Below, piece after piece: positions 1 through 59,018 of a DNA stretch of 59,018 nucleotides. Source of the DNA: a bacterium. Its GTDB lineage: Bacteria > Bacteroidota > Rhodothermia > Balneolales > M1805. Within the stretch, counting starts at the first letter, position 1. Each line of letters opens with the position of its first letter. The position numbers and the translations under genes were made by a program. The stretch is taken from contig SBGQ01000073.1 in assembly GCA_006226965.1 (NCBI GenBank), positions 1-59,018 on the forward strand, given 5' to 3'. Below the pieces are notes generated by a model, which did no database searches, had not been told where the DNA came from, and was given only the letters and a program-made list of their open reading frames with translations.

Positions 1-29
1 AAGCTTTAAAGCTTCCCTTTTTTGTTTAA

Positions 30-515
30 TTAATTTGAACCGGACTGTTGCTTACCTTGTCCCATGCCCATTTGTCCGTGCATTTGTTTTTCATGTTCAT
101 CAAACCAAGCCGGAGCTTCAATTTCATTTTCGAACAAATAAGTGGCTACTTGTTTTAATTGTTCTTCTGTAAACGGCGCTGGAACCATCATTCCATATTG
201 CCCAATTGCACCTCTCATTAAAGCTTTATCTTGATTGGGATTTTTTGCAAAAGAACTAACTGCATTTACAAATGCTTCTTTATCCGCATAAGACATCATA
301 TAGCGCTTTTTTACTGCCACAAATGGCGGAGCTAAAATTGCATCATGAGACTCAGATTTAGGGTTATGGCAACTGTAGCAATACGTAAGTTGTGTTTGCA
401 CATCTTTGAGCTGTACAGTTATTGTTTCTGATGAATTTGTCTCTTTTTGAGGTTTTTCATTTGTACAAGCAAACGCAGCCAGACACACTATAGAAACGGT
501 AATTTTTTTGAACAT
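30..515 (-). CDS. c-type cytochrome, probable lipoprotein
   Basis: Small (161 aa) monohaem cytochrome c-like protein, probably an electron carrier at the periplasmic face of an envelope membrane. A single haem-attachment motif CYSCH lies at residues 46-50, in a fold of about 90 residues ending in an amphipathic segment (EEQLKQVATYLFENE) as in class I cytochromes. I chose the internal ATG at 515 because it gives a clean N-terminus, MFKKITVSIVCLAAFAC; the longer reading from 581 places 22 polar residues in front of it. The hydrophobic segment ends in a cysteine (residue 17), suggesting a lipoprotein, although the lipobox (AFAC) is not ideal. The C-terminus is Met/Gly/Gln-rich (HGQMGMGQGKQQ), so either MM or MG residues could supply the axial Met. 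Divergent from acs. The cytochrome call is firm; the partner is unknown. Confidence 0.8.
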   Translation of the reverse strand: MFKKITVSIVCLAAFACTNEKPQKETNSSETITVQLKDVQTQLTYCYSCHNPKSESHDAILAPPFVAVKKRYMMSYADKEAFVNAVSSFAKNPNQDKALMRGAIGQYGMMVPAPFTEEQLKQVATYLFENEIEAPAWFDEHEKQMHGQMGMGQGKQQSGSN

Positions 516-690
516 GTTTTTGATGAATTTTTGAAAATTGAAGAGCCTAATGTATGATTTTCTATTTAATTCTTTTTGCACTCTTGAATTTCTGAAAATA
601 AAAACTCATTATTTAGCCTGATCTGGAAGCGCTTTTACGGACAGATTTATTTTTTATATCCCATTCAACTTAAAGGCTAAATAGTAAACC

Positions 691-2595
691 ATGAGTAATA
701 AAATTCAAACTCTAAGCGGATACATTCACGAATATCAGAAAAGTGTGTTACAACCTGAAGAATTTTGGGGAAGAATTGCAGAATCGTTTCACTGGAAAAA
801 ACATTGGGATTCTGTTATGGAGTGGGACTTTGAAAAACCTGATGTAAAATGGTTTGTAAACGGAAAAGTTAACATCACAGAAAACATTTTAGACCGCCAT
901 TTATTTACCATCGGCGATAGAAAAGCCATTATTTGGGAAGCGAACGAACCGGGTGAAGCTACTGTTGAGCTAACGTATCGCGAACTTTATGAAAAAGTAT
1001 GTCAATTCTCCAACGCCATGAAAGCAAACGGTGTTGGCAAAGGTGATCGAGTAATTATTTATATGCCAATGGTTCCCGAAGCAGCAATTGCTATGTTAGC
1101 TTGTGCGAGAATCGGCGCCATTCACTCTGTTGTGTTTGCTGGATTTTCAGCCACATCATTAGCTGATCGTATTAATGATTGCCAAGCTAAAATGGTTTTA
1201 ACATCAGACGGAAACTTCCGTGGCAGTAAAGCCATTCCTGTAAAAGCTGTTGTTGATGATGCATTAAAAAGTTGTACTACCGTTGAAAAAGTAATTGTCT
1301 TAAAACGCACCGGAACCGATGTAAGCATGAAATCCGGTCTTGATATGTGGTGGCACGATGCGATTGAGGGTCAGGCTTTATCATGTCCTGCTGAGGTCAT
1401 GGATTCCGAAGATGTATTATATATTCTTTACACTTCAGGCTCAACAGGAAAACCTAAAGGCGTTGTTCACACGGTTGGCGGTTATATGGTTTACACATAT
1501 TACACTTTCCTAAACGTGTTCCAATATACTGCGGGTGATGTTTTCTGGTGTACTGCTGATGTGGGCTGGGTAACGGGTCACTCTTATATTGTTTATGGAC
1601 CACTTTTAGCCGGTGCAACCACATTAATGTTCGAAGGTGTACCGACTTATCCGAAACCAAATCGCTTTTGGCAAATCATCGATAAATATAAAGTTAACCA
1701 GTTTTACACCGCCCCGACTGCTATTCGTGCTTTGCAAGCATATGGCTTAGACATTATTGAACCATTCGATTTAAGCAGTTTAAAAGTAATCGGTTCCGTA
1801 GGTGAACCCATTAACGAAGAAGCATGGCACTGGTATCATTCGCATATCGGAAAAGGGAATTGCCCATTAGTTGATACATGGTGGCAAACTGAAACAGGCG
1901 GAATTATGATTTCTGCAATTGCAGGAATTACACCCACAAAACCGGCTTTTGCATCATTACCACTTCCGGGAATTCAACCCATTATTGTTGATGCCGAAGG
2001 AAAAGAGCTCAAAGGAAATAATGTTGAAGGAAACCTGTGTATCAAATTTCCATGGCCAAGTATGTTACGAACAACTTGGGGTGACCATGAGCGTTGCCGT
2101 CAAACGTATTTCTCTACTTACAAAGGTATGTACTTTACCGGAGACGGTGCTAAACGAGACCACGACGGCTACATAAGAATCTTGGGAAGGGTTGACGACG
2201 TTATCAACGTCTCAGGCCACCGAATGGGTACTGCTGAAATCGAAAACGCCATCAACGAACACCCGAAAGTTATTGAATCAGCGGTTGTAGGATATCCTCA
2301 CGACGTAAAAGGTCAAGGTATCTACGCTTATGTCATTTGTGATATGGAAGGCCGTACTGAAGCCAACTTGAAGGATGAAATTCGTTTAACGGTTGCAAAC
2401 ATTATCGGTCCAATTGCTAAACCTGATAAAATTCAGATTGTACCGGGATTACCGAAAACACGTTCCGGCAAAATCATGCGACGTATTTTACGCAAAGTAG
2501 CGTCAAACGATCTCGGGAATATGGGCGATACCAGTACATTACTCGATCCGGATGTAGTTCAAGCTATTATTGAAACTGCAGATACTGCCAGTTAA
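691..2595 (+). CDS. acs: acetyl-CoA synthetase (AMP-forming)
   Basis: Activates acetate to acetyl-CoA through acetyl-AMP. At 634 aa it has the length expected for Acs. The N-terminal ACAS segment is followed by the adenylate-forming core, with the P-loop YTSGSTGKPKGVVHT, the WWQTETGG motif (substrate/AMP site), the YFTGDGAKRDHDGY hinge region, and the C-terminal motif KTRSGKIMRR. Lys594 in the last motif is the residue needed for adenylation and is the usual site of regulatory acetylation. The start at 691 gives the usual N-terminus, and no Shine-Dalgarno sequence is seen, as is common in Bacteroidota. It stands alone, divergent from the cytochrome gene, and ends in a strong bidirectional terminator shared with lpdA. 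Confidence 0.96.
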   Translation: MSNKIQTLSGYIHEYQKSVLQPEEFWGRIAESFHWKKHWDSVMEWDFEKPDVKWFVNGKVNITENILDRHLFTIGDRKAIIWEANEPGEATVELTYRELYEKVCQFSNAMKANGVGKGDRVIIYMPMVPEAAIAMLACARIGAIHSVVFAGFSATSLADRINDCQAKMVLTSDGNFRGSKAIPVKAVVDDALKSCTTVEKVIVLKRTGTDVSMKSGLDMWWHDAIEGQALSCPAEVMDSEDVLYILYTSGSTGKPKGVVHTVGGYMVYTYYTFLNVFQYTAGDVFWCTADVGWVTGHSYIVYGPLLAGATTLMFEGVPTYPKPNRFWQIIDKYKVNQFYTAPTAIRALQAYGLDIIEPFDLSSLKVIGSVGEPINEEAWHWYHSHIGKGNCPLVDTWWQTETGGIMISAIAGITPTKPAFASLPLPGIQPIIVDAEGKELKGNNVEGNLCIKFPWPSMLRTTWGDHERCRQTYFSTYKGMYFTGDGAKRDHDGYIRILGRVDDVINVSGHRMGTAEIENAINEHPKVIESAVVGYPHDVKGQGIYAYVICDMEGRTEANLKDEIRLTVANIIGPIAKPDKIQIVPGLPKTRSGKIMRRILRKVASNDLGNMGDTSTLLDPDVVQAIIETADTAS

Positions 2596-2613
2596 TTTAT
2601 TTTGATAGGAGAC

Positions 2614-2650
2614 AAAAAAAGGCTGCCTGAGATATCAGGCAGCCTTTTTT
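2614..2650. terminator. bidirectional intrinsic terminator (acs / lpdA)
   Basis: A perfect 10-bp stem (2621-2630 with 2635-2644) closes a GATA loop. It has seven A on the left and six T on the right, so it can terminate both convergent genes, acs (+) and lpdA (-). Confidence 0.9.
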
Positions 2651-2672
2651 AATATAGTTTACTAAAAGCTGA

Positions 2673-4094
2673 TTAGTGCTTTTTAGGAGGAGTTCCTAAG
2701 TGCACACCTTCACCGTAAGCTTCAGCAACGGCTTCCATAACTGCCTCTGATAAACTTGGGTGTGGGTGAACAGCAGCAATAATTTCATGACCTGTAGTCT
2801 CTAATTCACGAGCTACAACAGCCTCAGAAATCATATCGGTTACACTATAACCAATCATGTGGCAACCTAACCACTCACCGTATTTTTTATCAAAAATAAC
2901 TTTAACAAAACCTTCAGTGTGACCTGATGCCTGAGCTTTACCGTTTGGCATAAATGGGAATTTACCAACGATAATATCATAACCTTTTTCTTTAGCCGCT
3001 TTTTCTGATAAACCTACAGAAGCAATCTCTGGCTTACAATACGTACAACCAGGGATGTTATCGTAACGAATAGCTTTTGGAGCTAATCCTGCTAATTTTT
3101 CAACACAAATTAATGCTTCGTGCGATGCTTTGTGAGCTAACCATGGAGCACCGGCAACATCTCCGATAGCAAAAATATTTTTTACTGATGATTCATAGGT
3201 ATCACGATTAACTACAATAGATCCTCTCTCGGTTTTTACACCGATTTTTTCAAGACCTAAGTTTTCGATATTACCAACAACACCAACTGCTGAAAGTACT
3301 ACATCGGTTTCGATGATTTCAGTTCCTTTTGGAGTTTTTACCGTTACGTGGACAGCACCGTTTTTCTTCTCAACTTTCTCAACAGTACTTTCCAAGAGGA
3401 TATTCATTCCTGCACGTTTGTAAATTTTTCCTAATTCCTTACCAACGTCTTCATCTTCGATAGGCACAAGAGTTTTTTGAAGCTCAACAATCGTAATTTC
3501 AGTTCCGAGTGTATGATAGAAATATGCAAATTCAACACCGATAGCACCGGCGCCGACAACCAACATACGTTTTGGTTGTTTTTCCATTTTCATGGCTTTT
3601 TCTGAGTTGATGATAGTTTCGCCATCAAATACCAAATTTGGCAATTCACGTGAACGAGCACCGGTTGCAACAATAAAGTATTTTGCTTTTACTGTTTCTA
3701 CTACTTTACCAGAATCATCTTTAACGGCTAACTCAGTTGCTGAATTAAATGAACCATGACCAAAAATAACTTCAATCTTATTGGCCTTCATCAAGAACTG
3801 AATACCTTTGCTTTGCTTGTCGGCAACGCCGCGGCTACGCTTAATAATTTTTTCGAAGTCTGCTTTGATTTCACCTACTGTAAAACCAAATTCATCAGCA
3901 TGTTTTAAATTCTCTAGTGTTTCAGCTGATTTTAACAAGGCTTTAGTAGGAATACATCCGATATTCAAACACACACCGCCAAGGTCTTTTTTCTCAATAA
4001 TTGCGGTTTTAAAGCCTAATTGTGATGCTCTGATGGCAGCTACATAACCGCCGGGGCCTGAGCCAATCACGCATACATCAAATTCTTTTGCCAT
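2673..4094 (-). CDS. lpdA: dihydrolipoyl dehydrogenase (E3)
   Basis: FAD flavoprotein that reoxidises dihydrolipoamide in 2-oxoacid dehydrogenase or glycine cleavage complexes. The N-terminal FAD-binding motif is GSGPGGYVAA, the redox-active disulfide is in GGVCLNIGCIPTK (Cys42 and Cys47), the NAD-binding GAGAIGVEFA motif follows, then the second FAD motif FAIGDVAG, and the C-terminal HPHPSLSEAV carries the catalytic His-Glu pair. From the ATG at 4094 the protein is 473 aa, the normal length; a longer reading to 4166 adds 24 residues that do not look like E3. No E1/E2 genes are nearby, so the E3 is encoded apart from its complexes. Confidence 0.96.
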   Translation of the reverse strand: MAKEFDVCVIGSGPGGYVAAIRASQLGFKTAIIEKKDLGGVCLNIGCIPTKALLKSAETLENLKHADEFGFTVGEIKADFEKIIKRSRGVADKQSKGIQFLMKANKIEVIFGHGSFNSATELAVKDDSGKVVETVKAKYFIVATGARSRELPNLVFDGETIINSEKAMKMEKQPKRMLVVGAGAIGVEFAYFYHTLGTEITIVELQKTLVPIEDEDVGKELGKIYKRAGMNILLESTVEKVEKKNGAVHVTVKTPKGTEIIETDVVLSAVGVVGNIENLGLEKIGVKTERGSIVVNRDTYESSVKNIFAIGDVAGAPWLAHKASHEALICVEKLAGLAPKAIRYDNIPGCTYCKPEIASVGLSEKAAKEKGYDIIVGKFPFMPNGKAQASGHTEGFVKVIFDKKYGEWLGCHMIGYSVTDMISEAVVARELETTGHEIIAAVHPHPSLSEAVMEAVAEAYGEGVHLGTPPKKH

Positions 4095-4395
4095 TTTAAA
4101 AAAGGTTGGTTTGTTAAAGTTGGGAGTCTTTTTTTGATACCCGAAAATACGGAATATGCGACTCAATATAAATTAAAGACTCCCTCATTCTTCTTTTTGA
4201 CTGTATTTGTACACCTTTCTTTATCGGGAATCACACATTTCGGCATGTTTTTTGATTACAAGTGTCTAATAAATTTTAACAGACAGGTGTAAAAATCCGA
4301 TACTTAGTACTAGAAACTAGAATGGTTTTTACTAATTTAGCTAAATTGATTGGAAGCATGTTAGCACCAGCCCATTTAGCCAACTAACATAACTA
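4095..4395. other. intergenic region between lpdA and the zinc-ribbon membrane gene
   Basis: About 300 bp without a gene between divergent starts, so it should hold two promoters. I see a short symmetric element, CTAG-AAA-CTAG, near 4310-4320, and a separated inverted pair (TACACCT near 4209, AGGTGTA near 4286). Neither is strong enough to call an operator. Confidence 0.3.
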
Positions 4396-4881
4396 ATGAA
4401 TAACGACAGACGTCAACTATTAATTTTGCTTGTTTTAAATGCCTTGCTAGCGTTTGCTTTAGCTATTGGCATACAAAATACAGTTAAAATTGTCGATTTT
4501 ATTTCGGGTATTACTTTCTCCTCTATTGTTGAGCTAAAAAACATTGTTTTTGGTAAAATCAATTTATTTCTTGCAAAAGACATTAAGATTATTGCAGGTA
4601 CATTTTTAGCGTTAGGGATTATTTTTTACGACTTAATTACCTTCTTTAAGTGGTTAACCTCTTTCAAATTTACCACTGCAAAAGCATGTAATTCTTGTTC
4701 AAAGAAGATTATTCGCGAACACAGAAGAACTGGTGACCGAATTTTATCAGCAATTTATCCGGTAGCTCGTTTTCGTTGCGTGGGATGCGGGCAGGAATAT
4801 TTAAAACATGACACAGGTCATCATCATACACATGACCACGTTATTGTCAACCAGGTTGAAACTGAAAAAATCTCTATCTAA
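4396..4881 (+). CDS. two-TM protein with C-terminal zinc ribbon and His cluster
   Basis: 161 aa, family not recognised. Two hydrophobic segments at about residues 7-30 and 60-86 should span the inner membrane. A cytoplasmic-looking tail follows with two CxxC pairs (CNSC at 98-101 and CVGC at 128-131), spaced as in a treble-clef or zinc-ribbon fold. After this comes a His/Asp-rich stretch (TGHHHTHDH, about 140-148) that could bind Zn, Ni or Co. The start at 4396 is the first ATG. The gene stands alone and ends in a bidirectional terminator. A metal-responsive or membrane-anchored structural role is possible, but nothing in the context tells which. Confidence 0.7.
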   Translation: MNNDRRQLLILLVLNALLAFALAIGIQNTVKIVDFISGITFSSIVELKNIVFGKINLFLAKDIKIIAGTFLALGIIFYDLITFFKWLTSFKFTTAKACNSCSKKIIREHRRTGDRILSAIYPVARFRCVGCGQEYLKHDTGHHHTHDHVIVNQVETEKISI

Positions 4882-4882
4882 C

Positions 4883-4910
4883 AAAAAAGCCGCTCAATGC
4901 GGCTTTTTTT
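4883..4910. terminator. bidirectional intrinsic terminator
   Basis: AAAAAAGCCGC (4883-4893), loop TCAAT, GCGGCTTTTTT (4899-4909). It serves the zinc-ribbon gene (+) and touches the stop codon of the GNAT gene (-). Confidence 0.85.
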
Positions 4911-5367
4911 ATATTTCTTTTGTTAGAAACTCCATTGGTGGTTTCCCTTCTTCAAAACCAGCGCGGAGATATAGGTTTTTGGCTCGATTATCATCTCTTA
5001 CCTCAAGTGTAATTTTACAGCAACCACGCTTCTGGGCTTCTTCTGCTACTTTTTCGATTAGTTTTGCGCCAATTTGTTTTCCACGAGATTCCGATAACAC
5101 CGCCAAATCATGAATATTGATTAATGGCGCTGCTTTAAACGTTGAGTAGCCGGTAAAACAATTCGCCAAACCTACCGGGCTTCCATCAACAAAAGCTAAA
5201 ACAGAAAATGCGCCCGGGAAAGTAATCATATCCTGTAGAACTTTATTCAGTATAGCTTGTCCCAATGCTTTCCCTCCACCCATCGGATCCATTGCATATG
5301 CATTTAACAGGGTTTTTATTGATTCTTGGTCTTGGGGATTTGTATAATCAGCTAAACGAATTTCCAT
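4909..5367 (-). CDS. GNAT-family N-acetyltransferase
   Basis: About 152 aa acyl-CoA-dependent acetyltransferase, substrate unknown. The acetyl-CoA pyrophosphate-binding motif A is visible as SRGKQIGAKLIEKV (Q/RxxGxG/A type). It is followed by the typical beta5-alpha4 region ITLEVRDDNRAKNLYLRAGF, in which Tyr is the usual general acid. The first ATG is at 5367; reading nine bases further back would need a TTG. The start lies only 8 bp from the start of the divergent glycosyltransferase gene, so the promoter must lie inside that gene. Cytosolic. Confidence 0.85.
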   Translation of the reverse strand: MEIRLADYTNPQDQESIKTLLNAYAMDPMGGGKALGQAILNKVLQDMITFPGAFSVLAFVDGSPVGLANCFTGYSTFKAAPLINIHDLAVLSESRGKQIGAKLIEKVAEEAQKRGCCKITLEVRDDNRAKNLYLRAGFEEGKPPMEFLTKEI

Positions 5368-5375
5368 AGGTTTCA

Positions 5376-6485
5376 ATGAAAAAAATTGTTTGGTTTATCA
5401 GCGCTCACGGATTTGGCCATGCAGCCAGAAGCACCGCCATTATGGAAGCTTTATATGAGCGCCATAAGGATATTGAATTTTTAATCGTATCTGAAATACC
5501 TGAGTGGTTTTTCGAACAAAACGATTTACCACTTACATTTTTTAAAACCAAAACCGATGTTGGCTTAATTCAAAAGGATGCTTTTTTTGAAGACATTCCG
5601 GCAACCTTAGAACATTTGAATGCATTCTACTTTAATGTGCATTCCCGTTTTCATTATTGGGACGAAACTATTCTAGCGTTTAAACCCGATTTTATAGTTT
5701 CTGATATTTGTCCCGCAGCTTTGCATTATGCCGATTCCAGACACATTCCATCCGTTCTAATCGAAAATTTCACATGGAATTGGTTATATGAATTTTATGC
5801 TGATTATTTTGATGACTTCGCGCCGATTAATGATTATCTGGAAAGTTGTTGGAAAAAAGCGCATCTCCATTTTAGAATGGAGCCAGTCTGTGGTGAAACA
5901 AAATCACCAGCACAATTAATCAATCCTGTTTCTAGAAAACCTCGTTGGCTTATCAATCATAAAGATGAAGAGATTTCAAAAATTCAACTTCAAAAAGAAC
6001 TACAACTTGATGCATCAAAAAAAACGATTCTTCTTACTATGGGTGGAGTTCCTATGCAGTTTAATTTTTATGATGAACTTAAAAAGTACTCCCATATTCA
6101 GTTCATAATTCCAGGAGCTCATGAACGAATCTATTTTGAAGACAACATTCGGGTATTAACACACCATTCTTCTTTTTACCATCCGGATTTAGTTGCCATT
6201 TCTGATGCTGTTATTGCAAAAGTGGGTTATTCGACTATTGCGGAAGTACATAATGCACAGAAACGATTAGGCTTTGTACCACGCGATCATTTCAGAGAAA
6301 CAGAACCTTTGGTTTCATTTGTCAAAAGGCAAATGAGCGGTTTAACGATTCATCATAAAGATTTGAGTTCCGGAAAATGGCTTACTCAACTCGATGAGTT
6401 GTTACATATGCCTATTCATTTTCAAACCAAAGAAAACGGAGCTGACCAAATAGCTAATACATTGATAAATGATTTCATCAATTAG
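5376..6485 (+). CDS. GT-B-fold glycosyltransferase-like protein
   Basis: 369 aa. It begins with the nucleotide-sugar-transferase signature of MurG/GT28-like proteins, MKKIVWFISAHGFGHAARST, where the GHG-type turn contacts the sugar nucleotide. A C-terminal Rossmann half follows (KTILLTMGGVP near residue 215; VGYSTIAEVHNAQKRLGFVPR near 290), resembling the UDP-binding half of GT-B enzymes. The N-terminal half also resembles the glycosyltransferase-like domain found at the front of plant L-arabinokinases. No signal peptide, so it is cytosolic. The acceptor is unknown; cell-envelope or small-molecule glycosylation is possible. It shares an 8-bp divergent start region with the GNAT gene, so co-regulation is plausible. 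Confidence 0.7.
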   Translation: MKKIVWFISAHGFGHAARSTAIMEALYERHKDIEFLIVSEIPEWFFEQNDLPLTFFKTKTDVGLIQKDAFFEDIPATLEHLNAFYFNVHSRFHYWDETILAFKPDFIVSDICPAALHYADSRHIPSVLIENFTWNWLYEFYADYFDDFAPINDYLESCWKKAHLHFRMEPVCGETKSPAQLINPVSRKPRWLINHKDEEISKIQLQKELQLDASKKTILLTMGGVPMQFNFYDELKKYSHIQFIIPGAHERIYFEDNIRVLTHHSSFYHPDLVAISDAVIAKVGYSTIAEVHNAQKRLGFVPRDHFRETEPLVSFVKRQMSGLTIHHKDLSSGKWLTQLDELLHMPIHFQTKENGADQIANTLINDFIN

Positions 6486-6491
6486 TTTTGC

Positions 6492-7229
6492 CTATAGCTT
6501 GTATTCAATCATAACGTTTAAAAAGAATTGAACCCCATTTTTTACAGGTTCAATTTTTACAGATTTGCCTTCATTTGTGTCGTATTGCTGTCCTTGTATT
6601 AATTCGTCAGCTAACGGGATGTTAATTTCCCAAAAAACCGATGCTCTGAATTTATTAGTCAGATTTACCCATGCTTGTACTCGGTTATAAAATCGAAAAT
6701 TCCATTCTTGAATATACAAGTCATTATCAATTGGCCATTTGCGATAGGGATTGTTTTCAAAATTCGCATAGGTCATCTTTTCACTAAATCTATAATCTAT
6801 AGATGACCCAATTTCATAGGCGATATGCTTTAAAAGCTCAAATCGTGGTCCGATTATAAAACTCACATAATTCAACTTAAATTGGTTGGACTGCCTAACC
6901 CTTTGGTAAGAAGGCTGAAGAACAGAATAGTTTCCTGATGTAGAATCGTAAGTAATAATAACCGGGTCTTTCCACATGGGTTGGTCTTTTATATTAAATT
7001 GCTGCCAACGTAATTCTGCAAACATGTTTGGTCTTGCATATCTAAATGATATGGAGTGAGTATTTTCGTAAACAATATCACCTTCTACACCAGAACTGAA
7101 CGACTCTAAAAAGGCATTATAACTTAAACCGACAAACTGCTCTTTTACACTATCCGATTGCGCTTTACTTTGATTAACCAATGCAATGATTAAAAGCATT
7201 AACATTCCCATTTTATGATATGTACCCAT
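6492..7229 (-). CDS. predicted outer-membrane beta-barrel protein
   Basis: 245 aa. The N-terminus carries a signal peptide (hydrophobic MLMLLIIALV, cleavage after SKAQ). The rest is rich in alternating aromatic/polar strands (for example NSISFRYARP-like runs and FRASVFWEINIPL), and the last strand ends NVMIEYKL. This pattern suggests an 8-10-strand barrel in the outer membrane. An internal ATG (Met7, 7211) would also leave an intact signal peptide. It converges with the glycosyltransferase gene with only 6 bp between the stops. No family recognised. Confidence 0.55.
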   Translation of the reverse strand: MGTYHKMGMLMLLIIALVNQSKAQSDSVKEQFVGLSYNAFLESFSSGVEGDIVYENTHSISFRYARPNMFAELRWQQFNIKDQPMWKDPVIITYDSTSGNYSVLQPSYQRVRQSNQFKLNYVSFIIGPRFELLKHIAYEIGSSIDYRFSEKMTYANFENNPYRKWPIDNDLYIQEWNFRFYNRVQAWVNLTNKFRASVFWEINIPLADELIQGQQYDTNEGKSVKIEPVKNGVQFFLNVMIEYKL

Positions 7230-7346
7230 ATGATTTCTCCAATAGTTTAATTTAACATGTATCTTATTTTGGTCAGATTAACATGACCAATGCTGTCACT
7301 CTATATAAGTAAATTACGATTATTTATAACACTTAAACAAGTTTAC

Positions 7347-8813
7347 ATGGATTTCATTTTACCACTTGCCACACTACTCATCGGAACTGCATTGGCTTAT
7401 TTCTTTGTTACACAAGCAACAGCCAAAAAAACAGGACTATTACACCAAGAACTTGAATCTGAAAAACAGCAACGATTCACTATTCAAGAACAAAAAAGTC
7501 GCTTAGAAGAAAAAACGATTTTACAGGAAAAAGAGTTAGACAAAACCAGAAACGATTTAATCACGCAAAATGAACGAGTTGCTGAGTTTCAGGCGTCTTT
7601 TTACGGACAAAGAGAGCGAAATCAGGAATTGGAAAAACAATTAATAAACCTGAAACTAGAGTTAGATTCGTTTAAAGAAGCGCATCAAAAACAGGTCGAA
7701 AAATTGCAGGAATATGCTCGGAATTTAGCTTCACAACAAGAACGAAACGACGGGCTCCAACGGAAATTAGAAGAACAAAAATCGCAGTTTGATGAAAACA
7801 AAGAGCAGTTAAAACATGAATTGCAAGTGCTTTCCAATGCTATTTTGGATGAAAAATCAAAGAAATTCACCGAGCAAAATTCACAACAACTCAAACAGAT
7901 TTTAGAGCCGCTCGGCATTCGTATCGATGAATTCAAAAAACGAGTTGAAGAAACCTACAGCGAAGAAAACAAAGAACGCGCAACGTTGAAAGAGCAAATC
8001 AGACACATGTCGGAATTAAATCAACGAATGAGTGATGAGGCCAAAAACCTTACTAAAGCGCTTAAAGGTGATTCCAAAACACAGGGAAATTGGGGAGAAG
8101 TTATTCTTGAACGCATTTTGGAAAAATCCGGGCTTCGAAAAGGGTTTGAATTTGACATGCAGGTTTCTGAACGCAACGATGATAACCGTTTACTACGCCC
8201 TGATGTGGTTGTACATCTGCCGGATGAAAAATTTATGATTATTGACTCAAAAGTAACCTTAACCGCTTATGAACAATGGGTAAATGCCGAATCAGATGAA
8301 CAAAAAGCACCATTTATTAAAGCCCATCTACTTTCTTTAAAATCTCATATCAAAGGATTAGCGGAGAAGAATTATCAAAACTTATTCGGGGCTAAATCAC
8401 CTGATTTTGTGCTGATGTTTATCCCGATTCAATCGGCTTTTGATGTAGCTATGATGCACGATTCTGAAGTGTATAACGACGCCTTCAATCAGAACATCAT
8501 TTTAGTGAGTCCTACTACCTTACTCGCAACTCTATCAACGGTGAGTTCAGTTTGGAAACAAGAATATCAGAATAAACATGCTGTTGAAATTGCCGAAAAA
8601 AGTGGACGCATGTTCGATAAATTTGTCGGTTTTGTTGAGGATTTGGAAAAAATCGGGAAATCAATCGGTGCTACTCAAAAAGCGTATGACGAGGCATTTA
8701 ATAAACTAAGCTCCGGTCGAGGAAATTTGGTTAATCAGGCAGAATCTCTCCGAAAATTGGGTGTTAAAGCTAGCAAACGATTGCCGGATTCCGTAATTGG
8801 CGACGATGAATAA
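7347..8813 (+). CDS. rmuC: DNA recombination protein RmuC
   Basis: RmuC limits DNA inversion and recombination at short inverted repeats and has a restriction-endonuclease-like fold. From the ATG at 7347 the protein is 488 aa: an N-terminal membrane anchor (FILPLATLLIGTALAYFFV), a long Gln/Glu/Lys-rich coiled coil (about residues 30-230), then the conserved RmuC domain. That domain contains GNWGEVILERILEKSGL, RPDVVVHLPDEKFMIIDSKV (the nuclease-like D...DxK core) and SPTTLLATLSTVSSVWKQE. A longer in-frame reading to 7290 adds residues with no conservation. Stands alone. Confidence 0.93.
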   Translation: MDFILPLATLLIGTALAYFFVTQATAKKTGLLHQELESEKQQRFTIQEQKSRLEEKTILQEKELDKTRNDLITQNERVAEFQASFYGQRERNQELEKQLINLKLELDSFKEAHQKQVEKLQEYARNLASQQERNDGLQRKLEEQKSQFDENKEQLKHELQVLSNAILDEKSKKFTEQNSQQLKQILEPLGIRIDEFKKRVEETYSEENKERATLKEQIRHMSELNQRMSDEAKNLTKALKGDSKTQGNWGEVILERILEKSGLRKGFEFDMQVSERNDDNRLLRPDVVVHLPDEKFMIIDSKVTLTAYEQWVNAESDEQKAPFIKAHLLSLKSHIKGLAEKNYQNLFGAKSPDFVLMFIPIQSAFDVAMMHDSEVYNDAFNQNIILVSPTTLLATLSTVSSVWKQEYQNKHAVEIAEKSGRMFDKFVGFVEDLEKIGKSIGATQKAYDEAFNKLSSGRGNLVNQAESLRKLGVKASKRLPDSVIGDDE

Positions 8814-8957
8814 ATCACGTCATCCCTTCGTAATACTAAATTCTTAGCCTTTGGCAACGCATTATTCGAATCTGAATTCCGTCTCATTTTATTAAGCAGA
8901 ATCCAACAATGATGATATTGTTTGTCTTTGATGTAAAAATATCTGTTGAATAATCTC

Positions 8958-8991
8958 TTTGTTACGGGTAGATTTCTGTAACAAAAAGGAG
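8958..8991 (+). promoter_or_regulatory. leader hairpin directly upstream of a strong Shine-Dalgarno
   Basis: TTTGTTAC (8958-8965) and GTAACAAA (8978-8985) form a perfect 8-bp stem with a 12-nt loop. The stem ends at the AAGGAG ribosome site (8986-8991), seven bases before the ATG at 8999. Strong Shine-Dalgarno sites are rare in this window, so this may be a translational control element. Confidence 0.4.
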
Positions 8992-8998
8992 TTACACT

Positions 8999-9313
8999 AT
9001 GTTCAAATTATTCAAATTCGCATTTTATGTTATTGTAGCGTTGGTGCTTTTCATGTTAAACCCAAAGAAAGAACAACACGAAAAAGCTATTCAGGAACAG
9101 ACAGCTAAAGACAACACTGTTGCGGCATTGTTAGGGGCCGGCTGGATTAAATCAAAAATGGTTTCTTATAATGATTATTATGTTTGTTCGGTTACCAAAT
9201 ACGGCGACACGTTTGTCAGTTTTGGAATCGCGAATTATGTTTGGGTGGGCAATGTGGATACTTCGGAGCTTAAAAAACTAAAAGATAAAATTGAAGATAA
9301 ATTAGACGGATAA
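8999..9313 (+). CDS. small membrane-anchored protein of unknown function
   Basis: 104 aa. One N-terminal transmembrane segment (residues 2-20, FKLFKFAFYVIVALVLFML) is followed by a soluble domain with a charged linker and a compact part (LLGAGWIKSKMVSYNDYYV, VSFGIANYVWVGN). It probably resides in the inner membrane with the small domain in the periplasm. The start is well supported by an AAGGAG ribosome site seven bases upstream, and a leader hairpin precedes it. Monocistronic, with its own terminator. Family not recognised. Confidence 0.75.
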   Translation: MFKLFKFAFYVIVALVLFMLNPKKEQHEKAIQEQTAKDNTVAALLGAGWIKSKMVSYNDYYVCSVTKYGDTFVSFGIANYVWVGNVDTSELKKLKDKIEDKLDG

Positions 9314-9314
9314 T

Positions 9315-9346
9315 AAAAAGGGCTTTGCTAAAACAAAGCCCTTTTT
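9315..9346. terminator. bidirectional intrinsic terminator
   Basis: GGGCTTTG (9320-9327) pairs with CAAAGCCC (9334-9341), flanked by five A and five T. It serves the small membrane protein gene (+) and the converging barrel-like gene (-). Confidence 0.9.
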
Positions 9347-9348
9347 AT

Positions 9349-9966
9349 TTAAAATGGATTTACGAAGCTAAAAGCGATATACATATTTTTATTTGACGGA
9401 TCTCCATTAATATTCACATCAGGTTTAAAAAACCGTAACCCTAAGGAATAAGCCTCCGAACCCTCAACTATATAATAAACCTCACTGAACGTTGCGCCTA
9501 ATTTTAGTTGAGTATTTTTCCACTGTAAACTAATAATTGGAGAAGTCCCAATTCCTGCTAATGTGTGAAAATATGCCCTGGCTCCAAGGAAAATACCAAA
9601 ATTTTCAGGAGAACCACCCCTTGTAAAACCCATTCCATATTCTGCATATCCAGCCATTCCTACCATGTACGGATAACCCATTAAAAACTCTGCTTCAACG
9701 GTATATCCATCTGCTAAACGAGCATCTCCTATGCTTAAATAAGTTTGGTCTGAAAACATATCTCCCAGTACCCCAAATATTAATGGTGAACCAATTCGTA
9801 AAGTCGCACTCATCCCGTAATAGGTAGTTTCCTTTTTGGAACTATCTGCTGCTACAAATAAATCGAGACTTTCTTCCATATAGAAGTCTTCGTACACAAT
9901 AGGATTCTGCGCAGAAACTTTTTGCACAGCAATTATTAATAAAATAATCGTAATAATCTTTTTCAT
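9349..9966 (-). CDS. secreted, probably outer-membrane beta-barrel protein
   Basis: 205 aa from the ATG at 9966, which gives a classical signal peptide MKKIITIILLIIAVQKVSAQ. The mature part consists of short amphipathic strands with Gly/aromatic turns (MSATLRIGSPLIFGVLGDMF, GYAEYGMGFTRGG, TQLKLGATFSEVYYIV) and ends with a Phe (AFSFVNPF), the usual last-strand signature for outer-membrane insertion. No named family recognised. Monocistronic, divergent from a T9SS cargo gene. Confidence 0.6.
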   Translation of the reverse strand: MKKIITIILLIIAVQKVSAQNPIVYEDFYMEESLDLFVAADSSKKETTYYGMSATLRIGSPLIFGVLGDMFSDQTYLSIGDARLADGYTVEAEFLMGYPYMVGMAGYAEYGMGFTRGGSPENFGIFLGARAYFHTLAGIGTSPIISLQWKNTQLKLGATFSEVYYIVEGSEAYSLGLRFFKPDVNINGDPSNKNMYIAFSFVNPF

Positions 9967-10189
9967 GATGCTTTTGTTAGTTGTATTCACATCATGTTAA
10001 AGAAATAGCCCTTCTCTTTAAATAACACGAAAGTTGTAATTATTGGTTCACAAACAAACACTCAGCATTTAGCCGTTCACTCAATAAAACACGCCGATTA
10101 CTCAATAACTAAACCAATACATGAATTAAAGTAATAAATGTTGGTTCAATTTGGCTTTTCAACCCCAAAAAACGAATCCATATTTATAC

Positions 10190-11644
10190 ATGAAAAACAT
10201 CATACTGTTTTCTCTCTATTTATTTTCTGCAAGTTTGCAACTAGTAAATGCCCAAGAAACTAAAGTTCGAGTTTCAAATCATTACTATTATAATGTTAAC
10301 GGAACACTTGTATTAAATAATGAAGAATATTTTGCAGGTAAAGGAAACTATCCTCAGGTTGCAAATCCAACACAAAGTTTGACATTAACAGTAGAACAAG
10401 GTGTTCGAATTCCTGAATCCCACTCTTTTGTAGAATTTAATTCTAGCCAAAATATTCGAACTAAAACTATCCAAAGCCAATGGGATGCACAAAGTAATAC
10501 GTTTACCCGTACTGAAGAAGTAGAAGATTTCTTTTCTTCACCAGAGTCTACTTTGACCGATTCTACGGTTAGTTATGTAAACGGCGTCATTTTTGAGAAT
10601 AAATCTTTTACGTATGATGAAGAAGGAAGAATAGCTCTCGTTAAATACTACTCTTCTCCGGTACTATCGGGCAACCAAATGGTTATGAATTTGATGAATG
10701 TAGATTCTCTGTTCTACTATTCAGATTCTTCGGTAACTCGTAGTTACTTAACTGATGTAAGCGGATATTACTTAGTGTCGCTAAACTGTACTTCCACATC
10801 TTCTAACGGCGACACTGTAATCACTAAATCTTACAGTCGTACCGGTTCAAAATCGGAGCCTATTGAGGCTACAGCTTATTCAGAGGGTTTTTCAGCTTTT
10901 ATGAATTATACCATTTCAAAAGCTATACCGAACACAGCTTTTTTTGAATACTTGATATACAGCAGAGAAGCAGCTGATGCTATTGCCGGCAACAGCTGGA
11001 CTTCCATTTTAAAACAACAAGGGTATAATGACACCGAAACTTCCGCCTTTGTTATTTATATGGCTAGTATTATTCCCGAATCTGAAATGGTGTTTGAGTT
11101 GATGAAAAGTGAAACTTATCAGACCGGCTCTCACCTTGATTCTGTTTACAATTACTCTTCAAATGGTGTTGGAGGCTTAAACTTCACAGGAAAATCAATA
11201 AATAAGAGCACTAATTCAATGTCTGATTCTTTATTGGTATATACTCAAGATTTTATGAACCCGGGCTCTTTTATACTTGTACAAGCTTTGGTAAATAAAT
11301 ACGCTACAGATTACCCCAACTCTCTTCCGCGTTATTTCCCGGATATCACTTCAAATGAATCTATCAATTTTGAATCACCTGTAGGTTTTGCACTTAATCA
11401 GAATTATCCGAATCCATTTAACCCAAGTACACAAATCGAGTTTACATTAAACAAGGCTGGATTTGCGCGTCTTACCGTATTTGATATGTTAGGCCGTGAA
11501 GTTAAAACACTTGTAAACACTCAACTGTCTCAAGGAACGCATTCATTTCAGTTTGATGCGAATAATTTAGCGAGCGGAATGTATATCTATCGTCTAGATA
11601 TTGCCGGACAAAGTTTAACTAGAAAAATGACTCTCGTTAAATAA
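10190..11644 (+). CDS. T9SS-exported protein with C-terminal type A sorting domain
   Basis: 484 aa from the ATG at 10190, which opens a signal peptide (MKNIILFSLYLFSASLQL...NAQ). Residues 20-390 show no recognised domain; they are rich in Ser, Thr, Asn and Tyr, as in adhesins or surface proteins. From about residue 398 a T9SS type A sorting domain is clear: NYPNPFNPSTQIEFTL, then FDMLGREVKTLV, then LASGMYIYRLDIAGQSLTRK and a basic end MTLVK. The domain directs export through the GldKLMN machinery encoded 40 kb downstream, after which it is normally cleaved. The earlier in-frame TTG at 10151 is less likely. Confidence 0.85.
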   Translation: MKNIILFSLYLFSASLQLVNAQETKVRVSNHYYYNVNGTLVLNNEEYFAGKGNYPQVANPTQSLTLTVEQGVRIPESHSFVEFNSSQNIRTKTIQSQWDAQSNTFTRTEEVEDFFSSPESTLTDSTVSYVNGVIFENKSFTYDEEGRIALVKYYSSPVLSGNQMVMNLMNVDSLFYYSDSSVTRSYLTDVSGYYLVSLNCTSTSSNGDTVITKSYSRTGSKSEPIEATAYSEGFSAFMNYTISKAIPNTAFFEYLIYSREAADAIAGNSWTSILKQQGYNDTETSAFVIYMASIIPESEMVFELMKSETYQTGSHLDSVYNYSSNGVGGLNFTGKSINKSTNSMSDSLLVYTQDFMNPGSFILVQALVNKYATDYPNSLPRYFPDITSNESINFESPVGFALNQNYPNPFNPSTQIEFTLNKAGFARLTVFDMLGREVKTLVNTQLSQGTHSFQFDANNLASGMYIYRLDIAGQSLTRKMTLVK

Positions 11645-11744
11645 ACCCCTAGAAGTACGTTTACTTATCGATTTACCATAACTCCGATAAACCTTTTAGT
11701 TAACCTTTACATCAAGAGAATACCTAATACCAGGTTTATCAAAT

Positions 11745-11778
11745 AAAAAAGCCTGACCGGTGATGCCGGTCAGGCTTT
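11745..11778 (-). terminator. intrinsic terminator of the persulfide dioxygenase gene
   Basis: A perfect 10-bp stem (11751-11760 with 11766-11775) has a TGATG loop. On the minus strand it is followed by six T. On the plus strand only three T follow, so it acts mainly for the minus-strand gene but may also stop read-through from the T9SS cargo gene. Confidence 0.85.
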
Positions 11779-11806
11779 AACTTATGGAGTGATCATGATT
11801 TTTAAC

Positions 11807-13213
11807 TTAAAACGTTGGTTCAACGTGTGCATTCACAAAGTTTTCGAATGCATCGTCAATCATAACTACATCGAAACCTTTTGCATCAAGGTAGCTTGCA
11901 GCTGCAGCAGCACGACCGCCCGCTTGACAATGAACTAAATACTTCTTGTTCTTATCTAGTTCTTCAATTCTGCGCGGAATACGAACGTGAGCGATGTTTT
12001 TAGAACCTTCAGCATGGTCAATATCATACTCAGTCTTCTTGCGAACATCCAACACTTCGTAACCGTTTTCTTGATAGGTTTTTAGGTCATCGAATTTTAA
12101 CACGGTAGTTTTAACAGCGTTATTTTTTTCGAGATATTCTTTGAATTCAGCGATGGTTACATAACCGATAATGTTATCTACACCAACTCGTACTAAATCG
12201 CGAACCGCAGCTTCAACCTGATGTGTATCAATTACTAAATACACTTTTTCTTCCGGACTTACATAGGAACCCGCAACAGTGTTGTACGCCTTATCAAAAG
12301 GAGCACAGTAAGAACCTTTTAAATGCGCCGCCATAAACTCAGCACGTGTACGTGAATCAAGTATAACACCGCCTGCTTTAGCAACTTCTTCAGCAGTCAT
12401 TTTTGCAGGTTTTGGCAGGTTACCTAATACGTTTATACCATCGCGGTTTACTTTTTTCATACGAGCGAAGTATAACGGAGGCTCAGGCTGACCATCTAAG
12501 ATAAAATCAACGAAATTATCTACATGATGCATGTATTTGAATGGGGAACTGAAGCGTACTTCATAACCAACTGTTGAATCCGGAACCGCGCCTAATGCTT
12601 TACCGCAAGCTGAACCCGCACCGTGAGCAGGCCATACTTTTAAGTATTCCGGCATTTTTTTGAATTGCTCAAGCGAATTAAATAAACGCTCAGCAGAAGG
12701 ACGCATCATTCCTTGTACACCTGCAGCAGATTCCAATAAGTCAGGACGGCCAACATCACCAACGAAAACGAAATCACCGGATAAAATACCCATTGGCTCT
12801 TGAGTTGCCGCACCGTCGGTAACCATAAAGCTAATATGCTCAGGAGTATGACCAGGTGTGTGTAATACATCAAAATGAATATTTCCTAAAGAAAAACGAT
12901 CGCCGTCTTTTACAAATGTTGCATTGTATTTGTTGTTCGCTTTTAACCAATTGTATTTCCAATCGGCATCGCCTTCATCAGAGGCATAAATATGAAGACC
13001 TTTTTCAGCCAATTCTTGTAAACCGGAAACATAATCTGCATGAATATGAGTATCTGCGGCAGCTATTAAGTTCAAATTTTCTTTTTTAGCCATTTCGAAA
13101 TACACATCAACATCGCGCATAGGATCGATAATGATAGCTGTTCCGTTTTTTTGGCATCCGATGAGGTAGCTGTATTGTGCTAACTTGGGTTCGAAGATTT
13201 GTTTGAAAAACAT
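11807..13213 (-). CDS. CstB-like persulfide dioxygenase-sulfurtransferase (MBL + two rhodanese domains)
   Basis: 468 aa cytosolic fusion for sulfide/persulfide detoxification. The N-terminal metallo-beta-lactamase domain has the ETHE1-type Fe site: THIHADYVSG, HTPGHTPEH, SGDFVFVGDVG, and WPAHGAGS. It is followed by a first rhodanese fold (about 275-355) without a catalytic Cys (its loop reads LVIDTHQVEAA), then an active rhodanese domain with HCQAGGRA (Cys429). This order (dioxygenase, inactive rhodanese, active rhodanese) is that of Staphylococcus CstB. The expected products are sulfite from the dioxygenase and thiosulfate by rhodanese transfer. The gene is divergent from a GntR-family regulator across 345 bp with a palindromic site, so regulation by that protein is likely. 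Confidence 0.88.
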   Translation of the reverse strand: MFFKQIFEPKLAQYSYLIGCQKNGTAIIIDPMRDVDVYFEMAKKENLNLIAAADTHIHADYVSGLQELAEKGLHIYASDEGDADWKYNWLKANNKYNATFVKDGDRFSLGNIHFDVLHTPGHTPEHISFMVTDGAATQEPMGILSGDFVFVGDVGRPDLLESAAGVQGMMRPSAERLFNSLEQFKKMPEYLKVWPAHGAGSACGKALGAVPDSTVGYEVRFSSPFKYMHHVDNFVDFILDGQPEPPLYFARMKKVNRDGINVLGNLPKPAKMTAEEVAKAGGVILDSRTRAEFMAAHLKGSYCAPFDKAYNTVAGSYVSPEEKVYLVIDTHQVEAAVRDLVRVGVDNIIGYVTIAEFKEYLEKNNAVKTTVLKFDDLKTYQENGYEVLDVRKKTEYDIDHAEGSKNIAHVRIPRRIEELDKNKKYLVHCQAGGRAAAAASYLDAKGFDVVMIDDAFENFVNAHVEPTF

Positions 13214-13558
13214 AGATACGTTGTTTGAATGATTAATTAAAAATGTCTGATCGAGATGAATTCTCTATAATTTGCTTACAAAGCAAGTATAACCGTTTTT
13301 AGTCAAACTTGTATATACAAGTGATGACAATTTGATTTATAAATTTTATTTATATCGCTTCAGCATTTAGCTATTCTAGAATAAACAAGAATTATTAACG
13401 AATAGATTCAATAATCAGCGTTTTTATAAATCAACTTATTCATCCAAGTATAATTCAAACGCTGAAATACTTGTGCAACTTTTGTTACTTTACACTAACT
13501 TATCAATACAAGTTGCAAATTATTTGTATCATCAACTACACTCATACATACAAGCACA
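13214..13558. promoter_or_regulatory. divergent control region between CstB-like gene and GntR regulator
   Basis: 345 bp, A+T-rich, with no gene. Besides the perfect palindrome at 13307-13322, related half-sites recur: CAAGTATAA near 13284 and again near 13444, ATACTTGTG near 13467, ATACAAGTTG near 13506 and ATACAAGCA near 13549. The cluster suggests several operators for a dimeric regulator. Confidence 0.5.
13307..13322. promoter_or_regulatory. palindromic putative GntR/HutC operator
   Basis: ACTTGTATATACAAGT is a perfect 16-bp palindrome lying 94 bp upstream of the CstB-like start and 237 bp upstream of the regulator start. The GT...AC spacing with a TATA centre fits operators of HutC-type GntR regulators. 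Confidence 0.6.
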
Positions 13559-14359
13559 ATGACAAAAACCCCTTTGCATCAGGTTATTTCCGACTGGGTA
13601 AAAGAGCAAATAAATATCGGAGCTCTTCAGGTTGATGATAAAATTCCTTCTGAGAATGAGTTAGCGCATCAGTTTGAGGTTTCCCGCCTAACTGTTCGAA
13701 GAGCTTTACAAACCTTGGAACAAGAAAACCTCATTTTTCGCTCTCAGGGTTTGGGAGCCTTTGTAAAAGCTCCTGTTAAACGAAAAAAACTCGTTCATTT
13801 AACTTCTTTTGATGAAGATTTAAAACATGCCGGTATTCAACCTGAATCCAAAACGATTACAAAAAGCATTGTAAATCCGCCTGAACACGTTCAGCATATT
13901 TTGGGAACCGATGAGGGCAAGAAAGTATATCAGCTTGATCGTGTGAGATTTGGAGATCAAAAACCTTTCGCTTTAGATAAAACTTGGTTACCGGTTTTTT
14001 ATGGTCAGCTTGTTGATGATAAAGACCTTACGTTCGATTCTCTCTATCAGATTTTAGAATCCGAATACAATATTACTATTTCAAAAGGTTGTCAACGTTT
14101 CGATGCTGCCATTGCCGATGAGGAATTAGCGCATTATTTGGAAGTTCCGATTGGTTCTCCATTATTGCTCATCAGAAGAAATTCGTACACCATCGGCAAC
14201 AAAATCGTGTATTACCAAGAAAGGTATTTACGCACGGATAGATTCGCTTATGAAATGATTTTGGAACGCGAATCAGCAAAAAATTCAGGGGAATACGGCA
14301 TGCCAATTACCGAATTCGCCCCGATTTTCAATGCAAAAGTTGATGAATTAAGTATTTGA
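13559..14359 (+). CDS. GntR-family transcriptional regulator, HutC subfamily
   Basis: 266 aa. An N-terminal winged helix (about 5-72) contains ISDWVKEQINIGALQVDDKI, then PSENELAHQFEVSRLTVRRA (recognition helix) and a wing at FRSQGLGAFV. A UTRA effector domain follows (about 85-245), with the typical PFALDKTWLP and YYQERYLRTDRFAYEM segments. UTRA domains bind small ligands, often sugars, amines or histidine derivatives; which one is unknown here. The regulator is divergent from the CstB-like gene and probably controls it and itself through the palindrome between them. Its stop is one base from that of the converging rluD. Confidence 0.88.
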   Translation: MTKTPLHQVISDWVKEQINIGALQVDDKIPSENELAHQFEVSRLTVRRALQTLEQENLIFRSQGLGAFVKAPVKRKKLVHLTSFDEDLKHAGIQPESKTITKSIVNPPEHVQHILGTDEGKKVYQLDRVRFGDQKPFALDKTWLPVFYGQLVDDKDLTFDSLYQILESEYNITISKGCQRFDAAIADEELAHYLEVPIGSPLLLIRRNSYTIGNKIVYYQERYLRTDRFAYEMILERESAKNSGEYGMPITEFAPIFNAKVDELSI

Positions 14360-14360
14360 T

Positions 14361-15383
14361 TTAGCGATTTGCGTACGCTCGCAACTCATCCAAAACCAGT
14401 TGAAATTCTTTCGGCAATTCTGACTCAAAAAAGAGTTCTTCGCCCGTCATAGGGTGCACAAAACCCAAGGTTTTTGCGTGTAAACACTGATGTTTCATAC
14501 GCTTAAACAGTTTATCAAATAAATCTTTGCGTCCGCCGGTATTAGAGCCGTAACGCACAGTACTTCCGCCATATTCAACATCACCAAAAACAGGATGATT
14601 TAAACTGGAACAATGCACACGAATTTGATGCGTGCGTCCGGTTTCCAATTGCAATTCCACATAACTCAACAATTCCATTTCATCCAAAACCCGATAATGG
14701 GTAACTGCGTGTTTTCCTGAATCATCATCAACAACAGCCATTTTTTTTCGGTCGTTTCTGGAACGACCAATATTTCCTGTAATCGTTCCCTCTTGTTCAG
14801 GAAATAATCCCCACACAATTGCATGGTATTTGCGCTCAATATCATGAGTTGAAAACAACTCCGATAATTTTGCGTGAACGATATCGCTCTTGGCAACAAC
14901 CAATAAACCACTTGTGTTTTTATCTAAACGGTGCACGATTCCCGGACGAATCACTTCATCATCAACATCAGAAAGCTGATCTACGTGATGTAATAAACCG
15001 TTTACTAAGGTTCCCGTCCAGTTACCAAATGCCGGATGAACAACCATTCCTGCCGGTTTATTAACTATCAATAAATATTCATCTTCAAAAACGATATTGA
15101 TTGGAATGTCTTCCGCTTTTGCTTCAGGCGGCGGCGGTTTGGGTAATTCTATATCAATTACATCGCCGGGTTGCATACGGTACGATGCTTTTACCAATTC
15201 CTGATTTACCCGAACATGCCCGGCCTTGATAGCTTCCTGAACTTTATTTCGGGTCGCATTTTGCACAAATTGTGTGATATACGCATCTACACGGCTATTT
15301 TCTGAATGACCTTCGGGAACAACAAACTGATAGCGGGTTACCTGCGGATTTTCTTCTTCGTTTTTAAGCTGATAATTTTTCAT
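14361..15383 (-). CDS. rluD: RluD-type 23S rRNA pseudouridine synthase
   Basis: 340 aa. An S4 RNA-binding domain (SRVDAYITQFVQNATRNKVQ, about residues 30-80) precedes the pseudouridine synthase core. The catalytic Asp154 is in HRLDKNTSGLLVVAK, and the core continues with the substrate-pocket motif ETGRTHQIRVH and the conserved GDVEYGG. RluD makes pseudouridines 1911, 1915 and 1917 in helix 69 of 23S rRNA. Another RluA-family member is encoded at 31714-32610; this one, with a full S4 domain and longer body, fits RluD better. The gene precedes nothing in its direction; its stop is 1 bp from that of the GntR gene. Confidence 0.88.
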   Translation of the reverse strand: MKNYQLKNEEENPQVTRYQFVVPEGHSENSRVDAYITQFVQNATRNKVQEAIKAGHVRVNQELVKASYRMQPGDVIDIELPKPPPPEAKAEDIPINIVFEDEYLLIVNKPAGMVVHPAFGNWTGTLVNGLLHHVDQLSDVDDEVIRPGIVHRLDKNTSGLLVVAKSDIVHAKLSELFSTHDIERKYHAIVWGLFPEQEGTITGNIGRSRNDRKKMAVVDDDSGKHAVTHYRVLDEMELLSYVELQLETGRTHQIRVHCSSLNHPVFGDVEYGGSTVRYGSNTGGRKDLFDKLFKRMKHQCLHAKTLGFVHPMTGEELFFESELPKEFQLVLDELRAYANR

Positions 15384-15406
15384 GCGCCAAAGTTAGGGGT
15401 AAATCA

Positions 15407-16948
15407 TCACCCTAACCAACCTTCTCTGTCTAAACTCCTGTACTGAATAGCTTCAGCGATATGCTCTGTCTTTATTTTTTCGGAAAAGCTGAGGTCTGCA
15501 ATTGTTCTTGCTACTTTCAAAATACGATCATAAGCTCTTGCCGATAAGTTCAGTTTATTGATGGCATTTTTTAGTAAAGCTGAACCGGAATCATCTAATT
15601 GGCAAATGGAACGAACCATTCTTGTGCTCATTTGCGCATTTGAATACACCCCTTTTATTCCTTTAAATCGCTCAGATTGAATTTTTCTTGCGCCGATAAC
15701 TCGCTCTCGAATTGTTTTTGAGTTTTCTCCGGATTGCTTGGAATTGAGTTCGTCGAAACCCACTTTATTGACTTCAACATGCAAATCAATTCTATCTAGT
15801 AATGGACCGCTAATTTTTGATAAATACCGTTGCATTGCTACCATATTCGAAGCCGAAGCATCATGCGGATCGAACCAATCTCCGGTTGGTGATGGATTCA
15901 TTGATGCAACCAGCATTATTTTGCTAGGATAGGTAACGGAGCGTCTCGCTCTTGAAATGGAAACAATTCCGTCTTCAATCGGCTGACGCATTACTTCCAA
16001 AGCTGTTCTTTTAAACTCTGGTAACTCATCAAGAAACAAAATGCCATTATGAGCTAAAGAAATTTCGCCCGGCATCGGATTGCTACCTCCGCCGACTAGT
16101 GCAACATCAGAAACGGTGTGATGCGGAGATCTGAATGGGCGTTGAGTTACCAATCCGCCTTGTTTGGGTAATAATCCTGCAACAGAATGAATTTTGGTGG
16201 TTTCAAGCGCTTCATCTAAAGTCATTGGCGGCAAAATCGTTGTTAACCGTCTCGCCATCATCGTTTTACCTGAACCCGGAGGCCCAACCATAATAATATT
16301 GTGTCCGCCGGCTGCTGCAACTTCCAACGCGCGTTTTACATTTTCCTGACCTTTTACATCAGAAAAATCTACCGTTGATAAAAATTCATCGGAGGCAAAT
16401 AATGATTGAATATCAACCGTTTCTTTAACCAAATTCGATTCGTTATTTAACCAGCGAATGGCTTGCCCCAGATGTTCAATCGGTAAAACTTCGATTCCAT
16501 CAACCACAGCTGCTTCAAGTGCGTTTTCTTTGGGCAACAAAACCTGTTTAAATCCACGTTCTTTCGCTGAAACGGAAATGGGAAGAGCTCCTTTAACCGG
16601 ACGAATACATCCATCAAGAGCTAATTCTCCTAAAATTAAGGTGTCTTTTAAACGATTATGCTCAACTTGCCCTGAGGCGGCTAACAAACCAACAGCTATG
16701 GGTAAATCAAACGCATTTCCTTCTTTTGGCAAATCAGCCGGAGCCAAATTCACGGTTACTCGCCCGCGAGGGAAATCTACACCTGAGTTTTTTAAAGCCG
16801 CTTCTATTCGCGTTCGGGCTTCTTGAACGGCTCTGTCTGGCAATCCGGCCAAAAAATATTTCGGTAAGCCGCCTGCGATATTGATTTCAACATCAATCAC
16901 ATGGGCATCTACTCCAAACGTTGAGGCGCAAAATGTTTGTGCTAACAT
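15407..16948 (-). CDS. comM: ComM/YifB Mg-chelatase-like AAA+ helicase
   Basis: 513 aa from the ATG at 16948. The N-terminal ChlI-like lobe (QTFCASTFGVDAHVIDVEIN; RGRVTVNLAPADLPKEG) is followed by an AAA+ core: Walker A GPPGSGKTMMARR, Walker B LFLDELPEF, sensor SMNPSPTG, and a C-terminal Mg-chelatase domain ending SLDREGWLG. In naturally competent bacteria ComM is a hexameric branch-migration helicase that extends heteroduplex during transformation. It is widespread outside them too, so competence is not proven here. The longer reading to 16987 adds 13 basic residues that are not part of the family. Divergent from a DUF4342 gene with a 70-bp gap. Confidence 0.92.
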   Translation of the reverse strand: MLAQTFCASTFGVDAHVIDVEINIAGGLPKYFLAGLPDRAVQEARTRIEAALKNSGVDFPRGRVTVNLAPADLPKEGNAFDLPIAVGLLAASGQVEHNRLKDTLILGELALDGCIRPVKGALPISVSAKERGFKQVLLPKENALEAAVVDGIEVLPIEHLGQAIRWLNNESNLVKETVDIQSLFASDEFLSTVDFSDVKGQENVKRALEVAAAGGHNIIMVGPPGSGKTMMARRLTTILPPMTLDEALETTKIHSVAGLLPKQGGLVTQRPFRSPHHTVSDVALVGGGSNPMPGEISLAHNGILFLDELPEFKRTALEVMRQPIEDGIVSISRARRSVTYPSKIMLVASMNPSPTGDWFDPHDASASNMVAMQRYLSKISGPLLDRIDLHVEVNKVGFDELNSKQSGENSKTIRERVIGARKIQSERFKGIKGVYSNAQMSTRMVRSICQLDDSGSALLKNAINKLNLSARAYDRILKVARTIADLSFSEKIKTEHIAEAIQYRSLDREGWLG

Positions 16949-17018
16949 ATTCCTGTATCTTTTTTTTCTATTTGAAGTACAGGACACTCCGAAATCTCAA
17001 TTCTTACAGGAGCGCAAT

Positions 17019-17369
17019 ATGTCAAACTCTATCTTCGAAGAAATTACAGTTACTGGAAAAGAGCTGTTAGAAACCATTAAAAGCATTGTTTCGGACGGAA
17101 ATGTTCGCCGCATCGTAGTAAAAAACAAAAAAGGCAAAATCTTAATTGAAATCCCCTTAACCGTTGGCGTTGCCGGACTCGGCGCTGCCATTTATGTGCT
17201 TGGTGCTTTTATCCCTGCTATTACGTTTTATGCTTTATTTGCAAACGATTTCAGCATTTTGATTGAGCGTGACGGTGAAGGAAACAAAAAAGAAGTTGAA
17301 GCCGAAGCTCAGATTATTAAAATAGTTGAGGACGAAGGTCCCAAAAAAGATGATGAAAAAAAGGATTAA
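17019..17369 (+). CDS. DUF4342 membrane protein
   Basis: 116 aa. The start is the ATG at 17019, preceded by a good ribosome site (ACAGGAG, ending seven bases upstream); the open frame upstream overlaps comM and is not coding. The DUF4342 pattern is clear: ITVTGKELLETIKSIVSDGN, RRIVVKNKKGKILIEIPLTV, then a hydrophobic stretch (VAGLGAAIYVLGAFIPAITFY, about residues 58-85) and an acidic-basic tail. Function unknown in the family; some members join DUF4342 to ubiquitin-associated-like helices. Probably an inner-membrane protein. A terminator follows that overlaps the start of the next gene. Confidence 0.8.
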   Translation: MSNSIFEEITVTGKELLETIKSIVSDGNVRRIVVKNKKGKILIEIPLTVGVAGLGAAIYVLGAFIPAITFYALFANDFSILIERDGEGNKKEVEAEAQIIKIVEDEGPKKDDEKKD

Positions 17370-17413
17370 TTCGGCATTTATCTTTTGGACAACAGTTTAA
17401 TTTTATACAAATT

Positions 17414-17449
17414 AGGCGCAGATTAAGGGATTTATCGTGCGCCTTTTTT
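17414..17449 (+). terminator. terminator-like hairpin containing the start of the sensor kinase gene
   Basis: AGGCGCA (17414-17420) pairs with TGCGCCT (17438-17444), with a 17-nt loop and a following T run to 17449. The loop contains AAGGGA (17425-17430) and the first base of the GTG start codon (17437); the right arm covers codons 1-3. It could terminate DUF4342 transcripts and also control translation of the kinase. Confidence 0.55.
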
Positions 17450-20415
17450 ATTTAATCTTGGTTACTCTTTGTTTTGGACTTTCTTCATTTCTCGATTCAC
17501 AAGGTCAGATATGGAACGGTTCCGGCTATTTTACGCAACGCTTTTCCCCAACTGAATACAAGGCTCATTCTCAAAACTGGCAAATCGTTCAAGACTCATC
17601 GGGAATCATTTATTCTGCAAATAATAATGGTGTTCTGGTCTATGATGGGGTTCAATTCCGCTTATATGAAACGCCGAATACCAGTGTAGTTCGTTCTCTC
17701 CAATTTGCTCACAATCGAATCTATTACGGTGCACAAAACGATTTCGGCTATTTAGAACCCGACTCAATTGGTGAATTGCAGTTCCATTCTTTGGCAACTT
17801 TGGTTGATTCTACCGAGCGAAACTTTCGGGACATTTGGAAGATTTATACCATACAAAACGATGTCTTTTTTTACAGTTTGTCGGGCATTTTTAAATGGAA
17901 TCAGGAAACAATATCATCCATAAAACCCGAAAAATTCTTTTACTTCCCGTTTCCAATCGGTAACCAATTGCTTGTTCAGGAACCCGGGAAACACTGTTCG
18001 TTTTGGGTGAATGATTCACTCCAAGCCATTCCCGGCGATTCCTTCTTTTTAGACAAACCCTATTTCTTTGCTGGTAAAACATCATCCGGGGGAATGCTGA
18101 TTGCAACAGAAACGCATGGTCTTTTTTATTGGAAAGATGCTCTTGTAAAACCTATTCCGACCGCTGTTGATAAACTTTTAAAAGAAGGACAAATTTATCA
18201 CGGAATTCAGCTTAAAAACGGGAATTTTGCACTATCAACCAGAAGAAACGGAAGTTTTATCCTTTCCGAAAACGGCGATGTAATTCATTATCTCACCAAA
18301 GATTACGGACTTCCCTCGAACACACATTGGAGCATTTTTGAAGACCGAATGGGTGATATCTGGATTTCAACCGACAATGAAATTGTACACGTTTCTCTGA
18401 AACACGGAATGAGCATTATTGATGAAAGCAAACAGCTTTCAGGTACTATTGAATCTCTTCTTTTTTACAAAAATCGTTTATTAGTTGCCAGTCGCGACGG
18501 TTTTGCCGTTCAACAAGATGATGGAAGTTTTTATTACACACCTGAAATCGAAACCGATGTCTGGGATTTATTACACGTTGATGATTTTGTGTTAATTGCC
18601 AGCGGCGACGGGCTTTTTACATGGAATGGCAAAACAGTTAAACACGCTTTTAAAACCGAAACAGGAAACACGTGGTTAACTCTATATCACGATACAAAAA
18701 CAAACCGCTACTTTGCCGGAACTACAAACGGATTATTAGAACTATTTCGGGTCGGTTCTTCTTGGAAAGCAAAACCGTTTAGTTCCATAAACGATGAAGT
18801 TCGAAACCTTTTTATTGATGATAAAGGTGTGTTTTGGATTCAAACCAGATACACAGGAATCGTAGAATTACATGAAAACCTTTCAGGCGATGAGGCTTTC
18901 ACCATAAAACGTTATCAGGAAAACAGTCCTTTAGTTTCAAATATCGTCCGCATTTTCGAATTCAATAAAGACTTGTTTATTCATGACAATGTGAACTTTT
19001 ACCAATTTGATGCACAGCAAGACACCCTTTTGCTAAACTCATCGTTCCGCGCTCAATTTTCGGGTGTATCAGAAAACGAACACTTCCATAGATTTTTTCA
19101 AGAAAGTGAATACTCCATTCTTTATACCATTTTGAACGATCAGTATTTCACCCGTATTTATCAAAATGATTCTCTGATTGTAAAACTCCGAACCGATAAA
19201 ATCCCCGATTATTTTAATTCCATCGGGTTTGCCAAACATCCTGAAAAACCCATCTTCTTTCTTGGAGGTGTAAAAAACATTCTTTCAATTGATTTAAGTA
19301 AAAAACAGGATTTTGATTTGCACGAGAAACCGGTTATCAGACAACTATCAACCAACCGGACACAAGCTATTTTTCGCGGTTACGAAAGTCCATTAGTTCA
19401 CTTGAGTCCGTTCCAAGCGCCGGTAAAATCCATTCGTTTTGAGTTTGCATCCGCGTTTTATGGCTTGGATTCGTCCGTAGAATATCAGTTTAGATTGATG
19501 GGATTAGATTCAACATGGTCGCCATTTACCACGGAATCTTATACGGAATTCACCAACTTAAATCACGGTGATTATCAGTTTGAAGTGCGCCAACAGTTTC
19601 CGGATTTAACGATAAGTGAAGCTGCCTTATTTACATTTTCTGTGAGAGATCGCTGGTATGCAAGTACATGGTTTTACGCGTTAATCAGCTTAGTTGCTTT
19701 AGTTAGTGTTGCTTTCGCATCTCGATTTGTTTCTATTAAACCTTTAATTGCAAAAATTTCAAGGCTTGAGGTCGAACAAAAAATGCATCACGAGCGGGAG
19801 CGTATCTCCAAAGAATTACATGATAACATCGGAACCCAATTAATTCAAATTGTTTCCGGCTTAGAACTGACCGAAGCGTATCAAAAGAAAGAGAAACAAG
19901 ACAAAGCTTTGGAATTAGTACACACCTTGCGAGATGAAACCCGTTCAACGATAACACAGCTCAGACAAACGGTTTGGACACTTCATACCGGAACTATTTT
20001 GTTCAGTGAATTTTTGATTCGTGTTCAGGATATGATTCAAACTCAGCTTAAACATCATCCAAAATTGCAGTTTAAACGCCTATTAAAAGATGACATTCAA
20101 TCAGTAGCTGAACAAGTTATCATTCAGCCGGATACAGCCTTACATGCTTTTAGAATTATTCAGGAAGCTTGCAATAATTCCATCAAATATGCAGATGCAA
20201 CAGAAATAACCTTATTTGTTGATGTACTTGATTCCGCTCAAAAACGTATTCGCATTCGGGTTTCCGATAATGGAAAAGGATTTGATTCAACCCAAAAACG
20301 CTCGGGATTCGGACTTAACAATATGCAACAACGAGCGGAACAAGCAAACTTTAAGGTATTTATAAACAGTGAAATAGGTATTGGAACTCAAACTGAAATT
20401 GATTGGTTGTTATAA
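17437..20415 (+). CDS. propeller-type membrane sensor histidine kinase (NarL-system partner)
   Basis: 992 aa. The start is GTG at 17437, supported by the signal peptide it opens (MRLFYLILVTLCFGLSSFL) and AAGGGA six bases upstream; there is no ATG alternative. A periplasmic region of about 700 residues holds two-component propeller repeats (for example FEDRMGDIWISTDNEIVHVS; FIDDKGVFWIQT), then a Y_Y_Y domain (about 665-735), one TM helix (about 743-764), a coiled linker, a HisKA_3 domain with ERISKELHDNIGTQL (His795), and a HATPase domain (ACNNSIKYADA; DNGKGFD; GFGLNNMQQRA). It pairs with the response regulator 2 bp downstream. Such kinases usually sense polysaccharides or surface signals; here the ligand is unknown. 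Confidence 0.9.
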   Translation: MRLFYLILVTLCFGLSSFLDSQGQIWNGSGYFTQRFSPTEYKAHSQNWQIVQDSSGIIYSANNNGVLVYDGVQFRLYETPNTSVVRSLQFAHNRIYYGAQNDFGYLEPDSIGELQFHSLATLVDSTERNFRDIWKIYTIQNDVFFYSLSGIFKWNQETISSIKPEKFFYFPFPIGNQLLVQEPGKHCSFWVNDSLQAIPGDSFFLDKPYFFAGKTSSGGMLIATETHGLFYWKDALVKPIPTAVDKLLKEGQIYHGIQLKNGNFALSTRRNGSFILSENGDVIHYLTKDYGLPSNTHWSIFEDRMGDIWISTDNEIVHVSLKHGMSIIDESKQLSGTIESLLFYKNRLLVASRDGFAVQQDDGSFYYTPEIETDVWDLLHVDDFVLIASGDGLFTWNGKTVKHAFKTETGNTWLTLYHDTKTNRYFAGTTNGLLELFRVGSSWKAKPFSSINDEVRNLFIDDKGVFWIQTRYTGIVELHENLSGDEAFTIKRYQENSPLVSNIVRIFEFNKDLFIHDNVNFYQFDAQQDTLLLNSSFRAQFSGVSENEHFHRFFQESEYSILYTILNDQYFTRIYQNDSLIVKLRTDKIPDYFNSIGFAKHPEKPIFFLGGVKNILSIDLSKKQDFDLHEKPVIRQLSTNRTQAIFRGYESPLVHLSPFQAPVKSIRFEFASAFYGLDSSVEYQFRLMGLDSTWSPFTTESYTEFTNLNHGDYQFEVRQQFPDLTISEAALFTFSVRDRWYASTWFYALISLVALVSVAFASRFVSIKPLIAKISRLEVEQKMHHERERISKELHDNIGTQLIQIVSGLELTEAYQKKEKQDKALELVHTLRDETRSTITQLRQTVWTLHTGTILFSEFLIRVQDMIQTQLKHHPKLQFKRLLKDDIQSVAEQVIIQPDTALHAFRIIQEACNNSIKYADATEITLFVDVLDSAQKRIRIRVSDNGKGFDSTQKRSGFGLNNMQQRAEQANFKVFINSEIGIGTQTEIDWLL

Positions 20416-20417
20416 CG

Positions 20418-21104
20418 ATGGCAGATAAAAAACCAATAAAACTTTTATTCGTTGAAGACGATTTATCCTATCAAAAAAGAATGCTAGCCTATTTTGAATT
20501 GATGGACGAAGTCGAGGTTTTGTTCGCATGCGATTCCGGCGAAGAAGCTTTAGAATGGCTTCATAAAACAACTGTTCAGCCGGAAGTCATTTTAATGGAC
20601 ATTCATTTACGAGGAATTACAGGTATTGAAACCTGTTCAAAAATAAAACACGATTTCCCTGACATGGATATTATGATGCTTACCATGTTCGAGGAAAAAG
20701 AAAAGATTTTTCAATCCATTCAGTCAGGCGCTACAGGCTATGTTCTAAAAGAAGATTCACCTGATTTTATTTTGCAATCGATATCCGAATTACATCAGGG
20801 CGGATCGCCGATTTCAGGGAGTGTTGCCGGCATTTTGATGCAGTTTGTAAAAAATCAAAAACTGGATTCCAATCCAAAAACCGCTGAAAAACCATCAAAA
20901 AATCTGCACGCCGAACATCTTTCCGACCGCGAACTAGAAATTTTACAGCTTTTGGTTGACGGGCAGACATATACGGATATTGCAAGTCATTCTTATATCA
21001 GTCCGCATACGGTAAAAACTCACATCAAAAATATCTACCGAAAAATTCACGTGAATTCCAGAGCTTCGGCTGTTCGATATGCGCTTAAAAACAGATTGGT
21101 TTAA
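20418..21104 (+). CDS. NarL/FixJ-family response regulator
   Basis: 228 aa from the ATG at 20418, two bases after the kinase stop (tight operon). The receiver domain (about 8-122) has the acidic pair ED at 13-14, phospho-acceptor Asp61 in ILMDIHLRG, Thr in MLTMFEE, and Lys111 in YVLKEDS. The C-terminal LuxR-type HTH (about 165-225) has LSDRELEILQLLVDGQTYTD and ISPHTVKTHIKNIYRKIHV. It is phosphorylated by the upstream HisKA_3 kinase and binds DNA; targets are unknown. Its stop codon is shared on the other strand: TTAA at 21101-21104 is TAA for both this gene and the converging ROK-like gene. Confidence 0.93.
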   Translation: MADKKPIKLLFVEDDLSYQKRMLAYFELMDEVEVLFACDSGEEALEWLHKTTVQPEVILMDIHLRGITGIETCSKIKHDFPDMDIMMLTMFEEKEKIFQSIQSGATGYVLKEDSPDFILQSISELHQGGSPISGSVAGILMQFVKNQKLDSNPKTAEKPSKNLHAEHLSDRELEILQLLVDGQTYTDIASHSYISPHTVKTHIKNIYRKIHVNSRASAVRYALKNRLV

Positions 21105-21853
21105 GTTGTTTTTTGTGATGCCTGATAAGCTCGAACGGCGGCACCTATCATCCCGGAATATTTAAACAAACTGGCTTCTTTTATTTCAGCGAATCGGGTT
21201 TCGATAAAGGGAATTACTTTATCAGCTTTATGGCACACTTCACCGCACAAAATTACATGGTCAGGATTTAGTAAGTCTTCGTAATGGTCTAACACATACT
21301 GAATTCGTTTAGCCCAAGTTCTTCTTTTTAACCCTTCTTCTTTTCTGGTTTTGTTTGATGCACGCTCGTTCGCCGTTACTCCGTTCATTTCGATAATGCC
21401 CAGTTCGGAGTTGGGAAACAACGTTTTATCAAAAAAAATGGAGGATAAAATAATTGGCCCGACAGATAATAAAACCGTTGTTCCTTTGGCATCTGCTCCG
21501 GCACCATAATTCATTTCTGCCCAAGCCATACAATCCATTCCGTTGTACACAAAAACCGTAAGATCGGTCATTTCGCTCAACATTAACTGGATATCCATAT
21601 CCTCCCACATATCATCTAGATAGGGCGGACGCAAAATAATACCTTGTTTTACCGGCGCAGGAAATCCAACTCCGATAATACCTTTCCATTTGAATAGTTT
21701 TACGATTTCGTGAACTCGGCTAAGAAATCGGCTGGGAGTATGTTCAATAATCGGAAACGAAACAAATTCCGTGCTGTCTAATCGGCCTTTTTCAACATCG
21801 ACTAAACCGGCACGGATTTCATTTCCTACATAATCAATTCCCAGTACATGCAT
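21101..21853 (-). CDS. polyphosphate-glucokinase-like ROK protein with degenerate active site
   Basis: 250 aa. The back half follows polyphosphate glucokinase (PpgK) closely: FPNSELGIIEMNGVTANERA, then SNKTRKEEGLKRRTWAKRIQ and NPDHVILCGEVCHKADKVIP. The catalytic features are altered. The DIGG phosphate loop reads DYVG (7-10), the NDAD motif with the catalytic Asp reads NGMD (104-107), the GTGIG loop reads GPIIL (132-136), and ELGH reads ELGI. Phosphotransfer seems unlikely; it may be a regulatory or binding protein, or an enzyme with other chemistry. It lies 5 bp downstream of secA and probably shares its transcript. Confidence 0.75.
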   Translation of the reverse strand: MHVLGIDYVGNEIRAGLVDVEKGRLDSTEFVSFPIIEHTPSRFLSRVHEIVKLFKWKGIIGVGFPAPVKQGIILRPPYLDDMWEDMDIQLMLSEMTDLTVFVYNGMDCMAWAEMNYGAGADAKGTTVLLSVGPIILSSIFFDKTLFPNSELGIIEMNGVTANERASNKTRKEEGLKRRTWAKRIQYVLDHYEDLLNPDHVILCGEVCHKADKVIPFIETRFAEIKEASLFKYSGMIGAAVRAYQASQKTT

Positions 21854-21858
21854 TGTGT

Positions 21859-24800
21859 TTATGCGGTTTTACCGTGGCACTGCTTATACTTTTTACCGGA
21901 TCCGCATGGGCAGGGATCGTTTCTGCCAACTTTATCGCCAACAACAACCGGCTCATGTTTTTCGCCTTGGTGTGCCGCTTGACTCATCGCCGTTTCCTGA
22001 TTACGAGCTGCATTCATTTGCAATCCCATATTCGTTGCAGAATCGTGTTGTGTTTTTGCACGACTTAAATCAACCTTAGGTTTTGGAGCCTGAACTTGTT
22101 GCTGTGGTTGCGGACGGCGTTGCCCGTTACCTTGGTCAGCTGGGAATGCTTTCCAAATTAAGCTAATCGTTTCCGAGTTGATGCTTTCCAACAAGGTACG
22201 GAACATGTTAAACGCTTCACGCTTATACTCGATTAAGGGGTCTTTTTGAGCGTAAGCACGTAAGTTAATACCTTCTTTTAAGCTGTCTAATTCACGCAAA
22301 TGCTCCATCCATTTATCATCAATTACAGATAAAACGGCGGTGCGTTCGAGTGCACGCATAATTTCGCGGCCTTCAGTTTCAATAATTCTGGCAACGTCTG
22401 CGACTACACGCAAATAGCGGAATCCATCAGAGAAAACAACTTGAACCGCTGATGGGCGTTGTTCGCCTTCCTGCGGAGCCGGAATATTCTTCATTACTTC
22501 ATAAATCGGGCCTGCCAATGCTTTTTCTTTAGCACGATACATTTCCAATGCTTTTTCGATGATGTAATCGATTGTAGCATCGAGTCCCCATTTAGACCAA
22601 ACTTCCGGTTCAACATCAAGATTTAATGCAAATACTCTTAAGAAAGTATCTTTTAATCCTTCGTAATCTCCTGCTGCATAATATTGTTCAACAATACCGG
22701 CAATTACATCTTCCATCATTTCAAAAATGTCGGAAGTTAAACGCTCTCCAATTAAAGCATGTCTGCGGCGATCGTAAATTACATTACGTTGGTTGTTCAA
22801 TACATCATCATATTCAAGCTGGCGCTTACGAATCGAGAAGTTGTTTTGCTCTACGCGTTTTTGAGCACGTTCTAAAGATTTTGTAATCCATGGGTGCTGA
22901 ATTACTTCACCTTCTTCAAATTTCATTCTGTCCATCAGGTTCATGATTCTATCAGAACCACCAAAAAGGCGCATTAAATCGTCTTCGAGTGATACATAGA
23001 ACTGAGATTCACCATTATCTCCTTGGCGACCTGAACGACCACGTAACTGTAAGTCAATTCTTCGCGATTCGTGTCTTTCGGTACCGATAATGGCTAAACC
23101 GCCCACTTCTTCAATTCCGGAACCCAATTTGATGTCCGTACCACGACCTGCCATGTTTGTTGCGATTGTAACAGCACCGGTTTGACCTGCAGCTTTTACA
23201 ATTTCACTTTCACGTGCGTGTTGTTTAGCGTTCAATACGTTGTGAGGAATACCTGTACGCTGTAACATTCTGGAAAGCATTTCAGAGACTTCAACGCTGG
23301 TTGTACCAACTAAAATAGGTTGGCCTTTCTCATGTTTTTCTTTAATAAAATCGATTACCGCGTTAAATTTTTCACGTTTGGTTCGGTAAACTTTGTCTTC
23401 AGCGTCTTTTCTGGAGATGGGTTTATTGGTCGGAATTTCAACCACTTCCAATTTATAAATCTCGAAAAATTCTGATTCTTCCGTGATAGCGGTACCGGTC
23501 ATACCTGCTAATTTGTGATACATACGGAAGTAATTTTGCAGCGTAATGGTAGCATAGGTTTGTGTTGCAGCTTCAACGCGTACATTTTCTTTCGCTTCAA
23601 TTGCCTGATGTAAACCATCAGAATAACGGCGACCTGATAACACACGACCTGTATGCTCATCAACAATCTGAACTTTTCCGTCCTGAACGATGTATTCGTC
23701 ATCACGCTCAAATAAGGTATATGCTTTAAGCAATTGGTTAACGGCATGGATACGTTCACTACGTTCACTGAACAAACGATGTATTCCGCTTAATTGATTA
23801 GAACGTTCTTGAACTAAATCTTTCTTTTTACGCTCAATCAATTCTTCTTTATAGGAATCGCTGTATTCCGAATTATGTTGAATCTCAGCTAACTCCGTTT
23901 CTTCCTGAACTTTAATTTTTTGTTCTAAGATGGCAGTTTCAGTACCCACATCAGGAATAACAAAGAAGTTTGGATCTTCATCTTTTCCTGTGATAAACTC
24001 GCGACCTTTTTCGGTCATTTCGATAGAATTTAACTTGTAGTCAACGGAGTAATAGAGCTCTTCGTCAACCACAGGCATATTTTTCGCGTTATCCTGCAAA
24101 TAATAGTATTCCGTTTTTTGAACCAACTTTTGAAACTGTGGTTCTTGCATCAGCTTTTGGAACTTCTTGTTCTTTGGAAAACCGCGTTGTGCACGTAAGA
24201 AAGCCAATCCGGCTTTATCTTCCTGACCATTTTTCAGGAGTTCTTCGCCCTCCATAATTAAATGGGCAACCAATTTTTTTTGTGCTTCAACTAAATTGGC
24301 AACTCTAGGCTTTAACAGGGAATAAATTTGTGTTTGACTGTCCTGCGGAATCGGCCCGGAAATAATCAACGGTGTACGAGCTTCATCAATTAAAACAGAG
24401 TCAACCTCATCCACTATAGAATAATGGTGGCCGCGCTGTACTAACTCGTCGGCGTTTACAACCATATTATCACGTAAATAATCGAAACCGAACTCGTTGT
24501 TTGTACCGTAAGTGATATCGGCGCGATAAGCCTGACGACGTTTATCTCCGTTTGGTTCGTATTTATCAATACAATCAACGGTTAAACCATGGAAACCAAA
24601 AATCGGTGCATTCCATTCAGCATCACGCTGAGCCAAGTAGGGGTTTACAGTAATTACATGCACACCACGACCAACTAATGCGTTTAAATAGGTAGGGAAA
24701 ATCGCAACCAGTGTTTTACCTTCACCGGTTTTCATTTCTGCAATTTTACCTTGGTGTAATACAATGCCACCGATTAACTGAACATCATATGGAATCATGT

Positions 24801-25230
24801 TCCATGTCATTTCGTTGCCAGCAACCATCCATGTTTGGCCAACAAAACGTTTACATGTTTCTTTTAAAACAGCAAACGCTTCAGGCATCATTTCGAGCAA
24901 TACGGCTTCAACAGTTTCTAAATATTCTTTATCTAAAGCATCAAGTTCGTCAACCAAAGCTTTACGTTCATCAACCGAAAGCGTCTCATCCGATGTAGAA
25001 AGCTTTTTCTTTATCTCACTGATGTCTTTATCAATCTCAACAGTTGCCTGCTTAATTCGATCTTTAAATTCGAGCGTTTTTTGTTTTAGTTGATCGTCAC
25101 TTAGTGCGGAAAGGGCAGGTTCGTAGCTTTTAATCTGATCGAGAATAGGTTTTATTTTTTTTAAATCTCTTTCACTTTTGGAACCAAATAGCTTGGTAAA
25201 TCCTGCAAATACTTTATCTATTACACTCAT
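21859..25230 (-). CDS. secA: preprotein translocase ATPase SecA
   Basis: 1123 aa, the ATP-driven motor pushing preproteins through SecYEG. It is longer than E. coli SecA (901 aa); the extra length is an N-terminal insertion (about 60-110) and a large insertion in the first half (about 310-480), as in other Bacteroidota. Motifs: Walker A MKTGEGKT (167-174), DEAD-like [21 protein letters not shown] in the cross-linking area, motif GRGTDIKL, and [12 protein letters not shown]. The C-terminal zinc finger is [16 protein letters not shown], which binds SecB/ribosomes in other bacteria. The start at 25230 gives [20 protein letters not shown]. The ROK-like gene follows at 5 bp. The 5' leader can form a hairpin. 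Confidence 0.97.
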
Positions 25231-25258
25231 TTATAAGGTTGATTACTGAACGAAAAGA

Positions 25259-25301
25259 CCTCTTAAACGCAACGTGTATTAAAACGTTGTATAAAAAGAG
25301 G
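25259..25301 (-). promoter_or_regulatory. possible structured leader of secA mRNA
   Basis: Two nested stems: CCTCTT (25259-25264) with AAGAGG (25296-25301) outside, and CAACG (25270-25274) with CGTTG (25285-25289) inside. They lie 29-71 bases before the secA start, downstream of a possible promoter (GAAAGGTA at 25304-25311, which reads TACCTTTC on the minus strand). Confidence 0.35.
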
Positions 25302-25369
25302 CTGAAAGGTACAATTTATTCAGTAATAAATTGAAAATAAGAGGGGCTTTTTAACCGACTTTCCACCAA

Positions 25370-25378
25370 TTATCCACA
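25370..25378 (+). other. perfect DnaA box
   Basis: TTATCCACA, the strongest DnaA-box sequence, lies in the 240-bp region between divergent secA and rpmH. Two poorer matches (7/9) lie nearby (near 25274 and 25416). The rpmH-rnpA-yidD-yidC cluster is next to dnaA/oriC in many bacteria. A single box is not an origin by itself. Confidence 0.5.
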
Positions 25379-25398
25379 AAATGTTAAAGTTTTATAGA

Positions 25399-25427
25399 TT
25401 GAGATTATATTTTTTTGTGTATCTTTC
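25399..25427 (+). promoter_or_regulatory. putative Bacteroidota-type promoter of rpmH operon
   Basis: TTG at 25399-25401, an 18-bp spacer, then TATCTTTC at 25420-25427, resembling the Bacteroidota -33 TTG / -7 TAnnTTTG pattern. It is placed about 45 bp upstream of rpmH. Confidence 0.4.
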
Positions 25428-25470
25428 GCGTCTGTTTAAAAACCAGGAATGTTGACATCCGAGTAAGACA

Positions 25471-25626
25471 ATGAAACGTACTTTTCAACCCAGTAAAAGA
25501 AAACGCAAAAATTCTCACGGCTTCAGAAAGCGTATGCAAACCCTCGACGGCCGTAAAGTGGTTAAACGCCGCAGAGCTAAAGGTCGTCATAAGTTGACCG
25601 TTAGCGATGAAAGAGGAGCAAAATAA
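25471..25626 (+). CDS. rpmH: 50S ribosomal protein L34
   Basis: 51 aa, very basic: [20 protein letters not shown] at the front, then [20 protein letters not shown] and [11 protein letters not shown]. This matches L34 over its whole length, including the typical GR(K)V(V) and RRAKGR motifs; the short acidic tail is common in this phylum. The start is the ATG at 25471. Its 3' end overlaps rnpA by 20 bp in another frame, so the two are likely translationally coupled. First gene of the rpmH-rnpA-yidD-yidC cluster. Confidence 0.97.
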
Positions 25627-26023
25627 TTTAGTTGCGTTATCTAACTCCGCTCGACTGCCTAAATCAGGTATCTTGAGGGGTAAAACAAAATTTGAACAGT
25701 TGTTTTCAAAAGGAACAACCGTTCATGGTGCTGTTAGCAGCATCCGGTATATCTTGATAAAAGAAGAAGCTCCGCAGCAACTCATGGCTTTTGTAGTTAA
25801 AAAAAAGTTGGGCAAAGCGGTGCTTCGAAACCGGTTTAAGCGATTCATGAGAGAAGCTTACCGTAACCATCAAGCACAATTATCTCCACTTCTTTTGAAC
25901 GGATTTTCTATTCACGGCGCCTTTATGGCACAATCATCATCGGCTACAAGCCATGATATCTTCAAAGACTGTGAACTTTTGTTAACGAAAATCTGCAAAA
26001 AACATTTATCGGAACGAGCATGA
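25607..26023 (+). CDS. rnpA: ribonuclease P protein component
   Basis: 138 aa basic protein that assists the RNase P RNA in 5' maturation of tRNAs. Diagnostic motif: [20 protein letters not shown] (the RNR helix region), preceded by [13 protein letters not shown] and the beta-strand [17 protein letters not shown]. The start at 25607 lies inside rpmH (20-bp overlap), and yidD starts in the ATGA at the stop. The C-terminus is somewhat extended ([15 protein letters not shown]). Confidence 0.94.
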
Positions 26024-26250
26024 AATATATCCTGATGGCTATTATTCGTCTTTATCAGTGGTTTATTTCGCCTCTATTTCCGCCAAGCTGTCGTTTTGAA
26101 CCTACTTGCAGCCACTATTCTTATGAAGCCATAAATCGTTTTGGTTTTTTTAAGGGAAGTTGGTTAGCTGCTAAACGTATAGCAAAATGCCACCCTTATC
26201 ATGCCGGTGGTTTCGACCCTGTTCCCGAAAAAAATCAAATTAAATCATAA
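26020..26250 (+). CDS. yidD: membrane protein insertion efficiency factor YidD
   Basis: 76 aa. The family pattern is complete: [20 protein letters not shown], then [38 protein letters not shown]. The three conserved Cys are in [12 protein letters not shown] and KCHP. An N-terminal amphipathic helix anchors it to the inner membrane, where it helps YidC-dependent insertion. The start overlaps the rnpA stop by four bases (ATGA). Confidence 0.95.
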
Positions 26251-26261
26251 TCGGAGTTATT

Positions 26262-28052
26262 TTGGATAGAAATACAGCAATAGGCTTATCTCTAATTTTT
26301 ATCATTTTCCTAGGTTGGATGTACACCATGCAACCATCTCAGGAAGAAATTGACCGCATGAAACATGAAAAGGACATGCGAGACAGTTTGGCTCAACTTG
26401 CAGAACAAAAAGCATTAAGCGCACCGGAAATTACCTCACAAAATGATTCCTTTTCAAATGAATCTGAGCCGACAAATCTTGGCTCTTTTGCTGAATCAGT
26501 TAATCAGGATACCGTTTTAACACATATTGAAACTGATTTATATGCGTTTACCTTTTCAAACGTCGGTGCAGGTCCGGTTGAAGTATTTCTGAAAGATTAC
26601 AAACGTTGGGACGATGAACCTGTTCAATTAATTCGTGATACCGTTCGGTCAGCGTATTCGCTCGGTTTTATCTCAACTGAGAACTACGAAATTGAAACTT
26701 CAAAAATCGTATTTACACCAAGATCTTCCGTACAAAACATAGATGTAAACGGAACTGATACATATACACTTGAATATGAGTTACCTGTAAAAACAGGCAA
26801 ATTGGTTTATGCGTACACGTTTTTTGGTAATGAATATCGCATTAAACTTGATATTCGTTTCGAAGGCATTGCATCCTACATCAGCTCCAGAAAAGTTGAT
26901 TTCGCATTTATCGGTGGCTTAAATACAACTGAAAAATACCGTTCTATAGAAGCAAAAGAATCTTCTGCAGATTTATATGCAGGTGATGAGCACGAGAAAT
27001 TATTAATGACTGAAGCCGGCAAAAAAGATTTATCTGCTTCAGGAAAAATTGATTGGGTTTCCACAAAATCAAAATTCTTTACACAGGTAATTAAGCCTGC
27101 AGATATGACCGATGCTGCGCTTTTAACAGCAGAAGTTGTTGGTGATATTTCAAAAGAAACGGTACACACTTACCATACAGCGAGTTTAACTCTGCCTATT
27201 CCTGATACAAACACATTAAGCTTTGATATGTATTTGGGGCCGGTTCGTTTAACCAGTTTATCAGAATTCTCTGATTCTACTGATGAACTAGTAAACGTGG
27301 GATACTCTTGGATGCGTTTCTTCTCCGTTCCGCTTGTAAAATTCCTCATTATCCCATTCTTTGAATTTCTTGGCGCTTGGATTGGCAATTATGGTATTGT
27401 AATTATTCTGTTCGGTATCGTAATCAAATTGGTATTGTATCCGTTTACCAAAAAGAGCTTTGAGTCAGCGGCGGCTATGCGTCAGTTAAATCCTGAAATG
27501 CAGGCAATTCGTGAGAAATACAATGATAATCCGCAAAAACAGCAAGAAGCTATTTTAAAGCTTTACAAAACTGCGGGTGTAAATCCATTAGGCGGATGTT
27601 TACCGAACTTATTACAAATGCCTATTCTGGTTACTTTGTGGATGTATTTTCAGAACTCCATTCTGATTCGCCAAAAATCATTCTTATGGGCAAGTGACCT
27701 TTCTGCTCCTGACGTTATTCTTAACCTGCCTTTTAGTATTCCGTTTATCGGTGATCATATCGCAGGTTTTGTGATTTTGATGGCAGTAAGTATGATTGTA
27801 CAAATGCAGACATCCGGCCAAACACAATCTAACCCGCAGATGAAGTTTATGCCGTACATGATGCCGATTGTATTGTTTGTTTTCTTTAACAACGTGGCAT
27901 CTGGTTTAAGTTTGTATTACTTCGTTTACAACGTAGTTTCAATTGCTCAGCAAATGCTGATTAATAAAAACATCGACCATGATAAACTCATGAAGTCGAT
28001 TGAAGGCACAGGAAAGCAGAAAAACGGCGGTAAGACTAAAAAAGCCAAGTAA
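26262..28052 (+). CDS. yidC: membrane protein insertase YidC
   Basis: 596 aa Oxa1/YidC-family insertase of the inner membrane. TM1 is NTAIGLSLIFIIFLGWMYTM, so the TTG at 26262 (with CGGAG five bases upstream) must be the start; the next ATG falls at the end of TM1. A large periplasmic beta-domain (about 60-345) is followed by the insertase core with TM2 at about 370-390, the coiled cytoplasmic hairpin (KSFESAAAMRQLNPEMQAIR), the conserved GVNPLGGCLPNLLQMPILV, and later TMs. It has a short basic tail, TGKQKNGGKTKKAK, possibly contacting the ribosome. Follows yidD by 11 bp; a terminator follows. Confidence 0.96.
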   Translation: MDRNTAIGLSLIFIIFLGWMYTMQPSQEEIDRMKHEKDMRDSLAQLAEQKALSAPEITSQNDSFSNESEPTNLGSFAESVNQDTVLTHIETDLYAFTFSNVGAGPVEVFLKDYKRWDDEPVQLIRDTVRSAYSLGFISTENYEIETSKIVFTPRSSVQNIDVNGTDTYTLEYELPVKTGKLVYAYTFFGNEYRIKLDIRFEGIASYISSRKVDFAFIGGLNTTEKYRSIEAKESSADLYAGDEHEKLLMTEAGKKDLSASGKIDWVSTKSKFFTQVIKPADMTDAALLTAEVVGDISKETVHTYHTASLTLPIPDTNTLSFDMYLGPVRLTSLSEFSDSTDELVNVGYSWMRFFSVPLVKFLIIPFFEFLGAWIGNYGIVIILFGIVIKLVLYPFTKKSFESAAAMRQLNPEMQAIREKYNDNPQKQQEAILKLYKTAGVNPLGGCLPNLLQMPILVTLWMYFQNSILIRQKSFLWASDLSAPDVILNLPFSIPFIGDHIAGFVILMAVSMIVQMQTSGQTQSNPQMKFMPYMMPIVLFVFFNNVASGLSLYYFVYNVVSIAQQMLINKNIDHDKLMKSIEGTGKQKNGGKTKKAK

Positions 28053-28087
28053 TTTTCAAGCCTTCATCAATTAGATTCTAATTTTTT

Positions 28088-28118
28088 AAAGCATCATGTT
28101 TCGGCATGATGCTTTTTT
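28088..28118 (+). terminator. intrinsic terminator after yidC
   Basis: An 11-bp stem AAAGCATCATG (28088-28098) / CATGATGCTTT (28105-28115), with loop TTTCGG and T6 (28113-28118). It ends the rpmH-yidC transcript before hslO. Confidence 0.88.
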
Positions 28119-28147
28119 ATCATAAAACACATAGAAAACACCTGTTT

Positions 28148-29053
28148 ATGCTATCACCAAAAGAAGAATTTTTCTGGAAAGACCGTTTTGTAAAAGGATT
28201 AAGCTTAGATAAAAGCATTCGTATTACGGTCGTAAAAACCACTGAAATCGTAGAAACAGCTAGAAAGAATCATCAATTAAGTCCGGTTGCGACAGTCTTA
28301 TTAGGTCGTGCCCTAACCGGAGCTATGCTCATGGCAGCTCAACTTAAAGGTGAAGAGCGTGTTCGTTTAACCATTCACGGAGATGGTCCGATTGGTGATA
28401 TTATCGCCGAAGCAAATTATGTAGGTGAAGTTCGCGGTTATGTAGAAAATCCAAATGTAGATTTAGATTGGGCAATAGGGGCTCAATTGAGCGATGCCAT
28501 TGGAAATGGAAATCTACAATTTGCGAAAACCTTGTATAACGAAGCACAACCTATAACAGGAATCGTTGAAATTACAGACGGAACCATAACCGGAGACTTA
28601 GCTCACTATATCGAACAGTCCGAACAGATTCCGTCAATGTTAGCTTTGGATGTTCAGTTAAACGATGAAGGTGAAGTCACTTCCGCAGCCGGATTATTGG
28701 TACAAGCATTACCAGGAGCTGATTTAAAAAATCTCGAGCATATTCAACAACAAGTTCTCAAACTTCCGCCGCTTGGCTTAATGATGGAACGCGGACTTTA
28801 TATTGATGACATTATGGTAAATGCTATGGGTGATGTAAAAGTTCAGGAAATTGACCGTACTCCTGTTCATTTTTATTGTCGTTGCAGCAAAGACCGCTTT
28901 GTTGATGCACTTACTTTACTTCATGTAGATGAACTCGCTGAAATGAAAAACGAAAATCAGGAATTAGTTTGCCAATATTGCAATACCCATTATCAGATTA
29001 CAGCTGATGAAATCTCTAAATTACATTTACAAGCTGTAGCAAAACTGAACTAA
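28148..29053 (+). CDS. hslO: redox-regulated chaperone Hsp33
   Basis: 301 aa from the ATG at 28148 (MLSPKEEFFWKDR); the longer reading from 28106 would start inside the terminator stem. The Hsp33 N-terminal domain has GRALTGAMLMAAQLKGEERV and the typical GDGPIGDIIAEANY. The linker carries EQSEQIPS. The C-terminal redox switch is YCRCSKDR (CxC) and VCQYCNTHY (CxxC), four cysteines that bind Zn when reduced; oxidation with Zn release activates the chaperone. Cytosolic, followed at 14 bp by queA, and probably co-transcribed with it. Confidence 0.95.
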   Translation: MLSPKEEFFWKDRFVKGLSLDKSIRITVVKTTEIVETARKNHQLSPVATVLLGRALTGAMLMAAQLKGEERVRLTIHGDGPIGDIIAEANYVGEVRGYVENPNVDLDWAIGAQLSDAIGNGNLQFAKTLYNEAQPITGIVEITDGTITGDLAHYIEQSEQIPSMLALDVQLNDEGEVTSAAGLLVQALPGADLKNLEHIQQQVLKLPPLGLMMERGLYIDDIMVNAMGDVKVQEIDRTPVHFYCRCSKDRFVDALTLLHVDELAEMKNENQELVCQYCNTHYQITADEISKLHLQAVAKLN

Positions 29054-29067
29054 TTGCTTCTTTTTTG

Positions 29068-30069
29068 ATGAAAACGACTTATACACTAAAGGATTTCAAC
29101 TTCGAGTTTGACGAAAGCCTGATTGCGCACACTCCGGCTCATCCGCGCGACCATGCTCGTCTTTTAGTGTATAATCGTGCTACAAAAGAAATTACTGATT
29201 CGGTTTTCTACAAATTGAATGAGTTTTTACCACCTGAAACCACGTTGGTTGTCAATAATTCCAAAGTGGAAAAAGCCCGAATGTTGTTCGGTAAAAAAGA
29301 AGTATTTGTTGTTCAGGTAATGAACAACAAAACGGTAGAAGCTATGGTTCGCCCCGGCAAAAAGTTTAAATTGGGTACAACAGTTGATTTAGCGGATGGA
29401 ATTTCAGCGCGAGTTCAAGCCATTCAGCCGGATGGACTTCGGGTTTTGGAGTTTAACATGAATTTGGATTCACCCGAGTTAGACCACTTTAAACTAACAC
29501 CGTTTCCACCATACATTCATGCTGATGAAAGTCTGGCCGAAGAATATCAAACCGTTTATGCCAAACCACTTGGCAGTAAAGCTGCGCCGACTGCCGGGCT
29601 TCACTTTACCGATGAACTCATTTCATCTCTTAAAGAAAACCGACATTCTTTTGAAGAAGTAACACTTCATGTTGGTTTAGGGACTTTTGCACCTGTAAAA
29701 ACAGAACATCTCGACGAACACATTATGCATTCCGAGCATTTTATAGTTCAAGCTGATGTAGCTGCTCGACTAGCAAAAACGAAGCATATTACGGCAGTCG
29801 GAACCACTTCAGTACGTGTTTTAGAATCATCTTTTAATACAAAAAAACAACCTGAACGCCTAGAAGGCGATACCGATATTTTTATTACTCCGGGTTATTC
29901 CTTTAAGCGAGTTGATAGTTTAATTACCAACTTTCACCTTCCTGAAAGCACTCTTTTAATGCTAGTTTCCGCTTTTATGGGTTATGATGAAATGATGCGC
30001 GTTTATAAACATGCTATAAAAGAACGCTATCGTTTTTTCAGCTTTGGCGATGCGATGTTAATTGTTTAA
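29068..30069 (+). CDS. queA: S-adenosylmethionine:tRNA ribosyltransferase-isomerase QueA
   Basis: 333 aa. Adds the epoxyqueuosine ring to preQ1 at tRNA position 34 using the ribosyl group of SAM. Motifs: HPRDHARLLVYNR, FPPYIH, YQTVYAKPLGSKAAPTAGLH (with the conserved APTAGLHF), VTLHVGLGTFAPV, VGTTSVRVLES, and TNFHLPESTLLMLVSAFMG near the end. The ATG at 29068 is chosen over the TTG three bases before. Follows hslO by 14 bp. Confidence 0.96.
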   Translation: MKTTYTLKDFNFEFDESLIAHTPAHPRDHARLLVYNRATKEITDSVFYKLNEFLPPETTLVVNNSKVEKARMLFGKKEVFVVQVMNNKTVEAMVRPGKKFKLGTTVDLADGISARVQAIQPDGLRVLEFNMNLDSPELDHFKLTPFPPYIHADESLAEEYQTVYAKPLGSKAAPTAGLHFTDELISSLKENRHSFEEVTLHVGLGTFAPVKTEHLDEHIMHSEHFIVQADVAARLAKTKHITAVGTTSVRVLESSFNTKKQPERLEGDTDIFITPGYSFKRVDSLITNFHLPESTLLMLVSAFMGYDEMMRVYKHAIKERYRFFSFGDAMLIV

Positions 30070-30070
30070 C

Positions 30071-30110
30071 AAAAAAAGCCCGAAGCGTTTAACTGCTATC
30101 GGGCTTTTTT
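30071..30110. terminator. bidirectional intrinsic terminator (queA / gltX)
   Basis: AAAAAAGCCCGA (30072-30083) pairs with TCGGGCTTTTTT (30099-30110), with an inner AGC/GCT extension after one unpaired A. It ends queA (+) and gltX (-). Confidence 0.88.
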
Positions 30111-30129
30111 GCTGCAAAATCTGATTTTC

Positions 30130-31614
30130 TTAAAGTGTTTCTAGTGCTTTTTGAATTCGCTTTGCCGTTTCTTCTTTCCCTATCAAAGCAATCACTTCAA
30201 ACAAATCAGGGCCGGCGCCTTTTCCTGTAATAGCTAATCTAAGCGGTAAACCTAATTTTCCAAAACCAAGACCTTTTGCTTCTAGGAACGAATGTGCTTC
30301 GTGCTTTAAGTGTTCTGCAGAAAAATCAGCTGAACTCTGTAAAATTTCAGCGAATTCTATAATTAAAGCCGGTGTTGAATCTGCTTTCCATGCTTTTGCA
30401 ACTGTTTTTTCATCATACGATTCAGGCGCATTAAAGAAATAACCTGCTTCTGCCACAAAATCAGTAATTAAACTGGCACGGTCTTTAATTAAGCGAATAA
30501 CTGTTTCACCAAATTCCTGCGATGATATAGAACATCCTGCTGCTTCAAAATCCGGTTTTACTTGTTCCAAAATAGATGCTTCAGAGCGAGAACGTAAATA
30601 TTGCTCGTTGTACCAGGTCAACTTATTGAAGTTGAAAATTGAACCGCTTTTTACAACTCGATCGAGACTAAAACTTTCAACGAGTTCGTCGAGGCTCATT
30701 ACTTCTCGATTATCACCCGGGTTCCAGCCTAAAAATGCCAAGAAGTTCACAACAGCTTGTGGTTCATATTGTTTCGTTACATAATCACGAACATTTACAG
30801 GAATCCCCAAGGATTCTGCATTTCTTTTCGAAAGTTTTCCGCCAGCAGGGGACATAATTAAAGGAAGATGAGCCATTTTTGGCGGTTCCCAACCTAAATA
30901 GTTGTATAACAAAATATGCTTCGGCGCCGAACTCAACCATTCTTCACCACGGATTACGTGGGTTATTTCCATTAAGTGATCATCCACCACATTCGCTAAA
31001 TGATAAGTTGGTAATCCGTCAGATTTCATCAACACTTGATCGTCTAATCCTTGAGTTTCAAAGCTTACAAAACCTCGGATTTCATCAAAAAAACGAACCG
31101 TTTCACGTCGCGGAACTTTTAAACGAATAACGTATGGGTCGCCCGATGCTAAACGACGTTCAACTTCATCTTTAGGAAGAGTTAAGCTGTTTTTCATACT
31201 CATACGAGTAATGGCATCGTACTTTGGCGAAGGGTTTCCGGATTTCTCTAATCTGGAACGCATTTCTTCAATTTCTTCTGTGGTATCAAATGCAAAATAC
31301 GCGTAATCATTTTCTATTAGTTGATCGGCATATTGCTTATAAATGGCTGAACGCTCACTTTGACGATAGGGGCCAAAAGCACCCGGTCTATCCGGACCTT
31401 CACTATAATCTAAACCGGCCCATTGGATTGATTTTGTAATATCAGATTCAGCGTCTTCTACGTAACGATTCTGGTCGGTGTCTTCAATTCGTAACACAAA
31501 CTCACCGCCATGGTGTTTAGCAAATAAATAGTTATATAAAGCAGTTCTTAATCCGCCGATATGTAGCATTCCGGTTGGAGACGGAGCAAAGCGTACGCGA
31601 ACAGGTGTAGCCAT
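30130..31614 (-). CDS. gltX: glutamyl-tRNA synthetase
   Basis: 494 aa class I aminoacyl-tRNA synthetase charging tRNA-Glu (and perhaps tRNA-Gln). The HIGH motif region is RFAPSPTGMLHIGGLRTALY; the KMSKS equivalent is KLSKRNAES; the anticodon-binding region ends the protein with LRLAITGKGAGPDLFEVIAL. The helix RIEDTDQNRY is also characteristic. Start ATG at 31614. The next gene upstream in the same direction (RluA family) ends 99 bp away. Confidence 0.97.
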   Translation of the reverse strand: MATPVRVRFAPSPTGMLHIGGLRTALYNYLFAKHHGGEFVLRIEDTDQNRYVEDAESDITKSIQWAGLDYSEGPDRPGAFGPYRQSERSAIYKQYADQLIENDYAYFAFDTTEEIEEMRSRLEKSGNPSPKYDAITRMSMKNSLTLPKDEVERRLASGDPYVIRLKVPRRETVRFFDEIRGFVSFETQGLDDQVLMKSDGLPTYHLANVVDDHLMEITHVIRGEEWLSSAPKHILLYNYLGWEPPKMAHLPLIMSPAGGKLSKRNAESLGIPVNVRDYVTKQYEPQAVVNFLAFLGWNPGDNREVMSLDELVESFSLDRVVKSGSIFNFNKLTWYNEQYLRSRSEASILEQVKPDFEAAGCSISSQEFGETVIRLIKDRASLITDFVAEAGYFFNAPESYDEKTVAKAWKADSTPALIIEFAEILQSSADFSAEHLKHEAHSFLEAKGLGFGKLGLPLRLAITGKGAGPDLFEVIALIGKEETAKRIQKALETL

Positions 31615-31713
31615 TGATTTTAATTTGTTTTTATTGGTTTTTTGCCATTTTATGAGCCGCCAAAGGTACGAATTTTTGAGTGGTGGTACTATTCATCCAT
31701 TCCAAAATAGGAC

Positions 31714-32610
31714 TCAAACTTCCCAGAAATCTTCTTTAACAGGGTATTCTATTCGAATATCTAATTCTGGAATGATAATTTTTGTATTACACAATCGAAT
31801 GGCTTTGTTTTGCAAAATTTGTGTTCTGATTTCAGGATTTGAATTCAGATAGACCTCATCATCAACAATTGGGTATCCGGATTCTGCTAAATGCAATCGC
31901 AACTGATGGGTTCGTCCTGTTTTCGGCAAACATCGAACCAAGGTGTTTTCATGTATTCTTTGAATAACTTCGAAATCAGTATAGGCTGCTTTTGCATTAG
32001 GTTCATCAGAGCATTCAAAAACAAAACCTTCTTTTCGGCGAATGCCTTTTTCTACAAACCACTTTTGAACAGTTGGTACGCCCAAAACCAAAGCCTGATA
32101 TTCTTTTTCGACTTTATCCATCCGAAACGCTTCTGATATCCGATTTGCGATTTGCTCATTTTTAGCCAATAAAACCAATCCGGATGTAACCGCATCTAAA
32201 CGATGTGTGATGAATACTTCGTAACCTAATTCTTCTTCTAAAATAGATTTTAGTGTGTTTTTGTGATAACGTCCGCCGGAGTGCATAGGCATCGGTGCAG
32301 GTTTATAAACCGCTAACCAAGTCTCCGTTTCTTTTAGTATCTGAATTTCGTCGGGCACACTTGGTTCCGAAACAGCCGGATTAAAATGACTTACCAAATC
32401 TCCGGTTTTAAGTCTGTACTTATCTGATACTTGATTTTCGTTTACTTTGATGTGACCAGCTTCTATTTTTTCCGACCATTGTTTTTGGGATTTAAACGGA
32501 AAACGCTCCGCAAAAAAAGGCAACAGTTCCAAGCCGGAATCAGCTGATTTTACTCTAAATTGATGGGTAAATGAATAAGGCTCTACAATTCGAACGTTGC
32601 GATAAGTCAT
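31714..32610 (-). CDS. RluA-family pseudouridine synthase
   Basis: 298 aa. A weak S4-like RNA-binding segment (PFKSQKQWSEKIEAGHIKVN, about 38-80) precedes the catalytic core with Asp139 in HRLDAVTSGLVLLAK, LPKTGRTHQLRLH, and DDEVYLN. The substrate is a uridine in rRNA or tRNA that cannot be told from sequence alone; it is distinct from the rluD at 14361-15383. Transcribed downstream of trhO on the same strand but separated from it by a terminator. Confidence 0.85.
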   Translation of the reverse strand: MTYRNVRIVEPYSFTHQFRVKSADSGLELLPFFAERFPFKSQKQWSEKIEAGHIKVNENQVSDKYRLKTGDLVSHFNPAVSEPSVPDEIQILKETETWLAVYKPAPMPMHSGGRYHKNTLKSILEEELGYEVFITHRLDAVTSGLVLLAKNEQIANRISEAFRMDKVEKEYQALVLGVPTVQKWFVEKGIRRKEGFVFECSDEPNAKAAYTDFEVIQRIHENTLVRCLPKTGRTHQLRLHLAESGYPIVDDEVYLNSNPEIRTQILQNKAIRLCNTKIIIPELDIRIEYPVKEDFWEV

Positions 32611-32613
32611 ATC

Positions 32614-32641
32614 AAAATAAAAAGCCTGAATAAATCAGGCT
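32614..32641 (-). terminator. intrinsic terminator of trhO
   Basis: AGCCTGA (32623-32629) and TCAGGCT (32635-32641) form a stem with a 5-nt loop. On the minus strand the stem is followed by a T-rich tract (TTTATTTTGAT). Confidence 0.75.
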
Positions 32642-32646
32642 ATTAA

Positions 32647-33615
32647 TTAGGCTAAATCCAGACGCTGTTTGCTTTTAAAATCAGCATCAAAATAATGATA
32701 CCATTTTCTGAACGGAGCAAAGGCATTTTCAGGGTCGAACGGACGCACACGCTCTGCTTCCATACACTCTTTGCTGCAGCATCCTTTGAATTTATCTGCG
32801 GCTTGAGGACAGCATACAAACAACTTATTGCAATCCATATTTGCACAATTCAAATACGTATCAGCCGGTTGTCCACTAATATCACAAAACGCAATAGGAT
32901 CTTCGTCTGCCGGATTTACAGGAACTACTAGGCGATCATCAAATACAAAACATTTACCTTTAAAATGTGCCCCGCCTTCCAATTTGCCATAGTTCAGAAT
33001 ACCGCCATCTAACTGATATACATCTTTCCAGCCTTTGGCTTCCATCAATAAAGAAAATTTTTCGCAGCGAATTCCACCCGTGCAATACATGAGTACTTTC
33101 TTTTCTTTTGGAATATCGCCTTCAATTTCTTCCAACCATTTAGGGAAATCGTAGAAATTTTTCAAATCGGGAAGAATAGCTCCTTCGAAATGACCAATTT
33201 TACTTTCGTAGTTGTTACGAGCATCAATAATCACAAACTCCTGCTCGTTTTCCATCACATTTCGCCATTCTTTAGGGCTTAAGTGATTGCCGCGTCGGTC
33301 ATACGGTTTTATATCAATATCAGCGCGAAGAGAAACAATTTCCGGGCGATATTTTACAATCAGTTTGGCAAAAGGAATATCTTCAGATGAATCTTCTTTG
33401 AAATGAGTGCCTTCGAAACCACTCAAAGCTGTAAGCTGAGCTTTATACGATTCAATTTCTTGTACCGATCCGGCTAAGGTTCCATTGATACCTTCGTCCG
33501 AAACATAGACTCTTCCGAAGAGGTTTAATGAACGGCAAAGTTCTTTATGTGCTTTGGTAAACTCTTTAGGTTCTTCGAGTTTATTAAATTTGTAATAGAG
33601 AATGACGGAATACAT
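32647..33615 (-). CDS. trhO: tRNA uridine(34) hydroxylase, rhodanese-type (TrhO/YceA)
   Basis: 322 aa. An N-terminal acylphosphatase-like domain (ILYYKFNKLEEPKEFTKAH; GRVYVSDEGINGTLAGS) precedes a rhodanese domain with EFVIIDARNNYESKIGHFEG and the catalytic loop LMYCTGGIRCEKFS (Cys178). The C-terminal extension is Cys-rich (NCANMDCNK, FVCCPQ, GCCSKEC) and may bind a metal. TrhO hydroxylates U34 of certain tRNAs in an oxygen-dependent way. Monocistronic with its own terminator. Confidence 0.92.
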   Translation of the reverse strand: MYSVILYYKFNKLEEPKEFTKAHKELCRSLNLFGRVYVSDEGINGTLAGSVQEIESYKAQLTALSGFEGTHFKEDSSEDIPFAKLIVKYRPEIVSLRADIDIKPYDRRGNHLSPKEWRNVMENEQEFVIIDARNNYESKIGHFEGAILPDLKNFYDFPKWLEEIEGDIPKEKKVLMYCTGGIRCEKFSLLMEAKGWKDVYQLDGGILNYGKLEGGAHFKGKCFVFDDRLVVPVNPADEDPIAFCDISGQPADTYLNCANMDCNKLFVCCPQAADKFKGCCSKECMEAERVRPFDPENAFAPFRKWYHYFDADFKSKQRLDLA

Positions 33616-33724
33616 AGCGTAAAATTACCTGCAAAGTAAGTACGTTATTGTTTTTGTTGAAAGACCCGTAAATTACGGAAAATTAAGCCCAAAACCTTTG
33701 TTTAAGACACATACCTGAGCTGAC

Positions 33725-36100
33725 ATGCGATTATATCTAGTATTAGTTGCCATTTTGATGGGCGGATTAAAGGCTCAAGCGCAAGAGAGACACCTGTTCC
33801 CCAAGCCGATACAAGCTATTGTTGATGACTTTGAATCAAATTCAATTTCAAGAAGCCAAGCTCTTTTATCCATTCAAAAAGTTTTAACTGGGAACGAATT
33901 AACTGTTCCTATAAAATGCGCTAGCCCCTTACTTCAAATCCTAAAAGCATCTGGAGAAGACTTAACCACAAGTTCTATTTTAAAGTCTCAGCCGCAAACA
34001 GCATCATTTTATACAAGCCCCAGTGGAAAATTTAAATTTGAGTACTACACAACCGGTTCAGATTCCGTTTGGACTATTGACGTTGCCGATTCTATTGGAA
34101 TTCCAGATTACGTTGAACGCGCCGCAATCGAAATGGACAAAATTTGGACGTTCCAAGTATCGCAATTGGGCTTTAGAGACCCATTGGCTGGAATTAATCC
34201 CTATCCGATAGCTTTTAAAAAATCAATCTATTACGGGCTCACTGAATCTACAGGAAAACGGATAGTCATCAACTCTACATTCAATGGGTTTCCAAAAAAT
34301 GATGATCCTGAAGGTGATGTTATCGGTGCTCTAAAAGTTACTTTAGCACATGAATTTAAACACGCCATTCAGTATCGATATAATGGATTTTCAGGTGATT
34401 CCCATAATTGGGCGGAAATGGATGCAACCTTGCTCGAAGAAGTAAATTACGACGAGGTGAATGACTATTATTATTATTTAAAAGATGAAAAAGGAGGATC
34501 CTTATTTGTGAATCCAGAGCTATCTGTTATTCCAGGAAGCTATTATGATGTAACCTTTGCCCTGTATTTCCACGAAGTTTTCGGTGAGACCTTTTGGACT
34601 GATGTCTGGAATAGAATTGGATCGACACAACCTAATTTCTTACTTGCACTCGATGCTCAGCTTCAAGAAGAAGGTACAAGCTTAGAAGAAGAATACCCCA
34701 AATTAGTTAAATGGCATTTCTTTACCGGATTTCGTAGTAAAGCAGGATTTGGCTTTGATGAAGCCGAGAATTATCCGACTGCCAAGCGAAATGCTAACCT
34801 CTTAGGCAGCATGACTCAGTTCACTGACAGCTATTCATTGAACCGCTTAGCCTTTAAAATCATTACTATTTCAAAAGGCACTGCATCCGGATATGTAAAT
34901 CTTGCTGTCCAAGGTACCGGAACTAAAAGCGATGGTTTTATTTGGCATAAATCTGATATTGCTAATGAAGTCTTTGATTTTTCGATTGAATCCGAGTCGT
35001 TTAACGTGAATAAAACCGATAAACAATGGTCACAAACAGACACTATGTTTGTTGTGCTTATAGGATCATCAGACAATGGAGATGCTTCAGCAAAAATCAT
35101 GAATATTTCCGATTCTAACCCTTCACTTTTTCCTTGGGGTGATATCGATTTATCGGGAGAATTAAATACTACAGACATTAGTACAATAATTGAAGACAAC
35201 CTCACAACGTATCAACAACCTGAATTGAATAATTGGGTAAGTGATATTACAAGGGATGGCACCGTATCCGGCTTAGATGCCTCCTTAATACTACGAGTGC
35301 TAAATGGTGTCGATGCTAACTTTTACATTGATGACAATCAAGATGGTTTAATGCCTGAGCCAAATTTATTTCGAACAAATGTAAACCACTTTATTTCTCC
35401 TGAAGCCGACTCAATAATTGTACTCATAAAACCATTAGACGCTAAAACAGTAGATGCACGACTGGAAGTTAATTTAGATTATAGTACCGAAGAGCTAGCG
35501 AACTCCATTTTATTAACAATGCCAATAGATACGCTCAATTTATCATTAATGAAAGTTGAATTAGATAGCTTTTTAAGTCAGGCACAAATGGATTATACCT
35601 TAGATGGTAACGAGCTAAAAATTATGATTGTAAACACTGCACCTATACCGTCTGGAGCAATTTTAACTCTTTCATTTAACAGAAAAACAGCCGTTACATC
35701 TGCACAGTTTAGCTTTTCTTCGGTTAAGGTAGATGAATACGAAACATTTTATCTGCGCTCGCCTGTTTTAAATACGGAATTACCAACAAGAGTTGGCGTA
35801 TCTAATACAGATGAAACCAAAGACACTGCTACTCCAGAGTCTTTTGAACTCTATCCCGCCTACCCGAACCCGTTTAATCCAAGTACTACATTATCTTTCA
35901 CGCTACCCAAAAGCGGGAATGTATCCATTTCGATTTTTAATTATTTAGGGCAACTTGTTCATCAACAACAATTAAATCAGCTTTCGGCAGGAATGCATCG
36001 CGTTAAATGGGACGCCTCCATTTTATCAAGCGGAATATATCTAATTCAAATACAGTCGAATAATCAGCGATATGTGCAAAAAGTATCTTTAGTAAAATGA
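33725..36100 (+). CDS. T9SS-exported zinc metalloprotease-like protein with dockerin-like segment
   Basis: 791 aa. Signal peptide (MRLYLVLVAILMGGLKAQAQ). A catalytic-type HExxH motif lies at 209-213 in LAHEFKHAIQYRYNG, followed by NWAEMDATLLEE, where the Glu could be the third zinc ligand, as in gluzincin-like peptidases related to the immune-inhibitor A group. A segment with two Ca-binding-like repeats (GDIDLSGELNTTDIS; DITRDGTVSGLDASLIL, about 470-530) resembles dockerin. The C-terminal sorting domain begins at about 705 (YPAYPNPFNPSTTLSFTLPK) and ends VQKVSLVK. It is exported by T9SS to the cell surface or medium. The WbqC gene overlaps its stop by four bases. Confidence 0.82.
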   Translation: MRLYLVLVAILMGGLKAQAQERHLFPKPIQAIVDDFESNSISRSQALLSIQKVLTGNELTVPIKCASPLLQILKASGEDLTTSSILKSQPQTASFYTSPSGKFKFEYYTTGSDSVWTIDVADSIGIPDYVERAAIEMDKIWTFQVSQLGFRDPLAGINPYPIAFKKSIYYGLTESTGKRIVINSTFNGFPKNDDPEGDVIGALKVTLAHEFKHAIQYRYNGFSGDSHNWAEMDATLLEEVNYDEVNDYYYYLKDEKGGSLFVNPELSVIPGSYYDVTFALYFHEVFGETFWTDVWNRIGSTQPNFLLALDAQLQEEGTSLEEEYPKLVKWHFFTGFRSKAGFGFDEAENYPTAKRNANLLGSMTQFTDSYSLNRLAFKIITISKGTASGYVNLAVQGTGTKSDGFIWHKSDIANEVFDFSIESESFNVNKTDKQWSQTDTMFVVLIGSSDNGDASAKIMNISDSNPSLFPWGDIDLSGELNTTDISTIIEDNLTTYQQPELNNWVSDITRDGTVSGLDASLILRVLNGVDANFYIDDNQDGLMPEPNLFRTNVNHFISPEADSIIVLIKPLDAKTVDARLEVNLDYSTEELANSILLTMPIDTLNLSLMKVELDSFLSQAQMDYTLDGNELKIMIVNTAPIPSGAILTLSFNRKTAVTSAQFSFSSVKVDEYETFYLRSPVLNTELPTRVGVSNTDETKDTATPESFELYPAYPNPFNPSTTLSFTLPKSGNVSISIFNYLGQLVHQQQLNQLSAGMHRVKWDASILSSGIYLIQIQSNNQRYVQKVSLVK

Positions 36101-36768
36101 TTCTTACTTGCTTACAACCTTCTTTTGCACCTAATCTCTATTATTTAGCAGCACTAAAAAAAGCCGATTGTATTGTAATTCAAAATGAAGCGATTTGGTC
36201 CAGAAAAGGCAAAAGCCATCGTTTTCAAATTCGTACAAAAGATGATACGCTTTGGTTAACCATCCCGATTAAAACTGAAGACAAAAAAAAGCCTATCTCT
36301 AAGGTTAGAATCGACCACCAATCTGATCAACTTTGGTTAACGAAATGGGAACGCACATTAGATTCAGCATATAAAAACAGCATCTACTACGAACATTTTG
36401 AACTCGAAATAAAGTCAGATTTTGAACAAATTTCTGAAATGGAATTCCTTCTTGATGCTATTCAATTTATGAATCGACAGCTGTTTACTTATCTCGAATT
36501 TTCGATTGATGCGAACGCTTTACAGTGTGGCGAGGCATTTTCCAGTTATTTAAATCCATACGAATTAGTTAACCTATTTAAGCCTAATACTGTTTATCAG
36601 GAAGAAAACGGTGAGCAATTTCAATGGATTCACGAGATGGCTGAGCCAAGTTTACACGATTATCCAACCTATAAACAGCATTTTAGCGGTTTCATTCCGG
36701 GTTTAAGCATCTTTGATTTATTATTCGAAGTTGGGCCGGAAAGTTTTAAAATTTTTGATTCATTCTAA
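36097..36768 (+). CDS. WbqC-family protein
   Basis: 223 aa. Family pattern: LQPSFAPNLYYLAALKKADC near the N-terminus, then IWSRKGKSHRFQIRTKDDTL, LTIPIKTEDKKKPISKVRID, and WERTLDSAYKNSIYYEHFE. WbqC proteins occur in O-antigen and other surface-glycan loci and are thought to act in sugar-nucleotide or amide transfer, but their activity is not settled. The ATG overlaps the stop of the metalloprotease gene (ATGA), so the two are translationally coupled; their functional link is not evident. Cytosolic. Confidence 0.8.
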   Translation: MILTCLQPSFAPNLYYLAALKKADCIVIQNEAIWSRKGKSHRFQIRTKDDTLWLTIPIKTEDKKKPISKVRIDHQSDQLWLTKWERTLDSAYKNSIYYEHFELEIKSDFEQISEMEFLLDAIQFMNRQLFTYLEFSIDANALQCGEAFSSYLNPYELVNLFKPNTVYQEENGEQFQWIHEMAEPSLHDYPTYKQHFSGFIPGLSIFDLLFEVGPESFKIFDSF

Positions 36769-36862
36769 AATTCTACTTCAAGTTTACTCAATCATTTACC
36801 CTTTTCTCTAAAAAATTCGCTACTATACTTCCGTCGCAGGGTGAATATTATGCAAATGTGTT

Positions 36863-37408
36863 ATGAGTAAAGATTCTAAACCAACACTAGCTCCGCTTTG
36901 GGGTAATGTTTTCAATATGTTAAACATGTCCAAGCAAGAGGGCGAGTCTGAAATTCTAAAAAAAATTCCCATTTTTCAGGATCTCAACAAACGAGAACTG
37001 AAAATAATTGCTCGAATTCTCTATGAAAGAACATATGAAGCCGGTGAATACATGTTTGAAACAGGTCAACCCGGTGCTGCCATGTTTATTATTAAAGACG
37101 GACAAATTCAAATAACCAGAAATAGTAAATCGGGTGAAGAACTGGTTTTAGCTACTATTGGAAACGGTGAATTTGTCGGTGAACTTGCCCTACTCGATTC
37201 ATCGCCACGTTCTGCATCGGCATTTGTAACCAAACAGACTATAGCATTAGCTATTTTTCGATCAGATTTAGAAAAGCTTTTTGATAACAACCCTGAATTA
37301 GGAAATAAAGTAATGAGGCGTTTAGCAACTGTAATCGGTTTGCGTTTAAAAGCTACCAATGATTTATTGATTAATCTGGAAGACGAATATGCCACAGCAT
37401 CGGAGTAA
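36863..37408 (+). CDS. cyclic-nucleotide-binding-domain protein
   Basis: 181 aa. A short N-terminal stretch precedes a CNB (CRP-type) domain, about residues 32-150, with FQDLNKRELKIIARILYERT, the first beta-roll GEYMFETGQPGAAMFIIKDG, and the phosphate-binding cassette GEFVGELALLDSSPRSASAF including the conserved Glu-Leu and Arg. There is no HTH, so it is not a CRP-like transcription factor; it may regulate a partner such as the permease encoded 20 bp into its 3' end. Start ATG at 36863. Confidence 0.83.
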   Translation: MSKDSKPTLAPLWGNVFNMLNMSKQEGESEILKKIPIFQDLNKRELKIIARILYERTYEAGEYMFETGQPGAAMFIIKDGQIQITRNSKSGEELVLATIGNGEFVGELALLDSSPRSASAFVTKQTIALAIFRSDLEKLFDNNPELGNKVMRRLATVIGLRLKATNDLLINLEDEYATASE

Positions 37409-38681
37409 TCCTGAGCGCTTAAAGCGTTCACGCATTTTTTATAGTTTGCTGGTCGTTTTCATTGTTTTAATTATCAGCATGTTAATTTGGGCATTAAACG
37501 CATTAATTCTTCCTGTAATTATTGGTTTAATATCTGCATACATAGCAATGCCTGCATTAAATTGGTTAATTCGTCAGCGTGTACCCAAAGCCGCGGGCGT
37601 AGCCATTTTGTTTGGAGGATTTATTTTTGTTGTTTTTGTAATTGGGCGACAGGTAATTTCATTGTTTCCTGATGAAAAGGAACAACTAGAGCTTAGAGTT
37701 AACATCCAATATAAAATTCACGAGAACTTCTCTGAGTTTTTGGCATCTGATAGCACTCAATCCGGGGTAGGAATGGTTAACATTCTGTTTGGACAGGAAT
37801 TAAAACCCATGTTTACAACGGTTACAGGCTTTTTATCTCTAAATGAAGAAGAAGAAGCAAAGCTATTTAAATATGGTGTGTACTCTTCTGATAATGCCAA
37901 ACCTATAAAACCTTCAACGATTCGGCGGTATGATGAGCTTAAAAAACTGGGTTATTCAAATATTGGAAATACAGAAAAAAAGAATGAAGCTCAGATAAAA
38001 CAATTTAACCCTCTTGGAATCTCGCCCGGAAACAGTAGAATAGCAGCGCTTTTATCAGCTATATCCAACTGGTTAATAACTCCTTTCGTTTTCATTTTTG
38101 TGCTTTTTGATGACGGGGAGATTAAACAATTTTTATTTGATTTAGTCCCCAACCGCTATTTTGAAATGGCATTAACTACCGCCGACAATGTTGATAAAGC
38201 AATTGGAGGTTATTTACGCGGTACATTACTAGAAAGTACGCTTGTAGGTTTAAGCTTTATTCTCGGATTGTTAATAGTCGGTTTTGACTTACAAGCCGCT
38301 TTAATGATTGGAATTGTTGCCGGAATTGCCAACGCAATACCATTTTTGGGTCCGGTTATTGGTTTAGTGGTCGGCGTCAGCTATGCTCTTATTGTTGAAA
38401 ACATAGACCCAATAATTCCTTTTTTGAGTGGTGATAATGCAATTGTAGCAGTCGTAATTACAGTCGCAGTAGTTCAGCTGCTTGATAACGCATATTTTTC
38501 GCCAGTAATTCTTGGTAAAGCCGTTAACCTCCATCCGCTTGTAGTAATTTTAGGTGTATCTGGCGGCTCCATTTTATTCGGATTTATAGGAATGCTTTTT
38601 GCAATTCCGACAATTGTAATCATGAATGTAATTATCTCAACTTTATACAAACAGTTAAAAGCATATTACATTATCTATTAG
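37389..38681 (+). CDS. AI-2E (PerM)-family transporter
   Basis: 430 aa with about eight hydrophobic segments, two near the N-terminus (FYSLLVVFIVLIISMLIWAL; VAILFGGFIFVVFVIGRQVI) and the rest in the C-terminal half. Family pattern: GGYLRGTLLESTLVGLSFIL, FDLQAALMIGIVAGIANAIP, FLGPVIGLVVGV and VVQLLDNAYFSPVILGKAVN. A large soluble loop (about 95-230) is longer than usual. Members export AI-2 or act as Na/H antiporters, so the substrate is open. It overlaps the cyclic-nucleotide-binding gene by 20 bp. Confidence 0.88.
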   Translation: MPQHRSNPERLKRSRIFYSLLVVFIVLIISMLIWALNALILPVIIGLISAYIAMPALNWLIRQRVPKAAGVAILFGGFIFVVFVIGRQVISLFPDEKEQLELRVNIQYKIHENFSEFLASDSTQSGVGMVNILFGQELKPMFTTVTGFLSLNEEEEAKLFKYGVYSSDNAKPIKPSTIRRYDELKKLGYSNIGNTEKKNEAQIKQFNPLGISPGNSRIAALLSAISNWLITPFVFIFVLFDDGEIKQFLFDLVPNRYFEMALTTADNVDKAIGGYLRGTLLESTLVGLSFILGLLIVGFDLQAALMIGIVAGIANAIPFLGPVIGLVVGVSYALIVENIDPIIPFLSGDNAIVAVVITVAVVQLLDNAYFSPVILGKAVNLHPLVVILGVSGGSILFGFIGMLFAIPTIVIMNVIISTLYKQLKAYYIIY

Positions 38682-38688
38682 TGAAATA

Positions 38689-38705
38689 GCGAAATTTGAT
38701 TTCGC
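38689..38705 (+). repeat. short hairpin after the AI-2E-family gene
   Basis: GCGAAAT (38689-38695) and ATTTCGC (38699-38705) form a perfect 7-bp stem with a TTG loop, seven bases after the stop codon. The T run is delayed (ATATGTACGTATTTTTA), so it is at best a weak terminator. Confidence 0.4.
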
Positions 38706-38780
38706 ATATGTACGTATTTTTATTTAACATTTGTCAGTGTCTTAAATACTAGTGGGATAAATAACTCTTAAAACAAAAAG

Positions 38781-39881
38781 ATGGCAACATATCATAAAGT
38801 CTCGTTCAACAATAAGTTGTGCAGAGAATTCAGTCTTGAAGTAAAAAAACGTGTTAATGATTATTTCGAAACCAATAAGCTTTCGAGACATGCAAACGCA
38901 CAAATGGTCATTAAAACCATTGTGCTTTTAACAGTCTATTTCGGTTCTTATGCTGTTTTAATGACTGCGCCATTATCGTTAAATCAGATGTGGTTTTTAG
39001 CATTTTTGATGGGTATAGGAATGGCAGGAATTGGGTTTTCTGTTTCACACGATGCTCTCCACGGTGCATATTCATCCAATAAATTTGTTAACGGAACTCT
39101 TGGCTTAACATTCGATTTATTGGGTGCAAACGGCTATATCTGGAAAATCACACACAACATTATTCACCATACCTACACCAACATTCACGGGCATGATGAA
39201 GACCTTGAAGTTGCTGAATTTATCCGTCTATCGCCTCACTCTGAATATAAATGGGTTCATCGTTTTCAACATATCCTTGCTTTTTTTGCTTATAGTCTAG
39301 CCACATTCTTCTGGGTATTCATCAAAGACTACAAATATTTTCTAAAGCATAGACTTGGCCCATATGAAGGCAAAAAACATCCGTTAAAAGAGTGGGTTGT
39401 GTTAATTATTACCAAGATTATTTATTACACATACACGATTTATTTACCTATCACAGTATTAGGTTTAACATGGTATCAGTGGCTGATTGGCTTCGCAACA
39501 TTACACCTAACAGCCGGACTTATACTCGGTGTTATTTTCCAATTAGCTCACGTTGTTGAAGAAACCGACCACCCACTTCCAAACGATGAAATGACAATCG
39601 AAAACCATTGGTTAGTGCACGAAATGATTACAACTTCAAACTTTGCACGACGAAACAAAGTGCTTTCTTGGTATATCGGCGGTTTAAATTACCAAATTGA
39701 GCATCACTTATTCCCTCAAGTTTGCAGTATTCATTATCCTCAGATCAGTTTCATCGTTGAACAAACTGCTAAAGATTATGGCATCCCCTATAATTTACAC
39801 GACACCTTTTCTGAAGCTGTTCGATCTCACTATCGTACGTTAAAACGATTCGGACGAAAAGATTATCAATATGCAGCGTAA
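38781..39881 (+). CDS. membrane fatty acid desaturase (linoleoyl-CoA desaturase-like)
   Basis: 366 aa di-iron integral membrane desaturase. The three histidine boxes are HDALHG (HxxxH), HNIIHH (HxxHH) and QIEHHLFP (QxxHH; the Gln in place of His is the hallmark of front-end delta-5/6-like desaturases). Four hydrophobic segments separate them. It modifies membrane lipid acyl chains, plausibly for fluidity. Start ATG at 38781, 99 bp after the AI-2E-family stop. Strong terminator. Confidence 0.9.
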   Translation: MATYHKVSFNNKLCREFSLEVKKRVNDYFETNKLSRHANAQMVIKTIVLLTVYFGSYAVLMTAPLSLNQMWFLAFLMGIGMAGIGFSVSHDALHGAYSSNKFVNGTLGLTFDLLGANGYIWKITHNIIHHTYTNIHGHDEDLEVAEFIRLSPHSEYKWVHRFQHILAFFAYSLATFFWVFIKDYKYFLKHRLGPYEGKKHPLKEWVVLIITKIIYYTYTIYLPITVLGLTWYQWLIGFATLHLTAGLILGVIFQLAHVVEETDHPLPNDEMTIENHWLVHEMITTSNFARRNKVLSWYIGGLNYQIEHHLFPQVCSIHYPQISFIVEQTAKDYGIPYNLHDTFSEAVRSHYRTLKRFGRKDYQYAA

Positions 39882-39885
39882 TCTT

Positions 39886-39911
39886 AAGGCTACCATTAGG
39901 TAGCCTTTTTT
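39886..39911 (+). terminator. intrinsic terminator after the desaturase gene
   Basis: AAGGCTACC (39886-39894), loop ATTA, GGTAGCCTT (39899-39907), then a T run to 39911. A 9-bp perfect stem. Confidence 0.9.
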
Positions 39912-39994
39912 ATTTGCTTGAACTATTTTGATATTTATTCTTCAAATTTATTGGAGTAGATTATACAACAGTTTCGTTAATCAAGCTTTTTAAC

Positions 39995-40627
39995 ATGGAT
40001 AAAGCGGTTATATATTTTGTACAAAACATTGATTCCGGTTTAGTAAAGCCACAACTTGCTCAAATTATTGGCAATGATAAAGCCATTGAAGTGTACACGG
40101 ATTTATTAAAACATACCTCGGTTGAACTTTCCCGTGTTAAAGCCGACCGCTTTATATTTTATAGTGATGACATTACTGTTAACGACGAACTCTTTCCAGA
40201 AGAAGATTTTATATATGAGTTACAATCGGGAAATACTTTAGCAGAAAAGATGCTTCACGCATTTGATTCCCTCTTTAATATGGGTTACAAAGAAGTTGTA
40301 TTGGTTCATCGAGATTGCCCTGAACTTACTTTTGATATCATTAATTCTGCATTTAACGAATTAATCGATCACGATGTAATTATTGGGTCAACCAGAAAAG
40401 GAACAACCTATTTATTAGGTTTAAAGGAAGTCAGTTTTACATATTTCAATCATAAAAACTGGGATTCAGAAACCATTTTTGATGAATTACTTGATGAGTT
40501 AATTAATCAACAAAAAATATGGTACGAACTTCCGATTCTTACCGATATTGATACAGAAGAAGATTTACAAGTAAACCGTGTAAAGCAGTTTTATAGAAGA
40601 ATTGTAGACCAAGCCTCTCTTGCCTGA
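39995..40627 (+). CDS. DUF2064 / TIGR04282-like nucleotide-sugar-transferase-fold protein
   Basis: 210 aa. It resembles the DUF2064 GT-A-like family (arsenosugar-type glycosyltransferases): the N-terminal FVQNIDSGLVKPQLAQIIGN corresponds to the family's P(V/G)K(T/S)RLA loop, HRDCPEL to GSDCPxL, RKGTTYLLGL to DGGYYLIGL, and the C-terminal DIDTEEDL to DVDTPEDL. Several diagnostic residues are changed, so activity is uncertain. Monocistronic, 113 bp after the desaturase. Cytosolic. Confidence 0.65.
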   Translation: MDKAVIYFVQNIDSGLVKPQLAQIIGNDKAIEVYTDLLKHTSVELSRVKADRFIFYSDDITVNDELFPEEDFIYELQSGNTLAEKMLHAFDSLFNMGYKEVVLVHRDCPELTFDIINSAFNELIDHDVIIGSTRKGTTYLLGLKEVSFTYFNHKNWDSETIFDELLDELINQQKIWYELPILTDIDTEEDLQVNRVKQFYRRIVDQASLA

Positions 40628-40690
40628 GCTAATCGTTTAGTTATCTTGAACAAAAACGTAATTTCGATTATCTATCCACATCAAAAGAAT

Positions 40691-40730
40691 TAAAAATAAA
40701 AAAGGCTGAGTTCGGAAGAACTCAGCCTTT
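40691..40730. terminator. bidirectional intrinsic terminator
   Basis: A 13-bp stem AAAGGCTGAGTTC (40701-40713) / GAACTCAGCCTTT (40718-40730) with a GGAA tetraloop. The minus strand continues in a T-rich tract, so it serves chiefly the foldase gene (40756-42540). Confidence 0.88.
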
Positions 40731-40755
40731 TACAATTACCTATGTAGATAAAAGA

Positions 40756-42540
40756 TTATCTAGAGCGTAATACTAAAGCACGGAAGTCTTTAACATTTGC
40801 TTCTGCCTTTAATTCTTCAATCCAAACTTGAGAAATTGCAGTATTTCTTTTCTGCTCTAACTCACCTTTAATTTGAAGCTTAACATCTTCTGCTACTGCA
40901 TTTGTAGAAACCTCATTTTTCTCTGTTACTAGCACTACAAATGATGCAAATTCGCCATTGATAACACCAGAAATAGTTCCTTTGTCAAGCTTTGTAGCGG
41001 CACCTAATAAAAATGGCTCACGACCAACACCCGTAATAACTTCTGCGTTATAACGAACGTTCTCTGCCTTACGAACTTCTTTTCCTAAAGCGCTTGCAAC
41101 ATCAGCGATTGAAGATTTCCCAGCGATTGAAGCTTTAATTTTGTTTTCTGTAAGAATTTTACGCTTTTCAGTTTTAAACATACGTTCAACTTGAGGTCTT
41201 ACTTCTTCGAATGAACGTGCACCCGCTTCTTGAACTTCAACTAATTGTATAACAACGTAAGCTTTAGGAAGCTCGATTGGGTTAGAAGTTACTTCTTCAA
41301 CCTTTGCACCTTTCAACCAATTCAACGTTTGACGTGATTGACCAAGACCGGCAATAAAAGGAGTGTCATCAGTGGCAATAGCACTTTTAACTACATAACC
41401 ACGACGATTTGCTTCCTCCGAGAAAGAGCCTTCAGTAGCGAAATAAGCAAAATCATCAGCTTCTTTTGCGCGTTCATCAACAGTTCCTAATGGATCTGCA
41501 ATTACACGAGTTGAGTAATCAATAAATGAAACTTCAGATTTGGTTTCAGCAACTTTTTTAAGCACGTGTAATAAGCCGTTTCCTTCAGCAATTACATCTG
41601 TAACTTCATTTAAACCAACAGCTAAAACAGGTTTATATAACTCTTTAACCTCTTTTTTTGCAACTTTAGTTACGGTGTATGGAGTTTGAGAAGCGTATTG
41701 TAAAAAGATAAGTGAATCACTTACTTCACCGGATAGCTCAGCTTTTAGAGATTCTAATTCTTTATATGTTCTAACTGTATCTTCTGATGTTGGAGTTAAA
41801 TCAAATTCAACGTAATTGAATCTCCATGTTTTCTTACGCTGGTAACGATCAATCTCTTTTTTGTAGAAATCTTTTAACTCAGACTCAGAAAATGAAATGG
41901 TTGAATCCGGAGTGTCGCTAAATGGTACACGAACGTACTCAAATGATAAACTAGAGTTACGAGCTACAAATTCATTTACAACTTCAGCGTCACTTACTTT
42001 AATGGATGATTGTAAATACTGAGCTAGTTTTTCACGACGACGTTTATCACGTAACTGCTGCTCAATAGTTAACCAAATCTGAGTATTCTCAGGCGCAGCA
42101 ATAGCTTGTTGCAGTGCGTTTTGATCAATACTACCGTCTTCACGTCTGAAATATTGGCTGATAAACGGATCCGGATTTGGCCCGGTGATCATCTCCACAA
42201 CTTCGTCGTCAGTAACAGTGATACCCAAATCATCCATTTTTTGTTTGATGATGATTTCGTTAACGAGTTCTTCCCAGGCTAAATCTTCGTAATAAGCTCT
42301 CATTTCTGAAGTAGCTGCATCGCCTGTTTCGTAACGATATCGCTCTGAATAGGATTGAACTTTTTGATTGTAGGCTTCAAAGCTAATAGCTTTTCCATTC
42401 ACTTCACCAAGTGAACGAGGGCCAGCCTTCATGGCATCAAATACCTGAGTATCTGCCAAGGCCCATAAAACTCCGAAAGAAATTATCAGCAACCACAAAA
42501 TGTATTTCGTACTTGCTCTGAATTTTTCCATTACTCCCAT
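40756..42540 (-). CDS. PpiD/SurA-type periplasmic peptidyl-prolyl isomerase
   Basis: 594 aa. One N-terminal inner-membrane helix (STKYILWLLIISFGVLWALA) anchors a periplasmic chaperone. A SurA-N-like helical domain (SLGEVNGKAISFEAYNQKVQ onward, to about 220) is followed by parvulin-type PPIase regions (FAYFATEGSFSEEANRRGYV, with the family's FARLAxxxS-type pattern) and a C-terminal helical segment. It helps fold outer-membrane and exported proteins. Start ATG at 42540; Met4 is an alternative. Ends in a terminator. Close to mla genes and T9SS genes, all envelope functions. Confidence 0.85.
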   Translation of the reverse strand: MGVMEKFRASTKYILWLLIISFGVLWALADTQVFDAMKAGPRSLGEVNGKAISFEAYNQKVQSYSERYRYETGDAATSEMRAYYEDLAWEELVNEIIIKQKMDDLGITVTDDEVVEMITGPNPDPFISQYFRREDGSIDQNALQQAIAAPENTQIWLTIEQQLRDKRRREKLAQYLQSSIKVSDAEVVNEFVARNSSLSFEYVRVPFSDTPDSTISFSESELKDFYKKEIDRYQRKKTWRFNYVEFDLTPTSEDTVRTYKELESLKAELSGEVSDSLIFLQYASQTPYTVTKVAKKEVKELYKPVLAVGLNEVTDVIAEGNGLLHVLKKVAETKSEVSFIDYSTRVIADPLGTVDERAKEADDFAYFATEGSFSEEANRRGYVVKSAIATDDTPFIAGLGQSRQTLNWLKGAKVEEVTSNPIELPKAYVVIQLVEVQEAGARSFEEVRPQVERMFKTEKRKILTENKIKASIAGKSSIADVASALGKEVRKAENVRYNAEVITGVGREPFLLGAATKLDKGTISGVINGEFASFVVLVTEKNEVSTNAVAEDVKLQIKGELEQKRNTAISQVWIEELKAEANVKDFRALVLRSR

Positions 42541-42675
42541 TAGGTACCCCTATGGTCAAAATTAAATTGGTTAATAGTCTTGTTGTTTAATAGACGAAGC
42601 TAATAAAGCCTGCAAATATAGCAGTTACGCAAGTTGGAATCAATGCAAGTATTTAAAATCAACGATTTCAGCCAC

Positions 42676-43602
42676 TTAGAACAGAGTAATATCAATATGC
42701 TGTAAATATCTCTTCGGGTCTCTATCAATATTTTGAATTAATCGCTGCAAATTTAAAGCTAAACTATCCATCTGATTATATAAAGATGGGTCATTTGCCA
42801 ATTTACCGAGAGTTCCTTCGCCACTGTTTATTTTGCTTAATAAGATGTCTAATTCTTTGGAAGTCTTATCAAGTGTAGAGCTTAGTTTCTCTAAGTTTTT
42901 TAATTGAGACTTCAACTCTTTAATAGTTTCGTTTATTTCCGGCTTATTTTGCTGAACCATCGACTCCAAGCCCGTTAATGTGGCAGATAAACTTTTAACT
43001 GATTTTTGAATATCAGCACGATTTTCAGCAATTGTATTCTTTGAAAGCTCTAAAACACCTTCAAGGTGAGCAACACTTTTCTGTAGTTCTTTTTTTGTCG
43101 GCTCATTTAAAGTAGTATTTACATTTAAGAGTACTTTGTTAAGGTTCTCACCGATTTCAGCCACTTTATCACCTAAACTTAAGCCCTTTTCTTGCAATTC
43201 ACTGATAGCGCCATCATCATAGACACCTCGAATATAACCGCCATCCTGTATAAGCTGCTTTTCTTTACCTTTTTCGATGATTACAGCTTTTGAGCCCAAA
43301 ATATCCGTAGCTCTGATAAAGGCTTTCGAGTCGATCGGTATTGGGATATCATTCGTAATAGCCATCTTTACTACAATAGAATCAGATGGAAGTAATTCAA
43401 CAGTACTGATTGTGCCAATTTCCACACCGTTAAAAAGAATTTTTTTGCCTTCGCTCAAACCATCAGCTTTTGCAAAGGTGGAGAATAGCACTCTGCCATT
43501 ATCAAATAGAGGAACGTTTCGCATGATCCTAAAACCGATCACGCCAATTAATACAGCTCCAACAACTGTCATTCCTATTTTTATTTCATTGGATAACTTC
43601 AC
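42676..43602 (-). CDS. mlaD: MlaD-like MCE-domain lipid-transport protein
   Basis: 308 aa. A TM anchor (residues 7-26, IKIGMTVVGAVLIGVIGFRI) is followed by an MCE domain (about 35-115: FSTFAKADGLSEGKKILFNG; VEIGTISTVELLPSDSIVVK; SKAFIRATDILGSKAVII). A long coiled-coil C-terminus (about 135-290) is typical of phylum members and may span the periplasm. It binds phospholipids as a hexamer between inner and outer membrane. Last gene of the mlaE-mlaF-mlaD operon, 10 bp after mlaF. Confidence 0.9.
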   Translation of the reverse strand: MKLSNEIKIGMTVVGAVLIGVIGFRIMRNVPLFDNGRVLFSTFAKADGLSEGKKILFNGVEIGTISTVELLPSDSIVVKMAITNDIPIPIDSKAFIRATDILGSKAVIIEKGKEKQLIQDGGYIRGVYDDGAISELQEKGLSLGDKVAEIGENLNKVLLNVNTTLNEPTKKELQKSVAHLEGVLELSKNTIAENRADIQKSVKSLSATLTGLESMVQQNKPEINETIKELKSQLKNLEKLSSTLDKTSKELDILLSKINSGEGTLGKLANDPSLYNQMDSLALNLQRLIQNIDRDPKRYLQHIDITLF

Positions 43603-43612
43603 AAAATCTCCT

Positions 43613-44347
43613 TTAAACAGAATAAGCCGCCGCCTGTACGAAGCTTTTTAAACGTTTGTTATTACTTTCTTTCATTTCGTCGATAGTACCTTGCCAAGCT
43701 AACTGCTGATTATCCAAAAAGATAGCTTTATCAGCAATTTTTAAGACACTATGCATATCATGTGTAATTACTACGGAAGTTACGCTAAGCGTATTACCCA
43801 TATCAAGAATCAAATCATTTATCTCGTCTGAGGTTTCCGGGTCTAAGCCGGAAGTCGGCTCATCATACAATAAATATTTTGGTTGGAGAACCATTGCTCT
43901 TGCCAAGCCAACTCGCTTTCGCATTCCACCAGATAATTCAGAGGTACCTTTGTTACCAATATTTGCAAGATTTACTAAATCCAAACATTGCATAACACGC
44001 TCGTGAATTTGTTTTTCTGTAAAATCTGAAAAGTATCTGAGCGGGAATGCTACATTTTCATATGCTGAGATGGAATCAAACAAAGCTGCCCCCTGAAAAA
44101 GCACACCGAACAATTGTCGTACTTTTCTTAGTTCAACAAATCCAAGTTTAAAGATATCAACTCCATCAATGAGAACCTCGCCTTCATCAGGCAACAATAA
44201 GGCATTTAGGTGTTTAAGTAATACAGATTTACCGCAGCCTGAGCGACCTATAATTGCAATAACTTTATCATCAGGAATAGTGCATGTCACATTTTCCCAG
44301 ATAAGATTTGGACCAAACGTTTTCTTAAGGTTTTTAATCTCGATCAT
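43613..44347 (-). CDS. mlaF: MlaF-like ABC transporter ATPase
   Basis: 244 aa ATPase of the MCE lipid transporter. Walker A GRSGCGKS, signature LSGGMRKRVGLARAM, Walker B KYLLYDEPTSGLDP, and H-loop ITHDM. I chose the ATG at 44347, which overlaps the mlaE stop by one base (TAATG coupling); the frame extends farther upstream inside mlaE but without MlaF-like sequence. Together with mlaE and mlaD it forms a phospholipid transporter maintaining outer-membrane asymmetry. Confidence 0.94.
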   Translation of the reverse strand: MIEIKNLKKTFGPNLIWENVTCTIPDDKVIAIIGRSGCGKSVLLKHLNALLLPDEGEVLIDGVDIFKLGFVELRKVRQLFGVLFQGAALFDSISAYENVAFPLRYFSDFTEKQIHERVMQCLDLVNLANIGNKGTSELSGGMRKRVGLARAMVLQPKYLLYDEPTSGLDPETSDEINDLILDMGNTLSVTSVVITHDMHSVLKIADKAIFLDNQQLAWQGTIDEMKESNNKRLKSFVQAAAYSV

Positions 44348-45084
44348 TAGAGCAGAATTGTCGCTAAGATTAAATCTGATAACAAGATGTAGACACAACT
44401 CAACACTGCGGCCTGAGTTGTAACTCTACCAACGCCTTCAGCACCACCGGTTGCATAATATCCTTTAAAACAAGAAACAGAAGTAATTACAAATCCAAAA
44501 ACGGTAGCCTTTATAATTCCAAAAACCACATCACTTTCATAAAAATCACCTCTTGCGCCTAGCATATAATCAGCAGCGGTTACTCCGTTGGTCAACTCTC
44601 CGGCTAACAATCCTCCAAAAATTCCGACTGAAACTACAATTAAATAAAGCACCGGAAAGCTTATAATACCAGCCAATACACGTGGAACTACTAAAAATGA
44701 GATAGAATTGAACCCCATAGAGTCAAGGGCATCAATTTGCTCGCTCACTCTCATTGAGCCTAACTCCGTTGCAATTCTTGCTCCAATGCGACCTGCGAGA
44801 ACCAGACTTCCAATCCCCATTCCTAATTCAATTACTAATGAGCGCGAAACTATGGAACCAATTGTACTTCTTGGAATAAAAATATTGGATAACTGGTATG
44901 CCGTTTGGATGGACATTACTGCACCGGTAAACGCCCCAACCAGCAATATAATCGGAATTGAATCGTATCCCGTTTTAATCAGCTCTTGAATAAAGTTACT
45001 CCTGTATGTTTTAATTTCGGTAAACGATCTCAATGCTTGGTAGAGCAATAAGCAATACTTTCCGAAATAGGTAAACAAGGTCAT
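44347..45084 (-). CDS. mlaE: MlaE-like lipid ABC transporter permease
   Basis: 245 aa permease of the MCE system with five or six TM segments. Family pattern: IPIILLVGAFTGAVMSIQTA, ELGMGIGSLVLAGRIGARIA, TELGSMRVSEQIDALDSMGF, and LVVPRVLAGIISFPVLYLIV. Start ATG at 45084. First gene of a three-gene operon. Divergent from porQ, with 63 bp between starts. Confidence 0.94.
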   Translation of the reverse strand: MTLFTYFGKYCLLLYQALRSFTEIKTYRSNFIQELIKTGYDSIPIILLVGAFTGAVMSIQTAYQLSNIFIPRSTIGSIVSRSLVIELGMGIGSLVLAGRIGARIATELGSMRVSEQIDALDSMGFNSISFLVVPRVLAGIISFPVLYLIVVSVGIFGGLLAGELTNGVTAADYMLGARGDFYESDVVFGIIKATVFGFVITSVSCFKGYYATGGAEGVGRVTTQAAVLSCVYILLSDLILATILL

Positions 45085-45147
45085 TTATCGTGTACTTTCT
45101 CGCTATAAATTGATGGATAAAAAGATAATTCCTGTATTTTCCTCACT

Positions 45148-46128
45148 ATGCCGAAGATAACTAAATTGTTAGTACTAAGTATTAGTTTACTGTTTCCATT
45201 GCAGCTATTTGCACAAGAGAATAATTCTGTTTTTCAGTTCTTGCAACTACAGACATCACCCCGATTATCAGCTATAGGCGGGAAGTCCGTCTCTTTTCAG
45301 CAAGGTGATCTTTTCAGCACACTCTCAAATCCTGCATATTACGATTCATCTTTTCATAATCAAGCTCAATTCGTTTATTTCAATCATTTAGCTGATGCCG
45401 GTATGTCGTCTTTAGCTTATGGTTATGCTATCGAAAATATCGGTTTGCTTACTACTCATCTAAGATATATGAATTATGGCGAGTTTTCCGGTTATGATGA
45501 ATTAGGCAATGTAGTATCTGAGTTTAATGTTTATGATTTAGCGCTCTCCGTTTCATTGTCGAGAGAAATTATAAAGAATTTGTTCGCCGGTTCTTCCGTG
45601 AACTTTATTCGTTCCAGTATTCAGCATTTTCAGTCTCATGGAGCTACACTAACGATGGGGCTTTACTATTTTATTCCAACTGAAGACTTAAGTTTAGGCT
45701 TTACTATACAAGACATTGGAACGCAATTTGACTCCTATAATGGTACTCGCGAAAACATTAAATATCAGATTAATTTGGGCCTGACTAAACGCTTGAAATA
45801 CGTTCCATTTCGTTTTACAATAACTGCACACAATTTGCAAAAGTGGCCATTAGAAACCATTTATGATACAAAAAGGCCTGATATCGGTACTGACCTACTC
45901 AGACATTTAAGTTTCGGCGGCGAATTCTTGTTTTCTCAAAGTTTCATTTTCAGATTTGGCTTAAATAAATTTGCTGCTGATGAAATTTCTACTAATTCAA
46001 GATTAGATTTTTCAGGTTCTAGTTTTGGACTTGGATTACGTATTTCTCGTTTTATGATTGATTTTTCACGTGTATCATATAGTAGTTTAGGCAACCAATT
46101 ATTATTAAGTATATCAACCCGTTTTTAG
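45148..46128 (+). CDS. porQ: T9SS protein PorQ (outer-membrane barrel)
   Basis: 326 aa. Signal peptide (KLLVLSISLLFPLQLFAQ). The PorQ signature is VFQFLQLQTSPRLSAIGGKS, then LFSTLSNPAYYDSSF, DAGMSSLAYGYAIENIGLLT and YGEFSGYDELGNVVSEF. The remaining strands are those of a 14-strand FadL/PorV-like barrel ending LLLSISTRF. PorQ pairs with PorV/PorU/PorZ in the attachment complex that handles type A sorting domains. First gene of a five-gene operon (aroC follows at one base). Divergent from mlaE. Confidence 0.9.
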   Translation: MPKITKLLVLSISLLFPLQLFAQENNSVFQFLQLQTSPRLSAIGGKSVSFQQGDLFSTLSNPAYYDSSFHNQAQFVYFNHLADAGMSSLAYGYAIENIGLLTTHLRYMNYGEFSGYDELGNVVSEFNVYDLALSVSLSREIIKNLFAGSSVNFIRSSIQHFQSHGATLTMGLYYFIPTEDLSLGFTIQDIGTQFDSYNGTRENIKYQINLGLTKRLKYVPFRFTITAHNLQKWPLETIYDTKRPDIGTDLLRHLSFGGEFLFSQSFIFRFGLNKFAADEISTNSRLDFSGSSFGLGLRISRFMIDFSRVSYSSLGNQLLLSISTRF

Positions 46129-46129
46129 C

Positions 46130-47308
46130 ATGATTAGATATTTAACAGCCGGCGAATCTCATGGACCACAATTAACAGGTATTGTGGATGGAATTCCTGC
46201 CGGACTCCCTTTATCAGAAGAATACATTGCGCATCAATTAGCAAGAAGGCAAGAAGGTTATGGGCGTGGTGGGCGCATGGCTTTTGAAAAAGATCAAGCT
46301 ACTATAACTTCCGGCTTAAGACACGGTTTAACAATGGGTGGTCCTATTGCATTTACTGTTGAAAACCGGGCCTTTGTTACTGATAAAGCAAATTGGCCAA
46401 TGGTAATGTCCAAAATTCCTGTTGATGAAGAGTTTGAAAAAATTACCCTTCCTAGACCGGGACATGCTGATTTAGTTGGTGCTTTGAAATATGGATTTGA
46501 TGATATACGTCCGGTTATTGAACGCTCTAGTGCCAGAGAAACAACAACTAGAGTTGCATGTGGTGCAATTGCGCGCAGATTTTTAGAAGAGTTTGGCATT
46601 CATATTGGCGGACACGTTACTAGAATCGGTTCTATTGGATATAATAACTACGATGAAATTAGAGCCGCAGCAGATGTTCATGCAACAAATGGCGCAAACG
46701 TTCTTGGCGCAAAAGCTGATGATTCTGAAGTAAGATGTATTGATGAATCATTAAGCGCTCAAATGGTTGATGAAATCAAAATTTGCAGAAAAGAAGGGTT
46801 AAGCTTAGGCGGACATTGGGAAATTGTTATTACAGGAGTTCCAGCTGGACTAGGCTCATTTACACATTGGGATAAAAAGCTAGACGGCTTAATTGCTCAT
46901 GCTGTACTAGGAACTCAAGCCATGAAAGGCGTTGAATTTGGACAAGGTTTTGAGTCTGGTTATTTAATGGGAAATCGTGTTCATGATGAGATTATTCTTA
47001 ACAATAATTCATTTTCCAGAGCTACAAACCGTTCCGGTGGTTTCGAGGGTGGAATGACAACAGGAATGCCCTTAATTATTCGCGGTATAATGAAACCCAT
47101 TCCTACTATGCTTAATCCTTTAGGAACAGTCGATATTGTTTCAAAGACTTCCCAACCTACTCGATATGAGCGAAGTGATGTTTGTGCATTACCAAGGGCA
47201 ATAGTTGTTTTAGAAAATGTTATTGCGCCTGTGATTGCAAATGCCCTCATTGATAAGATTGGCGGCGATTCTATTTCAGAGATGAAAAATCGATTTAATG
47301 CTTTATGA
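46130..47308 (+). CDS. aroC: chorismate synthase
   Basis: 392 aa. Converts EPSP to chorismate using reduced FMN. N-terminus IRYLTAGESHGPQLTGIVDG, RRQEGYGRGGRM, and the FMN/substrate site RPGHADLVGALKY; ARETTTRVACGAIARRFLEE and the later FEGGMTTGMPLIIRGIMKPI and SDVCALPRAIVVLENV are all canonical. The ATG starts one base after the porQ stop and its own stop overlaps the next gene by four bases, so it lies inside an envelope operon; chorismate function there is probably housekeeping. Confidence 0.97.
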   Translation: MIRYLTAGESHGPQLTGIVDGIPAGLPLSEEYIAHQLARRQEGYGRGGRMAFEKDQATITSGLRHGLTMGGPIAFTVENRAFVTDKANWPMVMSKIPVDEEFEKITLPRPGHADLVGALKYGFDDIRPVIERSSARETTTRVACGAIARRFLEEFGIHIGGHVTRIGSIGYNNYDEIRAAADVHATNGANVLGAKADDSEVRCIDESLSAQMVDEIKICRKEGLSLGGHWEIVITGVPAGLGSFTHWDKKLDGLIAHAVLGTQAMKGVEFGQGFESGYLMGNRVHDEIILNNNSFSRATNRSGGFEGGMTTGMPLIIRGIMKPIPTMLNPLGTVDIVSKTSQPTRYERSDVCALPRAIVVLENVIAPVIANALIDKIGGDSISEMKNRFNAL

Positions 47309-48717
47309 TTCGAACTATTTTAATCCCAATTGTAATTTGTTTTTGTTTTTTCAATCTTGGCAACGCTCAAGACAATGCTGAAGCTACGGATAGTGATATT
47401 GAAGTCAATCTGATAAAAGGTGTTAAGCCAGAGCGTATGATCGATGAAATACGTGATTTTGCATCGCCTGCATTTGAAGGAAGAGAACTGGGAACAATTG
47501 GTAATCAAAAAGCTACTAATTGGATAAAGTTTAAATTTCAAGAAATTGGGTTAGTACCACTTACCAATTATGATTCATTTGAACACGAATTTACTATCAA
47601 GAATTATGAACTTGGCAGACAAAATTTCATCCATTTTGGTGAGTCAAAATTTTCATTTCAATCACCCAAAATAAGCCCTTCTATTTGGGGAAAAGCAACT
47701 ACTGTACATGGGGCAATTGTTCTTGCTTCAAGTAGTGATTTGTTTCAAAAAATTGCACTTGTTGACATCGATACTAGTTTCGGGTTCGACGAAAATACTT
47801 TCACTAAATTATATAATCAATCAAAGGATGTTTATAAAAAAGGAGCTATTGGAATAGTTTTAGTTTGGAATTCTAACTACAAAGATGGTGTGAATCTATA
47901 TCGTTTCGAAGATTTTGTTGAGATTCCACTGCTAAGTGAAAAAAACATCACGAATACTAGTCAACCTTTTTTAAACATTGAGTCTATTCCCATTCCGATA
48001 CTTTTTGCTAATAAAGAAGTTGGAGATCAATTAAAAACATTTATTGATAAACCAATCGAAATTTCATCTGATTTTACTGTTAAGCAAACAACAGCAGCAT
48101 CAAATATTATTGGTATGATTCCGGGAGAAAGTAACAGGCTTGATAAAGCTACGGTCTTTGTTGGTGCACTAGATCAGGAAGGAGCAAATTCATTTAATGG
48201 CACACCATACTTAGGTGCGAATACTAACGCAAGTGCAATTGTTTCGCTTTTAGAAATAAGTAGAGTTCTACTTGAGTTTCAAAAAAAGCCTAAATATCCC
48301 ATTGTTATTATCGCGATAAATGGTAGCCGAAGAAATTCAAGTGGGTTAAATCATTTAAAAACATTACCTGAATATTCTTTGATCAAATCTAATCCTTGGA
48401 TTCAATTAGAATCATTAGGCTACACAACTGCTGAAGAAGACCTTACACACGCAATTGTACATGTTGAATCGCCTGCTTTTTCATTAAAAAAACTTCCATT
48501 TAGCGTAGTTAAACGTCCAAAAATTGAAGCTACTATTGATACGACATATTCAGGAAACCCATTTGATGCTAGACACTTTTATAGCTTATCAGGAGACAAG
48601 TCTCCATACTCAAATCGTGTTATTGATGCGCAGAATAAGATAAATTTTGTTACCCTATATCGCCTTACTCAGGTTGCATTAGATTTAGGGTGGAGAATAA
48701 ATCATAGTGAATATTAA
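47305..48717 (+). CDS. M28 peptidase-like secreted protein with degenerate metal site
   Basis: 470 aa. Signal peptide (RTILIPIVICFCFFNLGNAQ). The order matches secreted M28 aminopeptidases: helical lid FASPAFEGRELGTIGNQKAT (52-71), a PA-like insert (about 100-260), then the catalytic-domain strand VFVGALDQEG (284-293, where active members have AHxDHxG), GANTNAS (304-310, normally GADDNASG), IIAINGSRRNSSG (335-347, normally a Glu-Glu pair) and IQLESLGY (367-373). The His, Asp and Glu ligands of both zinc ions seem absent, so it should not be catalytic. Overlaps aroC by four bases. Probably periplasmic or outer-membrane. Confidence 0.75.
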   Translation: MIRTILIPIVICFCFFNLGNAQDNAEATDSDIEVNLIKGVKPERMIDEIRDFASPAFEGRELGTIGNQKATNWIKFKFQEIGLVPLTNYDSFEHEFTIKNYELGRQNFIHFGESKFSFQSPKISPSIWGKATTVHGAIVLASSSDLFQKIALVDIDTSFGFDENTFTKLYNQSKDVYKKGAIGIVLVWNSNYKDGVNLYRFEDFVEIPLLSEKNITNTSQPFLNIESIPIPILFANKEVGDQLKTFIDKPIEISSDFTVKQTTAASNIIGMIPGESNRLDKATVFVGALDQEGANSFNGTPYLGANTNASAIVSLLEISRVLLEFQKKPKYPIVIIAINGSRRNSSGLNHLKTLPEYSLIKSNPWIQLESLGYTTAEEDLTHAIVHVESPAFSLKKLPFSVVKRPKIEATIDTTYSGNPFDARHFYSLSGDKSPYSNRVIDAQNKINFVTLYRLTQVALDLGWRINHSEY

Positions 48718-48718
48718 A

Positions 48719-49030
48719 ATGTCTAGAATTGAGCGTCTTGAATACTTTTTGTCGTTAAATGAAAAAGATGTTTTTTCAAGATATGCGTTAGCATTAGAGT
48801 TTTTAAATCTAGAGCAATATGATAATGCAATTAAACATCTCGAAATGTGCATTTCATTTGATAATCAGTACTTAGCAGCCTATTATCAACTAGCTGTTAT
48901 TTGGATAAAAGTGGAACAATTTTCAAAAGCTCAGCATGTTATTGAGCAAGCTAAACTATTAGCGGAGAAGCTCGTTGACTTTAAGACATTAGCAGAATTA
49001 AATCTATTAAGTGATGAAATTGAATCTTAA
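48719..49030 (+). CDS. TPR protein
   Basis: 103 aa with two or three tetratricopeptide repeats (EKDVFSRYALALEFLNLEQY; DNAIKHLEMCISFDNQYLAA; YYQLAVIWIKVEQFSKAQHV) and a C-terminal helix. No signal peptide, so cytosolic as drawn. The ATG at 48719 starts one base after the preceding stop; a GTG further up at 48707 is less likely. It overlaps the next gene by 17 bp. Protein-protein contact role, partner unknown; the operon suggests an envelope-assembly connection. Confidence 0.75.
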   Translation: MSRIERLEYFLSLNEKDVFSRYALALEFLNLEQYDNAIKHLEMCISFDNQYLAAYYQLAVIWIKVEQFSKAQHVIEQAKLLAEKLVDFKTLAELNLLSDEIES

Positions 49031-49955
49031 AACTATTTCCGTACTAACTTTTGCGATAGTATCACCAGTATTGTGCAAAGCACAATCTAAGCATACAGTA
49101 AAAGCAAAAGAAACCTTATATAGCATTTCAAGAAAATATTCGATAACCGTTGATCAAGTAAAAAAATGGAATCGTTTAAAATCTAATGATTTAGCAATTG
49201 GTCAAGTATTAGTTGTTTCAGATCCTTTTGTCAAAACAAAAGAAACTGAGATTTTTGAAGAGATAAAGGCCAGTGCTGAATACCATATTGTGAAGAAGGG
49301 GGAGAGCTTATTCTCAATTTCAAAAAAATATTCAATTTCAGTCGCTGATATTAAACGTATAAACGATTTAAAATCAAATAGCTTAGCAATTGGTCAAAAG
49401 CTAGTAATTAATATACCTGAGTCAAAAGATTTACTAACTTCTCAACAATCTGAATTTTTAAACCTTGAAAGTTTTAACAGGCATATTGTAAAATCTGATG
49501 AGAGCCTTCAAGATATTTTAGATATTTATTCATTAGAAAAATCCGAGCTCCAAGCTCTTAATCAGGATATTGATTTATCTAAACTGATAGAAGGTCAAAC
49601 AATAAATGTTATACAAGCATCTAGAATCGTATATGCTAACCCATATTTAGTAACAACAGCTAAGAATGATGTGGTATCTGTAATTCCAACATTCATCTAT
49701 TCATCTACTGAGTCTGGTAATGTAGGAACATCCGGTGAACTCATTTCTAACCAAGAATACACTCTAGCACATCAAACACTTCCATTTGGTACAATTGTTC
49801 AAATAATTAACACTACAACTAATCGCTCAATATTAGCTAGGGTTACAGACAGAACAACTGAGAATGCGATTAAAATTACTGAAGCCATAAAAAATGCCAT
49901 TGAATTTAATCCAATGGCACAACATGAACTCGTGTTATACACTCTTAGCAAATGA
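49014..49955 (+). CDS. LysM protein with RlpA-like C-terminal domain
   Basis: 313 aa. N-terminal signal-like segment (NLKTISVLTFAIVSPVLCKAQ). Three LysM repeats: SKHTVKAKETLYSISRKYSI, EYHIVKKGESLFSISKKYSI and a weaker RHIVKSDESLQDILDIYSLE, each about 45 residues. The C-terminal part (about 235-305) resembles the double-psi barrel of RlpA (SNQEYTLAHQTLPFGTIVQI, then INTTTNRSILARVTDR), but the usual DRGPF...RIIDLS tail is changed, so transglycosylase activity is doubtful. It binds peptidoglycan. Last gene of the porQ operon; converges on gldN with nine bases between stops. Confidence 0.8.
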   Translation: MKLNLKTISVLTFAIVSPVLCKAQSKHTVKAKETLYSISRKYSITVDQVKKWNRLKSNDLAIGQVLVVSDPFVKTKETEIFEEIKASAEYHIVKKGESLFSISKKYSISVADIKRINDLKSNSLAIGQKLVINIPESKDLLTSQQSEFLNLESFNRHIVKSDESLQDILDIYSLEKSELQALNQDIDLSKLIEGQTINVIQASRIVYANPYLVTTAKNDVVSVIPTFIYSSTESGNVGTSGELISNQEYTLAHQTLPFGTIVQIINTTTNRSILARVTDRTTENAIKITEAIKNAIEFNPMAQHELVLYTLSK

Positions 49956-49964
49956 TAGTATTAA

Positions 49965-51017
49965 TTAGTTACCAGTTGCTTTTGTTGAATCGACTTTAAA
50001 AATCCCGTTCATTAAATTTCCCTTATTGTACGATTCCCACCATTGTGGAGGCTGACCATAAAGGTAATTAAACGTTGTTTCGTTGTAACGATTCATCATT
50101 AATCGCTTAATTTCATCTTGATCATTTCTACCGGCCACAACGAAATCAGACTCTGAGTAAAATTGATATGGATAATGAAACATTGTTATTAAGTCAAAGA
50201 ATGGAATAATATTACCTTCACCGCTAAACTGAACCCCTGTTTCAACTAAAAAGTTATAGGTGTTTTGAGCAGTTAAATCAACAAATATTCCAAACCCGGC
50301 TCTAAACTGATTAAAATAACCATCAAGAATCGCATAATCTTGTTCTGGCTCCATTATTGGCAAACTATTAAAGTGAGCAGAGCCAATTAATAAGCTTAAC
50401 GGTTCAATTTTAAAACCCGTTTCATCAACACTTAATATCATTTCTAGTTGAAATAATGTCAGCAGTTGTATAATGTCTTCTTTTTGTTTTATTGTAGAAC
50501 GTGTTACCGTTCTTTCTTGTAATACATCTGGTTTAATTTTATCTAAGATGTAAACAGCTTTCGTATTCCTTTGATCACTTGCGTCAATTGCTTTTTGATA
50601 CCCTAAGAATAGTTCGTCTAATAAAACATTATATGAAGTAATTTTTGTGCCTTTAATAAAAATCTCTGGCCTTAACGGGTCTTCTTTTACTAAGTATACA
50701 TCAAGTCTATTTCTTTTTACTGCTTGAATGATTGAGTCTTTTAAGGCCTCCCAAAACTTACTGGCAACCATTTCAAATTGAATGGCATTTCTGTCAATTT
50801 TAATTGAGTCGGTTTTCTTTTCTGATAGTTTATAGAGTGATGTTTCGTTGAATGGATCCATTCGAGTAATCAAACCTTGTACTCGTAAGGTTTTTCTCCA
50901 CATAACCCCATCTTGATCAGGACGTTCAATTTGTGCAAATGCGCTTATGCTAATTACTAGCATGAGCGCATTCAAAAGAAATAGTCTTTTCAACAAAATC
51001 AAAATGTTATCTTGCAT
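49965..51017 (-). CDS. gldN: T9SS protein GldN
   Basis: 350 aa. Signal peptide (LLKRLFLLNALMLVISISAFAQ). GldN pattern: VMWRKTLRVQGLITRMDPFN, then EKKTDSIKIDRNAIQFEMVA-type strand region, and near the end FNYLYGQPPQWWESYNKGNL. With GldK it forms the periplasmic ring attached to the outer membrane. The ATG at 51017 overlaps the gldM stop by 11 bp, indicating coupling. Last gene of the gldK-gldL-gldM-gldN operon. Confidence 0.85.
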   Translation of the reverse strand: MQDNILILLKRLFLLNALMLVISISAFAQIERPDQDGVMWRKTLRVQGLITRMDPFNETSLYKLSEKKTDSIKIDRNAIQFEMVASKFWEALKDSIIQAVKRNRLDVYLVKEDPLRPEIFIKGTKITSYNVLLDELFLGYQKAIDASDQRNTKAVYILDKIKPDVLQERTVTRSTIKQKEDIIQLLTLFQLEMILSVDETGFKIEPLSLLIGSAHFNSLPIMEPEQDYAILDGYFNQFRAGFGIFVDLTAQNTYNFLVETGVQFSGEGNIIPFFDLITMFHYPYQFYSESDFVVAGRNDQDEIKRLMMNRYNETTFNYLYGQPPQWWESYNKGNLMNGIFKVDSTKATGN

Positions 51018-52206
51018 TGTAAACAAAACTTGATTTAAACGTATTTACATCAACTGGAATAGCCTTGTTTTGGAAATTTATACGGTTGATTTTATCAATA
51101 CGAATTTGGATTTGAGCTGCAATCATATTTCTTCCCATTGCATCTAGAGCTGAAAAAATGTAGATATCTTCATTTTTGGCTCTACCTTTTGTATTGAAAA
51201 ACTCTTTCAATGTTTGGGAATCTAATGTTGTTTGCTCTGGTGCTAATCCTCTTTTACCAATTTCAATAGTTACTTCATCTAAACGATATCTTGCATCTTT
51301 TGGGAAATCTTTCACAAAAGATTCATCTGGTCGAATTACTAATTCAAAGTATTCTTGATAGCCTAATAAATCTGAAGAACTTAGAAATTGTGTATTGTTT
51401 TCTAATCTAATACCAGCTACAGGAGATGGTGTTGGTTTAATTCTAAAACCTTTTTTGTCAATTTCTCTTACCTGTCCATCTGGTGTTCTTGCACTAACGG
51501 TTATTACTGTTGTATCACCCTTTGGTGACCATGTAATTGTATTACCATTTACATTTAATCCGGAAGATCTATCTGAAAGAACCAACTGCGTCGGATCGTA
51601 TCCAATTGCATTGAAGCGTAGAGAATTTTCACACTCAGCAATTAATGAAGGAACCGAATTTGACTGTACCTCAACAAAAGGTTTAAAAACAGTAAATGAC
51701 TCTTCTATATCTTTTTCAAAACCTTTTCCACCAATTGTCTTCGCACTTACCTTGGCCTTGAACGAAAATGTTTTTGTCATTTCTGTTCCCATTTGAGCAC
51801 GTAAAACTTCTGTATCTAAAAAGAATTTTGCCTCTAACGTGTCGTAATAAATACCTTTTACCGAGTTAGATTCATCGATAAGCACATGTGGTTTGAACAT
51901 CATTTTTGCATTATGATCTTCTTCTGCTTTTTCGCCACCAGCATGTTCACCTTCTTTTATAGCTTCTAACGCCGCTTTTTGTTCTTCAGAAGGCTTAAGT
52001 TCATATAAAATATTTGCTTCAAATCTATCACCTAGAGGTACCGTCTTATTTTTTGCGACAGCATAAGCCTCTAAATTATCCGATTTAATTACCAACGCAT
52101 CTGGATTAATGTCAAAAGTTGACATTGCGTAACCTAAAATTGGTAAATATAGAGCCGTCATAATATTAAGACGCATTCCTACGGCTCCACCGCCACCACC
52201 TGCCAT
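51007..52206 (-). CDS. gldM: T9SS motor stator protein GldM, shortened N-terminal domain
   Basis: 399 aa. Position between gldL and gldN and motifs identify it: MAGGGGGAVGMRLNIMTALY has a TM helix near 12-30, then NKTVPLGDRFEANILYE (the family's plGdxYEA strand after the helical domain), and later GMNVNG-type immunoglobulin-like domains (SFTVFKPFVEVQSNSVPSLI; NSLRFNAIGYDPTQLVLSDR). Usual GldM/PorM is about 515 aa, with a helical bundle of roughly 190 residues between the TM and this strand; here only about 25 residues separate them. GldL-GldM is the proton-driven T9SS motor. The shortening is discussed as a finding. Confidence 0.82.
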   Translation of the reverse strand: MAGGGGGAVGMRLNIMTALYLPILGYAMSTFDINPDALVIKSDNLEAYAVAKNKTVPLGDRFEANILYELKPSEEQKAALEAIKEGEHAGGEKAEEDHNAKMMFKPHVLIDESNSVKGIYYDTLEAKFFLDTEVLRAQMGTEMTKTFSFKAKVSAKTIGGKGFEKDIEESFTVFKPFVEVQSNSVPSLIAECENSLRFNAIGYDPTQLVLSDRSSGLNVNGNTITWSPKGDTTVITVSARTPDGQVREIDKKGFRIKPTPSPVAGIRLENNTQFLSSSDLLGYQEYFELVIRPDESFVKDFPKDARYRLDEVTIEIGKRGLAPEQTTLDSQTLKEFFNTKGRAKNEDIYIFSALDAMGRNMIAAQIQIRIDKINRINFQNKAIPVDVNTFKSSFVYNAR

Positions 52207-52247
52207 AATCTAATTTCTTTTAAATGTTAATGGTTAATTGGTTTTGG

Positions 52248-52967
52248 TTAATTCGTAACCGAATTAAAGTTTTTGAAACGAGAAGCCAACTTCTTCATTT
52301 CTTCTTCAAATGTTTTTAGTTCATTATTTGCACTAGCCAGTCGTTCTGAAACTGAGGATGCATTATCAGACAAACCAGCCGCATTCAATTTCTCTAATGC
52401 TCCAAAAGTATCATTCATTGATTTAATTTTTCCACTTAAATCTGACAATGAAGAAGCAACGTCTAAAATTTTTGAATTAACTGTATTTGTTTCGCTTAAC
52501 AAGTTTCTTGTTTTTTCAACATCAGAAACTAACAGTTTTGAAAGCTCACTCATTTTGTCATCAAGTTGTGATGCTACTTTCTCTTCAATTAAATCTTTTA
52601 ATGAATCAGGAAGTTGCATATTAACAACAATTCCACCATGCTCATGAGCAGTTTCTTCTTCGCCTTCAGCTTGATCTTGTTCATCAGGATAAACTTCAAT
52701 AAAAGCATCTCCTTTCATAAAACCCATGATTATAAATACAATTGCCTCACCCAAGAACCCGATTGGCATGAATATATCATATAAAGCCACACCTGTTTCT
52801 GGGCTTACCATTCCCCAGAAAGGTTTCTTCCAAATTTTTAATAACACTCCAAATACTGCCGCTGCACCAAACAAACCAACAAAAAATGAGTCTAGTTTGA
52901 ATTTGCGGTATGTAAAATAAATCGGAAGATTCTTTGGACGGTATTTGCTTTCTAAGCTTGAACTCAT
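52248..52967 (-). CDS. gldL: T9SS motor protein GldL
   Basis: 239 aa inner-membrane protein. Two TM segments: FFVGLFGAAAVFGVLLKIW (about 28-46) and DIFMPIGFLGEAIVFIIMGF (about 64-83), the second with the conserved Glu74 thought to carry protons. The charged region between them and the long coiled-coil C-terminus (about 115-239) are typical. Forms the rotary motor with GldM. Start ATG at 52967, 95 bp after gldK and 41 bp before gldM. Confidence 0.92.
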   Translation of the reverse strand: MSSSLESKYRPKNLPIYFTYRKFKLDSFFVGLFGAAAVFGVLLKIWKKPFWGMVSPETGVALYDIFMPIGFLGEAIVFIIMGFMKGDAFIEVYPDEQDQAEGEEETAHEHGGIVVNMQLPDSLKDLIEEKVASQLDDKMSELSKLLVSDVEKTRNLLSETNTVNSKILDVASSLSDLSGKIKSMNDTFGALEKLNAAGLSDNASSVSERLASANNELKTFEEEMKKLASRFKNFNSVTN

Positions 52968-53062
52968 GGTTCGACTCCCTAGGCTTAATCGGTTAAATTG
53001 TTTATAAATTTAGTGGCTAAATAAAGAATTCGAGTGCAAAGAGTCAATGCTTAAGCTAAAGT

Positions 53063-55030
53063 TTAACGAAATCTTTTCGTTACACTCTTAGCACAGCGAA
53101 ATCCTACAAATGGTGTACCTACTGATGCATCCTGAAAGTTCCTAACTCCAACACCAATAAAGAAAGCAGTAGATTGCCAAGACCCACCTCGGTGAATTCT
53201 TCTCGGCTCTCTAATATTACTATATGATGGTGAAACAAAGTTTGCAGTTCCAACATTTTGAAGTACAACATAACTTGGATTCCATGAGTCTAAAACCCAC
53301 TCGCTAATATTACCGGAAACGTTGTGCAAGCCAAAATCATTTGGTTGATAAGAATCAACAGGAGCCATAATTGGATAACCGTCGGCATCATAAACACCTC
53401 GCTCTTGTTTAAAATTGGCTCTATACTTTCCAGTTTTTGTCTGAACATCTAATCCATCCCAAGGATATACTCTACCACTAACACCACTACGTGCTGCATA
53501 CTCCCACTCAGATTCTGTAAGTAGTCTTTTACCTGCCCAAGCAGCAAATAATTTTGCCTGAAACCAACTTACACAAACAACAGGCCGATCATTATAGAAC
53601 GGATCATAAAAGTAAATATTCCAAGGCACTACCTCATCGAGTCCCATTTTTACCCACGCTAAACTATCTGGCATCAAGTCATCAACGGTTGTAATAGCAG
53701 GTGCACTTACATAATCAGATAGATTCTCTAAACCTGCTTTTATGAGCAATTCTGAAATAGTTGGTCTTGTTCCATAACTAGGAACAGGTATAGCTGGGTT
53801 AGTTTGCGGAGGGGCCTGCATTGCACCCATAGCAATCAAAAATGTTCTGTACTGTTCATTAGTAACTTCATACTTATCAACCATAAATGGGTTTATTGTA
53901 ATTCGTTTTCTACCCTGAACTTGAATATTTAATTCATCGACAGATGTTAAACCAATAATATAGCTTCCACCAGGAACTTCCACCATATCCGTCTCTAAGT
54001 CGCTATCGGCTAAACGCACTCTACGCTGAATCGTTTTGGAGGCCAATTCATTAAAACGCACACCCGGGGTATCATAGAGAAGTATCTTATCACTCATAAT
54101 GCGCTGCAATTCTCTAAGATCTTCGTCACTTGTAACTAAGTTTGCGATATTTTGAATTCTTTCGATTTTTGCAACTGTTTTTCTATCAACCTTTACAATT
54201 CTTCTTTCGGTTTCCATTGAACTTGCAGCATCATTATTCAATGGATATTGCAACCCAAAAGTTAACATTGTCATGGCGTCATTTTGTGCGGCCCCATTAT
54301 TCACCGCCTCGGAAGTATTATCAAAATAATCATTTAAGAAATACATGTAACTGTATTCTAAAAAGAATCTGTTATTCCCAGAAAAGGCCGTAGAATATCT
54401 TACACCTGCTTTTCCTGCAAAAATAAAATTTGAATATGCGCTAGCTTCACTAGCATTCCGAGTAAACGTTAAATCAACTAAATAATATGGTTTACTTTCT
54501 CCAACAGCATCCCTAATTGTACCAACACCATCAATAAAACCATCTGTTTCTGGATTATGAAAATAACCCGAGACTACAAAAAATGGTTCAAATGAGGTGC
54601 TTTGAGATATCATGTATTCAAAAGACGCACCTAAGTATGCGCCGAATGCAGTATTATTCACATTTATTGGAACTAGACCTTGGTTATTCCCTAGCCCACC
54701 ATTTGTTGCTATTGCATTTGGATTGGTCAATGCATTGGAATAATGCTTAATTAACTCTATCCCAAACATGTATCGCACTTTATAATCTGCCCCTCTTAAT
54801 GATGCGATTGGCTTATTAAATCCAACCCCTACATGAAAACCATTAACAGGAAAAGGAACACCCTGTAAATCTGCCTCGCCGTTTAAACCTGTATCAAAAT
54901 CTCCATGAAATGAATTGATTCCTAATCGAATCTGTAATTCGGCATCATCCCAATAACCTTGCGCATAAGCGTCAAGGCTTGAAGAAACTACTAAAAATGC
55001 TAACAGGACTACTGTAATTGAATGCTTCAT
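53063..55030 (-). CDS. gldK: GldK-like T9SS protein fused to an N-terminal beta-barrel domain
   Basis: 655 aa from the ATG at 55030, which begins a signal peptide cleaved after AYAQ (residue 24). Residues 25-265 look like an outer-membrane barrel (AELQIRLGINSFHGDF; FNKPIASLRGADYKVRYMFG; RFFLEYSYMYFLNDYF; MLTFGLQYPLNN). A helical linker (280-335) leads to the GldK/FGE-sulfatase domain (about 345-655) with DMVEVPGGSYIIGLTS, INPFMVDKYEVTNEQY, VCVSWFQAKLFAAWAGKRLL, NVSGNISEWVLDSW and HRGGSWQS. GldK/PorK is normally a lipoprotein of about 460-490 aa; here there is no lipobox and the barrel is extra. First core gene of the T9SS operon. Confidence 0.83.
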   Translation of the reverse strand: MKHSITVVLLAFLVVSSSLDAYAQGYWDDAELQIRLGINSFHGDFDTGLNGEADLQGVPFPVNGFHVGVGFNKPIASLRGADYKVRYMFGIELIKHYSNALTNPNAIATNGGLGNNQGLVPINVNNTAFGAYLGASFEYMISQSTSFEPFFVVSGYFHNPETDGFIDGVGTIRDAVGESKPYYLVDLTFTRNASEASAYSNFIFAGKAGVRYSTAFSGNNRFFLEYSYMYFLNDYFDNTSEAVNNGAAQNDAMTMLTFGLQYPLNNDAASSMETERRIVKVDRKTVAKIERIQNIANLVTSDEDLRELQRIMSDKILLYDTPGVRFNELASKTIQRRVRLADSDLETDMVEVPGGSYIIGLTSVDELNIQVQGRKRITINPFMVDKYEVTNEQYRTFLIAMGAMQAPPQTNPAIPVPSYGTRPTISELLIKAGLENLSDYVSAPAITTVDDLMPDSLAWVKMGLDEVVPWNIYFYDPFYNDRPVVCVSWFQAKLFAAWAGKRLLTESEWEYAARSGVSGRVYPWDGLDVQTKTGKYRANFKQERGVYDADGYPIMAPVDSYQPNDFGLHNVSGNISEWVLDSWNPSYVVLQNVGTANFVSPSYSNIREPRRIHRGGSWQSTAFFIGVGVRNFQDASVGTPFVGFRCAKSVTKRFR

Positions 55031-55155
55031 CAAATGAAAACTTATTCTTGTGTAATTCAACATATTAATCAAAGCATATGCCAAGGTGAAAACTAACTTG
55101 GATTATGATTAGCCGAAAATGTTCCTTATCAAGTAATTAGTTTACTTAAAAAGCC

Positions 55156-55208
55156 AAAATTAAGTTATTTCTGACAAAATCAAAATTAACTTACTATAAC
55201 TTAATTTT
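55156..55208. repeat. 13-bp inverted repeat between the unknown secreted gene and gldK
   Basis: AAAATTAAGTTAT (55156-55168) and ATAACTTAATTTT (55196-55208) are perfect reverse complements with a 27-nt loop. The stem is entirely A/T except one pair. It may end the upstream gene's transcript on the minus strand (a T-rich tract follows, GGCTTTTTAAG), or bind a dimer near gldK. Confidence 0.5.
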
Positions 55209-55214
55209 TTGTTT

Positions 55215-56180
55215 CTAATTTCTTTCTAAGAGTACTTTTTCAGGGTCAATTTTATTCTCCGGGTTTAAATCAAATCTAAAGTCAACCTGATAGGTTGGGT
55301 CTGTAAATGTTCTTAAATCTTTCAAATTAATCAGTAAAACAAGTGTCCGATTTTCCCAAATGTCAACATTATTTACTTTCCGGGGAAATTTTAAAGTGAC
55401 TCGCCTTTGGTACCATGGAACAAACTCGGTTATCATTGAATATAGGGGTTGTAGCTGAATTTCTAATGGTTCAACAATAATTTCGTTGGAACTTAATTTT
55501 ATGGAGAACATTTCTTCTGATAATTCTGTTGATGCGATATATAGTGATCGAACATCAACCACAACCTCTATTGTTTTGGAAAAATATTCTTTCTGCCTCT
55601 TCTGGTAGGCATCAATTTCCGATTCACTAATAAAACGTTGTTCTTTTTGTTCGAGAAATTCTGCCTGTAGTAACGGCAATGACCTAACATATACTTCTGT
55701 TCTATAATTTCGGGGACCTATTTGAACAGACATAATTGATTTTTTTTGCAATTGCTTAAATGTTGTTTTGAAATATTTTTCGATTGCTAAATAGTGATTC
55801 GAATTTACCAATGCCGAATCTGTCACTGTTAACGTCATACCATCGGGAAGAGGGACGAATACACGCTTTCTCGCTGATACATTTATAGCTGCCCTTGGGG
55901 CAGCTTTCATCAAACTATCTCTCCTTAATGAATCTTTCCTCGCTCTGTACAACGAATCCTGGATTAATGAATCCAATAGAAAACTTTCATTTGATATAAA
56001 TATCATTGAATCATTTCTAATTGCAGACGAATCAACTTTATTGATTATTAAAGAATCCGGTTTGGGTTCTGTATTTTTAGTGGTATCGTTTGATTGCGCC
56101 AGAAGCTGATTCGTAAGAAAAACCTGAATGCTTATCCCAAAAGTAAAAGTGAGTATTCTTAGGATATGTTTTAAATCCAT
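55215..56180 (-). CDS. secreted protein of unknown function next to T9SS operon
   Basis: 321 aa. Signal peptide (LKHILRILTFTFGISIQVFL...LLAQ). The early mature part is Asp/Ser/Arg-rich with a repeating SLIQDSLYRARKDSLRRDSL pattern (about 70-90), often found in T9SS/gliding-associated proteins. The rest is a beta-rich domain (RKRVFVPLPDGMTLTVTDSA; TIEVVVDVRSLYIASTELSE; YQRRVTLKFPRKVNNVDIWE; LVLLINLKDLRTF). No family recognised. Same strand as gldK, 184 bp upstream of it, and divergent from an ECF sigma factor. It may be an unassigned T9SS component; that is inference from position only. Confidence 0.65.
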   Translation of the reverse strand: MDLKHILRILTFTFGISIQVFLTNQLLAQSNDTTKNTEPKPDSLIINKVDSSAIRNDSMIFISNESFLLDSLIQDSLYRARKDSLRRDSLMKAAPRAAINVSARKRVFVPLPDGMTLTVTDSALVNSNHYLAIEKYFKTTFKQLQKKSIMSVQIGPRNYRTEVYVRSLPLLQAEFLEQKEQRFISESEIDAYQKRQKEYFSKTIEVVVDVRSLYIASTELSEEMFSIKLSSNEIIVEPLEIQLQPLYSMITEFVPWYQRRVTLKFPRKVNNVDIWENRTLVLLINLKDLRTFTDPTYQVDFRFDLNPENKIDPEKVLLERN

Positions 56181-56252
56181 CAATTTGATATCAATCAGCT
56201 AGTTAGTATCTTCTAATTTCATAAGCGCTCTAAAAAAGCTACCAAAAATTAC

Positions 56253-56822
56253 ATGCAAATTTTAAGTGAATTTGAAAAAAAGAAACAAGTTGATTTCAAA
56301 AATGAAATATTACCTCATTTAGATTCACTTTATAATTTCGCATTACGACTCACCAATGACCACCACGAGTCTGAAGACTTGATTCAAGACACCCTCGTCA
56401 AAGCCTATCGTTTTTTTGATAGTTATGAAAAAGGAACTTACGCGAAAGCATGGCTTTTTAGGATTCTCAAAAATTCATTCATAAACAGATATAGGAAAGC
56501 ATCAAAAAGTCCTGACCAGGTCGATTATGATGAAATAGCTTCTTTTTATGAAACAATTAGAAGTGAGCAATCCGATACTACAGATTATCAGGAAATTCTT
56601 TTTCGAGAGCAACTTGGCGATGAAGTTAGTTTAGCTTTAAAAAAACTTCCAGAAGATTTCAGAACAGTGGTTGTCCTTTGTGATATTGACGGATTCACAT
56701 ACGAGGAAACGGCTAACATGCTTGATGTCCCGATTGGAACAATACGAAGTCGATTACACCGTGGAAGAAGTTTACTTCGATCGATACTTCAAGATTATGC
56801 TATGAAACGAGGGTATTCCTGA
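56253..56822 (+). CDS. ECF RNA polymerase sigma factor
   Basis: 189 aa. Sigma-70 region 2: LDSLYNFALRLTNDHHESED, LIQDTLVKAYRFFDSYEKGT, AKAWLFRILKNSFINRYRK. Region 4: EVSLALKKLPEDFRTVVVLC, DIDGFTYEETANMLDVPIGT, IRSRLHRGRSLLRSIL. No region 1 or 3, so group 4 (ECF). It starts 72 bp from the divergent secreted gene next to gldK, and its stop is 3 bp from that of a convergent sensor kinase. A partner anti-sigma factor is not obvious; a membrane TPR protein nearby is a candidate. Confidence 0.9.
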   Translation: MQILSEFEKKKQVDFKNEILPHLDSLYNFALRLTNDHHESEDLIQDTLVKAYRFFDSYEKGTYAKAWLFRILKNSFINRYRKASKSPDQVDYDEIASFYETIRSEQSDTTDYQEILFREQLGDEVSLALKKLPEDFRTVVVLCDIDGFTYEETANMLDVPIGTIRSRLHRGRSLLRSILQDYAMKRGYS

Positions 56823-56825
56823 ACA

Positions 56826-58109
56826 CTAACTACATTTTAAAACAATCTGAAATTCACTCCCCTTTCCAAACTCAGACCATTTTAATTGTACTTTTCCTTC
56901 GTGATATTCCTCAACAATTCTCCTTGTTAAACTCAAACCTAACCCCCAACCACGTTTTTTGGTACTAAATCCGGGTTTAAAAATCTGATCTAAATTTCTC
57001 TTTTCGATACCCTTACCAGTGTCTTCAATACTAATGTAAACGTCTTTTTCAATCTGTTTGCTTGTTACCTTTACATATGAACCGTCTTGATTGGGTACTA
57101 TTGCATCAATTGCATTTTTTACAATGTTTTCCAAAGCCCATTCAAATAACTCTGCATTTAACGGGAGTTTTGTGCTTGTATCAATCTCACGAATTAGTTT
57201 AACACCTTTATTAAGTCTCGGAATTCTTGGCTCTAAATAATCCAAAACCTGATGAATGATGGGTTCTAAGCGTTGCTCTTTTAATTCAGGCAAAGAACCA
57301 ATTTTATTAAATCTATCTGCTACTTTTTGAATTCTATCCGTGTCTTTATTTAACTCAAACATTATTTCCTGCGCCTGCTCTTTACTCAATTCCGTCTCTT
57401 TTAGTAGTGTAATCCAACCATATAAACTTGAAAGTGGTGTCCCTAGTTGATGTGCTGCTTCTTTAGCCATACCAACCCATAAGTTCGATTGCTCGTTTGC
57501 TTTGGCGGTAGACCAACTGTAATAAGCCATTCCTATTAATAATGCCAAAAACGACAACTGTATAAACGGGAAATATTTGAGTAGCTTTATTGTATCGCTC
57601 TCACCATAATAAACGTATTGTACTTCGCTACTAGACTCGTTTCCAACTTTAATTTTTATGGGTTGATTTAACTCACTGAATTCAACAACCAACTCCTCAT
57701 TAATTTTACCGCCCTCTATATTTCTAGTATAAAGAATATTTCCGGTTGAGTCCGTAACCAAAGAAGGTACTTCAAATCGGTTTTTTATGATTATTTCTGT
57801 CGCTACAAAATCTAATGCCGAATTTGCCAACTCAGCATCAACTCGTTGTAAACTACGTATCCATCTCGTTTTTTCAGCTCGATTTAATTGATTGTTAGCC
57901 TCAAGTTCACTGTATATAGATTGTAGATCTTCCCTAATTTCTACATGCTGAGGGATACCATTATATTCAATTGCTTTCGCCCATAATTCAATACTGCTTT
58001 TTTCTTTATCTCTTAATGTGTTTAGCAAATAATAATTATACGTAATTGTTGAAGTAGCAATTACAAGTAAAAAAATGGTGATGTATAATTTTGAGCTTAT
58101 TGAACCCAA
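56826..58109 (-). CDS. orphan membrane sensor histidine kinase
   Basis: 427 aa. It starts with TTG at 58109; no ATG is available before TM1 (LYITIFLLVIATSTITYNYY, about 8-27). A periplasmic sensor domain (about 28-175), TM2 (FPFIQLSFLALLIGMAYYSW), then the HisKA box EAAHQLGTPLSSLYGW with the phosphorylatable His, an N box (ENIVKNAIDAI), G1 (DTGKGIE), and G2 (KRGWGLGLSLTRRI). No response regulator is adjacent. The family is widespread in Bacteroidota. Converges on the ECF sigma gene with three bases between stops. Confidence 0.88.
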   Translation of the reverse strand: MGSISSKLYITIFLLVIATSTITYNYYLLNTLRDKEKSSIELWAKAIEYNGIPQHVEIREDLQSIYSELEANNQLNRAEKTRWIRSLQRVDAELANSALDFVATEIIIKNRFEVPSLVTDSTGNILYTRNIEGGKINEELVVEFSELNQPIKIKVGNESSSEVQYVYYGESDTIKLLKYFPFIQLSFLALLIGMAYYSWSTAKANEQSNLWVGMAKEAAHQLGTPLSSLYGWITLLKETELSKEQAQEIMFELNKDTDRIQKVADRFNKIGSLPELKEQRLEPIIHQVLDYLEPRIPRLNKGVKLIREIDTSTKLPLNAELFEWALENIVKNAIDAIVPNQDGSYVKVTSKQIEKDVYISIEDTGKGIEKRNLDQIFKPGFSTKKRGWGLGLSLTRRIVEEYHEGKVQLKWSEFGKGSEFQIVLKCS

Positions 58110-58159
58110 GCTATTTGGTTAAATTTATAGATGGGTGGATAGTATGCATTTTTTTGAGA

Positions 58160-58939
58160 CTAATTTTCTTCATATTCAAAATCATCATCAAATGTGTGGA
58201 ATTTTAACTTTTGATCTAGCTCTTTAATTAAAATAAATGCTCTTTTTCTCATTGCTAAGTTCATTGAATACATTTGTATTGCTGTTTCTCTGGCTTTTTC
58301 AAGCTGATTCAAATTAATTTGATTATGCGCTATAAACCACATTGCCTTTTCAACAACATATTCATCATCAGAAACCAGAGATTTTGATTTTTCAAACTGT
58401 TCTAAAGATTGCTCAAATTTACCGTCGTTATATGATAAAATCCCCAAGTTGTAATATGCCAAACCTGCTTTTGAGGATTCAGGAGATTTTTGAATCAGTT
58501 CACTTAACAACTCTTTTGCCTTAGATTTTTTTCCATCTATTATTGCTTTAATACCCAATGTTAAGAGTGAATCTTCTTCACTAAAATACTTTCCTGATGA
58601 ACGAGTAATATTTGCTCCTTCTAAATCCATCAAATCAATTTTCAATAAACTAACTTGGTGTGCATCTCGGTTGATTTTAATTAATAAACCACCACTAATG
58701 CTCAGCAAAACGATTGCAGCAGCAGAAATCCAATAGCTCAATCGTGTAACTTTTTCTTTAGCTGGTTTAGTATCTCTCATTTCGCGCTCCAGCATAACTT
58801 TTTTAACACCAGCAACCGTTTTCATGTATTCAAACAGTTCACTATCAGTTAATGCCAATGCCCAAAGTTGATCTAATTCCTTAGGGGTTGCCGATTCTGC
58901 AAGCCATTTATCTACTAATTCAATATTAAGTTGGTTCAT
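58160..58939 (-). CDS. membrane protein with TPR repeats, anti-sigma-like N-terminus
   Basis: 259 aa. A short N-terminal cytoplasmic part (LVDKWLAESATPKELDQLWA-type helices, about 1-60), one TM helix (YWISAAAIVLLSISGGLLI, about 69-88), and a periplasmic TPR part (about 125-220: LSELIQKSPESSKAGLAYYN; LGILSYNDGKFEQSLEQFEK). The N-terminus resembles the short helical sigma-binding region of some anti-sigma factors, but without a zinc motif, so the link to the ECF sigma factor is a guess. Start ATG at 58939; 50 bp upstream of the kinase gene on the same strand. Confidence 0.6.
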   Translation of the reverse strand: MNQLNIELVDKWLAESATPKELDQLWALALTDSELFEYMKTVAGVKKVMLEREMRDTKPAKEKVTRLSYWISAAAIVLLSISGGLLIKINRDAHQVSLLKIDLMDLEGANITRSSGKYFSEEDSLLTLGIKAIIDGKKSKAKELLSELIQKSPESSKAGLAYYNLGILSYNDGKFEQSLEQFEKSKSLVSDDEYVVEKAMWFIAHNQINLNQLEKARETAIQMYSMNLAMRKRAFILIKELDQKLKFHTFDDDFEYEEN

Positions 58940-59018
58940 TTTAAGCCTTTTAAATATCCTTATACACCAAAAAGACGCATCAACTTTAAAAACCTTACAC
59001 TTAGTTAAATATATTTAA

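Follow-up and report, generated by a model that had tools for sequence, protein, structure and literature searches.

A GldK/PorK-type protein with a predicted outer-membrane barrel and no lipoprotein signal is conserved across Rhodothermia

Results

Organization of the fused gldK locus

This study examined a 59,018-nucleotide stretch of DNA from a Balneolales genome (Bacteroidota, Rhodothermia; contig SBGQ01000073.1), referred to here as the window; G, C, L, and f numbers are our own handles for genomes, contigs, loci, and families. Reading of the sequence revealed a single unbroken ORF that starts at an ATG codon and encodes the fused GldK protein; a TTG located 18 codons upstream of this ATG is the mechanical start of the frame. 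The gene is the first of a gldK-L-M-(N) operon on one strand (Table 1). The protein encoded at the gldN position matched no family and no PDB entry, and profile searches detected no similarity to GldN or PorN; operon position therefore remains the sole basis of its name.

The fused gldK and an upstream sigma-factor gene flank a gene (55215-56183, reverse strand) for a secreted protein of 322 aa that belongs to no known family; an apparent homologue occupies the same place in L052. This protein was considered as GldN and was rejected because it is not GldN-like.

Table 1. Features of the fused gldK gene and its operon partners in the window
Feature	Position	Strand	Details and basis
Fused gldK: signal peptide, predicted eight-stranded outer-membrane barrel, linker, and FGE/GldK domain	53063..55030	-	655 aa; Pfam, TIGR, PDB, AlphaFold2, Foldseek
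Type I signal peptide, residues 1-24 (MKHSITVVLLAFLVVSSSLDAYAQ), without lipobox	54959..55030	-	Sequence reading
Predicted eight-stranded beta-barrel domain, residues 25-265	54236..54958	-	AlphaFold2, Foldseek, strand alternation
Linker, partly helical, residues 266-345	53996..54235	-	Homologue alignment, AlphaFold2
FGE/GldK (PorK) domain, residues 346-648	53087..53995	-	PF03781, TIGR03525, PDB
Lys535 codon, aligned with PorK Cys356 / GldK Cys343 (PorG/SprF-reactive); no cysteine	53426..53428	-	Alignment
gldL (motor)	52248..52967	-	TIGR03513 E=1.9e-5; adjoins fused gldK in all relatives examined
gldM (motor)	51007..52206	-	TIGR03517 E=2.8e-14
Putative gldN	49965..51026	-	Operon position only; also fourth gene of the operon in relatives examined

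Domain assignment of the fused protein

An earlier note on this DNA had described the protein as a C-terminal GldK domain fused to a barrel-like region and devoid of a lipoprotein signal. Both ends of that description held. The signal peptide is read as cleaved between AYAQ and GYW, with no lipobox cysteine, and Q24 is invariant across all aligned homologues. The C-terminal part matched the FGE-sulfatase family PF03781 (residues 346-648, E=7e-48). The best curated-family match was the GldK model TIGR03525 (E=7.5e-57), with a score of 193.5 bits that stays below the equivalog cut-off of 350 bits, and the top PDB match was to PorK chains (E about 2e-39). Searched alone, residues 25-265 matched no Pfam family.

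Evidence for an outer-membrane barrel

We modeled the window protein with AlphaFold2 from an alignment of seven homologues. The model showed exactly eight strands (residues 31-41, 64-77, 83-97, 125-140, 145-162, 202-217, 220-231, and 252-263) followed by helices; the pLDDT was 77-91 for most strand blocks and poor over the loops, the linker, and much of the FGE half, the alignments used being shallow. Foldseek matched the N-terminal half to the OmpA, OmpX, Ail, and NspA barrels (target TM 0.53-0.63) and the C-terminal half to PorK; for two modeled members, the N-terminal matches also included OprF or designed transmembrane barrels. A separately modeled Rhodothermales homologue from Longimonas halophila (L133) likewise had exactly eight strands, within residues 28-169. 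The hydrophobic/polar alternation in the strands of the window barrel was 2.58, compared with 1.23 in shuffled sequences (0 of 2000 as high), and that of L133 also exceeded all 2000 shuffles. Loops of 22, 27, 39, and 20 aa alternate with turns of 5, 4, and 2 aa in the window model, a predicted pattern that corresponds to the usual outer-membrane topology with both termini in the periplasm.

The missing Pfam match would also fit a soluble beta domain within an extended GldK fold. We regard this as highly improbable: the strands are amphipathic and joined by long loops and short turns, the fold matches are to OmpA, NspA, and OprF, the Pfam matches of the relatives' N-terminal parts are mainly to outer-membrane barrel families (OMP_b-brl was matched weakly by 12 of 13 Rhodothermales barrels), and the domain is absent from Bacteroidia GldK.

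Distribution of the fusion

A search of 129 Balneolales genomes identified seven further full-length fused homologues (30-55% identity) plus one more that is divided between two contigs; all eight adjoin gldL-M-N. In Rhodothermales, GldK is about 490-610 aa long, and a barrel-like domain again stands between a signal peptide and the FGE domain. A scan for gldL in named Rhodothermia genomes returned 23 loci; five in which gldK was cut by contig ends were left out of the count, and the fused form was found in every one of the other 18, where gldK is complete and which include the locus of the isolate Longimonas halophila. By reading, none of these 18 proteins has a lipoprotein signal. The fusion recurs in independently assembled genomes, which excludes an artefact of assembly. 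The barrel-GldK fusion is conserved class-wide across Rhodothermia.

Among 297 genomes from across the phylum, the sampled Bacteroidia GldK proteins had no comparable barrel domain. All but one of the GldK proteins above the cut-off in these genomes had open frames of 341-512 aa. The long GldK of G265 (L124:6126-8162, about 678-685 aa) was considered as a further fusion and rejected; it is a lipoprotein whose FGE domain is interrupted by a large insertion.

Two genomes of the same order, G003 and G066 (family f2, probably Balneolaceae), encode the SprA/Sov translocon and gave no GldK match at E<=1e-40; the genomes of family f2 yielded only ordinary FGE-domain matches. G003 and G066 thus have a T9SS translocon without a recognizable GldK ring protein.

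Barrel-less lipoprotein paralogues

The earlier note had also raised the question of separate porP/sprF and lipoprotein gldK genes in this genome. The former are absent, as detailed below, but contig C101 carries a lone gene for a second GldK-related FGE protein, which has a lipobox (LSSC) and lacks the barrel, and similar barrel-less paralogues occur in several relatives. One of them, the lipoprotein L082 of G182, has a lipobox in place of the barrel and keeps the linker of the fused proteins (YERPYAREDLKNSDPLVVPRSGPPPFEDPGVPPVSG). Because the barrel-less paralogues carry a lipobox and L082 keeps the linker, barrel and lipid look interchangeable, which suggests, in agreement with the earlier note, that the barrel substitutes for the lipid anchor.

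Two further observations concern FGE proteins. In Longimonas halophila (L087:3734-6763), a second, barrel-less FGE gene lies between the fused gldK and gldL, and the operon consequently holds two GldK-type genes. The source genome also encodes a pair of secreted paralogues in which an FGE domain follows repeated PEGA-like units (L010:218-2200 and L011:3337-5268); the two are apparently unrelated to the T9SS.

In a tree of FGE domains, each order's paralogues branch next to its fused proteins or inside their groups, and the starred branches require at least three changes between the fused and barrel-less states. It is possible, though on the doubtful side, that two independent fusions with different barrels occurred in Balneolales and Rhodothermales rather than one ancestral fusion. 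The barrel profiles of the two orders failed to recognize each other (HHalign 10%), and each group adjoins its own barrel-less paralogues in the tree, as two fusions would predict; however, position, operon, and topology are identical in both groups, and the nested, linker-keeping paralogues suggest that a fused ancestor lost its barrel.

The same paralogues bear on the role of the fused protein, which could be a minority subunit, a built-in equivalent of PorG/SprF scattered among many lipoprotein GldK subunits and transmitting force at a few places only. The presence of lipoprotein paralogues in the source genome and several relatives fits such an arrangement, as does the report that GldK is far more abundant than PorG in F. 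johnsoniae (PMC12635249). We nevertheless judge it quite unlikely, because at the thresholds used no GldK other than the fused protein turned up in G093 (a single-contig genome), G192, or G198, and the gldLM operon holds the fused gene, not the paralogue.

Comparison of the fused barrel with PorG and PorP/SprF

By HHalign, the Rhodothermales fused barrel matched PorG at 97%, compared with 3% for unrelated Bacteroidota barrels, and all 14 members scored above 50% when compared with PorG singly. The best match of the PorG profile in G182, G184, and G192 was the fused barrel, with weak E-values (0.015-0.9). The reverse search ranked DUF6089 proteins at the top in about half of those Bacteroidia genomes that gave any match. 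We take DUF6089 to be PorG on the basis of size and a C-terminal Cys-X-Cys. In profile terms, then, the Rhodothermales barrel resembles PorG. The window barrel matched PorG at 81% (score 44) and control barrels at 39%; PorG itself matched unrelated barrels at 76% (score 42), which puts the apparent PorG likeness of the Balneolales barrel at the background level. The window barrel could not be assigned to PorG: the DUF6089/PorG profiles miss the barrel, the barrel profile misses PorG, and the HHalign result lies at background.

The link to PorP drawn in the earlier note was not supported, and a PorP/SprF fusion was rejected because the family is absent. PorP/SprF (PF11751) had no match in the source genome and 11 other Rhodothermia genomes, compared with 6-13 matches in each of three Bacteroidia genomes; the window barrel did not match it either, and has eight strands. 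The translocon protein SprA was present in all Rhodothermia genomes tested. By profile, PorG is a better analogue than PorP, a statement limited to the Rhodothermales barrels.

Loss of the reactive cysteine

Bacteroidia GldK has a lipid anchor, and a disulfide formed by a single cysteine of GldK transmits force to the outer-membrane barrels PorG and SprF. This residue, Cys343 in F. johnsoniae GldK and Cys356 in P. gingivalis PorK, is the disulfide partner of PorG, and in F. johnsoniae it also bonds SprF; its authors called it 'completely invariant' and needed for secretion, and proposed in 2025 that disulfides tie outer-membrane proteins to a moving GldK track (PMC12635249). In our alignment, Lys535 of the window protein pairs with the reactive site of PorK. 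The cysteine was present in 31 of 31 Bacteroidia GldK proteins, in 0 of 26 fused proteins, and in 0 of 8 barrel-less Rhodothermia paralogues within one alignment.

On the barrel side, all 13 Bacteroidia DUF6089 proteins have a cysteine in the C-terminal tail. The barrel and linker of the window GldK contain no cysteine, and hence no PorG-type tail cysteine. The separate PorG-like barrels of Rhodothermia, encoded upstream of gldK in Rhodothermales, lack one as well. Two further PorG-like barrel genes lie between rho and an lptB-like ABC gene, one in the source genome (L191:1135-1833, contig C179) and one in G124 (L192:1312-1968); both products matched PorG at 97% in HHalign and have no tail cysteine. 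The checkable parts of the disulfide coupling are thus gone, exactly where GldK is covalently joined to a predicted barrel.

Given these separate PorG-like barrels, the fused barrel need not be a substitute for PorG. It could serve as an anchor only, replacing the lipid, with force passing to the separate barrels through non-covalent contacts. Consistent with this are the barrels without a tail cysteine upstream of gldK and beside rho and the lack of the reactive cysteine in the lipoprotein paralogues; the Rhodothermales fused barrel, however, is itself the most PorG-like by profile, and we consider a purely anchoring role rather unlikely.

Discussion

We consider it fairly probable that the window protein is the outer-membrane-facing ring or track subunit of the T9SS, a GldK/PorK in integral-membrane form whose ring would be built by the FGE domain. 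From sequence and structural models, we infer membrane insertion, ring formation, and the replacement of both the lipid and the disulfide. In this proposal, the signal peptide would export the protein and the eight-stranded barrel would insert into the outer membrane, its C-terminal end leading through the linker to the periplasmic FGE domain. The FGE domain would build a ring with the GldN-position protein, and GldLM would drive this ring; through its barrel, every ring subunit would be held in the outer membrane, and motor force would travel along the linker to the membrane side. The peptide-bonded barrel most likely replaces the lipid anchor and perhaps also replaces the disulfide tether. 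Several observations speak against this reading: profile searches linked the GldN-position protein to neither GldN nor PorN, the fused protein could be a minor component of a main ring built from the lipoprotein paralogues that these genomes also encode, AlphaFold2 confidence is low over much of the FGE half, and the window barrel is not clearly related to PorG.

The PorKN ring has 31-35 subunits and a diameter of 380-540 A, with the PorK N-termini toward the outer membrane (PMC12635249). We computed a spacing of 36-51 A per subunit for 33 subunits and these diameters. An eight-stranded barrel is about 25-30 A wide, and the spacing therefore leaves room for one such barrel per subunit. We tentatively put forward, as a possibility we would not yet favor, that every ring GldK bears its own barrel, which would give a circle of some 30 outer-membrane barrels moving with the motor-driven ring without a disulfide relay, a lipid, or SprF. 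If so, the barrel circle would solve the mechanical task of coupling force to the outer membrane in another way.

No description of a barrel-GldK fusion was found in the open literature searched, subscription literature being outside the search; one paper mentions that a T9SS may occur in Rhodothermota (PMC11285876). The Rhodothermia members examined break the rule of the 'completely invariant' cysteine (PMC12635249), and their own GldK is a predicted outer-membrane barrel protein. With two natural designs to compare, the fused barrel and the lipid plus cysteine bridge, the need for covalent coupling between the track and the outer membrane becomes testable, and nature provides a test of how the T9SS machine grips the membrane.

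Compared with known systems, the fused protein would be placed with GldK/PorK by its FGE-fold domain, its operon with gldL and gldM, and its best PDB match, but it has a predicted barrel instead of the family's lipid anchor, lacks the cysteine that reacts with PorG/SprF, and scores below the TIGR03525 cut-off. It resembles PorG in having an eight-stranded barrel whose periplasmic C-terminus is covalently joined to GldK, and, for the Rhodothermales barrels, in profile; in contrast to PorG, the barrel is joined by a peptide bond, occurs once per GldK, and has no tail cysteine. PorP/SprF is likewise an outer-membrane barrel coupled to GldK, and porP adjoins porK in Porphyromonas, whereas the window barrel does not match PF11751 and the source genome lacks the family. 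The fold is shared with OmpA-type barrels (OmpA, OprF, and NspA), of which OmpA and OprF also bear a periplasmic domain after the barrel; in the fused GldK, however, this domain would be the ring-forming FGE domain rather than a peptidoglycan-binding one.
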